Below are positions 1 through 64,000 of a stretch of DNA of 64,000 nucleotides, piece by piece; positions within the stretch are counted from its first letter, which is position 1; each line of letters opens with the position of its first letter. The notes beneath the pieces are model-generated. The model was not told where the DNA came from, did not search any database, and worked only from the letters and a program-made list of their open reading frames with translations. This DNA is from Cercospora beticola (lineage: Eukaryota; Ascomycota; Dothideomycetes; Mycosphaerellales; Mycosphaerellaceae), in assembly GCF_033473495.1 (NCBI RefSeq), contig NC_088938.1, forward strand, positions 1,364,001 through 1,428,000, written 5' to 3'. The position numbers and the translations under genes were made by a program.

Positions 1-738
1 CAGAACAGCATTAGCAAAAAGCCAGTGCCCCTCACACTGAGAGATCATTTCATGTGAACGTGAAGCCTGGTCTTCGGTCCCAAAGTCGACGTCCATCCTA
101 GCAGTCTCCCGCACATTAGAGCTCGTATCCCTACGCTGGTCATCAAGATCTTGAAGAATTCGTTGATGTCGGCTCGTTCGCTGAGCAGAATTCGTTTCTG
201 CAACTGTCGTATTCCCTTCGTCTGCAGCATGACTTTGTCGCACAACCTTCGGAGTTGCCAGTGCAGTCGATGGGTTGAAGCCCATTGCCTTGTCCTCCAT
301 AGCCTTGAGTTTCGTCAGCGAGGGCATATCAATCTCGTATGGCCGGTTCGTCATTGTTTCCTCCCACCAGCCTGTCGTTCGTTGCTCTTCGTGACCTCGC
401 TTCGAACTCATGTTCCAGAACATCAGGACAGAGCGGACGTCATGTAGGCACCGGCCACAACATGGAATGCAGCGCGCAAACACGTTCGCATCTATCGCAA
501 TACGATGCGGCCGGGCACAGCAAGAGTCAGCTGTTGCCGTTCGGCAGAACGGGCAAACAATGGAGGCTCAGGTGGCAAGCACAGCAATCAATGTAAGTTT
601 GTTCACATTCTGTCATAGCTGCATCGCTATGCCCGCTCTATTTGCCCATACATCGTGAGTTCCCACTTGTGCCGCCATAATCATACAATCTAGTATCGTA
701 CATTCCATGAAGTCCAGGTAATTTCTCGACAGTCGAAC
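1..738. other. No gene recognised
   Basis: Only short overlapping frames occur on both strands. None has a recognisable domain, signal peptide or convincing splice structure. The right part is probably the 3' flank of the Pal1 gene, which ends at 739 on the minus strand. Confidence 0.5.
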
Positions 739-2042
739 CTAACTCGCCGCTCTGTTCTTCTTGCGCAAGCTTCCGATGCGCTTCTTCAGCCCAGCACGAA
801 GACCACCACTGTCGCTGCGATTGCGACCGGTGTCAGCGTCGTGGGTATTTGCGTAATCAGCGTATGGCTCATCACCAGAGATGTTGACGGGATCGTAGCC
901 ATCCTTGGAGCGCTTCTTGTCTGACATTTCGATACCATTCTCGTTGATCGTGTGGTTCTTCATGGCTCTGTCGAGCACGAATTCATCACCTTTGCCTTTG
1001 AGATCGTCGGGATGATAGTCCTTGCCGGCCCACCTGTGGGCGCATTAGTCATATGTCATACATCAATTCGAACACAATACATACCTCTTATAGCCGGGAC
1101 CGTCCGGACCGTCCTCGTGCATCAGATCTGCACCTTCCTCGTAGCGGTAGACTCGCCCCAAGCGGTCCGGAACGCCCGGAGGAAGCTGTGCCACGCCATC
1201 CAACGGACGGTGCCTCTCGATCGCATCTTTAATGTTCTCGGCAGGCGTCGCCTTCAAGGTCTCCGCATTGCCGTGCTGTACAGCCGCGACGGGCGAAATC
1301 TCAAAACTATTGTTTCTTGCCAGCAGTGCTGCATCGTATGGACCTTCGTGGTGGTAGGCAATACCGCTGATGGCTGGGTCGAGGCGATCGATGGTGTCTG
1401 GGCCTGGCAGGTGCTTCTTCTTAAGATGCGGGCTGCGATGGGCTTTCTTGCTGTCCCGTCGAATGATGTCCAGTGGCTGATGGCTGTTGTCACCTGGGTA
1501 ACGTGCCGTCAACGAGCTCGTGCGGCGGCGATGGCGGGTTTCGCGTTTCGGCGAGGTGGTCTGGTCGTAGGAAGGAGGCGCGTCGCCATTGCCGTTGCTG
1601 GAGGAGTGACGTCGTGGGGAAGCATAGTCGGAGAAGGCTTCGGCGCGATAGTTGGGGAATGCCTCACGCGGGCTGCGACTCTGATGTTTCCTCGTGCTGG
1701 GGCTCGCGCCGGGTGGAGTGCGTGGACCGGAGGACTTGCGATAGGGATTGTTCGATCCTATCGTCGAGCCCGTGGGCTGCTGGGTAATCGAGGGAGCATT
1801 GGCTTTCTGTGCGGGATCGAAGGTGCTGCCGAACGATGTGCCTGGTCCTGTCTCGGCGGATGGCTCGGGTGCGTTCAATGGGTCGATCAAGTAGGCCGCC
1901 GCCGTCTGTGTTGGTGACGAGTGTCAGCATGTGTACAGGACAATATAATGTGAAGCTGTCGCAGTTTCATGCTCGGCGGTCCCTTGCATGGCGGCTGCGT
2001 GGGGTCACTGGAGCATACCTTGGATGATACTGCTTGGGACAT
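739..2042 (-). CDS. pal1: Pal1-family cell morphology protein
   Basis: Three exons: 2042-2019, 1905-1085 and 1033-739, coding for 379 residues. The first coding exon is only eight codons, ends at a GTATGC donor and joins in phase 0 to an exon that opens just after ACACAG. The second intron (1034-1084, 51 nt) is phase 2. The protein has the features of the fungal Pal1 family: an N-terminal DPLNAPEP stretch, a Ser/Pro-rich low-complexity middle, the hallmark SHQPLDIIRRDSKKAHRSPH around residues 150-170, then conserved YHHEGPYDA and GYKRW segments and a basic C-terminus. Pal1 of fission yeast is a membrane-associated protein at growth sites that maintains cylindrical cell shape, and related proteins act with endocytic patches; the same role here is inferred. 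It diverges from usb1 across a 750-bp spacer. Confidence 0.9.
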
Positions 2043-2795
2043 GTTCTCACGCTATTCCCGTGCTATGCGATCAATTATGGTGTGAATGCAGGAGAGGAGA
2101 GAGCGAAAGAGAATCAGCAGATCCAATGCAGATGACTGGGACATGTGTCGCTCCTGCCATCAGCACGCACAGCGCATCCAAGAGCAGCTGGTGACGCGGC
2201 GCCAGAGCAGTGCCCACCGGTGACGTCCTGGTCTTCCTCACGCAGGGACGCACCAGCTTCCAGGCACTTCCGGCCCAGAACACCCTGAATTCCCCCAGCG
2301 GATGGGCCTCTTTTTGGTCCCAACACCACCTCATATCTGCTGTATCTGGCCCTGTCGTCATCAACACAAGGCAGCATCTTGATTGCAGCCTTCTGTTGAG
2401 CGAAGACATTACCATCCCCAATCGCGTTCAGGACGGCAGACTGGGAGCCGAGAGGAGCTACAGTGAGCTAGTTTCGCTGCCAGCTCTTCGCGGTTAGTGT
2501 CCGAATGCTGCGTATGCAAGGCACCGCGTGTCCTCGTGCGCTCAAAGCAAGCAACATATTCGGCACTTTCTTGCGCTGACTGCCCAGAGTTGCTGCGCCG
2601 AATTGTGGTTGTTGCCCTCCAAGGGTCCTGAGATTGGGCAAGACTTGGCATTGGGCACATTGCGCGTAACTTCTCACAGCAAGAACGCGTCTACCTCACC
2701 CGTCTTCTCAGCACCCAAAGATCGTCAACCGCCCGAGCAATCTCCATACAGACCAGCTCAGCCTCATCAAAGAGACGCGCCGTGAGCACAGCATC
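2043..2795. promoter_or_regulatory. Shared divergent promoter region, pal1/usb1
   Basis: The start codons of two divergent genes flank this 753-bp spacer. No TATA-like box stands out near either gene and no other gene is supported; the short frames here look like noise. Confidence 0.5.
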
Positions 2796-3723
2796 ATGGG
2801 ACTGGTCAACTACTCCGACAGCTCGGAAAGTGAAGCAGAGCCTGCCTCGAAGAAACCCAAGCTCGAGACTGCGCGATCCAACGTACTGCCTCCACTGCCA
2901 CCTCAATTCCGTGATCTCTATTCATCGACAGTCCGAACGAGCACACAGGACGATCCTGCCCTTCATGGTGGCCGTAAACGCGTCACACCTCATGTCGCTG
3001 GCAATTGGCCAACGCATGTCTACCTAGACTGTAAGGAAGCGTGATCCATGTCCTGAATCTTTTCTCGCAATCGAAATTTCGTCTATACTAACACACACGG
3101 GAGGGACACCTCGGCCAGAAGAGTATTCGGCATTACAGCAACTGATCTCTCACATTCAGAAGCCTTCCGGCCAGGATACTGTTCACAGTCTGCTGGAGAA
3201 CGATCTGGGAGTGCGGCAGCCGCTGCACGTCTCACTGTCTCGGCCACTCAGCTTGCAAACCGACGACAAGGACGTCTTCCTCGAGCAAGTGAATGAACGA
3301 AGCGCCTCGTCCGAAATCTCGGCATTCGCGGTGCAGCCGCTGGACCTCGTTTGGCATCCAAATGAACAAGGCACGCGTTGGTTTCTCGTACTTCGATTGC
3401 AAAGACCTGCTGGCGACGAGCTTAGATCTTTGTTGAAAATGTGCAACTCTGTCGCAAGCCATTTCTCGCAGCCACTGCTTTATTCGGACGAGGCCAAGCT
3501 CAGCGAGACATCGACCACTGATGCACACGACAGTTTTCATATCAGCATTGCTTGGACCATCCAGTTGAACCAAGCGGATGCGACGTCTGGTCCTGTGACG
3601 GTTAATCTTCCTAACGCACTTCTGCAGACAGTGACAACGAAAAGCATCAATGTCTCGGAGATCAAAGTGCGAATCGGACAAGACGTCAACTGCATACCAT
3701 TACAGCAGGCGCGGAAACGTTGA
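2796..3723 (+). CDS. usb1: U6 snRNA 3' phosphodiesterase Usb1
   Basis: Two exons, 2796-3030 and 3104-3723, give 284 residues. The 73-nt intron starts GTAAGG, carries a TACTAAC branch site at about 3086-3092 and rejoins in phase 1 to make an L-D-W-T-P junction. The protein has the two HxS motifs of the 2H phosphoesterase fold: LHVSLS near residue 119 and FHISIA near residue 223. Usb1 trims the oligo-U tail of U6 snRNA in the nucleus and leaves a terminal phosphate that protects the RNA. The N-terminus is short and has an acidic/serine run followed by a KKPK-type basic patch that may serve as a nuclear signal (inference). The gene converges on the NmrA-like gene with only 29 bp between stop codons. 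Confidence 0.88.
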
Positions 3724-3752
3724 GCTCGCACAGTGCTTGAACGAGCACAACT

Positions 3753-4682
3753 TCATCGGACATCGGGCCAATCTGCATCGCTCCAGGGTCGACCACCTGT
3801 TTGCTTGGCCAATGCATCCACTGTCGTCCACTCCCACCGACTTCCTCCAGGATTGACCAACTCGTTCACATTCCAGACTCCATACCGTCCGTGGTTCGCT
3901 TTGCCTTCTGCCATCACACACCGGAGGTAATCCGTGCGTTTGGATCCAGCGGCTGTGAGTACGCTTGCCTTGAACGCTGCCAGAGGGAGTTCCACGACGC
4001 GGATTCTGTTTCCATTTTCTCGGCTCATGATTGTTGCGACATCCGAAAACGTCGCAGTGGTGCCGCCAATGTGCACTTGGTCTGGTATCCGCGAAAGCTC
4101 GGTCAAGCACAATTGGACAATTGTGCGAGCAAGATCACGGACAGAAGTGAACGAGATGGCAACGTCTTTGCTTCCTACGCACGCATACGTCTGTCTTTTC
4201 GAACAGAATCCGAGCCACGGACCAAAGGCCTGTTCCAGCAGAAGGCTCGCGAAAATCTGGCAGACTTTAGTCCCTGGCAATTGGGCACGAGCCAAAGCAA
4301 CGTTGCTCTTTTTCCAGTCCCACTCTGCAAACCGGAAGTCGTGAAGGTTGTGGTCAACGTCGAACTCTGGCGGGAAATAGATCATGACTTTGGCCTGAGC
4401 CATGGCCGCGATCAGTCGCCTGCTGAATTCTACCCCGGAAGGACCGACGGCATCGACAACAATATCGATGTCTTTGAGGCTTGCAATCAAATCCCGTTCG
4501 TCACACTGGCGGATCACTGCGTTGTATTTCTGCCACCTCTGCAACTTTGTGGCACGCCTTGAAAGCAGCACAACGTTCCGGAACTTGGATCGGGTTCCAG
4601 GATCGAGCAAAGCTGCGGCTATGTGCTGGCCAAGGTATCCGGTCGCTCCGAACACCGCTATCGTTGGCTTCACGAGTGCCAT
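3753..4682 (-). CDS. NmrA/isoflavone reductase-like NAD(P)-binding protein
   Basis: Single exon, 309 residues from the ATG at 4682. The open frame runs upstream of this ATG, but the Rossmann domain begins right after it. The dinucleotide motif GATGYLG sits at residues 12-18, followed by a beta-strand and an LLSRR segment typical of NADP-preferring NmrA/PCBER-like proteins. A conserved YFPPEFDVD segment follows the core. Members are either NADPH-dependent reductases acting on small phenolics or redox-sensing regulators; the sequence does not decide between these. The product is probably cytosolic, as there is no signal peptide or membrane helix. It lies tail to tail with usb1 and on the same strand as the FAD oxidoreductase, 640 bp downstream of it. 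Confidence 0.8.
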   Translation of the reverse strand: MALVKPTIAVFGATGYLGQHIAAALLDPGTRSKFRNVVLLSRRATKLQRWQKYNAVIRQCDERDLIASLKDIDIVVDAVGPSGVEFSRRLIAAMAQAKVMIYFPPEFDVDHNLHDFRFAEWDWKKSNVALARAQLPGTKVCQIFASLLLEQAFGPWLGFCSKRQTYACVGSKDVAISFTSVRDLARTIVQLCLTELSRIPDQVHIGGTTATFSDVATIMSRENGNRIRVVELPLAAFKASVLTAAGSKRTDYLRCVMAEGKANHGRYGVWNVNELVNPGGSRWEWTTVDALAKQTGGRPWSDADWPDVR

Positions 4683-5322
4683 CTGAGCCCAGAAAACGAT
4701 GCAGGAATGAAGTCGATGAAAGTGCTGTCTTGACACTATCTTGACGTCTCGGCTGGCCGGGGATTTCGCCGCTACAATCAGCTTGTCGCGGTGCTCAACA
4801 TTACAAGAAACAGCTACTTTCTGATCCCTGCACGTGAGAACTTCCAACATGCTCCCGCAGTTCTCTGCAACTGCCTATCTCGTGCATGTTCCCGCCATGT
4901 TGGTTACCAACCACAGTGTGACAGCTCTTTCGTGCTTTCCTTAGCCGCGGGCTTGACGAGCCAAAGTCAATCACACTCAGTGATCCCTGCTCCGCTCCGG
5001 CAACAGTGCAATACTTCCGCTCTCCATCCGCATATGCGCCGCGTGCCGATGGTTAAATGAGAAGGCTGATCACATATGATGGTTTTCACATGCCTTATCA
5101 TTGCGGAGAAGGCGGGGACGCTGCCAAAACTTCCTCTTGTGCGACCTGCGGTGATCAAGTTTTCTGTGGCAATGCGGCTCCAGCGCAAAGACAATGCATT
5201 GATCTACTTCGCTACCAAGCCACGTTGCTGCGAACTCACTGCTGATTAGATCAATAGGAATGCACATGCAATACCAAGAACGTATTGCTTGGAACCCATA
5301 TCTCAGGCCACTGCCAAGATGC
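4683..5322. other. Intergenic, nothing recognised
   Basis: This 640-bp stretch lies between the start of the NmrA-like gene and the stop of the FAD oxidoreductase, both on the minus strand. Frames are short and overlapping and no domain is visible. It should hold the NmrA-like promoter and the oxidoreductase 3' end. Confidence 0.5.
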
Positions 5323-6853
5323 TCACCAAACGCTGCGCACATTCTGTGATGCCGCTCGCGCCAGTCTGGATTTACTGTATTGAAAGCACTCCGGCAGAGC
5401 CGTTGCGGACCACAATTTACCAAGGATAATCTTCGCAAGTCCAGGCGCGCACATCCAGATTCGGGCCATGCCTACAATACGATCAGCACGTGTACGGGGC
5501 AGGGAAGGTTTAGCCGTCGTGCTTACCATGTCCATTGTGTCCCGCCAGGATGAATTGCCCTTCTTTGCCTTCAACTGCTCCAACCATCGGTACGGAATCC
5601 GGTGTCATGGCGATAATTCCCGTCCACGAATGATCGACACCCTCTCCATGCCGAGCCGAGTCCGGTCTGGCCGTCACGAACAGCTTCCTGTAAGCTTCTG
5701 CAGATGATCCAGCAATCTCTGCAGTGTACTCCGTGTCATCGAAAGAGGCGATTGAGCTCTTTGTGGCTTCGCTCCAGGTGGGGTTTTCTCTGGACACACC
5801 AAATACCACCGTCCCATCCACTGCGCGCTGGATGAAGGAGAAGAAATGCTTCAGCCCGTACCGCAGTGACATGGTATTCGTGTTGGCATTTGATCCCGAG
5901 AGCTCGGCACCTGGCACGATCGAATGTGCTTGAGCGCGGTTCGGTGTCACGAACGCTGACAGCTCGGGCAGCAGGTGTGCAGCATAGGCATTTGTACAAT
6001 GCACGAATATCTGCGAGGCGACTGTGCCGCGTGCAGTGATCACGTCCCACATCGCCTGGGTGCTTGGGCCGGACGTCTGGTGCTTGCTGACTTCCGTGAC
6101 AGGGCAATGCGTCCACAAGCCGATACCTTTTTCGACCAGCTGCTCTAGCAGCCACTGTCCAAGCTTTGCAGGATGACTCGACCCAGCTGGCCATTCGTAA
6201 GCAGCGATTGCGCCTGCGACTCGGGTCTTTGCCTTCGCTTCGTCGCCTTCGAAGTACTGCACGTGCGACACATCCCCGCCAGCCGCCTTATACGCTGCAA
6301 ATGATTCCTTCTGGTACTCCACAAATTCTGGTGTCAGGCAGACATCGAATGTCGTGGTTGAGTTGAAGTCGCATGGGACGTTGTGCTCGCGGACGAAAGC
6401 GTCTAATCGCTCGAATACGAGTTTCTCACTCTCAATGATCTTCTTGGCTTGTTCTGGACCGTGGATTCTTGAATATGCTGCGAAGCCTCGAAAGGCATCC
6501 GGTCGAACGTGGCCTGCATTACGACCTGAAGCTCCAGAAACCGCTTCGCGAGCTTCGAGGATGAGTACGTCTGTTGCTGGCACGCCGTGGTCAACCACTA
6601 GAGACCATGCTGTCAAGGAACCTGAGAGTCCGGAGCCGATGATCACGTATTTCGCACTTTGCGGAACTGGAACATGCTCGTTCGCATTGAGATACTTGAA
6701 AGCTCGCGTTGTGCGATGCCAGTAGGAGAGGCATGGATTTGGCAGAGGTAAAGAGCGATAGCCCTGTTGATGTGTTGACTCTTTGGTAGACTTTAGTCTC
6801 TCTGGGATGTCAAGTGAAGCGGGCTCCGGACTGTCTGTCGCATGAGGAGCCAT
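5323..6853 (-). CDS. FAD-dependent amino-acid/amine oxidase-like oxidoreductase (DAO family)
   Basis: Two exons, 6853-5527 and 5471-5323, give 491 residues. The 55-nt intron (5472-5526) is phase 1 and restores the C-terminal GHNGHGM segment of the fold. The ADP-binding motif GSGLSG is at residues 73-78 and is followed by a SGASGRNAGH segment, typical of DAO-superfamily flavoproteins. A late GIIAMTPDSVPMVG strand closes the FAD site. I chose the ATG at 6853 because the Rossmann core starts about 65 residues later; a slightly earlier ATG is possible. Family members oxidise amines or amino acids and release hydrogen peroxide; the substrate cannot be read from sequence. There is no obvious signal peptide with this start. 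It is divergent from the permease at 7394, which suggests joint uptake and oxidation of one nitrogen compound (inference). Confidence 0.82.
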
Positions 6854-7393
6854 GTCAACTTGCGACAAGAAATGCTTGAGTATTGTAACGCTGTTCTGAG
6901 AGACAATGTGCTGGAGGGCCCACTGGTCGCGCATCCACATCCAAAGCAATGAGAAGAGAACTGCCAACAGCTTATCAGGCACCAAGCTCAACTAATTCAC
7001 TTCTTGCAACTCTTGTTCCGCTCTTCGGATGGCCACTTTCAGTTGCCCGGGTGTGCCGACAACGCGCCTGCGGCTACGAGTACCCCGCGAGTTCGCCTAT
7101 CGGCCGCTATCACAGCTCTTTAAGAAGTCACGCCAAGGCGCAGATCTTGCTAGGGTGGCATACTACTCTGGGCGATAGCGACCACGAGATGCAACATAAT
7201 CCTGTCGTGGTATGTGTCACTTGGGCCCGCTGATAGGATGCGTTCCGCTCTGGTGCTTCCGAGGATGGGCCAAATGGTGTGTGCTTGAACTGCCAATGGT
7301 TCTACATTTCTGCTCTTGATCTGCCTTTTGTATTGACTACTGTTTTGAGGTTCTACTGACTTGAGTTACAGCTTTGGATGCTGGAGAGTGGCA
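6854..7393. promoter_or_regulatory. Divergent promoter, FAD oxidoreductase / MFS permease
   Basis: This 540-bp spacer lies between two head-to-head genes that could be co-regulated. No clear TATA box or other gene was seen. Confidence 0.45.
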
Positions 7394-9162
7394 ATGATGG
7401 GAATCTTTTCGAAAAGACCTGCCTTCCTGGCGCCCACGCCTGAACGAACCAAGGAAGAGAAAGCATTCGTGCGGCGTTTGGATATTTTCTTAATGACCTT
7501 TGGATGCATTTCTCAAGTCATCAAGTACTTGGATCAACAAAACATCAACGCGAGTAACACCCAAGATCACGAATCGCCAGCTGTCTCACTAACAAAGCAC
7601 GCAGAACGCCTACGTCTCCGGCATGCAAGAAGACCTCTCCCTCCACGGCAACGAACTAAATTACTTCACCACCGCTTTCAACATCTCCTACTGCCTCATG
7701 CTCATCCCCTCCCAAATCATCCTCACGCACGTCCGCCCCTCCTTCTGGCTCCCAGGCCTCGAAATCGGCTGGGGGATCCTCACAGGCCTCATGGCAACCG
7801 TAACATCCGCCAAACAAGTCTACATCATCCGCGTCTTCCTCGGAGCATTCGAAAGTAGCGCTTGGCCCGGTATGATGACACTTTTCATGCACTGGTATAC
7901 TCCCACCGAACTTGCGAAGCGAATGGGCTTTTATCATTCTTGTCAGGCGATTGGGAATATGATGAGTGGCGGGTTGCAGGCTGCTATTATGAGGACTTTG
8001 GATGGGAATTTGGGGTTGGAGGGGTGGAGGTGGTTGTTTGTGATTAATGCGGTTGTTACGGTTGTTTGGGGGTTTCTGGGGGTTGTGATGTTGCCGGATT
8101 ATCCGAATAGGAGGAATCCGAGGGCTTTTTGGTTTAGTAGGGATGATCAGGAGTTGGCGATTGGGAGGCTGATTAGGTATAAGAGGGCGGAGCCGAGGGG
8201 TGTTACGTGGGAGAGTTTCAAGAGGACTTTTTCGTGGGTTTTATTTTCTGGCGAAAGGGAGAGAGATGTTTGGGCTGACTTTTTGTGAAACAGGTCTTGG
8301 GTTGTGTATTTCGTGGCTGTGCTGTATGCTGGCACTGTGCTGGCTACTTACGGCTATGTATACTTCGGACTGTTTCTGAAGGCGCAGACGAGACCAGATG
8401 GCTCGAAGAGGTGGTCGACTGAGGAAGTCAATGTGATTCCTATTGGAGGTGGCGCGATCAATGTTGCGTTTGGTGAGTCTCTGTGACCATGCAAGGACAT
8501 GTTTCGATTGCTAACCTCTACAGTCTGGATCTGGGCGCTACTTTCCGACGCACTTCAGACCCGCTGGACTTTGATCGTCGCTCAAGGCATCATTGGTCTG
8601 ATTCCGTGCATCATTATGTCCATCTGGACCAGTCACCCAACATCTGTGCCTGTGTCGGCAGCTTATGCAAGCTATTTCATCAACTACGTTGCACTTGGAA
8701 CAGCGCCATTGATCTTTGCGTGGCTTTCTGATCTCATCCCACAAGATCCAGAAGCTCGCAGTCTCATCGTGGGCGTTGCTGTCGCGGGCTAGTATGCAAT
8801 CTCTGCATGGTCGCAAGTTTTAGTGTGGCCTGCGAGCCAGGCACCTTTCTGTGAGTTGTATAACTTATATGAGAAGCGTTCGATACTGATGAAGTCCAGA
8901 CAAATACGGTTGGCAATCATGCATTGCCATATGGGTGCTCTGTATCGCCATGACCTGTACATTGCGATACATCGATGTGCGATATCTGCTTCCGAAGCGA
9001 CGTGCCTTCGCGGAGGCTGTGGATACCGGGGAAGTCGCGGTCGCGGGTCATGTTGTTGCCAAAGACACCATTGACGGACTGATCATTTCTACCGATGCAG
9101 ATGGTGTGGACAAGACTGCGAATGTCACTGTCAAGAGTGACTTTACGAAGGATGCGCGCTAG
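7394..9162 (+). pseudogene. ACS-family MFS permease with in-frame TAG
   Basis: Five exons follow the conserved frame: 7394-7549, 7605-8233, 8294-8472, 8524-8850 and 8900-9162, 517 residues if the internal stop is counted as a residue. The sequence fits the anion:cation symporter group of the major facilitator superfamily (allantoate/nicotinate-type permeases): a YLDQQNIN start of helix 1, NAYVSGM, the ESSAWPGM helix-5 region and a C-terminal RYIDVRYLLPKRRAFAEA tail. Twelve membrane helices are expected. A TAG at 8790-8792 stands where relatives carry tyrosine, between VAG and YAISAWSQ, and conserved coding continues in frame through another normal intron. Translation would end after 410 residues and lose the last helices and tail. 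This could be a young pseudogene, a strain-specific nonsense allele or a base error. The first intron appears to be GC-AG. Confidence 0.75.
7550..7604 (+). other. Probable GC-AG intron in the MFS permease gene
   Basis: The family motif NINNAYVSGM is restored only if the intron starts at GCGAGT (7550) and ends at the CAG before 7605. The nearby GT at 7554 leaves the exon in the wrong phase for this acceptor. GC-AG introns are a known minority class. Confidence 0.6.
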
Positions 9163-9198
9163 GCTGACTTTACGAAGGATGCGCGCTAGGCTGACTTT
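9139..9198 (+). repeat. 27-bp tandem duplication across the permease stop codon
   Basis: Units 9139-9165 and 9166-9192 are identical, followed by a 6-bp partial third unit. Each holds the last codons of the permease frame plus its TAG. The extra copy lies after the first stop and does not alter the protein. Confidence 0.95.
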
Positions 9199-9332
9199 GG
9201 AGTGGCAGCGCATTGAGTCAAAGTGCTCCGCCCCAAGTATGTCGATCACAAGAAATATAGGTCGGATGTTTGGCATCATGCTGTTCCAGCAGCATAAATT
9301 CCCATCACGTCTACAGGACGGAACTTGACACC

Positions 9333-10739
9333 ATGGCGGCAGAGTTGCCCACGGCATTCAAAGTCCTGCGCATCACCAGCCCAGCTCCCAAGCCGCTCAA
9401 GTCGAAGTTCTTGGAATTGCCTCGTGAGCTGCGAGACATCATTTATACATATGCCCTGGACGACGTTCCATTACTTGAGCGCCTGCATGTCCCAAAATGC
9501 GAGTTCTATGGCCCCAATGCCGACTTTCTCACACCTCCTGCAGTAAAGGTTTACACGCCGCGAGAAACGTGGATCCCGCGAAGGACTGAAGCAGAAGATG
9601 AATGCCGAAGGACCTGCGTCATTCGACAAGGCTTTGGCTTGTGGACAGTCAGTAAACAAGTTCATGCAGAAGTTACGCAGATGTGTTCCCAATTGGTTCT
9701 TCACCTCACGTTCTTGCATACCGAGGATATGTTCGATGCGCTGGAGAACCTTCCCCAGGCGACTTTGAGCCGAATCGAGACTTTGGACTTCCATAACCTC
9801 TGGGGGGATCACCATTATCGATGGATAGAAACAGATCGCGTTGAACAGGAACGAGTACTCAAAGTCATATCAAGTTTGCCCAAGCTGAAGAAGCTGGTAC
9901 TCCCCTACGTCTTCATCCGCGGAGGACCTCACTGGCTGGTCGAATTCACTCGCATCCGGACTCTCGAAACAATTCACATAATGCAAATCCCCCTTCTGGG
10001 CTCAGTCGGTCCCTGGTGTAAATTCAGACGTCCTGCTTTCGAGTATCCGTACACTCTAGCCGGCAAAACTGTAAACATCCAACAGGAAATTCCTTGTGCG
10101 CGTGGAGTTTGTCCTCGAGGGTATGATACTAGTCAACCTGCACCGCTCGCAAGTACGACTGTTTGGTGTCGTTGGTGCTTGGGCAAGGTTGAATATATTG
10201 GCTGGCTGGCGGATTCAATGCATGGGAATGAACTTCACGAAAGACTCGATTATGATTATCTTGAGAATTCGGCGCCGAAGTATAGTATAGAGAATCCATG
10301 TCGGGATACGATTCATTTTCGTGGGGATGAATATGATGTTCTGATTTATGAATTGCCGTCGGTGTCGCCTGCTGTGAGGCGGCGGCGTGTTGCGGAGGAG
10401 GCGATGGCTCTGGCGAAAGCGAAGGGAGCACATAGCCGCGGCCCAATAGTCCAGGGAAGTGTGGAGGAGTCAGATGTCGATGAGGGGGACGAGTACGAGG
10501 CTGATTTTAGACCTTGCAAGTCGGCGACGCGGTCTCATACGAAGATGGAAGTGAGAAGGGATGGACAAGCTCAGAAGAAAGCTATGGAGGAACGCAGTCG
10601 CAGGAACGCGAACAAGGAGAAACGTGAGCAGGCTGGACGGAAATCAGAGGCCAAGGACGAGCGCGGCAGTCTTCAAGTCTTGAAGACCGCATTGGTTGAG
10701 AATAAGAAAGCAGCAAGGAAACGCAACGCAAAACGTTGA
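9333..10739 (+). CDS. F-box-like domain protein, unknown target
   Basis: Single exon of 468 residues from the ATG at 9333. Near the N-terminus (about residues 27-45) is an F-box-like segment, KFLELPRELRDIIYTYAL, the form common in large fungal F-box families. Substrates and partners are not visible. The middle has a leucine-rich helical stretch (LPKLKKLVLPYVFIRGG) and then His/Cys-containing segments. The last 80 residues are highly charged and basic, a probable coiled or disordered tail with a possible nuclear signal. F-box proteins usually link targets to the SCF ubiquitin ligase through Skp1. The start is 170 bp after the permease stop. Confidence 0.65.
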   Translation: MAAELPTAFKVLRITSPAPKPLKSKFLELPRELRDIIYTYALDDVPLLERLHVPKCEFYGPNADFLTPPAVKVYTPRETWIPRRTEAEDECRRTCVIRQGFGLWTVSKQVHAEVTQMCSQLVLHLTFLHTEDMFDALENLPQATLSRIETLDFHNLWGDHHYRWIETDRVEQERVLKVISSLPKLKKLVLPYVFIRGGPHWLVEFTRIRTLETIHIMQIPLLGSVGPWCKFRRPAFEYPYTLAGKTVNIQQEIPCARGVCPRGYDTSQPAPLASTTVWCRWCLGKVEYIGWLADSMHGNELHERLDYDYLENSAPKYSIENPCRDTIHFRGDEYDVLIYELPSVSPAVRRRRVAEEAMALAKAKGAHSRGPIVQGSVEESDVDEGDEYEADFRPCKSATRSHTKMEVRRDGQAQKKAMEERSRRNANKEKREQAGRKSEAKDERGSLQVLKTALVENKKAARKRNAKR

Positions 10740-10771
10740 ATCTCATATTAGATACTTTGCTCGTGCATACG

Positions 10772-11752
10772 CTATTCTCGATCAACAATAGCAGAACACT
10801 CTTCCAACCACGCGATCAGCGAAGGCAACAAATCTTGATAGCTATGGCCGACACCAGGCACAATCTCCAACCTCGCCTCAATCCCATGCTTCCGCCAGTC
10901 CTTCTGCAAACTCTTCACCCCTTGCACCCGACTCATCCTCCCCAGCTTCTCCTCCACCGTCTCTCCCTTCAACTTCGCTTTCCTTCTCGCCAACCACTGC
11001 AACAACTCCATCTGTCCATCCGACATCTCATCACCCTCCCCAACAAGTAACAAAACATCCTCAATCTGCTTGATCGCATCAACATTGACCTCCTCCCCGG
11101 GAAACACTTCATCAACATTCCTGATCCCTCTCGGCCATGCCTCAGACACGTTCAACTTCGTGACTTGTCCCGGAGCAGCAATAGCAACAGCAGAGACGCG
11201 TTCCGGATTCAAATACATGAATCGATTCACAAATTGCCCTCCACCAGAAAAGCCTACGAGAATGATCGGGTCGGTGTTTATCCCTGGCCAGATATGTCCT
11301 ACTTCATTCAACATATCTAACAACCTTAGATCTGCTTGCAAAAATTCCGTTCGGAGAATTTTATAACTGTCCAAATCAAACAGCGAATCCAGTCCCGCCG
11401 GAAAAAGAGGCGCTAAAATGGCTACGCCATGCTTATCTGCAAAATCAATGAGTGAGTCGCGACAAGTTATGGCGTCGCGGCGGGTGCTGTGGATATTGAC
11501 GACCAGTGGAAGGCGAGGTGGGATGTCATTTTCGGGGTTCTGTGGGATGTCGTGTATTTTGCAGTATTGTTCTGGGACATAGATTGCGTAGGAGATTCTT
11601 GGATCGCTGCGGAGGGATTTGAGGGGGACTTTTCCGACGAAGTAGGCTGCTCGGAGGAGTTTGGAGGGGAGGTCGATGGGGTTGATTGTTGGTGGTGTTT
11701 CGGATATGTCGGCTCGTTCTTGTGGGGAGACGTGCTTTTCGTGTGAAGTCAT
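10772..11752 (-). CDS. Alpha/beta-hydrolase fold protein
   Basis: Single exon, 326 residues. The nucleophile elbow GFSGGG (about residues 167-172) follows a hydrophobic strand, and a late GVGHSYQDLLPS supplies a plausible catalytic His. Between them is DVLLLVGEGDEM, the usual position of the acid residue. There is no signal peptide, so it is probably intracellular. Overall shape resembles esterases/peptidases of the polyhydroxybutyrate-depolymerase or dienelactone-hydrolase type, but the substrate cannot be assigned. It converges on the F-box-like gene with 32 bp between the two stops. Confidence 0.75.
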   Translation of the reverse strand: MTSHEKHVSPQERADISETPPTINPIDLPSKLLRAAYFVGKVPLKSLRSDPRISYAIYVPEQYCKIHDIPQNPENDIPPRLPLVVNIHSTRRDAITCRDSLIDFADKHGVAILAPLFPAGLDSLFDLDSYKILRTEFLQADLRLLDMLNEVGHIWPGINTDPIILVGFSGGGQFVNRFMYLNPERVSAVAIAAPGQVTKLNVSEAWPRGIRNVDEVFPGEEVNVDAIKQIEDVLLLVGEGDEMSDGQMELLQWLARRKAKLKGETVEEKLGRMSRVQGVKSLQKDWRKHGIEARLEIVPGVGHSYQDLLPSLIAWLEECSAIVDRE

Positions 11753-12056
11753 TGTGTTGGTGATGTCTGGCTTCTAGAACAGAGACGATTAGTTGGCTTG
11801 GCGATATGGCTCCCTGTGTTGGGAGATGTTCATGTCGGCGGAAGGAAGGAGCTGAGCTTTCGGGATCCGAGACGGGCGGGGCTTGGGTGACTCTTGCTCT
11901 GTTGTAGTCAGCTTGATGCAGCAGCAAATGAGATCAGAAAGTAGGAGCAATGCAATGCTGATTGTGGCGTAGTAAGGCTATAAGCTTTTCTTCATCTATG
12001 CTATTTCAGGGCGCTTACTGTCGCGAAGTCACTGATTTTGACAGACTCGCAACTCT
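11753..12056. other. Short spacer between two minus-strand genes
   Basis: A 304-bp region that should contain the hydrolase promoter and the 3' end of the SDR gene. Nothing else was recognised. Confidence 0.5.
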
Positions 12057-12989
12057 TCACTTTGTCTTTGTGGCACCTCCGTCTACGATAAGCTCTTGCG
12101 CAGTGACGAATCCAGCATTGACGAGGTATTCGACAGCATCAGCGATGTCCTTAGGACGTCCTGCACGATTGGCGAGATGATCGGCCACATCCTTCTCCTC
12201 GTTGAGCTCCGACCACTGCGTCCCATTGTCATCCCCATCCTTGCTCTCGTGGGCGACCTTGATCCGACCAGGAGCAACCAGATTGACTCGAATACCGTAA
12301 GGCTTGAGACTGACAGCCATGCTGTGCATCAAGCCCAGCTGCCCAGCTTTGGTCGATGCGTAGCCTTCTTGATTGGGATCGCTCTGGAAGGCACGGAAGG
12401 AGCCGATGTGGATGATACACGGACCAGCTTCGCTTGTGTCGTGATCGTGTTGTCTCTGTTCGTTCTTCATGTATGGAAGGGCAGCTTGCGAGACGGCGAA
12501 TGGAGCTGTCAAGTTGGTTTCGACATACCTTTGCGCGAATCAGTAATCAGTATGAAGCTCGCGCATCATCATGTTGCGGAAACTCACGCTTGCCACTGGG
12601 CAAAGGTCTCCTTGTTGAACATGGTCTCGTCGTCCTTCCACTTGGGATTTGCGATGCCGCCTTCGATGCACTGTCAGCTGCGAACTGATTTCGTAGGCGA
12701 TTTGCTACTGACCATTGTTGACCAGCACATCAATCCGCCCTCGGAGGAACTTTGCAGCTTCTTCGACTTTCTCGCGGATTTCATCAACGCTCCTGAGGTT
12801 GCAGACGCTCGCCCCCAGAAAGCCCTTGTCGGTGTACTCCTTCAGATGATTCTTCACAGTGTGGTTGAGCTCTTCCTCGTCAATGTCGAAAACGTAGACC
12901 TTGTATCCTCTCTCCAGGAATCGTCGAACCAGGCAACGTCCGATGCCACGTGCGCCGCCCGAGATGATTGCAGTCTTCGGGTTCGTCAT
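12057..12989 (-). CDS. Short-chain dehydrogenase/reductase (classical SDR)
   Basis: Three exons, 12989-12713, 12660-12588 and 12528-12057, give 273 residues. Both introns (52 and 59 nt) keep phase and rebuild the VLVNNGG segment and the VETNLTAPF helix. The cofactor motif SGGARGIG is at residues 10-17, the NNGG strand near residue 92, the catalytic Ser in IHIGSF and the YASTK pair near residue 171. A C-terminal VDGG closes the fold. The acidic FDIDEEE after the second strand favours NAD(H). An upstream in-frame GTG gives a longer frame, but the ATG at 12989 fits the family. The substrate is unknown and no pathway partner is adjacent. Confidence 0.85.
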
Positions 12990-14291
12990 TTTGACTTTGT
13001 TCAAGATGTTGTTGAAGAAGTTGCGACTTGGACTTGACACTTCCGTTTGCTGTCTTGCAACTCACCTTCGCCTTCGTTATATGTACGTCATGGTGAGTCG
13101 CGAGGTCGCACTGTAGCGATTGCTGGGCGACTCGATCACCTGCATGTGAGCGCTGATACACAGAGATACTGAGCATCCAAGGTATGTTGCCCTATCGTTC
13201 GACACTCCCATACCTGGGCAACGCTTCGTGGTTCAGAAAGCGGCACCCGGCGGGAGCAGGTGGCATTGCCATTCGACCACGTTCAGCACGATGGAAATGC
13301 CTGGCATCTCGACTCTCGAAGACTACACAAAGACTAATAGTCCTGCCACCCAGCAGTGGATACTGGCTTGGTGGTTGATGCAGTAGAGGAAGAAGAGGGT
13401 ATTTCAAACAATCCCCCTTGCCAACAAAACGAAACAACCGGATCAACCATGGACCAATAAAGTGAAAGCGCACGACCACCCGGATGCCTTTCCGGGCCAA
13501 GAATGAGATGGGGCTCTGCGGCGGCGGGACGTGCTTGGGCGCTTCGGCTATTAGTTACTCGCCGACGGGATGAACAAGGAGTAGCTGCTTGCTCTGACGT
13601 CGCAGGTCAGAAACCAAGCTGACATTGACAATGACAAGCCTCAGACTGTAAAGACAAGACTTCACTATGAGTCGATTTCATCACCTCGAACACATACCGG
13701 ATCCAGGTCTCAGCCAACTGGAGCAAGACAAAAACATTTATGCACAACAATACTTGGATCAAGATGAGCACGCGACACACCCGGTTGTGGCGCCCGCGCT
13801 ACGATGCCGATCGCTCGTGCCAAGTACCTGCTTGCGACATGGTCGTGAGGCCGTGATCCTGAGATCGGGGCAGAGCACTCCATCCTTCTCAGAGGAGTCG
13901 CTGCGCCTGCTTTGCCTCTGTTCCTTCCCTCTGACCGGTCGTTTCTGCCTTGCAAAGCCTTCTGTTGCATCGTTCCCAATATTACCATCTTCATCGTCCA
14001 GACTTTCTATACTGATTCGTTGTATATCATTTGGTACCTTCATCCGTTAGTCAGAGAGCTGTACATTTCGTACTCTTCTCTTGCTCTACTACCCACGCGG
14101 TGATCTTACGAGAACACGAACGAATACATATCGTTACAGCCACGAACCAGAGGCTGCTCCGAACATTACTATCGTCCTGGATGACTTCGATACCATCCGC
14201 TTGAATAGGCCGCAGAGTAAAGACTTGGGAGGAAGAAGGAGATCGGGGAGTTGGATGAAGAGTTGGATCATAGAAGGCGCTATATTCCAGC
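12990..14291. promoter_or_regulatory. 1.3-kb divergent upstream region, SDR / PAP2-like gene
   Basis: Both flanking genes are read outward. Scattered frames of 60-130 codons on both strands have no domain or signal peptide and are not called. Confidence 0.4.
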
Positions 14292-15611
14292 ATGGCAGGA
14301 GAAGCAGTTGCAGGCTCTCTGCCTCACGACTTGACGGAAGCCACCAGGAAGTTGACGGAAGGAGTCTTTGACGACTATGTGGAGTGGACGGCGAAGCCAG
14401 AGATCAAGCTTCCCAACTGGGGTGAAGCAGTCATGTTCGTGACCATCCTGTTCGGTGGCATGATCCTGACCCGGCGAAGAGATTTCTCGATATTCGGACG
14501 CAATCGAAGGAAAGGTGGGGGTTATAAATCCATCCTGGACAGATCGCCGAGTTCCTCCTCCCTGGATGAAGAGTTTGAATTCGACAGCGGGAACGAAGAC
14601 GACGAGAATGCGTGGCAGTCCTCCTCAGAGTACCTCTACGGCCCCGAGAAACAGATCCCAAAGACGCGCTCTTGCTGCGGCCTCTGGCAAATCACCACAC
14701 CCAACACCTCCCGCTTCCAGAACCACATCCACTCCCGCCTCTTCCAAAAATTCCCCTTCCTCGTCGAAATGCTCTACTGGGTCCTCAACTACCTCTTCTA
14801 CCGCATGACAACAATCCTCTCCAACAAAATCTTCGCCGGCCAAGGAATCTGGACCGCAGCCCAATCCCACGCCATCACTCTCCTCTCCTTCGAGCACCTC
14901 AGCATTTTCCGCTACCTCTTCTTGATCCGAGAACTCGACATCCAACAATGGTTCATGCACGGCCACCAAGACCTCTTAACCTTTCTTGATCGATTCTATT
15001 CTCTCATCCATATCCCCGGCTCCATGGCTTTCATCGTCTGGTACTATTACGTCGCACCCTCACATGCCACTTTTGCGACTGTGAGAAGGACGATGACGTT
15101 GACGAATTTTATGGCTTTTGCGACTTTTACTGTTTATCCCATGATGCCTCCGAGACTTTTACCCAAGGAATTCGGATTTCTGGATACGGTTCATATGGAA
15201 TCCGCTGCTTCTCTTTGGCAAACTGGGAAACATGTCAATTCTCTCGCTGCGATGCCGAGTATGCATTTTGGGTACTCGTTCGTTATTGGTAGTACTTTGA
15301 TCTACCATTCTGGAGTTTTCCGTCGACGGTTTGAGAAGTTTGAATCGAGGAAGAATGGGTTTTGGAAAGTGTTTTATTGCATTCTGGGAGTTGGATATCC
15401 TTCGATGATTCTGATCACGATTCTGGCGACGGCGAATCATTATTGGATGGATGCGTTTGTGGCTTTTGTGTATTGTTTGATAGCGTTTGCGTGCAATAAG
15501 GTGTTTTATGTGTTTTTGCCGCTGGAGGATTGGTTTTTGTGGTGTATTAGGGCGGCTAAACCGAGGCCGAGTACGGGGGAGAGGTATCATGCGAGAGGAG
15601 GGAAGATATAG
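14292..15611 (+). CDS. PAP2/Aur1-like integral membrane phosphotransferase or phosphatase
   Basis: Single exon, 439 residues. One N-terminal membrane helix (about 45-60) is followed by a charged Ser-rich cytosolic loop, then six or so membrane helices. The PAP2 active-site pattern is present as SLAAMPSMHFGYS near residue 321 (His in the second motif) and ANHYWMD near residue 382 (third motif), the spacing seen in the inositolphosphotransferase/Aur1-like branch (PAP2_3). Members move or remove phosphate headgroups on lipids in Golgi or ER membranes; whether this one is a transferase or a phosphatase is not shown. The last third turns GC-poor and ends in a short basic tail. Confidence 0.8.
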   Translation: MAGEAVAGSLPHDLTEATRKLTEGVFDDYVEWTAKPEIKLPNWGEAVMFVTILFGGMILTRRRDFSIFGRNRRKGGGYKSILDRSPSSSSLDEEFEFDSGNEDDENAWQSSSEYLYGPEKQIPKTRSCCGLWQITTPNTSRFQNHIHSRLFQKFPFLVEMLYWVLNYLFYRMTTILSNKIFAGQGIWTAAQSHAITLLSFEHLSIFRYLFLIRELDIQQWFMHGHQDLLTFLDRFYSLIHIPGSMAFIVWYYYVAPSHATFATVRRTMTLTNFMAFATFTVYPMMPPRLLPKEFGFLDTVHMESAASLWQTGKHVNSLAAMPSMHFGYSFVIGSTLIYHSGVFRRRFEKFESRKNGFWKVFYCILGVGYPSMILITILATANHYWMDAFVAFVYCLIAFACNKVFYVFLPLEDWFLWCIRAAKPRPSTGERYHARGGKI

Positions 15612-15642
15612 AGGTTTTGTAGTGAAGAAATCGTCATCTTTG

Positions 15643-16218
15643 CTATGGTGTGTGAAGGTTGTGCGTGAGAGATGTTTCCAGTTGTTGGCTTTTGTCGTCG
15701 CGTTGTGGAGTGAGAGATATACGCAAGGATCCTGGATAACATGCAGCGACTGCGAAGTCGAAAAGAGATGGAGGTCGTGAAATGGAAGTACGAGTGAGGT
15801 CGTTGTTTAAGTGCAATGTCGTGCTCGCAGCCACCAGAGCGGGAGGGCCTAGACCGGGCTTTTGTACCACGTACATCTCCAAGCGACCGCCAGCATCGCT
15901 ATTCAAGGACATGCGTCTCAAGTCCACAGAGGATGGATGCGCATGAACAATCAACCCAGTACGAAGATCCATAACTTGTTGGTAGTTGTACAGTCGTGCT
16001 CTGTCTAGTCTCTCTTTCACTAGTATAGCCTCACTTCTATACCCAGCTTCTACCTCTTCCAGCGCCACAGCGCTTCCCTGCTGGCAAGGACTGTATATTA
16101 TGTACAAGAGCGGAGTAATGCGATCCGCTCGCCAGCGCCATATTGGCATCTCTCGCAAAGTGCCCGACCTCTGAGGTCCGTCTATTCGATATGCCGAATT
16201 CAAAGTGCGCCGGCTCAT
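15643..16218 (-). other. Weak 191-codon ORF downstream of pim1
   Basis: An ATG-started frame lies 100 bp after the pim1 stop on the same strand. I recognise no domain, membrane helix or signal peptide, and another frame overlaps its 5' part. It could be pim1 3' UTR or a small unknown gene. Its 3' end also overlaps the flank of the PAP2-like gene. Confidence 0.2.
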
Positions 16219-16320
16219 GCTTCCATGTCATCGAGTCTGCATCGAAGTATGCTGTCTTGCTTCGTGCGAAGTGCGATAACTGTACTCTAGCTTCCCACAA
16301 GGGTTATTCAGATGCAATTC

Positions 16321-19300
16321 CTAGTCGTCATCCTTCTCCCTCTCCTCTTTCGGTGGCTTGGCCAGCTGCTTCTTCCAGAGCTGGTTGGCGGCATCGACGT
16401 TAACGTCTGGGAAGACGAGCTTGTACACGTCAGAATACCAGTCCACAGGTTTGCCCTCGATGCCTTCTTTGATGTTCTGTAACGTGGTTAGTCTTCATTT
16501 ACGTAACGATGTGGATGCAGAAATGCTTACCTCAGGCAACTCGAGCCAATCACTGAGATTGTCCCGTGGGAATAGTATCATGCGTGACCCAGCACGTCGT
16601 GCAGCGACAGTCTTCTCTCGCAAACCACCAATGCGCAATACTTTACCAGTCACTGTCAGCTCACCAGTCATAGCGATCGTTGGGTCCAGAGGCTTGTCCA
16701 AAGCAAGTGAGAGCAGCGATGTCGCCATCGTAATACCAGCCGAGGGTCCATCTTTCTGCACAGCACCTTCTGGGCAATGCAAATGTATCCGAGCTTTTTC
16801 AAAGAACTTATTCTCCGGGAACTGCTTAGCCAAGAGACCTTTTGCGAATGAGTATGCAATTTGCGTCGACTCCTTCATCACAGGCTTGAGGTTACCCGTC
16901 CTTTCAAGACCAGGTCTTGAATTGTAAGAGAGGGCATTCTCCAGAATAGATTCGACGTACAGCGCTGCTCCGCCCATCTGCGTCCAAGCAAGACCCATAG
17001 CCACGCCAGGTGGAGTGCTATCGTAGAGCCGGTCAGAGGTGAAGACTGGGGGGCCGACGTAGTCCTTGAGGTTGTCCTTTCCAATTGTGACGTGGACTGA
17101 TTCCGGTACCTTGAGAGCGACGCGAGGCTGCTCAGTGGTTTCCTTCTCAATGCTTTCCGGAGTCTCCTTCGGATCCGTCTCATCCTTCTTGGATTCTTCA
17201 GCAGCTGCTTTGCCCTCCTCGGTCAATGCTTTGTCCTCGCTGAGCACTTCCTCGCCAAGGTCTTGAATGATCTTGAGTGCAGACTTGCGGTACACCTTCT
17301 CAATCTGCTTCTTCAGGTTTCGCACTCCAGATTCGCGGCAGTACTTGTTGATGAGTTCGAGGATAGCTTCCTTGTCAAGGTTGACGTCGACTTCCTTCAG
17401 TCCGCTGAGCTCTTTGGCTTGTGGAGCAAGGTAGCGCTCAGCGATGGCCATCTTCTCGTCCGAAACGTAGCCCGAAAGCTCAATCATCTCCATTCTGTCG
17501 AGGAGTGGACGAGGAATAGTGTCGGTCATGTTTGCTGTGCAGACGAACAGGACCTTGGACAAATCGACGGGCACGTCCATGTAGTGATCCAAGAAGGAGC
17601 TATTTTGCTCTGGATCGAGAAGTTCGAGCAGAGCGCTCGAAGGATCGCCTTGGTGGCCACGACCAATCTTGTCGACTTCGTCAATCAAGATCAGAGGATT
17701 TTCAGTCTGGCACTTCTTCAAGGCCTGAATAATGCGACCAGGAAGCGCACCAACGTATGTCCTTCGATGACCCTTGATCTCCGCAACATCAGTCAGACCA
17801 CCGACACTGAAGCGGTAGTACTGTCTGTTAAGCGCACGGGCAATCGATTTGCCAATACTCGTCTTTCCGACTCCAGGTGGCCCGACCATGCACAGAATCT
17901 TGCCCTCCACGGTGCCTCGTAATTTACCAACCGCAATGAATTCCAGTATGCGATCCTTGACGTCTTTCAGTCCGTGATGATCCTCATCGAGCACCTCTTG
18001 GGCATGCTGAATACCAAAGTTCTCGGCGCTCCGCTGGCCCCAAGGAATCTGGGTGAGCCAGTCCAAGTAATTCCTCGTAACATTGAACTCGCTTGCTGCA
18101 GGCTCGAGATGTGCGAGCTTGGCCACTTCTTCATCAAACACTTTCTTCACCGGGTCCGGCATTGCCAGTTTGTTCGCCTTCTCCTTAAATCTCTCCACGA
18201 GCTTGTCCTTGCCATCACTTTCCAGGCCTAGTTCTCTCCTGATGCCCTTCATTTGCTCCATGAGCCAGTATTCCCGTTGACGTTTCTGGATCTTGCTCTC
18301 CACATCTTTGGTGATCTTGCTGCTCAGTTGCGCGTTCATGTGCTCTTTCTTGATCACCTCGAGCGCCTTGCTTAGTCGTGTCTCAATGTTCAGCGACTCC
18401 AATACTGCCTGTGCTTCCTCCATCTCGCCCCCAGACACTGCTGCGGCAAAGTCGGCGAGCTTGGCGGGTTCCTCGGCGATGTTGGCGGCGGACTGTGACA
18501 TTGCGAATGCGGAAACGTGGTCACGGAACAGGTGGTTGACGCTGCCAATCTCTTTGCATGTGTTGACGATCTCCGAGATCAATGCTCGTATTGTGGGTGC
18601 ACGCTTGTCGAAGGGTTCGTCTGCCAGGTTGTCGACCTTCACCAAGCTGACTGGCCATGACCGCAGGAAGTCGGTGGGCTGGAACAGCGCCTTGTCGTCC
18701 TTCTTTTCTGCAGATGACTCTTCAAAGCTCGCCACCACGCCGCTCTTCTTCTCGTCCGTCTCTGGCTGTTCGCCCTGCTCCGACTGTGGCACGTCTTCCA
18801 AAGTCGCTTGCGCCGCCTTTTCTGGCTCCGGTGCAACTGGTGGACCTCGATTGGGCTTGATGAGCTCGCTCAGTCGAATTCTCCTGTGTGGATAGAGCAC
18901 AGCCTGCAGTGCCTTCTCCTCGCCATGTCCAGCCGGGAATGCGCCGGTAACCTGGCAAAAGGTACCCACGTCGTAGACTTCGCTCGGGTCGTTGATCACG
19001 TCCTGACTACTTTCCTGGTCCTTTAACAAGAAAGCTCCCACATAGCTCTGCCCTCGCTTGAGCAGTTCCTGCACAGCAGCCACGACATTGGGGTCTCTGA
19101 TGGTGATGGCTTTGTAGAAGCCCGGGAACAACGGCCGTTGTGCAATGGGTATCGCCAACACTTGCGGGTAGACTTCTGGTGCTGCAGTCTTCACAAGTTC
19201 TTTGCCCTGGCCCTTTCGCTTGCGATTTCCGCCGTCACCGCTTCCCGATCCAGACTCGCCACCACCGCCGGTCCCAGCGCTCGATCCTTTACCATCAAGC

Positions 19301-19623
19301 GGAATGGGCGATGGCGTAGGCTCCGAATTGCTCTTTGCCTCCTTCTCGTCTGCCTCAGTGACATCTGTCTTGCCCTCATCCTTCGCGTCGTTGTCCGATG
19401 GAGGCTTCTCTTTCCGTCTCGCAGGCGTTGTCGAGAAATCGCGGGAGGCTGTGAGGGATGATCGTAGCGAAGTGTATGGGATCCTGCTCTGCGCTGACAA
19501 TGCCGAGACCTGTGCGGACCGCTGTATCTGACAGGCCCTACATGGTGCCCGTGCCGTGGTGTATGCGCGCTGTTGCGATTGTTTCCAGGCGGTCCGCCAT
19601 GCTTGCCCTCGGCCGTAGACCAT
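16321..19623 (-). CDS. pim1: Mitochondrial Lon protease homolog
   Basis: Two exons, 19623-16531 and 16476-16321, give 1082 residues. The 54-nt phase-0 intron lies near the 3' end and joins LELPE to NIKEGIEG. The N-terminus is Arg/Ser/Ala-rich and lacks acids for about 70 residues, a matrix-targeting presequence. Then come a low-complexity linker, the Lon substrate-binding domain, the AAA+ module with Walker A GPPGVGKT near residue 579 and Walker B LILIDEVDK, and the protease domain with the catalytic Ser in DGPSAG near residue 959 and the catalytic Lys in TGKVLRIGG about 35 residues later. An acidic Glu/Lys/Thr-rich insert lies between AAA+ and protease domains. Lon degrades misfolded and oxidised matrix proteins with ATP. 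Confidence 0.95.
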
Positions 19624-22600
19624 GCTCTATCGCACGCAACCTGCTCGTCTCTCGGAATTGGGCAATATCGACCCTGGCTGTGATTGCCAATGAACGTAGC
19701 GAGAGTGACAGCAGAGCCCAAGATGAGATGTACGAGGTGGGCGCGGAGTGTCGATGCGAGGCGATGATTTCAGCGAGTTCCATCGCCTGAAGGCTACTAT
19801 CAGCGCGTCACCACCGACCATCGGACCTGCAGCGCCGCCCGCCAAGCTCAAACATTAATCAGCATTTGAGACACTTCAACACGGGAGACCTGGAGGAAGC
19901 TGGAAGCAGACACATCGACTACTCTACAATTCCTTCCACCGACTTGCGTTCTTACATGCCAAGAGCTGCGACCGTACACACAATGACAACTTTGTTTGCT
20001 CCAGCAGTTGCGTGCTTGATTCCTCGATACTCAAATCACGACGGAGTACAGAAGACTGGGAGCCACAGCGAATAAGCCTGTATGGCGCCGATGTTGATTA
20101 CTGACCAAGTGAGAGCCCTTGACTTGCACGCAACCTGGCCATCAATGGAACAGCATCATGACGAAAAGGCCTTTCCTCCCCATGGACGAAAACACTTCAA
20201 GCTGATCCAGCACAAGCCGTTCCAGGTCAGAGACCCCGATCTCGAATGGCAAGCAATGATGCAGTCGGCCAGATCAGCGGCATCGAAATGATCTAGACGT
20301 CTTGTTCGACCCATCGCCAGCATGCTTGGCGACATGGCCGTTGTCTTCGTGTTGTGCAGCACTGTCCTGGAGCAGGATCAAGAAGGTGGATCGAGGACAA
20401 GGCTCGGCTCGGTCTATGATCCGTATGCCGATGGTGCCGACAACTTACCCGAAGCCGTTCTGGCTCCAACCATGTCTGCGTCTGCCACGTTGGCATCGTC
20501 CAGAGCCATGGCTCCATTGAGCTGTACGTCCCTTTCAAGTCACTCGCCGTGGGTATATGTTCCCCGCATTATGAACCTTGGAGTCGACTAAGATGGTGCT
20601 CGAGCCCTGCAAGGTTCTCCAGATGGCAATACGCATCTTCGCTGGACTACGTGGTACAAACATAGACTACAGCCGCACGCACACTTGCTCGTGCCTCGCA
20701 GTCACGAGGCCAGTACAGTATTCCGTTTTGATGGTCTTGCTAGCTTCCGGGCTGGGGAGCCCGCCAACTAGATCTGCTTGGCAGGTCTGGGAGAAGCGTT
20801 ATTGTTGCGCCACAAGAGTAGTGGCCACGATCTTCGGGTTGTCGAGCCTTTCCAATCTAAGGGTGGGCATCACAGATGCTGCCTGGGCTCAGAATGGGCA
20901 AAAGTGTCCTTGTGCTACAAACCTCTCTCTGCAGTACTGACGTTTCTGGCAAGCGCACAGTCTATGATGGGGTTTATCTTATGGTAACGTTCTGAGCTGC
21001 GACTGAGTCGCGTTGGGCTGCAATACGGCAATCGACAGCGACACTGCAGATGTCGACAGGCCATTATCTCGCCTTCAATGGCGTTGTATTCGGCGTGTAA
21101 GGTCAACGTAGACAAGCAACTGATCATCCAGGAAGATTTTCCACCCACAGCAATACGCGCCATCAGCTGACGTGAAGTTGCCGTCGAGTGCTTGCATAAG
21201 GCATCGGGTAAAATGTTGATCAGCATGTCTTGCAGCATGCGTTTCCTCCTTCGAGCATGCACGCCTTTCTGCCACCTCTCCCTCACCAGGCTGATGATCC
21301 TTTTGTCCACCTGCTGTGAGACCACCCACGAATCAACGCGGTAATCGCATCCCACGCATGCTGGATGTTGCACCATGGCGCCTGCTCCATCCGCATGTTC
21401 ACGTCATTCCAGGACCCTCGTGGCTGCGGACAGTGCAGAGGCGCTGGAGCGGAGCACGAATGCCAGCCCAGTCACGACCGTGAGGGCCAAAAACTAGTGA
21501 CTGCGAATCGCACGCCACAGTGCACGAGAACGCCTCTTCCGTAAGTTTGATCCCACAGCCTTCCACGTTGTCTTCTTGGAATCGACATGTGGGTGGACGA
21601 GATCGTCGTGCTTCTAGCTCATCTCAGCTCGTGGCTTTCCTGGAACGCGCAAACTCTCCGACCCACGAGCTCGTGAAGGCAGCGCAGCGTGATAACGGTC
21701 AAAGGAGCACGCTTTTGCCGCCAGAACGTGACCGAATTTCACCGCAAGCGAGCGATCCCGGTTCCTTTCCACGCGCCAAGTCTGGCTAACTACTTCGTAG
21801 TGGCGCCGAGGTTGGCATATTGATCGCCCTTTCCCACAGCATCCTGGAACGGCACAGTCTGCACACATGACCCGATCCCGGACATCACGCCTCACGCAGG
21901 CACAGTGGACCTCAGCCCAGGCGATTGGATTCGTTCTGACCCAGCGCTGCTGACGTTGGGCCCCAGTCTGCAGAGATTGGCCTCGCGGATGTCCTGCACG
22001 CCAGATCCGCCCAGGACTTTCTCTGATGCACCTGTCGTTGCAGCTTTGAGTGCATGCCGAGATACATGGTCCTACTGTCGAACGCGCTTCCAGGCCGATC
22101 TGTTACCTCCGCTGGCTGCGATCGCATCCCGCTGTCGAGCGCGCAGTGTCGTCGCACATTCCAGCGAACAAAGCCAAGTCCCAGAGACCAAAGAGGGGAA
22201 CACGATAAACTCCACCGGACTACACCATTCGCCGCTAACGAGTATTGAGGCTCTGGAGTCACTGGGTCCTCTAGCGCTTCCATAAGTGAGGCCTGCTCGC
22301 CGGTCCCCTTCTATCACTTCATTCACCGTGTCTGAGATGGCCCATCGAGAGCATTCTGTGCCCGCAGAATAAGTCCGCCCACTGCCGGTTCCATCTACGA
22401 AGCTTTGCGCCGCCCGGACACTGGGGCCCTGCTCACGCCAATCTGCAAGGCTGACAGTACGTTCAGAAGTCTGGCACAGTACATCGTACGAATTTCTAGT
22501 TTTGGATACGCGCTCTACATTCCCACCGTAAGAGATCTTGGACACGTTCGAACACCCCGGGATCGGCCTAGAGTCTAGGCCGCGGATTGGTCCGTGATCT

Positions 22601-22679
22601 CCATCAATCCATCGGAGTGAGCAACAGAAATGCGAAAGTTTGGTCGATATAGTGCTGGCTTCACAGAACTTCGAACCTG
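19624..22679. other. 3-kb region without a supported gene
   Basis: The right part is likely the promoter and long 5' leader of the Zn2Cys6 regulator. Frames of up to about 220 codons exist on both strands but conflict with each other and show no domain. The stretch stays in normal base composition, with no repeats or transposon ends recognised. Confidence 0.45.
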
Positions 22680-25600
22680 ATGCAGACCCCATTCCAGGCT
22701 CAACACTATGGTGGTGAGGTAACGATGGCCGACACATCTGCTGCTGAGGCCGCGTTGAAGGCTAAGTTGTCCAGGAAACGCACAAAGACCGGGTGCCTGA
22801 CATGTCGCAAGCGACGTATCAAGTGCGGCGAGGAACGGCCTGTGTGCAACAACTGTGTCAAAAGCAAGCGTCATTGCGAGGGCTACAGCCAGCGCGTAGT
22901 CTTCAAGCAACCAACCTTTGATTACCAGCCTGGGGCAAATGGCTCAGCTCACATCACCTTTCAGGCGGGACCTGATCCAGGGACACTAGGACTGCATCCA
23001 TCAGGTCAGGCTCTGCTCGATCAAGCATATCCTACGCATCTTCGACCCCGGCCATCGCAGGACCAGTTCATTACAGTATGGGACCAGCGGACTCAACAAT
23101 ATGTGCATATTCCCGCACCCGCACCCGAACAAGTGCAACAAAGTCCCACAGAGGCTGGACCTCCACAGCCTGTAGACGGACTCGGTCCTATCAGTCCTGG
23201 CCATGTCATCAGGGATCCTTTTTCATTGCATCAACTATCCCAATCCCCGACCGATCAGTCACCTTCGCATATGGCTGCCCATGCCCCTTCCATGTTCCAC
23301 GACTCGGGAACTCAATTTTCCTCAAACCCCTACAGTGCATCCGAGCAATACAATGACCAGCCTACGACGAACGCGCAGATCGAAGGATCAATTTATTCGG
23401 CTGGCGAGCGATTGTTCCAGAGTCCTGGCGCGGGCCTGCGGAACAGTCTGTCAAGTGAAGCTACGATGCCAGTCCACAGCTGGACGGACGCTTCATCGCA
23501 GTCCCGCAGCGATGCATCCACGATAGTACAGACTCCAGTCTCAGCCGACCCTTCACAAGCATTCTCGTTCTCTCGCCCAATGCCTGAAACGGGAGCGCAT
23601 GTTCAATGGCAGACGGAGTGGAGTTCAGGCCAACCCACGAGTCAGAACGGAACCCCACAATTGGGACAAGGGAATCATTATTATCCTCCACCCCTTTCAT
23701 TGGAACACGTGCGAGCGATGCATCGTAATGGCCATTATGCCGTGAAGCAGGAAACACCAAGCTCTGCAACCGCGTTGCAAGATGGACGGCCGTCGACCCC
23801 AGAACTTTATGAGCATGAACTCCATGCGCCTGCCACCATGACTCCTACGTATCTCTTGAGCGCAGCGGCTGTAGAGAAACAAGATGATGAGTATTATGAT
23901 GTAGATGAAGATGATGCAGACCAGGAGCAAGATGTGGACACGTCGTTGTCGCAAGCTCAAAGTCATAAGCGACAACGCATGCTCGGCAGAGTCTTGCAAG
24001 GCAACCAGATCAGCATCCAGGGCCTCCAGATGCGTCGCTACGATACGTTCATCTACGACGGGATCTTGGATACGTATCGCGTCGAATATGTCGCGAGCCC
24101 CCTGAAGAATCCCGCAACAGCAAGAGTGTTTGCTCACTTCATTTCGGCGACAGGCCCAAGCTTATCGGTCTACGAACGAACACCAAATACCTCTTCGGTG
24201 CTCTTTAATGGAGGCACGGTGCCCATATCACAGCAAGGCTTGTGGACGTACACCTTGCCGATGGCTGCGCTGCATCATCAAGGACTTCTTCATGCAATGC
24301 TGGCTTTGGCGAGTCTACATATTGCAAGATTACAAGGAGCATCGACAACGCCATCCATGCAGCACTATGCGTGGGCATTGAGGCGCATTCACGCGGCAGT
24401 CAGCAATCCGAAGAGTAGGCTGAAAGCCACAACCATTGCAGCCTCCATGCTTTTGGGTTTCTACGAAATCATGACTGCAGATCACATGAAATGGAACATG
24501 CATCTCATGGGTGCAAAGCAGCTCTTTGTGGAGACAGATTTTGTACAGATGACCGCTGCTTTCAGGAGGATGAAAATGGAACGTGCTGTGAACATGTCGG
24601 GTCTGTCGGGCAGGAAAAGACGGTACAGCATAGAACAGCCATTCTCTCAGGGCGATCTGCTGGATCAGATGCACGACATTGATGAGCGCGTGGTGAGCCA
24701 GATCGTGGGTAAGGAAGTCAAATATGACATCTTTGGCCACGTTGAACCCTCGAATGCGAGTATACCGCCGACTCTGGATCTCAGCAAGTATGATATCCTT
24801 CGGGATTTGTACTGGTGGTATTGCAAACAGGATGTCATACAGAGCATCGTGAGCGGCAATGCTTTACTGTGAGTTACCCGTTCCCACTGATCGATTGACA
24901 CTAATGCAGTGCAGCATGGACTTCAGCCGGTGGCCGAATTGCCCTCCTCGAGGCCCATTGGGACGGGGTGACGCGGTTTACGGATCATCCGATCACCTCG
25001 TTCTACTGCTTGGTCGGATCGCAGACTTCGCTTCGCGGGATCGTAAGCGCAAATTGAAGCAGATGGAGGCCAACGGTGGTCATTGGAGACCTGCGCCTGG
25101 TATGAATATTCCTCGCCCACCTCAAGCTTCGCAGCAAGCACCGCCAACTCCAGTATCTGCTGGCCCTGGTATGCCTATGCCTATGCCTGGTGCAGTTGGC
25201 GGACCCTCAGTGCTTCCGCAGCCGGGTGGTTCACCGTCTATGCCAGATTTCTATGGCATGGCTCCACCACCCAGGGCGAATGTACACATGCCGAGCTCGT
25301 ATACATCGACCAATACGCAGCCGACGCCCACGCCGACGAGCGCATACCCTCCCGACTCATTCGAACACAATCTACCACAAGCCACCCAAGACGCTCTGGA
25401 CGAGTATGCGCAAATACGACAAGCACTGATTCTGTTTGAGCAGAGTCTCCGTCGCTCACCAGCATTTCAGCCCCTCGAGTCCGGTTCCTATCATTCCGTG
25501 GACACGGCCTTTGGCCCGACATACTTCTTCCGCACTTATGATATTGGTTGCTTGTGGGCATTCTACCACATGGCCATGATCATTGCGATACGTGCACACC

Positions 25601-26139
25601 CGCACATGCCGCCTGCAGCTCATATGGCAGCCGGCGTTGCAGCACACGAGACGAAGCATCATGCCATGGAAATTGGTCGCATCGTTGCCGGGATTGTACC
25701 AGGACCCGACGACCAACCACTGAATCCAAGTCTCGGAGCAGCACTCTGCGACAGCTGTATGCCTTCTTTCTTCGCTGCAGTACAGTATCAGGATCCACGA
25801 CAGCGTTACGAAACAGTGACTCGAATCTTCAGCATTGCGCGGCGAACAGGTTGGGGCAGCGCGGAGCTTATTGCCAACGGCTGCGAGACAGCTTGGGTGA
25901 AAGCTGCGGCTGTTGGGAGAGGACCGCCATATACCAGAATCGTTCGAGCGCATCATACGAATAGCGAGGATCCGCGCTTGACGGGAAGTTGGGAGAGATT
26001 AGATCCTCAGTCGGCACCAGTAGACGGTGATGATGCGGATCGAAGACTCGTGAAGACTAAGAAGGAGGCTCGATTGAATTGGGCGATTGGAGTGATGGGT
26101 GTGGAAGAAGACGTGGAGAAGATGAAACTCGTGGACTGA
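22680..26139 (+). CDS. Zn2Cys6 fungal transcription factor
   Basis: Two exons, 22680-24868 and 24915-26139, give 1137 residues. The 46-nt intron uses the second of two close AGs, which keeps the conserved GSSDHLVLLLGRIADFASRD helix in frame. The binuclear cluster C-x2-C-x6-C-x6-C-x2-C-x6-C spans residues 39-66, preceded by a KRTKTG basic arm. A 300-residue Gln/Ser/Pro-rich region and an acidic patch follow, then an all-helical regulatory domain of the Fungal_trans_2 type, interrupted by a Pro/Met-rich spacer (about residues 790-890). A second ATG at 22725 also precedes the cluster. Such proteins are nuclear, bind CGG-type half-sites and usually control nearby or pathway genes; no target is evident here. 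Confidence 0.87.
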
Positions 26140-27031
26140 TTATGATGATGAAGATTTTGCATACTACGACAGATAGATGACAGCGAAGGTTCAGGTTGTG
26201 AAAGGAAGTGTACAGTCAGAACATAGTGTGTATGAGCAATGTGGGACCAGTGGAAATTCGCGGGTCGTGTGAAAACTTTGCATTTGACAAGAAGGCGAAG
26301 AAGTAGACAAGGTCTTGAATATGCTACGACAGACACTTCCGGCTTTCAAAGTACCGGCGAGCGAAAGAAGGACGTGATGTTAGCGATCGTGTGAGGGCAG
26401 CGGAAGAAGGCATGATACCTAATTAGCGCTTGGTATACATTTCCTCGCGATGTGCACACAGGCACGTTTGAAAAGCAAAATTCCAATACGGATCTCTATT
26501 ACTACAAACTACCTACGCAGCAAAAAAGTGTTAATATTGAATGTTAAGAAGCAGTAGCCCTGTGTTTCGTTCCACTCGAAGCCTTATGCCATTGGTCGGA
26601 CCAATGCCCTCGACCGCATTAGCGGCATCGCCGCCATGAGCAGCGCATCGACTCCTTCTCTGCTCATGGACTTTCCCTTTTTAGCCCCCATACGCGAGGC
26701 TAGGAAGATTGACCGTCTTTTCCTCCTGTCAGGGGCTTGTGGTGTTTGGGAGAATGGTGACAGGGCGTATCCTCACTAAGAGTGCCTCTGGATTAGTAAC
26801 AGCATCGATCATCCAATTGAACCATCACTCACAAATAACCACGTGCTAAACAGCATCTAATAAATGATCAGCGGAATGCCTTTAGAATGTCGTTCACTGG
26901 TCAAACACTTACACCGCCCCTCCATTGCCTTTCGGAGTCCATGCTATAAAAGTCACCCAATCGCCTTAGCTATAACACCTGTGCGAAGCCTCGTCTCCAA
27001 CTTACGATTGACCCGGCGGCGTATTTCCACA
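26140..27031. other. Intergenic, nothing recognised
   Basis: An 890-bp convergent spacer holding the 3' ends of the Zn2Cys6 gene and of the small secreted protein gene. No domain, tRNA or repeat was seen. Confidence 0.5.
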
Positions 27032-27223
27032 CTAGTCCCATCCAGCGGCGCAAGCTGCCTTTGCCGAGCCGTCGCCGGGACAATTAGTGTATTTGTTGAA
27101 TTTCACGTTTTTCTCGCAGTGTTTGACTGAGAGTCCCTCGGCATGCGGGCAGGCGAATGCTTGGACACTTGGGACTGCGATCGCCAGCAAGAGGCCGATG
27201 AACGACACGTAAGAGCAGTGCAT
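27032..27223 (-). CDS. Small cysteine-rich secreted protein
   Basis: Single exon, 63 residues. The first 22 residues form a classical signal peptide ending PSVQA, then the mature part of about 41 residues carries four cysteines at positions 25, 36, 48 and 58, enough for two disulphides, with several lysines in the middle. I recognise no family. Such proteins in plant-associated fungi are often apoplastic effectors or antimicrobial peptides, but that is inference from size and composition only. A TATA-like box lies about 125 bp upstream, consistent with a strongly regulated gene. The gene stands alone, with about 0.9 and 1.6 kb of empty DNA on its sides. Confidence 0.6.
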   Translation of the reverse strand: MHCSYVSFIGLLLAIAVPSVQAFACPHAEGLSVKHCEKNVKFNKYTNCPGDGSAKAACAAGWD

Positions 27224-27347
27224 GTTTGAGGCAGGTTGCGAAGGAAGCTTCTCGGTAGCGGATGTAGATTGTCGCGGGTCGACGAGTTGAAGTGACGGGG
27301 CTGCGGGCGTGACTTTGGATCATCTTTGGACGGATACCAGTTCTTCT

Positions 27348-27353
27348 TATATA
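27348..27353 (-). promoter_or_regulatory. TATA-like box of the small secreted protein gene
   Basis: CTATATAAG on the minus strand, about 125 bp before the ATG at 27223. The position suits a core promoter with a short 5' leader. Confidence 0.5.
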
Positions 27354-28817
27354 GACCTGACAGATCGCCAACACACAAATCAGTGGTCTTCGCAAGATAC
27401 CAGGAAGTTCCAAGTGGGAAGTGCCATTAGCTTGATTTTTCTGATGACAGAGAGGCCAACACATAATGAGTTCAACGCACACAAGGGGACCTTTGCTGGA
27501 AGGCGATTGTATGTGCATTGCGAGAGAAGGTATTGTGGGTCTAGGGTTGACAGCTTCAAGGGCGTCTGGTCTGCGAAGGATTGAAGGTGGACACTGGCGC
27601 GTCCAGAGCGCTCCATGATATTGAATCCCGCACTGCAGATCTGGGAAAAGAGTCGAGTAAGGGCCGCCAGTGAATCTGAACGCTGCCCGTCAAATCCGTG
27701 CTGATTGGCGCAATAACATACAATCTGTCATCCGCATCTCACGGACTCTAGAAAGTTAAGCTCAAGGCCGATCGCGACACTCCCGTCAATAAGCTGCCCT
27801 AAGGCGCGTGCTAGAAAGCTAGTTTTGTGCCGGGTCAGTTGAGTCGTTCTGAGGTTATGATATGAGGGCACAGGCACCGTTCTTAGCCAAGGTACGCTGG
27901 TCAGCGAGCCGTATTTCCCGTTTAGAGACCCAGCGTAGGCTGAGAAGGCACAAACACCGTAGATGCAGCCACTCGCTGCGCAGCTTCTTGATATACCATT
28001 TGGACGACTCTGATGGCGATCTTCCAAGCATCAAAATCTCTTCTTCGGTTGCACCATTGTTACTTGCATTCGGAGCGCGTCCAGCGCGTAGTGAGGGAAG
28101 AATATCTTCCACTTGAGTGTGTCCGACCTTCTTCTGCCCAGAGATTGGCTTTCCAGTGAGCAATGCAAAAAGAGGTGAGGTTGGCGCTGCTTGATGCAGC
28201 GAGTTCTCCTTTCCAGACTGCACCTCTTGAAGCCCATGTGACGCAAGCCTCGGAACGGAACAACAGAGGTGCGGCGCTTCTGCTACATACTTCTTCCTAA
28301 GCTGCCATCTCTAGCAGTGGTGTTAGGCCTATTCGGTACAGAAATTCGCTGTAGGAGAACTGTGCTGTCAGTACGTAGTGTAAATTAATGATGCGAAGAT
28401 AGTGGAAGGCTCGATCTCGCGTGAAAGTACTGCATTAAGGGAATGTGCTGATGCTCGAACCCTTTCACATCTATATGTACATAGCGCTGAGCTGCCGTCT
28501 CCTGCAACGCCATGCTTACATAGTACAGGTCGTCCCCAAATGGCTGTTTCATCAATAGCTGAGTTTTGCGGAACGCCAAAAGGTAGGTGAGTAAGCACAA
28601 CAAAGAAATCGCAAAGGGGTATGGGGTATTTCGTAGGGGAACTCCACTGGTATTCGAAGCTTTTCAACACTGTTCTGACGCCAGTAGACCGAGCTCGGAA
28701 GGGACAGGGGACGATAAATGTCAAAATAATTCGAGCGAAAGAAAGGGCGCGCCTCGAACCAAGCCAAACAATATGGTAGTCCATCCAACGATTTATCCAA
28801 GGTAGCGAAGTGGGCGC
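27354..28817. other. Intergenic, nothing recognised
   Basis: 1.46 kb between two minus-strand genes. Several frames of 60-140 codons overlap on both strands, without domains or good splice models. Confidence 0.45.
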
Positions 28818-30098
28818 TCAGCCAGTGTACGCATCCGCAGCACTGATGATCAACTTGAACGAGCCTTGGGTATCAGCATTCTTCCTGACCAACTGGAAGG
28901 CGCTCTGCGCATCAAGCTTCTGGCCAAGCCCATATTGACGACTATACGTCTGGGCTTGAACAAACTCATGCGGGAAGTCGCTATCAACTCCGAGGGTTTC
29001 GAGGATCCTGGAGACCAAACCGTCTGGGTTGAGCACACCAGAAACATCAACCTCGAAGAATGATTTCTGATCTTGCGATACCATGATCAACTTGTGTCCG
29101 GGTGAACTAGCAATGATGCGCAGTTTCTTGAAGGAAACTACGGTCTTGCATAGGGCCCACAAGCCGAAGTTCTTGGGAGATGTCGCAGATACTGGGGAAG
29201 CATTCGATGCTTTCCTGCCAGTGGAGATGTTGGTGATGATCTTGCTGTGCACTTGTTTGAAGTGTCGGCGCAGGTCTTTGGGGTACAAGAAGGCCTTGAC
29301 TATGCCATGTTCTTGACAGTCTGGGCAAGAGTGCGGGTGCGAGTCTTTGGGCGCATGAGTACGCTGATAGTGTTTCTTCTGGTCGCAAGCACGATCAAAT
29401 GTCTCTGTGCAGCCGAGACAAGGATACCCGCCCTTTTGTTGTTTCATCCGTTTACTGGGAGCTCTCTTGACCGAGCTTGCGAAATCGTTGCTTGTATCCT
29501 GACGCCCTCTCTTGGATAGTGAACGATGTAGGTCGTTGTGAGCGTCTGTAGGGCTTTCGAGGAGTGCACCAGCTGATGGCGACGATCGCGTGAGCGGCGG
29601 TTTCTCCGTTTTCGTGGTGACAAATGGCTCGGAGTATGATTGATGGAGGATAGGTGGATCTGGCATCTGCTGCTCGGTTTTGACAATGTCTGCCGGCTCG
29701 TACGCGGACGAATTGATATAGTCATCGAGGTTGTAGTCGCCATCCGTGTTGCGCAGCCCATTCTGACCGAGCACCTCCCCTGCATTGAGGTTGTCTTCGT
29801 TGTACTCAGGCTCAGGTGTGTGCAACGCTATGGCGCTGTTCGCACAAGATGCGCTCGGCGATGGGCCATCGGAGAGTGCGGGCAACGCTGGACCCGGGAT
29901 CTCCAGACCATTCGCAGTGAAAGCAGTCTCGGGCTGTCCTGCGAGATAGCGTTGTAACTGCGCATCTTCCTCATTGACATCCAGGAAGTTGCAGTTCAAA
30001 ATCGCTGCGACCTGCTCGGGATCGAGTGCAGTGGATTCGTCGTGGGTGTTGTCGCGAAGGATAGCGTCCCCGCTGTTCAGCTGGGTTGTGCTAGCCAT
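28818..30098 (-). CDS. C2H2 zinc-finger protein, putative regulator
   Basis: Single exon, 426 residues from the ATG at 30098. The open frame continues upstream, but that part reads like leader sequence. Residues 1-200 are acidic and Ser/Pro-rich, a possible activation region. Two fingers follow at about 220-280: YPCLGCTETFDRACDQKKHY and a second one with an unusually long Cys-Cys to His spacer (CPDCQEHG to HFKQVH). A basic KRAPSKRMKQQK run just before the fingers is a likely nuclear signal. The C-terminal 130 residues form a mixed alpha/beta region I do not recognise, predicted to be soluble. Finger pairs of this kind bind DNA or act in protein contacts; the target is unknown. Confidence 0.75.
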   Translation of the reverse strand: MASTTQLNSGDAILRDNTHDESTALDPEQVAAILNCNFLDVNEEDAQLQRYLAGQPETAFTANGLEIPGPALPALSDGPSPSASCANSAIALHTPEPEYNEDNLNAGEVLGQNGLRNTDGDYNLDDYINSSAYEPADIVKTEQQMPDPPILHQSYSEPFVTTKTEKPPLTRSSPSAGALLESPTDAHNDLHRSLSKRGRQDTSNDFASSVKRAPSKRMKQQKGGYPCLGCTETFDRACDQKKHYQRTHAPKDSHPHSCPDCQEHGIVKAFLYPKDLRRHFKQVHSKIITNISTGRKASNASPVSATSPKNFGLWALCKTVVSFKKLRIIASSPGHKLIMVSQDQKSFFEVDVSGVLNPDGLVSRILETLGVDSDFPHEFVQAQTYSRQYGLGQKLDAQSAFQLVRKNADTQGSFKLIISAADAYTG

Positions 30099-30606
30099 GC
30101 TGCCGCCGGCCTTGAGGCTTCGCCCGGGTGGCCTGGGGGGAATGCGCAAGGGGCATATAATAATGGTCGAGACGGAGGAAGAACATCCTGGGCGAGTTCG
30201 CGAGTTTGTCAACTCATGCGACAGACAAGGCTGAGAGGCCGCACGAAGGATCTCGTGCGGCGTGAGGGCGCTGTAGCTGGCAGCTGGCGGCATGAAAATA
30301 GAGTTCAGCTCCAGCCAGCTCCAGCCGGTAGCTGGTCCGAGCTTTCGCTGACGCGACGCAGATAAAAAGCTCCAGCGGTTAGGTATAAATATGGGAGTGT
30401 CAATTGCATGAAGTATGCTCGCGAGTATGGTTATAGACTGGTCCATGCATGTTGTTGCTGTTTTTGGACAATATTGGAAGGCAGGGGCGTGTCAGGGTGC
30501 AAAAGTGAATGCAGCGCGTATTGCACCGCACCAACTAGACGGTCAAAAATGCAAAAAAGACAGCCGGCGAAGACTGTTGATCACAACCTGATCGCTTGAT
30601 CACATG
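30099..30606. other. Upstream region of the C2H2 gene and tRNA 3' flank
   Basis: Holds the C2H2 promoter and a cluster of AGCTGG/CCAGCT repeats around 30270-30340. No other gene was seen. Confidence 0.45.
30553..30558 (-). terminator. Possible Pol III terminator (T6) of tRNA-Val
   Basis: Six Ts on the minus strand 49 nt beyond the tRNA 3' end, followed by a T5 run a few bases on. No earlier T-run of four or more was noticed. Confidence 0.4.
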
Positions 30607-30737
30607 TACTTTCGTCGAGACTTGAACTCGAGACCTTCAGTGTGTTAGACTGACGTGATAACCACTGGAGACATATTAGTATGTGGGTAATGGACCATTT
30701 GGAGGAGGTGCAAACTCTTACACTACACCACGAAAGC
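30607..30737 (-). tRNA. tRNA-Val (anticodon AAC), D-loop interrupted
   Basis: Read on the minus strand, 131 nt. The two ends pair over seven positions (GCTTTCG with CGAAAGT, one G-T wobble), with discriminator A at 30607. The anticodon stem TCAGT/ACTGA holds loop CTAACAC with AAC; the T stem TCGAG/CTCGA holds TTCAAGT. After removal of 57 nt (30665-30721) the D region becomes GTGGTGTAGTTGGTTATCAC, a normal eukaryotic tRNA-Val D-arm, and the tRNA is 74 nt. The B box (GTTCAAGTC) matches the consensus and most of the A box is intact in the DNA. Without that removal the D-arm cannot form. The insertion is not at the canonical tRNA intron site (37/38). Confidence 0.8.
30665..30721 (-). other. 57-nt GT...AG intron-like insertion in tRNA-Val
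   Basis: The insertion starts GTAAGA, has TACTAAT ending about 10 nt before the terminal CAG, and has the length of mRNA introns in this window. A four-base direct repeat (AGTG) at the borders means the exact cut could shift by a few bases. Confidence 0.65.
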
Positions 30738-31395
30738 CTTGATTGGATGGCAGAAGTGCTATCTAGGTTATTATAGTCGTTTAACTAGATGAGGAATGCA
30801 AGGGTGAAGCCGGGTCCGAAAGCGGGACTTTTTTCCACTCTTTCGCCCCACCACAGCTCACAGAGGTCTATCACGCCAATGATCCAAGCTACAATGACAC
30901 TTTTAGCATCACTTTCATATTGCTAGGTTGTCCAGACAATCTGAGCATTCAACGATCTCCCAGCCAGCAACCCTTTCACCCCTGACTATCCAGAAGTCCC
31001 ACACGCGATCCGACGATGCAAAAAGCATGCATCTGGCATAACAAGACAGCTGTATAGTTGCTGGACTCTGCAGAATACTCATGAGTGAACTCGACATTGC
31101 AGTCTGGTATCATGCCGGTATACAGTATCGAATAGCTACCGCATGGACGATGGATACGTTTTCAGTCCATCAATCATACCTCAAGCGCGACGTCTGCCAA
31201 TTCATTGCCGCCAAAGAATGTCCAAGAATGCATTTCACGACAGCACTGTGGTTGTCGAAATGCTCACAGACACCATGCGGATTCTCGACTCAAACACATC
31301 ACCTTTCCCTGCGTTTGATGAGGTTGCAGATCAGTCCTTCTTGCTGTGTGAACCTGGACTTGTCAGCAGCGATACCCTTTGCGCCGACGCTCGAC
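30738..31395. other. Intergenic, nothing recognised
   Basis: Upstream flank of the tRNA gene and 3' flank of the P450 gene, 658 bp. Frames on the plus strand are antisense or noise. Confidence 0.45.
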
Positions 31396-33128
31396 CTACC
31401 AGTGATTGACGACACGCCATTCTTTCTCAGGGTGGGTCAGCTCGACATCATATCGTCGAAGAAGCTCAGGAATTACCTTCGTCATTTCGATCCCTGTGGT
31501 CATTAGCCAGGCCGTATCAACACAGACGCGTGCTCACAGGAAATGTGTCTTCCAATGCACTTCCTAGAGCCTCCTCCAAAGTTGAGTTCCCATAAGTTAT
31601 CCATTTCTCTCAATTGTTCTCCTGGAGCCTCCGTCCATCGCTCCGGTTTGAATGAGGTCGCCTGAGGGAAGACGCCTTCGTTGTGGTTGGTGACCCACGG
31701 ATTGATCCCAACGATGGTGCCTCCCTTCAAATAATGACCATCGATCTCAACTCCTTGCTTGGGAACATGTCTCTCCATCAGCAATCCAACACTCGAGTGC
31801 AGTCTCATACTCTCTTTCAGCACACCATACAAGTACGGCAGTTCGCAAGCCTCCTTGTACGAAATCGGCTTACTCAATTTCCCTTCTCGGTCCGCCGCAT
31901 CGATGTCACTGACGAGTCTGTGCATGCAATCTGGATTCCGACAGAGGAAGTATATCGCAGCTCGCAATTCAATTGCTGTTGTGTCAGATCCAGCAAAGAC
32001 ATTTCCCGATAAATGAACGACAATATCCCTCGTGCTCATTTTGTCCGGGTTGGAGCTTTTCACATGTGCCCATCTGCTCAACATATCCCGCCCTTCGTGG
32101 TCAGCATTGATGAGTTCTCCATCGTGTTGGATACTCGCTCGATTGTTGATCGCTTTCAATGTGAAGACGAGAACCTGGTTCTGCAATAAGATGATGGGAA
32201 GTAAGTGTATGCTCCAAGTGATCCCCTCAAGTTTGTCATCAATGAAGGCAATGAAACTCACCCATGTCTCCATAGCTGGCATTACTTTGGTGAAGAGTGG
32301 ATTGCCCAGTAGCAGACCATGTAGCTCAGGTACTTGTCCACACAGGCTTGCATATGTCAGCATTCCCTCAATAGCTTGTATCATGCCATCGACGTCTTTC
32401 CCCTGCTCAAGAAAGCCTAGTTTACGGGCAAACGTGACTTCCTACCAGATCGTTAATCGTTGAATTGATGAACATGATGTCAACTTACTCCCACAACATC
32501 AAATGCATAGTACTGCAACCAAACACCCAAGTCCACTGGCTTATCTTTATTCGCAAATGCACCAAGCTTATCCATGAAAAGCTCAATACAACTGTCAATT
32601 GCCTCCTCGCTCTCTAGCAGCTTTGACAACGAGTATGCAGTGCCGACCTTTCGCTTTTCGCTTCGGTGATGTTCGGGATCTCGTGTTGAGAACAAGTTCA
32701 GCTCAACTCGTTTCTTCCAGGAAATGGACTGGATGGGGTAGAACGCAGTCTGTTGAGTTAGCTGGTAACTTCGAATCGCTATCCCCCATACAAGAATGTA
32801 TGTGTACCTTGGTATAATCCTCCTTCGCCCCGTAGAACACGGGAATCCACTTCGGGTCTGCCACCGAAACAACATTAGGTGCAATTCTGACCAGATTGCC
32901 GTACTTCTTGTGTAGCTTGATAGCGTCCAGGTGAGCAGACCCTTTCCAGACATTGTGAAGACGCCATAGCTTGGTATATGCTGCTACTGGAGGCCCAGGA
33001 ATTGAGGTCAGGCCTGACTGAAACTTGTTTCGAACAGCGATCAACAGAACGACTGTGAGAGTGACCAAAAGCAGATGTTCTTGGATGGCTTCAAGTAGCT
33101 CTTCCATGGCTGATGAAAGCGAAGACAT
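31396..33128 (-). CDS. Cytochrome P450 monooxygenase
   Basis: Five exons, 33128-32808, 32749-32489, 32441-32262, 32180-31538 and 31493-31396, give 500 residues; all junctions keep phase. One N-terminal membrane anchor (about residues 18-36) is followed by a proline hinge SIPGPPVAAY. The I-helix oxygen-binding motif AGSDTTA is near residue 314, the K-helix ExxR in KESMRLH near 376, a PERW motif after it, and the heme loop FGGGSRKCIG near 460 with the thiolate Cys. The pattern after the hinge (YGNLVRIAPN) is like the fungal pisatin-demethylase-type families, which act on phenolic or isoprenoid substrates; the substrate here is unknown. It is an ER-bound enzyme needing a reductase partner. The upstream SDR on the same strand could act on its product (inference). 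Confidence 0.88.
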
Positions 33129-33540
33129 GTCGGCTGGTTGCAGATGTTGCTGTAGTAAGGTCTCGACTACGAATAAACGATGGGCGTTAATGGCATAGGG
33201 CTACGCAGCTGTTTATGCTTTCCATGATGCATTGCTGCCCCGCCCTCGATACCATACTGTGCCCGCATACTGTATCAGCTCATTCGATCACAATTGTGGG
33301 GCAGTGCAACCAGACGGAAGGATTGTAAGCGTATCTGCCGCTGTGCTTCCGAAAGGCATTGTGCGGCTGATAACCAAACATTCCTATATAACGCAGACCT
33401 ATTGGGTCGAAAGCGCTCTATCGTTGAATTGTACGAGCAGCACACACTTCGAGCGTGTAAGAAGACTGCGATCGTCTGTTGTCGCTGACATGTATATCGG
33501 CTAAAAGTCATCGACCATGGTCTGTTGAGATAAGGATTAT
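33129..33540. promoter_or_regulatory. P450 upstream region
   Basis: 412 bp between two minus-strand genes. No TATA box or other gene was recognised. Confidence 0.4.
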
Positions 33541-34562
33541 TCAAGATCCGACTCGCTTTCTCGGTCGGCCAGCATTCTGCCACGCAGTCATATAGTCGTC
33601 TTCGTTCCAGTCGTCTCGCTCGAGATCATAATATCCTCGTGGGTGATTTGATCGAGGCACAACGCCAAGGGTACGACCTTCACGTGAGAAGTCAGAACAA
33701 TGTTGAAGTCCGCAACCATGTTGCTTACCATTGATCGAGTGATCAGAAGCCAAGTGAAGAAGTGCAGCACCACAGTCCTCGCCTTCGCAGAATGGAGCTC
33801 CACCGTTTAGGAGCTGCTCCGAAGCCTGCGGCGCCCGAATACGGGTCGCTACGAACCTGGTGAAATCTGTCAGCTTGCTTTGAGATCATCTCTGTGGTAC
33901 AGCAAAGTTTACCACGGGGCCAACATGTTGATACGGATCCCTTGCGAGGGTCCTGATTGCCGAATGCTCTTCATCAAAGCCCTCAGTCCCATTTTGGCCG
34001 CGTTGTATTGCGGCCCACCAGCGTAATCAAGATAAGAAGCCATGCTTCCGGTCAAGATGATACATCTGTCTCTATTGCCCGCGGTTCGCTGCTTAGGCAG
34101 ATAGAAAAGCGCAAGCTTGACAGTATAGACGACTCCCATAAGGTTAACCTGCAAGATGTCGAGGTTCGGTTCGATTGGTTCGCCATCATCAGTTTCAGCT
34201 TGTTCGAAGACGCTGTCGGTCCCAGATACTCCAGCATTCGCGATCACGATATCAATTGTCTTGCTCGGCGACTTCTCCAAAGCTGTCTTGAACAGAGCAA
34301 GTTGGTCCCGCCATTTCAAGACATCGCAAGGCACGAAAGCAACTTTGCCTTCGAATTCAGAAGAGAGTATTGTTCCAAGGTCGTTGGCAATATCGCCGAA
34401 GGTGACGAAGGCGCCGACTGCTACAAGTGCTCGTAGATATTGCTCTCCAATACCAGATGCTCCGCCCGTCAAAACAACACTCTTGCCCGCCAGTGTGCTT
34501 GCGTCAAAGGTTGCATCCGCAGGAATAGCTTGAGCTCGAGTGAAGTCGGTGTTAGGGGCCAT
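33541..34562 (-). CDS. Short-chain dehydrogenase/reductase
   Basis: Three exons, 34562-33913, 33856-33729 and 33677-33541, give 304 residues. The first intron (56 nt, phase 2) rebuilds LAPWFVATRI, the usual SDR strand after the active site; the second (51 nt) joins SDHSING to RTLG. The cofactor motif TGGASGIG is at residues 32-39, NAG in IVIANAG near 110, the catalytic Ser in LTGSMAS and the YNAAK pair near residue 185. FGDI after the second strand favours NAD(H). The C-terminal 45 residues (GYYDLERDDWNEDDY and a basic end) are an extension that many SDRs lack. The ATG at 34562 fits the family although the frame is open upstream. The substrate is unknown; the gene precedes a P450 on the same strand. 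Confidence 0.84.
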
Positions 34563-35159
34563 GGTGTACTTTTGCAATAGTAATCCGATGGTTGCTCTGA
34601 GGGACGCTCGGAACCTTTCGCTGAAAGCCCCAGCTTCATATAAGCCGAAGCACATGGACGAACGGGCCAAGTCATCTTGTTCCGCTGTATCGTCCGCCAA
34701 ACAGATAGTAGCACTCGGAACGTGGGCGTAGGATGCTTTGGTCCACAATCGAGACGCGAGAGCGAATGGAAGTTCGCAATCCCAAGACAGCAGTTGTGCG
34801 GAGAGAGTTTATCTGCGAGCATAAAGCTACCGGTTTAGGGGCATTTAACAGTGATACTAATATCGATATCAGCGTATCAAGGCTTATTTCGTGCACTGGA
34901 AGGATCATCGCTTACTTCTTGTAGTTATCGTTCTCCATACGATACACGCTTTTGTATCGCGCATTACACATCACACTGCACACAGACCCCAACTGCTGGT
35001 TCTGCTGTCTCTACAGTGGCTCAAGAGTTGCATGATAGTGTGAGTGAAGCCTCTTGTTCACCTCATGTCCAGTACGACAGATGTCGGCAATCAGTGAAAT
35101 GCAAGAAGTGGGCTCACGCCAATATCGATAATGGATTATAGAACGTGCTTCGAATCCTT
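34563..35159. other. Intergenic, nothing recognised
   Basis: 597 bp between minus-strand genes, probably the SDR promoter and the symporter 3' end. Confidence 0.45.
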
Positions 35160-37260
35160 TCAATTCCCCTTGGGTTCCGAGCCAGTCTCTCCATCCGACT
35201 TTTCGACATCAGAAGATGGCTCGACAACCGTATCCAGTACTTCCTCTTCCGTAAAGCCAGGCTCTTGCGCGATCGTGGCTTTCAGCGAATCATCACGTCT
35301 CTCTGGAGGAAGCAGCTTGCCGTAATATCTCGGGAAGACACAGCCGAACACGATTGCTGACAGGCCGATCATGGACAAGATGAAACCCGTGATCATCATT
35401 GGATCATAGCGCAGAGTGTGGAATTCTGGGAATGCAAAGCTGAAGATGATTGCAAGGACCGGACCGCTGATGTATCGAAGCAGGATCGGCCAGAACACCG
35501 GAATTCTCCAGTTCTTGCCACGACCGACGATGAGATTGAGATCTCGACGCAGTTGGTTGCCCTGAAATAGATTGTCAGTTTCGTGATTCTCTGCAAATCT
35601 CGAACGATCACGCTTACCGAGTAGAATGCAAGATACCACAATTTGCTAGTGAAAGCATTATTGCCCCAAAACCTCGCTGCACGTATACTTGGTGTCCTGG
35701 CGATGAGAACTGCAACTACTGCGCAGACGATGAAGAACCCAAAACCAGCACCTACACCAATCGGCGGCGAGCCAGTGCCATGTGCAACGGTAATACCAAT
35801 AAGAAGACCTCCAAAGTACGCCAAGTTGTAGGTGATGAACGACGGAAGTCCAGTCTGCTCGACCACATCCGTCCAGCGGTAGATGGTGGTAGAGCCGACA
35901 ACTTCAGCAAAGACCACAAAGATCAGAGCAACATTGTTGACCCATCTGTCGACGCCGTCCAGGAGGTAGTAGCCGAATTGCGTGCAGTAAGGCAAGCAGA
36001 GCAAGAACGAGAAGATAGTCAGACCCGTGACCACCCAAGGTCGTGAAACTTTGGTGTTCGCATCGCAAATCATGGTCGCGACCACGTCCAGCATCACGAA
36101 TGCAGAGCTGTATCCGAGGACGATCAAGGTAAAGAAGAGGAGGAATGCTATCACCAAGTTAGCAAAAGATCTCGGGATAGTCGGGGCATTCCAAACTCAC
36201 CCCAGAAGTTAGCTCCAGGCATCTGCAATACAGCTTCCGGAAGTGTGTAGAATCCAACAACGAAAGCTCCCAGTCTCTCGCCATCCTGAGGCCAAAGTCG
36301 AAGAAACCCGACAACTCCAAATACCGCAAAAGCTGCAAAGTTCTCAAACAGGACATTGCTTCCGCAGATCAACAACGAATCCATGACCGCATTCGAATAC
36401 TTCTGATTGTACGATGCGTACGAAGTGAAGTATCCGAAGCCGATTCCTGTACTGAAAAAGACCTGACCCACAGCAGTCTGCCAGACAGTTCCAGATTTCA
36501 ATTGATCGCCTCTCCACGTCGCCCAAAGAAGTCGAATTCCCTCTCCAGCATTCTCCAGACTCACAGATCGTCCCACAAAGATAATAGTCGTGACAATCGG
36601 AATCCCCATGCTGAAATACACCACACGGCCAGTCAATCCCACTCCTCTGACGATGGACAGCCACATGATAAACCAGATGAACACGGACCACCCGACCGTC
36701 TCCCCAATCAGTGCAACATCATTGTACTGTGTATAGCTCGCCACGCTGCCTCCACCAGGCGTCAAACTTCCAGCAGGCGGCGTCGGATTCGCCACAACAT
36801 CATCATCATAAAACTCATTAATCCTCCCCTCCCAAGGCAAAGGACTCGTGAACGAATGCCTGAAATAACTCATGATCCAGGCCAGATTTACAGTGAAATA
36901 CTGCACGACCACGAAACTGACAAAGACAGGTCCGATTCCTACACCTCGGAGTCGGCGATTGATGCCATTGAAAGCAATCATGCTGCCGCCGCGGTAGGCC
37001 TGGCCGATGGAGACTTCGAGGATTAAGGCTGGGATGGCGATGAGGAAGACGGCGAGGAGATAGGGGATGAACCATTGGAGGCCGTAGTTGTTGTAGACGA
37101 CGGAAGGGTAGCGGAGGAGGTTTCCTTGGCCGGCACAGCCGCCCATGGCGGCGAGGAGGAAGGCGGCGCGGGAGGGCCATTGGTCGCGGCCATCGGAGGA
37201 TTTGCTGGGCGGTGGGGCGATGGTGTCGACGACCTTCTTGAGGAAGGATGGGAGAGGCAT
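35160..37260 (-). CDS. Neurotransmitter:sodium symporter family (SNF) transporter
   Basis: Three exons, 37260-36201, 36147-35618 and 35561-35160, give 663 residues with all phases kept. About twelve membrane helices are visible. Helix 1 carries the SNF-type unwound site AAMGGCAGQGNLLRYP (about residues 37-52), and GIGFGYFTSYASYN matches helix 6. The long hydrophilic loop after helix 3 holds a Pro/Gly-rich stretch. Fungal SNF proteins are plasma-membrane carriers thought to take up amino acids or related amines with Na+ or H+; the cargo is not known. The C-terminus is acidic and Ser/Thr-rich, a possible site of phospho-control or ubiquitin-driven turnover (inference). Confidence 0.85.
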
Positions 37261-38028
37261 TTTTGCTGTGGTCTTTTGTGTCGGTCTTGATGGTGAAGGT
37301 CCTTTTGGCCTTCTCTTGTTGGTAGATTGATCGTTCTTGTCTGCGATGAGACTATCGGGTGGCTCTCAAGGATGCCACTCGATGTTGAGTATGTAAACCG
37401 TATCACGAACGTACGGATCCATACATGGCTTGTCTCGTGATATGTGGGTAGTCTTCTCGTCTGTAGGGCCTTCAATGTCCGGCTAGATGGATCTATCGAA
37501 TATAAGATCGAATTCCAGAAGAAACAGGGAAGTAAAGACACGAACTCCACTATGAAAGGGAAAGCAAAACCCACACCTTGTACCACACCACCTATCAACT
37601 CACCATTATTCGGTACCGTGAACAACTCTGTCATCGCCAAGTTCGCATGGCACGAACCCTCCACGCCAAGTGGTGCTTAGGGAAAATTCCCACGCGAGTG
37701 TGCAACTTCCGCGCAAGCACGGCGCAGAAAGGAAGCCGCGCAAAAGCACGACATCGAACGAATTGCTCGATGAACGTGCATGGGAACGAAATTGTGGCGT
37801 CTCGTTGGCCCAGGTGACGATAGCCCAGCGCGCCGCGAGATCCTTTGGTCTTGGTGGTGGAGACGGTCTTGGAAAGAAGGGTTGCAGTGGACCAGCCGGG
37901 AGTGCCGACGCCAAGCAGCGGCCGCTGAACGAGCGGCACGAGCATAAAGAATGCTATAGGAGCGAAAACAAGCCCGAGAGAAACGTACAATTCAATGTTG
38001 TACAAGGGTATCTATTCTATACTGAACT
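37261..38028. other. Intergenic, nothing recognised
   Basis: 768 bp upstream of the symporter and beyond the stop of kre33. Frames on both strands are short and without domains. Confidence 0.45.
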
Positions 38029-41000
38029 TCATCGCTTGCTCTTTTTACTCTTTTTGCCACCACCGCCACCTAGCTTCTCGGCCTCCTCTTGCGCTTCCCT
38101 CAATGCCTCACCAGCTTTCCGCTTCTTCTCTTCTCCCTTCTTGCTACTCTTGACAGCAATGGTACTAACGCTCTTCCCCTTCTTCGCCGCATCTTTGACT
38201 TGTTTCTCGGCATCTTCCCAACCTGCCTCACCCTCTTGAATAGCATATCTGTCCAGAGGCAAGGCATCGATCATCTTTCGATTTCGTTGCCTTTCCTCTT
38301 CGTTGAACTCCTCCGCTCCTTCTGCTAGATCGTCTGCGAGGTTCTTGCTCACGGCAGCGCCATCGATCGCTTGCTCCGCATCTTCATCGTCAGGCGCAGC
38401 ATGTGCTCGGCCATTGGTGGCAGGCATAGAAGCTTCAATGGCACCAGAAAGGATTTTTTCAAAGTGCGTGCTGACTTTGCGCATCACCTTGATGAACATG
38501 GCCATGAGTTGTGAAACAGTCAAATTGAGCTCCTTCTCCATGTCCTCCAACATCTTGCGCTGCAGCCCGATCGCGCAGAGTAGGGCTTTTTGCACGCCAG
38601 AGAGCACGACTCCATTGTCGTCTTTGATGCGGCCAGTAAAGAAGAGAGTTGCAATCGTAGGCATCAAGTCCAAGATAACGTGATAGTCCAGCATGTTGTC
38701 CGCATACGATTTTATCCGCTTAATGTCGTAGGGAGAGAACAGCTTATCAAGCTCTGGCTTGTCGAGTGGACGGGCCTTTTCGGAATCATCCAGTAATTTG
38801 ATGCCCTTGTTGGTGCTGTCATCAATCGAGAGGATCAGAACGGTGGGGAAGACACGGAACTGGTAAGAGGACAAGTTCAAGATTCGGCGATGGAAGTCTT
38901 GTGCGTAGGCGCCGAGCCAGCTCGGATCTGTTGTATCACTGTTGGTTGGCTTCAGCATCACCATCGTATGCTCGCCGGTCAGGTCGTTTGCAGTCTGCCG
39001 AAGATAGACTGGGACATAGCCACCTCGATACCAGAACTTGTGGAGCTGTTGCGTTAAACCATATGAAACGCCAGTGTAGTCCAGCTTAGGAGGTTTACGT
39101 TGATGCAACCGTGCGAAAAGCGGAGGCATAGATTTGATGTCGCGAACCTTGATCGTCTCCGTCTGCAACGAGCCCTCAGCAAGCTCCTCGTCGGTAACCC
39201 GCCTTGCTGACTCCTCGTTCATGGCGAGCACATCTGCAGACTCGTCCAAGCTGATGTGCTTGCCCTCGTAGAACTCGTTCAGAAGCTGAAGTGCACGAGA
39301 CCCGTAGCCCATGTTCCCATAGTCCGGGTTCGTGGCAATGCGCACGATCCGTGCTCCGCTCAGGCTTGCAAACTCGGAATCCTGGAATTGCTGGCTGACA
39401 AGCCATGGGATGAGATCGCCACCAGCTCTTTGACCTCGCGAAAGGCTGTTCAGCACACTCTCCCTGCTGATCTGTCCTTCCAAGGCCACCTGAACCACGC
39501 AAAGAATTTCCGGCAGCTTATTGGCATCATCTGCAGTCGGCGCTACCAGCACGAACAATTGATGCGCCGGCGCATCAGACATGAGTTGCAGGTCGTTTGG
39601 CGAGTTCTTGTAATGTGAAGCGACATAAAGCGCCATCATCTGTTGTAAGAACTTTTCGGTGATTGGGTGGAATGAAAAGAGGGTATCGCGGTTCACTTGC
39701 AGCAATTCGCATTGTGAAGGATGAGGAGTTCCATGAATCCTCGATTTCCGCGGCAGTGTGGCATCAAGACAAAGCAGTGTGTTCATCCATTTCTCAACAG
39801 CATCTCCAGAAGCGTATCGAATCGGCTCGTTCAGTTCGATCTCTCGTAGCGATCGAGCGGTCCTCGGTGTGTAGTCTTGCTCCTTCTTGTTGCCATCCCG
39901 GTTCGCGATCTTGGTGTCGCCGTTCGGCTTGCCAACACTCCGTGATTGATCCCGTAGTTGTTGTATCAGCTTCAAGGAGAGCGAGCGGCCTGTTCCTTCG
40001 TATCCATTGATTGTGGACGCCATAAAGACCAGATATGGACCGAGCAGTTTTCGCACAAGCGGCAGAGGAATGGCGGCAGCCTCATCGATGACTAGGAGCT
40101 CCGCCTGTCCAAGAGTGTATGAGTCCTGCGGCTGAATATACTGGATCGTCTGTCGGTGCTCTCGGTGTATGTTCACTCGGACGATGGCTTTGTTGAAGTC
40201 TGGATTTGTCGATTGTACAATGTCGTAGTCTGTGTGATCGAGGTAGCCAAACTCATCGAAGCCCTTGAAGACGAATTCAAACAATGTCTTCAAGTTCTCA
40301 GGAGATGGTGATGTGATGAAGATGTTGCTGTAGCCGCACGCGATTGCTGCAGCTATTGCCATGCCCAAAGCAGCTGACTTTCCCCGTCCTCTGCCTGCTG
40401 TGAGTGTCACCGTGCTTGCCAGTGTCTTCTCCATTATGGCTTCGACGAAAGTCATGAGGGCCTTTGCTTGGTCTACTGTCCTCGCAAGCTTTACCAAATC
40501 GCCAACTGGCTTCTCGCCTTCAAGACTCTCTTTGATCTCAGCAAGCTCCTCTTTCGACTTCTGGCTTTGTGTTGTGACCTCTTCGCTCTTGAGCTCCACC
40601 ACTCCTCTTGCACCAGAGACACTGCTCAGTACGTTCATTTCGTCATCGATGACCAATGCGCCTCCGCAACTTCCCAAGCTCATCAGAAATCTCTCGTTGA
40701 ATCTCGCCACGACATCTCCGTGAGCTTCTGTGCGGTACCGCGCATGGACATCCATGTTCATGGTGTACAGCTGCTTCAGACTGGTGATATTTTTCAGCAA
40801 GAGTAAGACCATTCCTCCTCCTTCTACCGTCTCCATTGTCCTCGCCAGCAAATTCGGCGTCAGACCTTCAAAGTCTTGCAGCACGCACATGCCAAAGGTC
40901 TGACCGAGAATCTTCTCCGTCTCCTTGTAGTAGACATATCGCACATCTCGCGTGCTGACGAACAGCTCGAAGGGATCTTGCTCGTCCACATCGCGCTGGC

Positions 41001-41250
41001 CTCGCTTAATCTCCGCCTTGATCTTCTTTTCCCGCTTCTTGCGGTGACTGCTGAAGCCCAGCAATTCTTTTTTGTAGGCCCATAGTACGGACTTGCTGAT
41101 CTTGATGTCGAGGTTCAGCAAGATGTGGTACAGATTGACGATGACATCTTTAGCGTGGTCGCCGACAATGACGAAGAGGGATCGATGGCGGAGGAGCTGC
41201 GAGTTGCGGATGAGGGCAGGAATGCGCGCGTCGATGGCCTTCTTCGGCAT
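38029..41250 (-). CDS. kre33: RNA cytidine acetyltransferase (Kre33/NAT10)
   Basis: Single exon, 1073 residues, the usual length for this family. Order of domains: an N-terminal domain starting KKAIDARIPALIRNS, an ATPase/helicase-like domain with Walker A TAGRGRGKS near residue 283 and LLVIDEAAAIPLP near 388, a GNAT acetyltransferase core with the acetyl-CoA loop RIATNPDYGNMGYGS near 641, a tRNA-binding helical region, and a Lys-rich nucleolar-type tail. The enzyme uses ATP and acetyl-CoA to make N4-acetylcytidine in 18S rRNA and, with Tan1, in serine and leucine tRNAs, and is needed for small-subunit assembly in the nucleolus. It is head to head with the GT90 gene. Confidence 0.96.
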   Translation of the reverse strand: MPKKAIDARIPALIRNSQLLRHRSLFVIVGDHAKDVIVNLYHILLNLDIKISKSVLWAYKKELLGFSSHRKKREKKIKAEIKRGQRDVDEQDPFELFVSTRDVRYVYYKETEKILGQTFGMCVLQDFEGLTPNLLARTMETVEGGGMVLLLLKNITSLKQLYTMNMDVHARYRTEAHGDVVARFNERFLMSLGSCGGALVIDDEMNVLSSVSGARGVVELKSEEVTTQSQKSKEELAEIKESLEGEKPVGDLVKLARTVDQAKALMTFVEAIMEKTLASTVTLTAGRGRGKSAALGMAIAAAIACGYSNIFITSPSPENLKTLFEFVFKGFDEFGYLDHTDYDIVQSTNPDFNKAIVRVNIHREHRQTIQYIQPQDSYTLGQAELLVIDEAAAIPLPLVRKLLGPYLVFMASTINGYEGTGRSLSLKLIQQLRDQSRSVGKPNGDTKIANRDGNKKEQDYTPRTARSLREIELNEPIRYASGDAVEKWMNTLLCLDATLPRKSRIHGTPHPSQCELLQVNRDTLFSFHPITEKFLQQMMALYVASHYKNSPNDLQLMSDAPAHQLFVLVAPTADDANKLPEILCVVQVALEGQISRESVLNSLSRGQRAGGDLIPWLVSQQFQDSEFASLSGARIVRIATNPDYGNMGYGSRALQLLNEFYEGKHISLDESADVLAMNEESARRVTDEELAEGSLQTETIKVRDIKSMPPLFARLHQRKPPKLDYTGVSYGLTQQLHKFWYRGGYVPVYLRQTANDLTGEHTMVMLKPTNSDTTDPSWLGAYAQDFHRRILNLSSYQFRVFPTVLILSIDDSTNKGIKLLDDSEKARPLDKPELDKLFSPYDIKRIKSYADNMLDYHVILDLMPTIATLFFTGRIKDDNGVVLSGVQKALLCAIGLQRKMLEDMEKELNLTVSQLMAMFIKVMRKVSTHFEKILSGAIEASMPATNGRAHAAPDDEDAEQAIDGAAVSKNLADDLAEGAEEFNEEERQRNRKMIDALPLDRYAIQEGEAGWEDAEKQVKDAAKKGKSVSTIAVKSSKKGEEKKRKAGEALREAQEEAEKLGGGGGKKSKKSKR

Positions 41251-41752
41251 GATGGCAGCGGGAGAAGATTACGCCGGGAAGCTGGGATTCGGTTGCCTTC
41301 GTCGGCTGGGGGTGCTACGCCATGGTCAGACCTCTCATATCGTGCATTGAGGCTGATGCAAAAATCGGCGTTGGAAGCTCGCCGTCTGTGCACGGAATTT
41401 TTTGGGACGAAGCATCAAAGTTTATCCCCACAATGTCGCACATGGGACAGCAGGGATCTGGGAATTACGGAGCCGAGCCCGGTTTGCAGGTTTTGGCTTG
41501 TGAAGGAATGATAGCGCCGTTGCCATTTGCAGCAGCCATCAGCCCACCCTCGCGTACAGCATCCACCACAGCACGGGCAGTCCTCAGTCTCCCGCCTCCC
41601 TTTCAACGACCGCGACGACTCCACGATCATCAACGACTTGGACGCTAGAATCGAGCATACAGCCGCTTACGAGCCTCAGCCACACTTGCGCCCGCGACCA
41701 GCAGTGTTACCGCGCCCAGTCAGCTTCGTCAGACAATGGCTGATCCCGAGGC
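41251..41752. promoter_or_regulatory. Divergent promoter, kre33 / GT90
   Basis: 502 bp between two start codons. An upstream frame with a possible extra 5' exon for the GT90 gene exists but is not needed by the model. Confidence 0.45.
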
Positions 41753-44700
41753 ATGATGGTGAACGCCAAGTGGCCAGCTCTAAGGTAAAACTCTCCGTCT
41801 GACGCGCATAATTGTTGTGTCTCGCGCTGACTTCTTTGTTCTCCAGTGGCCTCATCCTGGGCACCGTCGTCCTCACGCGCGCGCTTCCCACGAGCTTCGC
41901 ATTCGATCGCCCGGTCCACAGTTGCACCGCGATTCTTCTCGGTGCAGGCGGCGCAGTAGTTGCATTGAGTAGAGGGCTTCCACAAGACCAAGAGCAGCGC
42001 CGGCGCAAAAATGGAGGACAGTACGATCAGCTGCTGCCGTTGAACGAGGTCGGCCAGCCACATCCCAGCAGGGAACCCAGTCCCAGTCGCGAGGATGTCA
42101 CACACGCGAGCAGTCAGCGCAAGCTGCGGATAATATTCCTCACATTGGTCGCGCTGATCTGCCTCCGAGTAGACTTACTGCGACGCGTCATTGACAACGC
42201 GCATTGCGCCGAAACGCATTGGACCACGTGGGTACCACTGGTGTTTGGCGCGTGGCAGTACTGGTCCTCACGAAGCCTCCAAAGGACGAAGACAACAGGC
42301 GATAACGAAGAACACGATGGATCGTCGAGGCTGCGCAAGCTTGCGACTTCTGCGGTTGCTCCAGTAATAGCCACCTTCGCTATTGCTCTGGGCGGTGGGT
42401 CAGTGCTCAGTGCAGTGCGAAGTCCAACATCGACGTACATATGCGCCGCTTCACTGCCTTATCGGACCACAGTACCATGGCTTCAGCGCGTTGCTTCCAT
42501 CCTCGACATTGCGATTCTGTACTACATGGATCAACTTGTTTCCTCACCAGGTGCAAAGAGTGCACTCAGCACCCCAAATCGATTTGCAGTAGTCGGTCTG
42601 GCGCTGCTGGTATGTCCAATGTATTGGTGGATCCGGCCACGTTCACTAACGAGTAAATCAGGTCTGCGCCGGCTTCTGGCTCGTAGTAGGCGGTGTGTAT
42701 TGGTATGTCCAAGAGACTGGACGCACGTGGCTTTTGACGATACCCTCCATCTACTTGTGGAGCGTAATGAAGCTTAATGTTTACATTGCATTCACCCTGA
42801 CTTGCGCTTTGCAAACCGTAGGTCTGCCGCAGGAGTCCAAGTAACGTTGCGCTGACATTGATCAGGTTCATCATATTGGTCTCTTATCAACGAGCGTGGT
42901 CACCACCTGCATTAGTGTTCTTACGGCTTCGATACTCTCGGCGTGGGCCAACAGCCACCCTTTTCCAACAGTCTACTTCGGCTCGGCGTTCTGTGGCATT
43001 GCATTGTTACTCCTTGGTGTGTGGCTTTATCTTCAGACTGAAGCTACATCGGCAACGCATCACAACGTTCGAGATGAAAGACTACTGCGCAAGGTACCTG
43101 CATGGTTCTCTGCTGCATGTATCGCAACCATGCTTCTTTGGCTAGGATTCTGGCTGTGCTATCACAGAGAGGTTGCGTTTCATCCCATTGACATGCTTCT
43201 GTATCAAGCCGAAGCGGCGCATGAAACATTTGTCGCACAGTCAGCGACCAGCAAAACATTGGCCGAAGCCGTACAGACGTACCGCGAACGGTATAACCGA
43301 CTCCCTCCGCCAGGCTTCGATGCTTGGTACGAGTTTGCGACTAGTCGCAAGTCATCTATCGTCGACAACTTCGACAGTATACATCGCGACTTGCTTCCCT
43401 TCCATGCCTTGACTCCGGCAGAAATTCGAGAACGGACCTGGAACCTGATCGCTAACCCCTGGAACGATGCAGCCGGGATCTCGATACGCAGCGGAAAGGT
43501 CGCCATATCGCCGAACGTTGTACCCACTCACCTTTGGATGCTGGAAGGGATCGTAGACATGATCAGCAAGTTCGCGGACAAGTTACCTGACATGGACCTC
43601 GCATTCAACCTGAACGACGAATGTAGGGTCTCCGTACCGTATGAGCACGTGGAACCGATGCGGCAAGTAGGCGCACGTGGCAACATACCGATCAACGTCG
43701 ACAAAACTTGGACATCGGCTCGCAGCCAGCAATGGAAGCCGATACCCGATGAACCTTTGCACGACAGTTCACTGGTGGAAGCTTCTTGGCAGCCAACATT
43801 TCATCGCTTTGGCAACATCGGCTGTCCTCCGAACTCTCCTGCACGCGCGGAGCGAACATGGGATACAGGTTCGTTATGTCGATCATGCGCTTACCCACAT
43901 TCTATGGGCGCCTTCCTGTCGAATTGGACCACTGCGGGCGACGTTTGCCACCAACCAGATCTGGCAGACATGCACGGGCTATACCTATCGCCAGCAGCAT
44001 TCAAAGCCAGCTTTGAACTGTACCCAATATTCTCTCAAAGTAAAGCAGGCGGCTTCAACGATATTATATATCCGAGTGCCTGGAACTATATCGACAAGGC
44101 CAAGTACGAGCCTAACCAAGAACACCCAGATGGATCATTCGCAGAGAAGAAATCAACGCTGTTCTGGAGAGGCGCCACATCAGAAGGCTTCTCCTTCCAC
44201 GGCAATGTAGGCCAATGGCGCGGCATGGCGCGACAACGCTTTGTTCATCTCAGCAACAACATCAACAACAGTAATCCCGACCAGACGCTCCTCGTCAAAT
44301 CTCATCGCCACCCTCACAACCTCGAATACCAGACATTCTCCGTCCAACAACTTTCCAGCTTCCTCGCCACAGACGTCCACTTCGTTGACTCCATTGTCCG
44401 TTGCGCCGGCCGAGACTGCTCCGATCAAGAAAAGGAATTCTACCCATTGGAACGGCCTCTCGATTTCCAAGCCCACTGGCAATACAAGTACCTCCTCGAC
44501 CTCGATGGAGCAGGTTTCTCAGGCCGCTTCCTTCCCTTCTTACAAAGCAACTCATTGCCCTTCAAAGCCGCCCTCTTCCGCGAATGGTGGGACGACCGCG
44601 TCGAAGCCTGGGTACATTTCGTCCCACTGGACCTTCGAGGTCAAGGCCTCTGGGCGACATTAGCTTACTTCCAAGGCTTGTACGCGAAAATCGGTGGCGT

Positions 44701-44878
44701 AGATGTGAGTGTCGAGGCGCATCATCAAGAGGCGGAGAGGATCGCCAGGCAAGGGAAAGAATGGGCGGAACAAGTGTTACGAAAAGAGGATATGGAGATT
44801 TACATGTTCAGGTTGTTGTTGGAATGGGGACGATTGACGGATGACAAGAGGGATAATTTGGGGTTTGTGGTGGATTGA
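41753..44878 (+). CDS. GT90 (CAP10-like) glycosyltransferase with polytopic membrane N-terminus
   Basis: Four exons, 41753-41784, 41847-42609, 42662-42817 and 42866-44878, give 987 residues; every junction keeps phase and lies at GT-AG borders. The first 400 or so residues hold about eight to ten membrane helices. The C-terminal part is a GT90 domain: FHGNVGQWRGMARQRFVHL and, later, WQYKYLLDLDGAGFSGRF, the nucleotide-sugar signature of CAP10/CAP64-type enzymes. Relatives add xylose or similar residues to capsule or cell-wall glycans in the secretory pathway; a similar wall or glycolipid role is inferred. The ATG at 41753 is followed directly by a second one. A Golgi or ER location is likely from the membrane region. 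Confidence 0.85.
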
Positions 44879-45267
44879 TTGATTCTAAGCGATGCATGAG
44901 CGATGAAGACGAATGTGTAATGAAGTTCAACTGGCGTGATGAAGGGGATTCGGTACCTTTGACGAAGTATTATAATAGTTCAACAGATTTTCAAGACACT
45001 GGCATATCAATCTATTTCATCGTCCAGTGAAAGCTGAGGAATTAGGCAAAGATTGGCCAATATGCACGCCGTCTCACCTTGGATCCAGGAGAGTCAGTAA
45101 GAATCCGACGAGATAGATACGACGCAGTCATCAGGTGAGCGTTCATCTGAACATTGAAACTCAGAGAGCTGTACATCGTACTCTGTAACCTAGACTGTAC
45201 ACGCGTGCATACCATTCGTACAAGAAATCTTTTTCACAACGAGGGAACCACTTCCTCATCGTTGCCA
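44879..45267. other. Convergent spacer, nothing recognised
   Basis: 389 bp between the stop codons of the GT90 gene and mcd4, likely both 3' ends. Confidence 0.5.
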
Positions 45268-48200
45268 CTACTTGTTCTTTTTGTTCTTAGCAGCAGTCGG
45301 TGAAGCTGCCACGACACCATTAGGCTTGCCATTAAGCGTCCCATTACTCGAATTTGTCCCCTTCACGACATCATCATCAAACTCCACCCCTCTAACGAAA
45401 ACCTCACTAAGAGCCTCCAAGCCCGCAACAAAAATGCAAAGTACGGAAGCAATAATAAACATACTAATACTCTCTCCGATCTCCAACCAACTTCCCTCAT
45501 CTCTCACTTCCCAGAAGAAGCGCAATGTCAAGTAATCGCCGATGCCCATAACGATGGCGAAAAGACTTCCGCCTCGGAGTTTTAAGCGCCTGGTCAAGAT
45601 GCCCAAGTTCGCGGAGATGAGGGCGAAAGGAGCGAGGAGTTTGAGGACGAGAAGGGCGCCTTGCGAGAATGGGTCGAAGACGGGGATGAGGCGGTAGACG
45701 GCGTCGAGGGAGAAAGAGCTGACAGAGGCGATGTTGCCGGTGGAGTAGAAGCCAGATTGGAGGAAGAAGAGGAAGAACAAACAGATTCGAGCGTCGGAGA
45801 GGGTGAGACTCCTGTAATCGCCTGTCTGGGCGGCTTTCTCACGCTGTTGCGCTGCGTCCAATGCCGGTGCGAGTGGAGTCGTGACGTCCAATTTCTTCTT
45901 CAGACCGTTGGCGTGGGAGGCGTCACCGTTACTTGCGGCGTGTGTGCTGTCGCCCAATGCACTAGATGAGGTTTTGGCTGCCGCTGTAGTGGTGTCGGCG
46001 CTGCTTCCACCAAAGCGTTGATGTATTCTGTGTTCGAGTCGCACCCAGCTGACGAGAGTGATGGCGATCGCGAAATAGAAGAGACCCTCGTAGGAGATGG
46101 TGAGAATGATGAACACCGGTCCAAAGGCAAGGAAGATGATGGCAAGACGGTGAAGGTAGTGGTTCCGGGGTCGGAGCGCGTGGGCAAATGGCAGGATGAG
46201 GGACGTGACTAAGAGAATGTGTGTTAGCGAGGAGTCCTTCCAGATGATTTGTGAGTACAACGACAGCGACATCCTCTGTCTTCCATGCGCGATTCCTGTG
46301 CAGTGGTGGTTCGAGACGCTCGTTCATGGAACGGCTGCGTTGTTCCTGCGGCATTCGAGCATCATGTTCAGCAGCCGAAGTCCGATTCGGGAGCGTAAGG
46401 TTTTGACCCAGATGCAGGTAAAGTGTCCTTGGTGGTATCGCCAGTGGAGGGACATAAATATTCTTGGTCCACATCCAAGTGACTGTCATCTTCGTCCAAG
46501 CGGATGTCCTTTGCGCTCGGGCACCCTTTTCACAAGGCGACTCACTGGTGCCATCGAGTTGCACAGCAGAGATCTCATCTTGCAAGTGGACCATCAACAG
46601 TTTGCGACCCGGGGAAGCATAGATGTAGTCGTACCAGTATTGCTCGTCTGTCGTCGCCAGCCACTACTTGCGCGTTCCAAACATGAGCTTAAATGGCAGT
46701 CGGAAGAGCAATTCGAAAAGTGATGCGACCAAGCAGCCCAGTGGGAGGTACATGAGCAGGAACGGACCCATCCAGACCTGCGTCGACAAGTCGTAGGCTT
46801 TAAACGATCTCCAAGGATGCTGCAGGATGCACAGAACATCCTCCAGCTCGTCTGCAGTGCTGGCATAAATCCCCATTGTCGATATGTACTGACGGTTGCA
46901 CAGCACGTGTTGTATGAATGCTAAGAATGCTCAAATGCTGGCTTCACGGGGCCAGCCCAGTGCGCGATGAGATGTGTTGTATGCGTAAGAAGTAAGGGAA
47001 AAGACGTGCACTTACCCAAAGTAATCCACCCAAGGATCTGCGTACCAAGAGGCAGGCCCGTCTTTGCTTGCAGAGAAGCGACGCTCGATCTGGTTACAAG
47101 CATAGCAAGTGCCACCAGCCCTACCTGCGCGCCGAGGATCAATCTCGAGACGTAGTCTGCTTCTGCCGCTTCGAGGTCTTCCTTGGATGTTGAGCTCTGC
47201 ACCAGCAAGCTCTGTTCGAAGGCAATGTACAGAACACCAATGAGAAGAATGAGGAATCCTCCCAAAAGGCTGGAAATTTGTCAGCTTCGTTTTCGGTTCG
47301 TTGCAATCGGCCTACATACATGAGACCAGAGCTCTCGACTTTGTTGGCTGGCAGCAGAGTGAAAATGCTCATGGATGCACACGAGAGCGCCCACGTCGTG
47401 CAAAGAAGCCCGTTGGATTTGACGAAGTCAGTGCCATAAAGGAGAGGCCAAGCTGTAGCGACCAGATAGAGAATGGTGTAAATCTCTCGATGATAGTAGC
47501 TTTGCACCTGTGCGACTGGTCAGCTCCCGGCGAATGCGTTGTTCAAAATCGGCCTACCATGACTTCGAGCAAAGCTAGATAGCCCAGCACATTGGCTGCC
47601 AGCTTAGTGACTTCGCCCTTCGAGAAGTTGGCAAAGAGCTTGTTCTTGCCTTGGATTAATGCCTGGCGACGCGCAAAGACTTCCTCCCAGAACAGGACAG
47701 GGAAGAGCGCATAAGCATAGTAGGTGATGGGAGATGCTTGGAAAACCAGCAGACTGTACAAACCAACCAGGATCGATACGGAGCTGATGATGAGACTCGG
47801 AGTTCGCTGCACGTCCACCTTGCCATCCAGAATGTGCACATCGACGGCGGTGGTAAAGGCAAATGCTATCCACCCAAGGTAGCCTGCTGTGACCAAAGTC
47901 CTGAGGAAGAGCCATGCATATGTTTGCAAGTAACGGAGACCAGCCAGACCAAGTTGAATCAGTTCATCAGATTGATCGATAGCTTTTTGATACTCACGTC
48001 TGCGGATCAACTGCTCGATCGATGCTATGCGATTCTCGACACTGTGCTCAGCATCGGCGAATCCCGAGTACGGCTTGTAGCGCAGTACTGTTGCCATCTT
48101 TTCCCGCTCTTTGACGTGGTACATTTCCAGAATTTCCTTAGCGTTCACTAGCAAGGCTTTGGCTTTTTCTTCGTCACTCGCATCCAGGAAGGAAAGCGGG

Positions 48201-49344
48201 AGCTCTCCGACAGAGTTGACAGGGAACTCAAGTCCAGCAAGATAGGCCATGAGCGCCGCAACATCAGCCTGAGCAACGTCGTGTCGCTGCACATGGTCAA
48301 AGCGCCAGTCACTAGAAAAGCCATCTTCGTGTCCAGGAGCTTTTCCTTGTTTCACAGTCTGCGGTTTCGCTACGCCTGATCCCCAGGCGATCAAAGGAGT
48401 TCTCGTGTTGTCGGGATGTCCATCGCCATGGCTGCCCCAGTCACTCATGCCATGGTCTGCTGTAAAGACGAAGGCTGTCTCATCGTCATCGTAGAAGTTG
48501 TTGATGACTTCTGTAATTTCCTGGACTCCTTTATCAACGATCTGAATGTTCCTCAAATACTCTTGCGAGTACGGTCGATATGCGTGTCCCGTAGTGTCCA
48601 ATCCGAGCAAGTGCAAGAAGAAGACCAGTTTGTCCTGTCTCAACTTGTTGTTCAATGCTGGGTCTGTTTCCGCATCCTTGAACAGCTTCTTCACGCGATC
48701 AAACACCCAATAATCCAGCTCTGTGGCATCCTTGCTGAAATCCTCGAACTCGTGGCCGTACGTGGCATCTTCAACTCGCCCAGGCACAGCTCCCGTGGAG
48801 AACATGGGAAGGATGTCCGGACTACCCCAACTCCATGTGTGTCTACTCCTGTTGAACACGCTGTCGAAGTTGACCGGGTTCAATTTCCATCCCGTCGTCA
48901 CTGCTGCCACATCCTCATACAGCCCCGCAATCAACGCTACGTGCCCGGGTCTCGATTCGGTGGGTACACGGGTGTGGGACACTCCAAAGGTGCCATGCTC
49001 GAGGACTCGCGATCGGAGGAAGGGGGCCATTGGGACGACATCCTGGGAGGCGGACTCGTTGGCGGGTCGAGAGGGGTCGGGGAAGAATTGAAAGGCCTTG
49101 TCGGCGCGGAGTCCATCACCTGAGAAGCGGATCGTCAGTGCTGAGTAGAGCAAGCAGACTTTATGCACAGCATACCGACATATAACACCAATCGCTTTGC
49201 GGGAGCTTCGTGATCTTCAACCCGGTACGCTCGCATGCCACGCACAATGGGCGAGACGAAGTAGATGTCGAAGATGGAGTAGACGTAAATGAGGTGGAAG
49301 ACCACCGCCACGCCCAGGAAGCCCACTCGCCCGAGTCGCGCCAT
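45268..49344 (-). CDS. mcd4: GPI ethanolamine phosphate transferase 1 (Mcd4/PIG-N)
   Basis: Five exons, 49344-49176, 49119-47558, 47507-47320, 47269-47016 and 46208-45268, give 1037 residues, the family's usual length. An N-terminal signal anchor (about residues 5-27) is followed by the lumenal alkaline-phosphatase-like domain: [10 protein letters not shown], the nucleophile region [23 protein letters not shown] and the metal site [14 protein letters not shown]. The C-terminal half has many membrane helices, including [11 protein letters not shown]. Mcd4 adds the first ethanolamine-phosphate side branch to the first mannose of the GPI precursor in the ER. The last intron, 46209-47015, is 807 nt, far longer than the others (49-57 nt), and contains an open frame. 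The C-terminal loop holds an Ala/Ser/Thr-rich insert. Confidence 0.92.
46209..47015 (-). other. Unusually long mcd4 intron containing an open frame
   Basis: The ends are a GTAAGT donor and a CTTAG acceptor, and splicing joins GWITL to VTSLILPF as the family demands. Inside, on the same strand, a 70-codon ATG frame (46664-46876) has a strong hydrophobic segment ([20 protein letters not shown]) and stays readable after its TAG for over 60 more codons. I do not recognise it. Confidence 0.6.
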
Positions 49345-49873
49345 GTTATGAGACTCGCGCGCTCGTCTGTGTTGTTCACATTGATTACGAAAGTAGGGAC
49401 TGAGCGAGCTGGCACATTTGTTCGATGAACGCGTTCACAGGCGCGGACCGAGTTCCATTAAGGTTGCCGCTAAGCATCACACGCAGGGGTCACTCCGCCG
49501 CATCTCTCCCCCGAGAACACGTAATCCAATCACTCCTGTCCACTCCGTCCACGTTGATGGATTTCAGCCGATATATGCTGCCCGGAGCATCAAACAGCGG
49601 CTGCGGCCCAGGTGGAAAGTCTGAAGCGACAACAAGATGGCGAACAGCATCTTTTGGAAGCATGTCTTGTTCACCAAGAGGGAAACCGGTCCAGGGCCTA
49701 CTATGAAGGACGAATATCGAATGAGCAGTATTTGACCGTCAAGCTTGTGGATCATTCGAGTCTCAGTCAGATGGAACCGAGTCACTCTGCCCATCTATGC
49801 AAACAGTGGGCTCAAATGACTCTCTTGAGCCCCGAGAAAAGACTACTTCTCGGTGATTGCTTCTACAGTCGCT
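49345..49873. other. mcd4 upstream region
   Basis: 529 bp between the mcd4 start and the stop of the repeat-peptide gene, both on the minus strand. Nothing else was recognised. Confidence 0.45.
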
Positions 49874-50499
49874 TTACGCCTTCTCAAAGCCGGTGAACGC
49901 AATACTGTCCGGATCCCACTCAAATATCGGGGCAGCATCGCGCTTCTTCTCACCACCCATCACAGAGCCCAGGTGCTTCCTGATGAATCTGGTGATGAAG
50001 TTGGGGTCCGCCAGAGCCGAAGCAAGAGTCTCACGTTTCTCAAAGCCGGTAAATGCGATGCTGTCTGGATCCCATTCAAAGATCGGCTTGGCCTCAGCAT
50101 TACGCTTCTCCCATCCGGTGGATGCGATACTCTCCGTATCCCACTCGAAGATCGGCTTGGTATCGGCTTCGCGTTTGCTGTTGACATGATTGACAACCGC
50201 CTTGGGCAGACGCCACTGAATGAGCGAATGACATTAGCACTAAGGTTTGATAGAGCAGTAAGTGTAATCATTGCACTCACGCCGAATGGCTTTGGAAACC
50301 ATGGCTGGGCTTCACGCTTCTCCCACCCAGTGAAAGCAATGCTATCGGGGTCCCATTCGAAGATTGGAGCGGCCAGTGCAGAGCCAGCGATCGTGGCAAT
50401 CGAGCACAACACGGCGCCTGTCGGAATCAATATCAGTTACTCAACCTCCGCTTCGAATTCTTGGCACAATGGAGCACGGAACTCACACTTCATTCTCAT
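49874..50499 (-). CDS. Secreted kexin-processed repeat-peptide precursor (KEP type)
   Basis: Three exons, 50499-50487 (13 nt), 50417-50281 and 50215-49874, give 163 residues. Residues 1-20 are a signal peptide ending SALA. Four copies of a 16-residue unit follow at 22-37, 71-86, 94-109 and 146-161; the consensus is PIFEWDPDSIAFTG(W/F)E. Copies 1-3 end directly in KR, and the dibasic sites at 38-39, 64-65, 87-88, 110-111 and 141-142 are fit for Kex2, several followed by EA- or NA-type dipeptides that Ste13 could trim. The last copy ends K-A-stop. Between them lie one Trp/Pro-rich spacer and one amphipathic spacer. Such precursors yield pheromones, repeat peptides or dikaritin-type RiPPs; none of the usual RiPP enzymes (UstYa, tyrosinase) is seen nearby and no pheromone core is recognised. 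The product and role are unknown. Confidence 0.75.
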
Positions 50500-51403
50500 A
50501 GTAGCAGGAAGGAAAGGGGAAAACGATGTCCAAGAAGGGAACAGAATGTGTAGGTGACCAGCACTTGCACTCGACCCGCGGTTTGTTCTGATTCGCCAAC
50601 TGCACGACCATCATGTCCCTTATATGCTTTCTCGACGAACTGGAGCCTGGCACTCGTTTGCGTCGAGCCCTAGATAGTAATGCGTAGCTGTCTTTCCGAA
50701 CAAAGTACGCCGTTTCATGCTTCGGCGGATTGCAGCCAGCAACACCTCGGAGGTCACCCTAGACAAGGCTTGGCTAGGCCATGAGCGAATGAGCCTCTGG
50801 TCTAAAGCTCGAGCACGAGACCTGCTCGTACGGGCATAGCAAAACTTTCAATGGGGTGTCCGAGTCCCCGTTTGGCATCAAAGATACTATTGAAAAGACC
50901 AAGCAAAATGGCCGGCTGGGCGCAAATGGGCGGCATCATGTATGTACAGTCTTTCCGTAGGAACGTTCCTACTGTGTTCCGAAGCTTCGGCCTTTGGGTC
51001 AAGGACGTCCAACGATGCGGGCACCGATGGCGAATCGATCAGCCGCGCTTGAGAAGAGCAACTGCGCAACGAGAAAGATCTATAACGAACGGCAGAAAAT
51101 GTACCTCGAGCCCCGGGGATGTTTGAAGACTTGGTCTGAATATCCGCCGCAACAACTGATCTGAAACAGCAGGATCACGATACTCCAGCTTGAGGAACTT
51201 GTCCGGTATAGAGACTGGGTATGGAAGCTGCCTTCTCCACCGGATGACCACACATGCTGCCTTACAGCACACATCCCAGACGACCTGTAGCACTTCTCTA
51301 CGTTGGAATGGGACGTCCTGCGAAGCTTCCTTTCCGTTCTCTTCGACTATCTCTCTGAGACATGACCAGTCCTCCTTGCAGCCTTCGCTTATCGCCGGCG
51401 CCT
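50500..51403. other. Upstream of the repeat-peptide gene; otherwise empty
   Basis: Carries a TATA-like box for the repeat-peptide gene. A 122-codon minus-strand frame (51039-51407, no ATG at its start) has no recognisable features and overlaps the last exon of the first mini-peptide gene. Confidence 0.4.
50619..50626 (-). promoter_or_regulatory. TATA-like box of the repeat-peptide gene
   Basis: CATATAAGG on the minus strand, about 120 bp upstream of the ATG at 50499. Confidence 0.5.
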
Positions 51404-51633
51404 TCAACAGTTACCTGTTATTCGGGTCAGAAACATCAGAATGAGTTTGCAGAGCTCACAGCGAATTCGCACGTACGCTTGAATACGTCGTCACAAGGGT
51501 CTTGATTCTTTGGTCGAGTCTGCTTCGGTGGAGAACGGATCTCGATCGCTCGATCGCTCAATTCTGGAGCTGGAAGTGCCATGACGCAAATTAATTCCAG
51601 AAAAAGGCCGCTCAAGGATAAGGAAATCTTCAT
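51404..51633 (-). CDS. Mini secreted peptide with C-terminal C-x7-C (paralogue 1)
   Basis: Two exons, 51633-51477 and 51414-51404, give 55 residues. The first 20 or so form a signal peptide, followed by a Pro/Lys/Arg-rich propeptide-like stretch and a tail PCDDVFKRNC with cysteines at 47 and 55. The 62-nt intron (GTACGT donor, CTGAC branch site, ACAG acceptor) splits the arginine codon before N-C in phase 1, so the final exon is 11 nt. If it is not spliced, the frame instead runs to a stop at 51436 with a different tail. The second gene 0.7 kb upstream has the same length, layout, C-x7-C spacing, R-N-C ending and intron position. The function is unknown; a small cyclic (disulphide-closed) secreted signal or effector is one possibility. 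Confidence 0.55.
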
Positions 51634-52330
51634 TGTTGGATTGGGTAAGCTCGTGAATACAGCAAGGAGAAAAGAACAAATTACTTTGCGTACTCTGCGA
51701 AGTCCGACAGCCTCCTGTTTAACATTGTCGAATGGAGAAGCCCTCAATGTCAATTCGGCGCCGAAGTAGAACTAGTCGAAAGAAAGGCTTAGGGCTTATG
51801 AAGCTAAGATGAATGTCTTAGGCGACCGAAGTTTTCTCTGGAGGAATATCATCGAGATGCCATGTAGCGTGAAAACGCTTTTGTTGGAGACCTGCCACAT
51901 TCTTGAAATCTTCAGTTCACACCGAGTCATCCAGCCCCAAGACAATTACCTACTTCGGGGGTCACGTACAGGCATCGTACAGTCTCCTAGCCCGGCCAAT
52001 GCATTGCGAAATATACTATTACATCAAAAGATGCAGGCATCTCGGATTCGTGAACCAAAGAACCTCGACGTGAGAATCTCCGCAACCATAGCGGAGAGAA
52101 CATATTTGCAACCGAAAATTGTCCCAAATATATCTTGTAGAAAACACTGGTATCGAGGCTACATTCCAAGTCCATCGTCCTCAGATACATAACAACCAAG
52201 GGGCAAGCACGTTTCCGCCATCCTACATACCTCGCTAATAACCATGCTTCGAGCGATATAACACACTGCCATCGTCTGCCGGAGGTGTGCTATCGTATGA
52301 GACTTGTCACTGTAGACCTTGCGTGGCCAT
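51634..52330. other. Spacer between the two mini-peptide genes
   Basis: 697 bp containing the promoter of paralogue 1. A plus-strand frame of 127 codons has no recognisable features. Confidence 0.4.
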
Positions 52331-52557
52331 TCAGTTGCAGTTCCCTGTGGCTACGTCAGAGAAGAAGTACAGCAATAATGGGCCAGGATGACAAGTTGAC
52401 ACTACTCACGATTATACTGCGAAGTACAGACGTTTCCAGCTCCTGAATTGGACTTTGATCCAATTGTGGGTTGTTTGCTATCCCGAGCAGGTGTTGCTGG
52501 AGCGGCATAGGTGCACGCAAATAGGAGCGCGCCCATAATCGATGAAGAGAACTTCAT
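52331..52557 (-). CDS. Mini secreted peptide with C-terminal C-x7-C (paralogue 2)
   Basis: Two exons, 52557-52410 and 52344-52331, give 53 residues. Signal peptide MKFSSSIMGALLFACTYA, then a Pro/Ser/Lys-rich segment and the tail NVCTSQYNRNCN with cysteines at 44 and 52. The 65-nt intron (GTGAGT, CTGAC branch site, ACAG) interrupts the arginine codon of R-N-C in phase 1, exactly as in paralogue 1, leaving a 14-nt last exon. Unspliced translation would stop one codon after that arginine and lose the second cysteine. The pair shares almost no other identity, which suggests fast divergence with a conserved ring or fold (inference). Frames this short are easy for gene finders to miss. Confidence 0.6.
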
Positions 52558-53605
52558 TTTCCTCGGAAGTGGCTAGGACAAGCCTTGGATGGTGGAAAAG
52601 GAAGATTGTAACTAACGAATGAAGGAATGTGCTGGAACCTAGAGCTCAACCATGTCTGGCTCTACCTCCTCTTTTATTACTATTGTGCCAAGACTCCGCG
52701 ATCCGCACTTCTCTTCAGCTTACTCGTTGCAGAAAGGAGATTAAGCTAAGACCGAGTGTCTCGGGCCCACTGTCAACATCTAGACTTCTTGGCCAGATAT
52801 AAGAGATGCAACGGACAAGTGAATGATGAGTGTGCGATGTAGAATGGAACCGGAGAAGGACTTTGACGGCTGGTTGCCTTTCTCAAAGGGACCTCATGTA
52901 CTGGTCAAACCAAATAGAAGCCAGGCATGGTGAAGGATGGGGTTGTAGAAAGCTAAACCGAGGAGAGCCCATCAACCTTCCGATCATTCTTCACTATCTT
53001 GATCCGGTCGGCTCGCATGCCTTGGCATGATACATTTAACCTAGACAGGGCCGAAGTATGAGAACAGGAGTCTTAGGCCTAGACTTCGTACCCCGGCGAT
53101 TATAGAGGTCCCTCATCCTGGGAGTCCGAGCAATACGACCGGTGAACTCGGACAGGTGCTTGCTGCGGTCCTTCTTGATGGAATACCTTGGTTTCGCAAT
53201 GGGTGGAGGTGCAACAGCAGGAGCAGATGGAGACTGGGTGTCAGACACGCGGAAACAACGCTGGAGGGTCGCACTCGCTGTGGACTTGAGTAATGATCAC
53301 GGAATTCCTTGTTCCGCATGGCATGTCTGTTTGTATCGGGCCAATTGCATTGGCGGAGCGCCAACAGCTCAGAAGAGATTTGGCGAGTGGACAGTCGAGA
53401 TTGCGCGAGTCTTGCATCCAGCGAACCCCAATATGGTGGGGACAATCTGCTTCAGGCCAAGTCCGACCATGACTTTCGGCCGTTGAGCATGGCAGCATAC
53501 ACAGTGGTCGAGGCTGAAGATGTATTCTGTGAGCACGATGGCTGACGAACTGCTCTCTTCATTAATATAAAATATGTACAATAATTGCCAAACATGTTCT
53601 GAGAT
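52558..53605. other. Intergenic with a weak basic ORF
   Basis: About 1 kb. On the minus strand, 53036-53248, a frame without ATG encodes a Pro-rich then basic tail and could be a last exon or a decayed gene; upstream in-frame stops prevent a simple model. Nothing else was recognised. Confidence 0.35.
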
Positions 53606-54316
53606 CTAGAAGACCAGAGTCGCGAGGCGGGCGGTCATGCCAGCAATGACAATTGAGCTGCTAGCGAAGATCTGGAATCGGGTCTGCGACACTTGTTAGC
53701 TAGCTCTCCGGAACCTGTCCGCGGCTGCGTATCTTGAACGGCGTGGCTCACCAAAACCTTGTTGACAAGCACCTGGTACAGAGAATGGAATATCCTGATT
53801 CCAACGTATGTCCAAGCTGCCTTGACAGTGTAGTCATGGGTGTCTCCCGCAGCTATGAGTGATAGTGCGACGGCGTAAAACACCGTAGGCTGTTCGTGGA
53901 GATGGTTGTAGTTATGCGCGATGGCCTGGATATTGTTTGGGACCTTTTGCTCAAGATCTTGGTTGATTTTGCCCGCGTCGATCGAGACGTTGTATTTACC
54001 AATAGCATTGATTCTTGTGACGTGCATCCAGGCTTGCACTAAAAGAGATCATGTGGTGTAAGCATGTGGTTCAGATATGGCTAGCGATCTGAGAACATGT
54101 TGGAGAGGTTGGAGGCCGGGGCTCGGTCCGGCAAGTGAACTGCCTGTCTCGGTAGGCTGCTTTCGACGGTTGGTACATACTGACGAATGTCCATCCTGCG
54201 AGGACGGTCACTGGCTGTAGACACAGTAAAGGTCAGCATCTCCACAAGACAACTCTGTCAGACGAAGTATAATAGCGCACCTGGAGCAGTGGGTTCTTTG
54301 CGAGGTTGAGAGCCAT
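53606..54316 (-). CDS. MAPEG-family membrane protein
   Basis: Four exons, 54316-54281, 54214-54181, 54038-53752 and 53683-53606, give 144 residues, the usual MAPEG size. The second exon is only 34 nt, and the second intron is 142 nt. Three to four membrane helices are visible, and the family's core HNYNHLHEQPTVFYAVAL and AWTYVGIRIFHSLYQ (helix 2 to helix 3) is present. MAPEG proteins are ER or outer-membrane proteins; members conjugate glutathione or reduce lipid peroxides, and many fungal ones are uncharacterised. The Asn/Glu pair in the HNYNHLHEQ loop is the usual glutathione-site region. I have no evidence for a particular substrate. Confidence 0.82.
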
Positions 54317-55324
54317 CTTGTTCGTTTTGATTTATCGTTCGATGGAATGTAATGAGAGTGACACGTGCACAGTGTTGTATGAAGGCCAAGGTAGTTGATA
54401 GTAGCAGAGAAACGAATGCTCGAGGGCCAATTGCCAATGATGTAAACCAGAAGCAACCACAAAGCTAATGCTATAGCTCCCGTGAATCCTCGGCAAAGGC
54501 GCGTAGTAGCGCGGATACCACACGATTCACTTCCAATGGCTTGGCTAAGACCTGTCTCGAACGCCGATCTGGAACCTTTCTCCGCAAAAGCTTCGTTCTG
54601 CCGGCAGGCTTTCTTCGATATCAGAGAACAATGATGAAGATAGTTCTTGTTGAACAGCTGTCTTTACCGGGCATGTTTTTTTTGTACAGCGTGTCCCATA
54701 GCAGGTTAACGACGGATGAGTGTTCCACGTCTTTCATGCATAAGCTAGGCGTCGTTAACCTGCTATTTGCAGTTTGAAATACCTTGTGTCGTTCTCGACG
54801 TCCATTCAAATCCTTCTGTCACGATTTGGAATGTCCGGACTGTGGGTGAGGCTGCTCCTGTTCGAGCGAATGTTTTGGAAATGAACGCGATTGAGACCGA
54901 ACTGAGACCTGCAATATTCAGCGTCCCGTAAGTCGATGCGTCTGTCCAGCTGATGCTCCATGGAGTCGCGTGCTGAGGCTATATACTGCATCGCAGCATG
55001 TGCTTTCTGTGCTATGGAAGGAAAGGTTCATCTCGGGATCCGCGTTTGAGCGGCAAGGCGGAGGAAGTCTGCTTAGTCAGATTTGTCTTGGCATTGCGAT
55101 GTATCACTTCTCCGCGGGCTGTGTTCCTGCTCAATCCCATCAACACAACTTGCATTGGCACTTTTCGCGACCCGACAATGGAGTGAAGGTCGAAACTTGG
55201 TTCGTTGAGTTATGAACAGCTGCACAACATACATGACACCTGCGCGCGGGCCTCAATGAGTCCTGTCTTCAACAGATTTGGCATCCGCCATACACAGTTT
55301 CCTGGCAAACGGTGATCCAAATGG
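54317..55324. other. Intergenic with a strong inverted repeat
   Basis: 1 kb between the MAPEG start and the stop of the sugar permease, both on the minus strand. Besides the inverted repeat at 54698-54766 nothing is recognised. Confidence 0.45.
54698..54766. repeat. 17-bp perfect inverted repeat, 35-bp loop
   Basis: Arms 54698-54714 and 54750-54766; each arm contains GCAGGTTAACGAC or its complement. It could form a hairpin or cruciform, or be a paired protein site. No target duplication or transposase is seen. Confidence 0.9.
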
Positions 55325-57303
55325 CTATTCCTGCTTGATGCGCTCTGATCTCTCCGCATATGGATCAACTATGACTTTGGAGAACTTCCGCGCTGAAAAT
55401 CCTTCTTGAAAGAGGATGTTCAACTCTTCATACGACCGATCCTTCGTCTCCGGCAGGCGGAAATATGTCCAGACGAAGAAAATGGCAGAGGTGCCAGCCC
55501 AGAAGAGTGCTGACTTGCCTTGCCAATTCTCGTTACCTGGGTTCACCATATACGGCTGGATCACATTTCCGATGACCTGACAAATGTAATAACTGATTCG
55601 AGACAGACAGACCGACTTGTTACGCAGACGGACGGCTGACGTTTCGGAAATGATGGCGTAGCAGACAGGTCCTGCATCAACAGTCAGCAAGATCTCACGC
55701 GCGCTCGGGTCATCGTTCTACGCACCGACTGTGAGATAGTAAATGAGTAACCAAGCCATCACGAACCCAGCCTGAATGTAGCTTGACGTGCTTCCCTGGA
55801 AGGTGGCGGCCACAATACCGGTGATCAAGAGACAGCCTGTGAGCAAGGCCATACCCCAGACGTAGAGTGTCCTGCGGCCGATGCGACTCAATAGGAACCA
55901 AGATATGATGGTGCCCAAGCTTGCCAATCCAAGGCCACCGACACTGAACTTGAATGCGGTCGACGTCGGAACTCCTGCTTGTAGGAAGAAGTACGTTGGG
56001 GAACCACCAAGAGGAGAGCCACCTGCGGGCCACTGTCAGAAAACGCTCGTAGCTCTAGCAAAATCAGAGCGACTTCGAGCCTGCCGCTGAGCAAGTAGCT
56101 CGCAGATCAACATTCGTAAAGGGATGGGTACGGAAAGGGGGTGTCTCGTGGATCTACTCACACCAGATCTGAGCCGCGAATGCCATGCAGACTATCTCCG
56201 TCCTTCGCAGATCGACGCCCTTGAAGCAGCTCCAGTAGCTTGTTCCAGATTGGACTTCATCCTCAAGCTGATTCGTGTGCTTGATAAGGGCGATTGTATC
56301 CTCGGGAGGTGTTGTCGACGACTTCGAAGCCAGTCTCCGGAGGGCATGCGCTGCTTCTTCTGTACGGCCACGTCGGACTAGCCACCACGGACTCTCTGGG
56401 CAAAACCATATGAGCAAGAACAGTGGCACAGGAAAAATCCACTGCAACGCGAACGGAACTCTGTACGCCCACTGAGAAGTGCTTGTCGCAAAACCCTCAA
56501 GGACCCCGGCTGCGATCAATTGTCCGAAAGCCCAGCAAAGATTGACATACACGGTCATATATCCGCGCAGTGTGAGTGAACTGCGGCAACTTTGTCAGCC
56601 CTGCTTTTGCTGGCATAAAATCTGGACTTCGCACTCACCAGACTTCCGATGCGTATGCCGGCGCCATCGTTGCGAACACGCCCCACGGAAGACCACATAG
56701 CACCAGGCCTACTAGCAGCATGGTCAAGTTGGTCGCGAAGAAGAGCAGAAAGATGAACGCCGTGATTGCGACAAGTGAGGCCAGCAACACCTTCCGATAC
56801 CCAAATTTATGCGTGAGCCAGCCATTGAGGAAGGCCCCAGCTACGGCGCCGATCGTAGGTGCAGCTCCCAGTGCGGACTGCCATGGAGCCGGTATCTGCC
56901 ATTTGCCAGTGGTGCTGCTGGCAACGTAGCTGCCTGGAAGAAATCAGCCCATATCGCGCAAACTCATATGCCGAGGCGATGAAATGGAATGCGCCTCGTA
57001 CCATATCTCTCGGCGAAAGCTGGCTACGGGACGTTACAATTAGCTATCGCTTCGACCATTTGATCGAATGACTCTCACCTGGCCAAACAACGAGGTCACC
57101 AGGACAATGTCGTAGCCCTCCATGATAATTGCAGTCGATACAGCTACCGACCAGAGCACCGCTTTTGGCTCGCTTTTAATGGCTTGCCAAAAGGTCTGCG
57201 AGTGCTCAGCAGCAGCAGCATCCTGCGCAACCTCGACATGCTGCTTGTCTTCAAGACTCTCGACATGCATGGCCGAACTGTTGTTCTTCTCGTCCACGAG
57301 CAT
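55325..57303 (-). CDS. MFS sugar porter, alpha-glucoside permease type
   Basis: Six exons, 57303-57079, 57023-57002, 56933-56639, 56580-56162, 56022-55726 and 55671-55325, give 534 residues; all phases match. The second exon is 22 nt and codes for PAFAERYG. Twelve membrane helices are expected. Sugar-porter signatures: PESPWWLVRRGR after helix 6, GRRTLYVWG, GPVCYAIISE in helix 10, and the tail FRLPETKDRSYEELNILF, close to the maltose/alpha-glucoside H+ symporter group. The N-terminus is cytosolic and acidic. It is divergent from a zinc-finger regulator across 340 bp, with a GH31 gene beyond, so it probably imports a disaccharide or xyloglucan fragment (inference). Confidence 0.88.
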
Positions 57304-57643
57304 GGTCGCCGCAGGTTTGGCTAAAGATGGTAGAGTATGGGAGTAGTGCTAACGATGAAGAAGGCCGATCACCTTAGCGGACCCACGATGCTTCATATGA
57401 ATGCTTGTCATCTCCACGTGGAACGGAGGATGTTATCCCACAAACTATATTCCAGCTACGGCCATTCCAGTTGCCCAAGGGAACTTGGTCCAGTCTCGCG
57501 TCCCCCTAGTGGGTGGTATCCCACCGGAGCGAGAAAGCGGGGTGAAACACGAATCCCCTCTTGCAACCTGACATCCCACAAAACCTTATCCGGATCAACA
57601 ACCTGGAGCGACATTGCGGCCCCCATCCTGGCTCTCTACCTCA
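57304..57643. promoter_or_regulatory. Divergent promoter, sugar permease / zinc-finger regulator
   Basis: 340 bp between the two start codons. Contains a CCCCCTAGTGGG-type palindrome near 57504 and GC-rich half-sites that could bind the adjacent regulator; no experimental support. Confidence 0.5.
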
Positions 57644-60388
57644 ATGACAGTTTCGTGCTCACATTGTGGGCGTGCATTCGTGCGCAGCGAGCATCTGACT
57701 AGACATGTCGACTCTGTGCATAAACGCGATCGAGTTTACACTTGCAATGTTTGCGGCAAGGAGTTCAACCGCTCGGACAGCTGCCGTAGACATCAGCAAG
57801 CCCACAAGCGTGCTGCGAGCGAATCCAAGACTACTCGCGGGGAACGGACGCGGAGGGCATGCCACAGTTGCGCAATCGCACGAACGAGATGTTCCGGTGG
57901 CGAGTGCTGTGAACGGTGTCGAGAGAAGCAACTGCATTGTACATATGGCCTGGTTCACCTGCAGCATCCCACAGCGACCACGACCGAAGCCAATGCTTCC
58001 GGAACAGCACCTGCGGGTGCGACTCCATCAACCAGTGCCAATGTCACGGGAGCGTCAGGCGCTTACCTAAGTGGTGGTTCAGTCGTCGGACCTGGTGCTG
58101 TTCTTCCTCTCAACGCCTCGACCATACGCGGGCCAGTCGATGATGGAAGCGATGGTGTTCCGCGACTGGAATCGGAATCCCAGCGGCTTGAATACGATGA
58201 CGCCTTCCCAGAGAACGTAGACACTGGCCTAGACCAACTTCCGTGGTCGGAGAATATGAACTGGCTCCCTGTAAGCAACGGCGCGGACCTCGCTATGCTG
58301 GAAGAGTTCGAGCTATCTACGGCAATTACTGGCTCAGCGTGGGTATTGCCGGGTGTCATCAACGTGAACTCACCCCTCACCTCAACTTCATCTACGACGG
58401 ATGTGACGAACATCGCACCCTCTCGGAGGAAGGATTCTGAGTCACGCTATGTAGACGGTCATGGCGCTCGAAAGTCCGTACAGAGAGCCAAAAAGCTGTC
58501 CAAAGCGCCTGCAGAGACTTCGTGGCTAAGAGACGATACATTCTCTTTTCCTCAAGCCGTGGCACGAGCTTTTGATGATCCCACGAACGAGGACGAGATC
58601 GTCGACCACCAATCCTACAACACCATCCTGCGATACTTTCATTCACTCTGCGTGAGTGAGACTACTCTTTGGAAGCCCTTTGATGCAGCTATATTCCCTG
58701 GACGCAGTTACCTGAACCGTTGTATGACGCTGTTTCTCGAACACATTACGCGACACGTCGCATTGATTCACAGCACATCCTGGGCGCAGAGGGCTGTGCC
58801 ATGGCCCGTACTGCTTGCTTGCATCACCATAGGAGCCACATTTGATGAAGAGGGTAAAGCTCAGGAATGTGCGCACGCTTTTCGCGAATTCCTCCGACGA
58901 GTGGTTCGTTGGTGTCTAGAGACGGATACAGCTCTGGATCGTATGCCGCTGGTGCAGACCTGCTTGCTTCATACCATCGCGCAATTCAACGCCTCTTCGG
59001 ATGATAATAGCTTGTCGGCAGTGGCAGATCTCAGGCTGGCCATGTCATTGTATCAGGCTACGTACAGAGCACAGCCACTCGACCAGATTGATCCATCGCA
59101 AACAGAACTTCTATGGGCCGCATGGATACATGAGGAAACGCACAGGCGACTGCGGTGGTTTACGTGGCTAACAGAGATGGTGCTGAGTGCTACGAGGCGT
59201 CATGTCGTGGCGCCACCATTGCCTACAGACATTGGCCGACTGCCTTGTGCCATGGTTCTGTGGAAGGCGGACAACATCTGGACTTGGAACGCAGCATTCG
59301 ACAACGTTGGACAAGGCCCAGAGTTGCTCGAAAGTCTGAGCTCTTTATACATCAAACATCGAATTCCGAATCTGGTTGACACGACACAGAACATCCTGCT
59401 GACTTATGCTATCATCGCGCGGACCGAAGAAGTAGCTACTACCGCTCAGCAAGCTCTGCACGACTGGAGTCCCACGCCCGCGGACGGAGACAATGAAGTT
59501 GGCAGTGATGACGGAGAAGGAGGAGAGAGTACAGGTGCCAAAGATCAATGGCTACCCGCCAACTCTACATATGCTGCATGGCGTAACAGTGCCTGCGACT
59601 GTTTCGATCTGCTTCATTGGCAGGTATGGAGTTCCTGATTGCGTCTTGTAATCATCTTAGCTGACTGAATTTTCATCAAGGCGAACAGCGAGATTCACGC
59701 CGCGAAGGGCTTCGAAGGGCCCGCGATCCTCCACTTGCACCTAGCACGCCTGCTATTGCTGTGCCCATACCGTGACTGCATGTCACTGGTATCGGAGCTC
59801 AGTCGACGCCATGCGGCTGGTGCAGAGAATGTATCAGCCACACAGCTTACAGCCAACATCGTCAAATGGCTCACGTTGGACGATCACAAAGGCCGACTGA
59901 GCTTAGTCCACGCAGGTGCAATATTCTGGTACATACGACGATACTCTCTTGCGCTGCATCACGAGCCTTTCACGATATACGTGGCTACAATCATACTCTG
60001 GACTTATGGTCTCTACGTGCCACAAGTACGCAGTGCTCTTCTGGCTATTAAAGACTCTCGAAACAGACGCCACAATGAACGACAACAGGATTCCAGCTTA
60101 CAGAATGATTCGCACCCAGCAAGCTCAGAAGAGAGCGAGGATGACGATCTCATCCCCGATACAATACTGATCGATAGACCCTGCGACGACGAGATCATTC
60201 AGGCATTTGTTCGTAAAGGTCATGCAATGACAGCTGAGATGTCTGGCGCTGGAGACATTTGTACCCCACGGGGCCTGCGTCGAGTTCTCGAAGAAGGAAT
60301 CAAGTTGCTCCGCCGTTCACAATACATGAGTTATGATAAAGCTCGTGAGTACAGTCAGAATCTGCACAAGCTAGCACAGCGTACTTGA
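57644..60388 (+). CDS. C2H2 + Zn2Cys6 dual zinc-finger transcription factor
   Basis: Two exons, 57644-59623 and 59681-60388, give 895 residues. The ATG at 57644 is just before the first finger. Two C2H2 fingers span residues 5-26 and 34-54, followed by a Zn2Cys6 cluster at 73-99 (C-x2-C-x6-C-x5-C-x2-C-x6-C). A Ser/Thr/Ala-rich region leads to the fungal-specific transcription factor domain (middle homology region) with WAAWIHEETHRRLRWFTW near residues 490-510. The C-terminus has an acidic SEESEDDD patch. Fungal proteins with this finger order are often pathway-specific regulators of sugar or nitrogen use; control of the adjacent permease and GH31 genes is inferred from position. Confidence 0.87.
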
Positions 60389-60805
60389 TATAGCAAACAA
60401 ATCACGCCCGCCATCTTGCTACCTGTTCACATTCGTTGAAGCTCGTTCGAGATCAGCCGAACCGGCTTCTGCTTGTACCGCGAGCGACATAGAAGTGACG
60501 GAAGCACATCGCCGTCTCCAACATTAATCCGCGTCCCACAAGCATTCGTATGCATCCATACCATGCATGCATTATATGTACTGAAGAGAGCATGCAGAGA
60601 AGCTGACCCGCTTGGCAGCTCTCGGACGCTGCTGCACCGAGCATTTATCCTCGAGCCAAATTCATCCCGCCGGGAGCTTGGGATGGACCTCCAAACACGA
60701 ACTGTATTTGAGCTGTGTTCCACACATCATTGTTGATTCCCTTCTATTCTGTGTGCAGAAATCGGCCATTGCGATCGATCCTCCAAGGAAATCAGCCTCA
60801 GCAAA
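60389..60805. promoter_or_regulatory. Promoter region of the GH31 gene
   Basis: 417 bp between the regulator stop and the GH31 start. No TATA box was identified with confidence. Confidence 0.4.
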
Positions 60806-62776
60806 ATGCTCTTCAAACAAGAAAACAAGCTCGTCTTCAGACACGACGATCACACCCTCTGGATCGAATCATGGGGTCCAAACGCCTTCCGAATCCGAGC
60901 AATAAAGCTCCGATCAATGCCAACAGAAGAATGGGCCTTGAGCGAAAAGATCTCAGACTCGAACAACGTCCAAATCAACATCACAGAAGCCCAAAGTGGT
61001 GAAATCACAAACGGCAACATCCGAGCCGAAGTCTCTCGACGAGGCAAACTTATCATCTACGATAGCAACGGCAAGAAACTCCTCGAAGAATACGCTCGAA
61101 ACCGAATGGATTTGACAGATCCCAAATGCTCAGCATTAGAGATCCAAGCAAGAGAATTAAAAGGTATTCCAGGCGGAGATTTTCAAGCTTCGATGAGATT
61201 GGAGTCGTTGGATCCAGAAGAGAAGATTTATGGGATGGGACAGTATCAACAACCATATTTGAATCTAAAGGGTACGGATATTGAGCTTGCTCAGAGGAAT
61301 TCTCAGGCTACGGTGCCGTTTATGGTTTCTTCTTTGGGGTATGGGTTGTTGTGGAATAATCCGGCTATTGGAAGAGCTGTGTTGGGGAGGAATGTTATGA
61401 GTTTTGAGGCATACTCGACGAAGGCGATTGATTATTGGATTGTTGCGGGGGAGACTCCGGCAGAGATTATCGAAGCCTACGCGAACGTGACCGGGAAGGT
61501 TCCGATGATGCCAGAGTATGGGCTCGGCTTTTGGCAATGCAAGTTGCGATACAAGACGCAGGAAGAACTGCTCGAGGTTGCAAGAGGCTACAAGAAACGG
61601 AATGTACCTCTGGACCTGATCGTCATTGACTTCTTCCACTGGAAGAAACAAGGAGAATGGAGTTTTGATCCACAGTATTGGCCAGATCCTGCGGCAATGG
61701 TCAAAGAGCTGAAAGAGATGAAGGTTGAGCTCATGGTTTCGATTTGGCCTTCGGTAGATCCACTTGGAGAGAACTGGAATGAGATGGTGGAGCGCGGACT
61801 GCTCATACGACATGATCGTGGTCCTCGTGTGGCATTGATCTGCGATGGCTACACGACCCATTTCGATGCCACGAACCCAGAAGCGAGAGCTTATGTCTGG
61901 AGCAAGGTGAAGAAGCACTACTATGATATTGGCATCAAGGTTTTCTGGCTCGACGAAGCGGAGCCTGAATTTTCGGTTTACGACTTCGATGTCTTCCGTT
62001 ACCATGCTGGCAGCAACATGCAGATTGGCAACACCTATGCCAAAGAGTATGCAAGAGGCTTCTACGAGGGCATGGAGGCTGAAGGGCAGAAGAACATCGT
62101 GAACTTGCTCCGATGTGCTTGGGCGGGAAGCCAAAAGTATGGTGCACTCGTCTGGAGTGGCGACATCGCTTCCTCTTGGGGCTCCTACCGCAACCAGCTT
62201 TCTGCTGGCTTGAACATGGGAATGGCCGGTATACCTTGGTGGACGACCGACATTGGTGGCTTCCACGGCGGTAGTCCCGACGATCCGGAGTTCCGCGAAT
62301 TATTTGTTCGCTGGTTCCAATGGGGCGCTTTCTGCCCTGTCATGCGATTGCATGGAGATCGTGAGCCTAAACCTGAGGGTCAGCCCACGGAGCCTGGTGC
62401 ACCGAACGAGATCTGGTCTTATGGCGAGGAGGTCGAAGAGATCTGCAAAACGTACATTGCGATTCGTGAGGAGCTCCGAGATTACACGCGAGATCTTATG
62501 AAGCAAGCTCACGAGAAGGGCACGCCCATCATACGAGCCTTGTTTTTCGAATTCCCTCAAGATGCCAGGTCCTGGACTGTGGAGACGCAATACATGTATG
62601 GTGGCAAGTATCTTGTTGCGCCGGTGTTGAAGGCCAAGCAAACGAAGATTACTGTCTACCTCCCCAGTGGTGCTAGCTGGACTTCCTGGGACGGCAAGAG
62701 TTCATATCTTGGCGGAAATGAGGTGGAGGTGGACTGTCCTATCGACACAATGCCTGTCTTTGTTCGCCAGGAGTAG
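60806..62776 (+). CDS. Glycoside hydrolase family 31, alpha-xylosidase-like, intracellular
   Basis: Single exon, 656 residues, no signal peptide. An N-terminal beta-sandwich (IYGMGQYQQPYLNLKG) precedes the TIM barrel with FWQCKLRYKTQEEL, VIDFFHWKKQGEW and the nucleophile Asp at about residue 383 in FWLDEAEPE. The acid/base Asp is in WSGDIASSW, about residue 453, and GFHGGSPDDPEFRELFVRWFQWG forms the +1 site region. The WLDEAEPE form is shared with bacterial-like alpha-xylosidases that act on isoprimeverose and xyloglucan oligosaccharides, as opposed to the WxDMNE type of starch alpha-glucosidases. Cytosolic action on an imported oligosaccharide fits the permease and regulator next to it. Confidence 0.87.
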   Translation: MLFKQENKLVFRHDDHTLWIESWGPNAFRIRAIKLRSMPTEEWALSEKISDSNNVQINITEAQSGEITNGNIRAEVSRRGKLIIYDSNGKKLLEEYARNRMDLTDPKCSALEIQARELKGIPGGDFQASMRLESLDPEEKIYGMGQYQQPYLNLKGTDIELAQRNSQATVPFMVSSLGYGLLWNNPAIGRAVLGRNVMSFEAYSTKAIDYWIVAGETPAEIIEAYANVTGKVPMMPEYGLGFWQCKLRYKTQEELLEVARGYKKRNVPLDLIVIDFFHWKKQGEWSFDPQYWPDPAAMVKELKEMKVELMVSIWPSVDPLGENWNEMVERGLLIRHDRGPRVALICDGYTTHFDATNPEARAYVWSKVKKHYYDIGIKVFWLDEAEPEFSVYDFDVFRYHAGSNMQIGNTYAKEYARGFYEGMEAEGQKNIVNLLRCAWAGSQKYGALVWSGDIASSWGSYRNQLSAGLNMGMAGIPWWTTDIGGFHGGSPDDPEFRELFVRWFQWGAFCPVMRLHGDREPKPEGQPTEPGAPNEIWSYGEEVEEICKTYIAIREELRDYTRDLMKQAHEKGTPIIRALFFEFPQDARSWTVETQYMYGGKYLVAPVLKAKQTKITVYLPSGASWTSWDGKSSYLGGNEVEVDCPIDTMPVFVRQE

Positions 62777-63228
62777 ATAGTATAGATTATCGGCCATACT
62801 GCATGCCGGGAGCGGTGTAGACGACTGAAGATAGATATACAACGAAGTTATACATGTTGATGTGCAGTTATCATCAGAAGGCCGCATGGCTGCTGTTCGA
62901 TGTCGTGGAATCCGCACCGCAGATGTCTTGGTTCCAGCAAAGCTGGTCAACACGCCAGTGAAAGTTGTGTTACTTTGGCGAGCACACCGCGGCTCCTCAT
63001 AGTCTGGTCCAGCCTCCGCTGAGTACAGAGTGTGCGACGACTCTGAGAGCGTGCCCCGCATCCGACAGGCCTTTTTGAGTGCCACAATCCGTGGAGACGA
63101 GAAAGCTGCAGCCGTCGGTAAATTTTTTCGGCAGACCCGTGCTGTCTGAGCATTGTTCAAGGCACCTTGAAGTATGAAGTGGCTGACACAAGGCTTCATG
63201 CATGATAAGCAGCAATCCCAACAGGCTA
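62777..63228. other. Convergent spacer, nothing recognised
   Basis: 452 bp between the GH31 stop and the stop of the phosphopantetheinyl transferase gene. A 165-codon minus-strand frame overlaps the GH31 end and has no domain. Confidence 0.45.
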
Positions 63229-64000
63229 CTAATCCCAGAGGTCATATAGGAGCCTTGCTGCAGCCTCACCGCCCACATCTCCGGGCAGGTTTTCTTGCGG
63301 TGCCACACAAACCGCAGTCGCGTAGCCTCCGTCGTGGCTGATGGTGAGGATGGCCATCTGACCTTCATTCCCGTCCTCGTCTTCCTTCGCATATACCGGG
63401 AACGAGAAGATATCGTAATTGTCTGAGGTCTCGTCACTATCTGCCTGTTGCGCGTCCAATTCTGAGACGGTGGGCTTGGACGAGGTCTCCTCACTATCTG
63501 CTTGTTGCACTTCCGATTCTGGACCGATGGGCTTGAACGAGGTCCCGTCATTTGCTGCCGGTCGCACTTGCGACTCAGACTCTGCCGGCTTGTCTGGCGA
63601 TTCGTCGAGGTCGACGTCGCTCGGGGCAGCTGCATTGCTCAGGTCCAATCTCCGCATGCCGCCAACCACCCAACTCAGAGGCTTGTGAACGAAGGTTTTA
63701 TCTCGAATCAAAGCAAACAGCTCCTTCGTTTCATTGTTCTGCATAATTTCGACGTCCATGAAGGTTAGTTTTCGCGGCTTTACCGCTTTTATGGCAGCTT
63801 CTTTTGCGGCCCATCTATCACGACGTTAGCACGGCTCGAGCGACGAAGAATATATCCGCACCTTCCCGCGAGATGCAGTACGACTGTGTCCAATTTCACT
63901 GGATCTCTGAAAAGCTTATGTTGTCTGTGATTCAAGCCTGGATTACGCTGCCAGAATCTGACGATCTCCCTCGCGGTGAATGTTCGTCGGAGGAAGGTAT
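63229..64000 (-). CDS. ppt2: 4'-phosphopantetheinyl transferase, AcpS/Ppt2-like (5' end outside window)
   Basis: Two exons are seen: 63862 to beyond 64000, and 63814-63229. The 47-nt intron (phase 2) joins LAGR to WAAKEAAIKA, the hallmark metal/CoA-binding helix of holo-ACP synthase (the WAAKEA motif). LAGR follows an FTAREI segment, also conserved. The C-terminal part has LTISHDGGYATAVCV, the family's second motif. These enzymes transfer phosphopantetheine from CoA to a serine of a carrier protein; the AcpS/Ppt2 type mainly serves the mitochondrial acyl carrier protein. The N-terminus, and so any targeting signal, is outside the window. Between the motifs lies an acidic insert of three 19-residue repeats not expected in the family. 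Confidence 0.8.
63418..63588 (-). repeat. Three 57-bp in-frame repeats in the ppt2 gene
   Basis: Imperfect units of 19 residues with the pattern P-x4-E-x-(V/A)-(R/Q)-x-A-x-(D/S)-x-T-S. They lengthen an acidic loop between the WAAKEA and SHDG motifs. Confidence 0.75.

What the first reader, a model, noticed from the sequence alone, without database searches (positions are those of the whole stretch)
30607..30737. tRNA-Val(AAC) gene with a spliceosome-style insertion in the D-loop
All arms of a tRNA-Val are present, but 57 nt split the D-loop. The insertion has GTAAGA, a TACTAAT branch-like site about 10 nt before CAG, and mRNA-intron length. Removal restores a textbook D-arm and lets all stems pair. 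Nuclear tRNA introns normally sit at 37/38 and are cut by the tRNA endonuclease; ectopic D-loop introns are known mainly in archaea and red algae. A Pol III transcript with an mRNA-type intron would recall introns in some fungal U6 genes. It may instead be an inactive insertion.
Basis: partly seen in the sequence, partly recalled or inferred. Interest (0 to 1): 0.93.

Follow-up and report, generated by a model that had tools for sequence, protein, structure and literature searches.

The report
Spliceosomal introns inside tRNA genes
In this fungus about half of the tRNA genes recovered, including every gene found for the phenylalanine and cysteine tRNAs, are interrupted by introns that look like ordinary messenger-RNA introns, so the machinery that splices mRNA probably has to splice tRNAs too, a role not known to have been reported for it.

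Summary
On the minus strand, 30607-30737 is a tRNA-Val(AAC) gene split between positions 16 and 17 by a 57-nt GTAAGA..TACTAAT..CAG segment. It is not a lone dead copy. Of four Val(AAC) genes found, three carry such a segment, at two D-loop sites, and all three restore the same 73-nt tRNA. Of 54 complete tRNA genes recovered (an incomplete inventory), 27 carry 30 such introns, in acceptor stem, D arm, variable region and T arm. Lengths are 51-61 nt; 26 of 30 hold CTRAY, typically 10-14 nt before the intron end; nine mRNA introns of the same genome look alike. Exons are identical in nine of 12 paralog pairs while introns are 42-77% identical; all seven stem differences between intron-bearing paralogs are compensated. 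No uninterrupted Phe or Cys gene was found. Best reading: U2-type spliceosomal introns in tRNA genes, removed by the spliceosome, in a relative of Cercospora. Splicing itself was not observed; nine open-access literature searches showed no precedent.

The parts
30722..30737 (-). tRNA-Val(AAC) exon 1, positions 1-16 (acceptor 5' strand, D-stem 5' strand, start of D-loop)
30665..30721 (-). 57-nt GT-AG intron between D-loop positions 16 and 17
   Evidence: removal restores a full tRNA
30716..30721 (-). 5' splice site GTAAGA
   Evidence: sequence; GTAAG is the commonest donor in tRNA and mRNA introns here
30675..30681 (-). branch-site-like TACTAAT, 11 nt between the branch A and the intron end
30665..30667 (-). 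3' splice site CAG
   Evidence: sequence
30607..30664 (-). tRNA-Val(AAC) exon 2, position 17 to the discriminator base A73; no 37/38 intron
30770..30775 (-). TATAAT about 35 nt upstream of the gene, a possible TATA box (inference)
   Evidence: sequence; TATA at -60..-18 in 11 of the 21 GT-AG tRNA genes with enough flank, seven of 23 other tRNA genes, 5.4% of random sites
30553..30558 (-). T6 run about 50 nt downstream, possible Pol III terminator (inference)
   Evidence: sequence; it lies outside the 40-nt limit used for the count

Best explanation
The 57-nt insertion is a U2-type spliceosomal intron in a working nuclear tRNA-Val(AAC) gene, one of about 30 such introns in at least 27 tRNA genes of this fungus. 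RNA polymerase III makes a precursor with the intron; the nuclear spliceosome recognises GTAAGA, the TACTAAT branch site and CAG, removes it as a lariat and joins the exons; the tRNA then folds and gets its ends and CCA. Where a gene also has an ordinary 37/38 intron, the tRNA endonuclease and ligase would remove that one. Shown: gene and intron anatomy, shared consensus and length with mRNA introns, selection on exons, absence of uninterrupted Phe and Cys copies in the searches made. Inferred: Pol III transcription, spliceosomal removal, order of steps, mature tRNA.
For: (1) 27 tRNA genes hold 30 introns, in Val, iMet, Thr, Cys, Phe, Leu(CAA), Leu(CAG), Lys, Asp, Ala, Ser(CGA), Ser(AGA), Ser(TGA), Arg(ACG), Arg(CCT) and two Glu-like genes; spliced scores 32.6-35.5, background at most 25.8. 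(2) Junctions judged by tRNA structure alone, any 38-99-nt segment removed, in 19 loci (18 of the 27 genes, plus L092): GT-AG reaches the top score in 14 of 19; it is the sole best in three and in a tie of two to four in six more. (3) Lengths 51-61 nt; GT[AG]NG donors 28 of 30; CTRAY 26 of 30, against 5.9% of 5213 GT..AG segments of that length in the window and 11.7% of shuffled introns. mRNA introns of actin, EF1A, H3 and H4 (GT-AG imposed): seven of nine are 52-61 nt, CTRAY in eight of nine. (4) 12 paralog pairs (not independent): exons identical in nine, introns 42-77% identical. (5) Between intron-bearing paralogs (two iMet, two Arg ACG, two Cys) seven stem pairs differ, all on both sides and all still paired. 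(6) Different introns at different sites give the same tRNA in Val and Asp. (7) Copies without that intron read straight through the junctions (Ala, Lys, Asp). (8) No uninterrupted Phe T-arm within 3 mismatches in 36 Mb; for Cys the sole hit is the end of its own intron joined to exon 2. (9) T4 within 40 nt downstream in 21 of 27, 15 of 23 other tRNA genes, random 8%. (10) A U6 gene has three such introns.
Against: No RNA data. In 5 of 19 loci (L015, L016, L030, L091, L092) other segments scored 0.5-2 points above GT-AG; L092 was dropped as unresolved; nine of the 27 genes were not put to that test. Four of 30 introns lack CTRAY. Introns in the T arm or D arm interrupt internal promoter boxes (for the B box); how these genes are transcribed is unexplained. 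One Val(AAC) gene and one of three iMet genes lack a GT-AG intron, so the Val gene in the window is not itself proved necessary. L030 has a parse of 31.8 without splicing, two points below the spliced one. The Glu-like pair has an unresolved anticodon arm (read as CAT). No Trp, Asn or Pro gene, and no settled His gene, was recovered, so the searches do miss genes.
Confidence: 0.93

Rival explanations
1. Ectopic tRNA introns cut by the tRNA splicing endonuclease, as in archaea, Cyanidioschyzon merolae and nucleomorphs; the GT-AG ends are incidental.
For: Ectopic tRNA introns exist in some eukaryotes and are attributed to that enzyme (passages seen in PMC3978253, and PMC4090602).
Against: Ends, branch motif, spacing and length match mRNA introns of the same genome. 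A strict bulge-helix-bulge register was met in 0 of 30. Of the 36 introns at 37/38 scored none begins with GT, and their lengths run from 9 to 48 nt. Caveat: that register also failed on 35 of these 36 ordinary introns, so the bulge test alone decides nothing.
Confidence: 0.04
2. Dead tRNA copies that received insertions; working tRNAs come from intact copies.
For: Copies without a GT-AG intron exist for some isoacceptors (Val L036, Lys L027-L029, Ala L023 and L075, Arg ACG L032, Asp L101, Ser AGA L007, one iMet); a few true fragments exist (L066, L068, L120).
Against: Exons identical over diverged introns and fully compensated stem changes; no uninterrupted Phe or Cys copy found; all three Thr(AGT) genes found carry the intron.
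Confidence: 0.02
3. The GT-AG segment at this locus belongs to a Pol II transcript, such as the 5' leader of the downstream C2H2 gene, and the tRNA is a relic.
For: An open frame for a protein whose relatives are named C2H2-type begins at 30491 on the same strand, about 115 nt downstream of the tRNA.
Against: 26 other tRNA genes show the same arrangement; exons are identical to the two other interrupted Val genes; a T6 run lies between the tRNA and the open frame.
Confidence: 0.01

Closest known systems
Spliceosomal introns in fungal U6 snRNA and U3 snoRNA genes
   Same: GT-AG introns in genes for small structured RNAs, U6 being a Pol III transcript (recalled). A U3 paper of 2017 calls these the only small structured RNAs known to be often interrupted by an intron (passages of PMC5832005).
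   Different: Here the host genes are tRNA genes, many at once, with introns in acceptor stem, D arm, variable region and T arm, and some genes with two plus a 37/38 intron.
Canonical nuclear tRNA introns at 37/38
   Same: Interrupt tRNA genes and must be removed; 20 of the 27 genes here parse with both kinds.
   Different: 37/38 introns have no GT-AG consensus and are cut by the tRNA endonuclease; [quoted passage not shown]
Ectopic tRNA introns of archaea, Cyanidioschyzon merolae and nucleomorphs
   Same: Introns in D and T arms, sometimes several per gene (passages of PMC3978253 and PMC4090602).
   Different: Those are described as bulge-helix-bulge or without a defined motif and are attributed to the endonuclease; these are GT-AG with branch site and mRNA-intron length.
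Introner-like elements of Dothideomycetes (Fulvia, Dothistroma)
   Same: Intron invasion in what is, from recall, the same class of fungi (abstract start and passages of PMC4457414).
   Different: tRNA introns here share no family sequence apart from the two paralogous Val introns and 14-16-nt matches; a word search of that paper's main text finds no tRNA.

Membership tests
U2-type spliceosomal introns | GT-AG ends with donor consensus GTRNG | tested here: met
   28 of 30 donors GT[AG]NG; GT-AG was imposed when parsing, but reached the top by structure alone in 14 of 19 loci
U2-type spliceosomal introns | Branch site CTRAY near the 3' end | tested here: met
   26 of 30, mostly 10-14 nt from the end; GT..AG segments of the window 5.9%
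U2-type spliceosomal introns | Length as in mRNA introns of the genome | tested here: met
   51-61 nt; mRNA introns 52-61 in seven of nine, the others 152 and 252
U2-type spliceosomal introns | Removed as a lariat by the spliceosome | not testable with these tools
   no RNA data
Canonical nuclear tRNA introns | Position 37/38 | tested here: not met
   all 30 GT-AG introns lie elsewhere
Bulge-helix-bulge ectopic tRNA introns | Two 3-nt bulges around a 4-bp helix at the junctions | tested here: inconclusive
   0 of 30 met the central helix; only 1 of 36 ordinary 37/38 introns met it, so the control failed
tRNA pseudogenes | Relaxed exons, broken stems | tested here: not met
   exons identical in nine of 12 pairs; seven of seven stem changes between intron-bearing paralogs compensated
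Introner-like elements | Near-identical copies across genes | tested here: not met
   among the 30 introns only the two Val introns (paralogous genes) match at length; outside these, only the window's gene was searched against the genome

The most novel reading that the evidence does not exclude
Decoding in this fungus depends on the spliceosome: all Phe and Cys tRNA, probably all Thr(AGT), and tRNA from two of the three initiator genes found must pass through mRNA-type splicing, sometimes twice, before or beside endonuclease splicing, in Pol III transcripts whose internal promoter boxes are often split by the introns. This would be a further route of tRNA intron removal beside the endonuclease-ligase pathway and self-splicing.
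Probability: 0.8. Interest if true: 0.97.

Novelty: new variant of a known kind. Interest (0 to 1): 0.95.

Why it matters
tRNA introns are taught as spliceosome-independent. An organism whose essential tRNAs need the spliceosome would tie translation to mRNA splicing, show that spliceosomal introns can settle in many Pol III genes, and give a testable system for how introns only 4 nt into the mature tRNA are spliced, how Pol III copes with split A and B boxes, and how intron gain works. It also means that standard tRNA finders miss real genes: ARAGORN, with introns up to 200 nt allowed, was run unspliced on 20 of the 27 interrupted genes and reported nothing at 15, a wrong isotype at four (L015, L016, L035, L106) and the right one at one (L030).

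Tried and rejected
Lone dead insertion: rejected. Endonuclease-type intron: disfavoured; the bulge test is inconclusive because its positive control failed. Introner family: not seen among the 30 introns. B-box pattern to list all tRNA genes: 190 hits against 201 for the reversed pattern, useless for counting; of 100 places listed I fetched 11 new ones, of which L098, L101 and L106 hold tRNA genes, L099 and L105 tRNA-like parts, and six nothing recognised. Recalled fungal tRNAs as bait, 17 of them, hit only two iMet loci. Dropped before the count of 54: the mitochondrial-type trio (L019), fragments (L066, L068, L120, part of L067), and nine unresolved loci (L014, L092, L095, L096, L099, L105, first gene of L098, two genes of L076); a two-intron scan of 12 such or related loci resolved only L097. 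The 27 uninterrupted genes include L018 and the second gene of L098, both weak (30.9), and two (L002, Ile of L004) that I did not score myself. The inventory is incomplete: the RF00005 searches scored 62 of 905 candidates. Spacing histogram of intron motifs in the window: a mild excess at 50-54 nt only, 13 against 5.7. Exact scan of viral contigs with a Val exon: nothing.

Full report
WHAT IS THERE. On the minus strand, 30737-30607 is a tRNA-Val(AAC) gene split between D-loop positions 16 and 17 by 57 nt that begin GTAAGA, hold TACTAAT and end CAG. ARAGORN with the bacterial code and Rfam at gathering scores find no tRNA in the window. With the segment removed, ARAGORN reports Val(AAC). A structure scorer that I wrote (stems plus invariant bases) gives 34.9, the level of this genome's uninterrupted tRNA genes, 32-35 with two at 30.9. 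Over 508 half-overlapping 500-base chunks of the window, both strands, GT..AG removal never exceeded 25.7 except in the two chunks that hold this gene; two other dinucleotide pairs peaked at 24.5 and 25.8.

IT IS NOT ALONE. The window lies in a 36-Mb, 10-contig genome. The nearest named relatives of the neighbouring C2H2-type protein are from Cercospora berteroae, beticola and zeina, at 67, 61 and 52% identity over 76% of the query, so the organism is probably one of the Mycosphaerellaceae (family name recalled; inference). A DNA search found three further Val(AAC) genes. C4:3714513 has an intron at the same site, 77% identical to the one in the window. C5:1872706 has a dissimilar 55-nt GT-AG intron two positions on. 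C6:1064707 has none. All three interrupted genes give the same 73-nt spliced tRNA.

Searches with RF00005, with this genome's own tRNA exons and with recalled fungal tRNAs and a few B-box places led to more. In all, 27 tRNA genes hold 30 GT-AG introns. Sites: 5' acceptor strand (Cys twice, one Glu-like), D stem (Thr three times, Asp), D-loop (Val three times, iMet twice), 25/26 (Leu CAA), variable region (Leu CAG, Lys, Cys), T arm (Phe twice, Ala, Ser CGA, Arg ACG twice, Arg CCT, Asp twice, Lys), 3' acceptor strand or its border with the T stem (Ser AGA, Ser TGA, two Glu-like). Lys L065 and Cys L122 have two each plus a 37/38 intron; Glu-like L097 has one on each acceptor strand. A further 27 complete genes have no GT-AG intron, so 27 of the 54 counted are interrupted. 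Four fragments, three mitochondrial-type genes and nine unresolved loci were left out of the count. The inventory is incomplete: the family search scored only 62 of 905 candidates, and no Trp, Asn or Pro gene and no settled His gene was recovered.

ARE THE INTRONS MRNA-TYPE? In 19 loci (18 of the 27 genes, plus the later dropped L092) I removed every segment of 38-99 nt and scored tRNA structure alone, without looking at ends. A GT-AG segment reached the top in 14. It was the only best segment in Thr L106, Cys L093 and Ser L069, and in ties of two to four for six more; the five D-loop loci gave ties of 11 to 19. In five loci (L015, L016, L030, L091, L092) others scored 0.5-2 points higher. The 30 introns are 51-61 nt long. 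Donors are GTAAG 13, GTGAG 7, GTACG 5, others 5; ends are CAG 24, TAG 5, AAG 1; 26 of 30 hold CTRAY. Of 5213 GT..AG segments of that length in the window 5.9% do. Nine introns from the genome's actin, EF1A, H3 and H4 genes, located by protein alignment with GT-AG imposed, are 52, 54, 55, 55, 56, 58, 61, 152 and 252 nt, with CTRAY in eight. None of the 36 introns at 37/38 listed begins with GT.

ARE THE GENES ALIVE? In 12 paralog pairs, which are not independent, the exons are identical in nine (71-73 nt); in the others 63 of 71, 66 of 71 and 69 of 71 positions agree; the introns are 42-77% identical, two of the pairs having introns at different sites. Between the two interrupted iMet, Arg ACG and Cys genes seven stem pairs differ, and all seven are changes on both sides that keep the pair. 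Against the iMet gene that has a 37/38 intron only, iMet L070 differs at seven pairs: six two-sided, one unpaired in the former. T4 within 40 nt downstream is found in 21 of 27 interrupted genes, 15 of 23 others and 8% of random sites; TATA at -60..-18 in 11 of 21, seven of 23 and 5%. The exon search found two Phe and two Cys genes, all interrupted. A whole-genome pattern search found no uninterrupted Phe T-arm within three mismatches, and for Cys only the end of its own intron joined to exon 2. A more diverged uninterrupted copy cannot be excluded. Since one anticodon normally reads all Phe codons and one all Cys codons (established knowledge), these introns most likely must be removed in the living cell.

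HOW IT PROBABLY WORKS. Inferred: Pol III transcribes the precursor; the spliceosome removes the GT-AG introns, which for acceptor-stem cases must precede or accompany end processing; the endonuclease removes the 37/38 intron. T-arm introns cut or shift the B box; its 5' part usually survives next to the donor, with nine to 11 of 11 consensus matches unspliced except seven in the two Phe genes (consensus recalled). In Ser L069 the intron itself supplies CGTTCAATTCT, a 9 of 11 match. Whether TATA-like upstream elements compensate is open. The same genome has a U6 gene with three GT-AG introns of 49, 50 and 52 nt beside an uninterrupted U6, and two uninterrupted 5S genes.

WHAT IS KNOWN. Nine searches of the open-access library listed no paper on spliceosomal introns in tRNA genes; several listings were cut (25 of 553, 12 of 111, 12 of 59 and 15 of 26 papers shown), no preprints and few subscription papers are held, and Canzler 2016 on U6 introns is not held. 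PMC5832005 (passages) names U3 and U6 as the only small structured RNAs known to be often interrupted. PMC4090602 (passages) lists non-canonical tRNA introns in nucleomorphs and C. merolae and attributes their removal to the splicing endonuclease. [quoted passage not shown] The introns belong with U2-type spliceosomal introns on the sequence features tested; their removal by the spliceosome is inferred. The host class, tRNA genes, is the new part.

Noticed in passing
L110, G000:C7:2731448-2731635: A U6 snRNA gene split by three GT-AG introns (49, 50, 52 nt); the other U6 copy (L109, C2:3146896) is uninterrupted.
   Followed up: partly
L018, L076, L095, L096: A family of tRNA-like genes (GGGGCTGTGGTCCAATGGTAAGAT..GCCTGCTCCA and close variants) with long, very variable inserts in the anticodon arm; anticodons mostly unclear.
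   Followed up: partly
L004, G000:C7:2750480-2750551: A tRNA read as Ile(GAT), an anticodon that PMC3978253 calls unknown in eukaryotes apart from C. merolae.
   Followed up: no
L069 and L072 introns: The two introns share their first 14 nt, GTACGTTCAATTCT, which resembles a B box.
   Followed up: partly
upstream of many tRNA genes, for example window 30742-30746 (minus): A CCAAT-like motif lies within about 40 nt upstream of many of the tRNA genes, and T-runs downstream are often followed by GC (by eye).
   Followed up: no
L019, G000:C2:3502591-3503121: Three mitochondrial-looking tRNA genes (Ile, Lys, Leu) in contig C2, perhaps a nuclear insertion of mitochondrial DNA.
   Followed up: no
L099, G000:C1:524100-524600: A probable further tRNA (Arg TCT-like) with a GT-AG intron in the T stem, but its acceptor stem was not resolved, so it was not counted.
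   Followed up: partly
G000:C8:1330931 and C9:602152: Only two 5S rRNA genes matched (47 of 1696 candidates scored), both uninterrupted.
   Followed up: no
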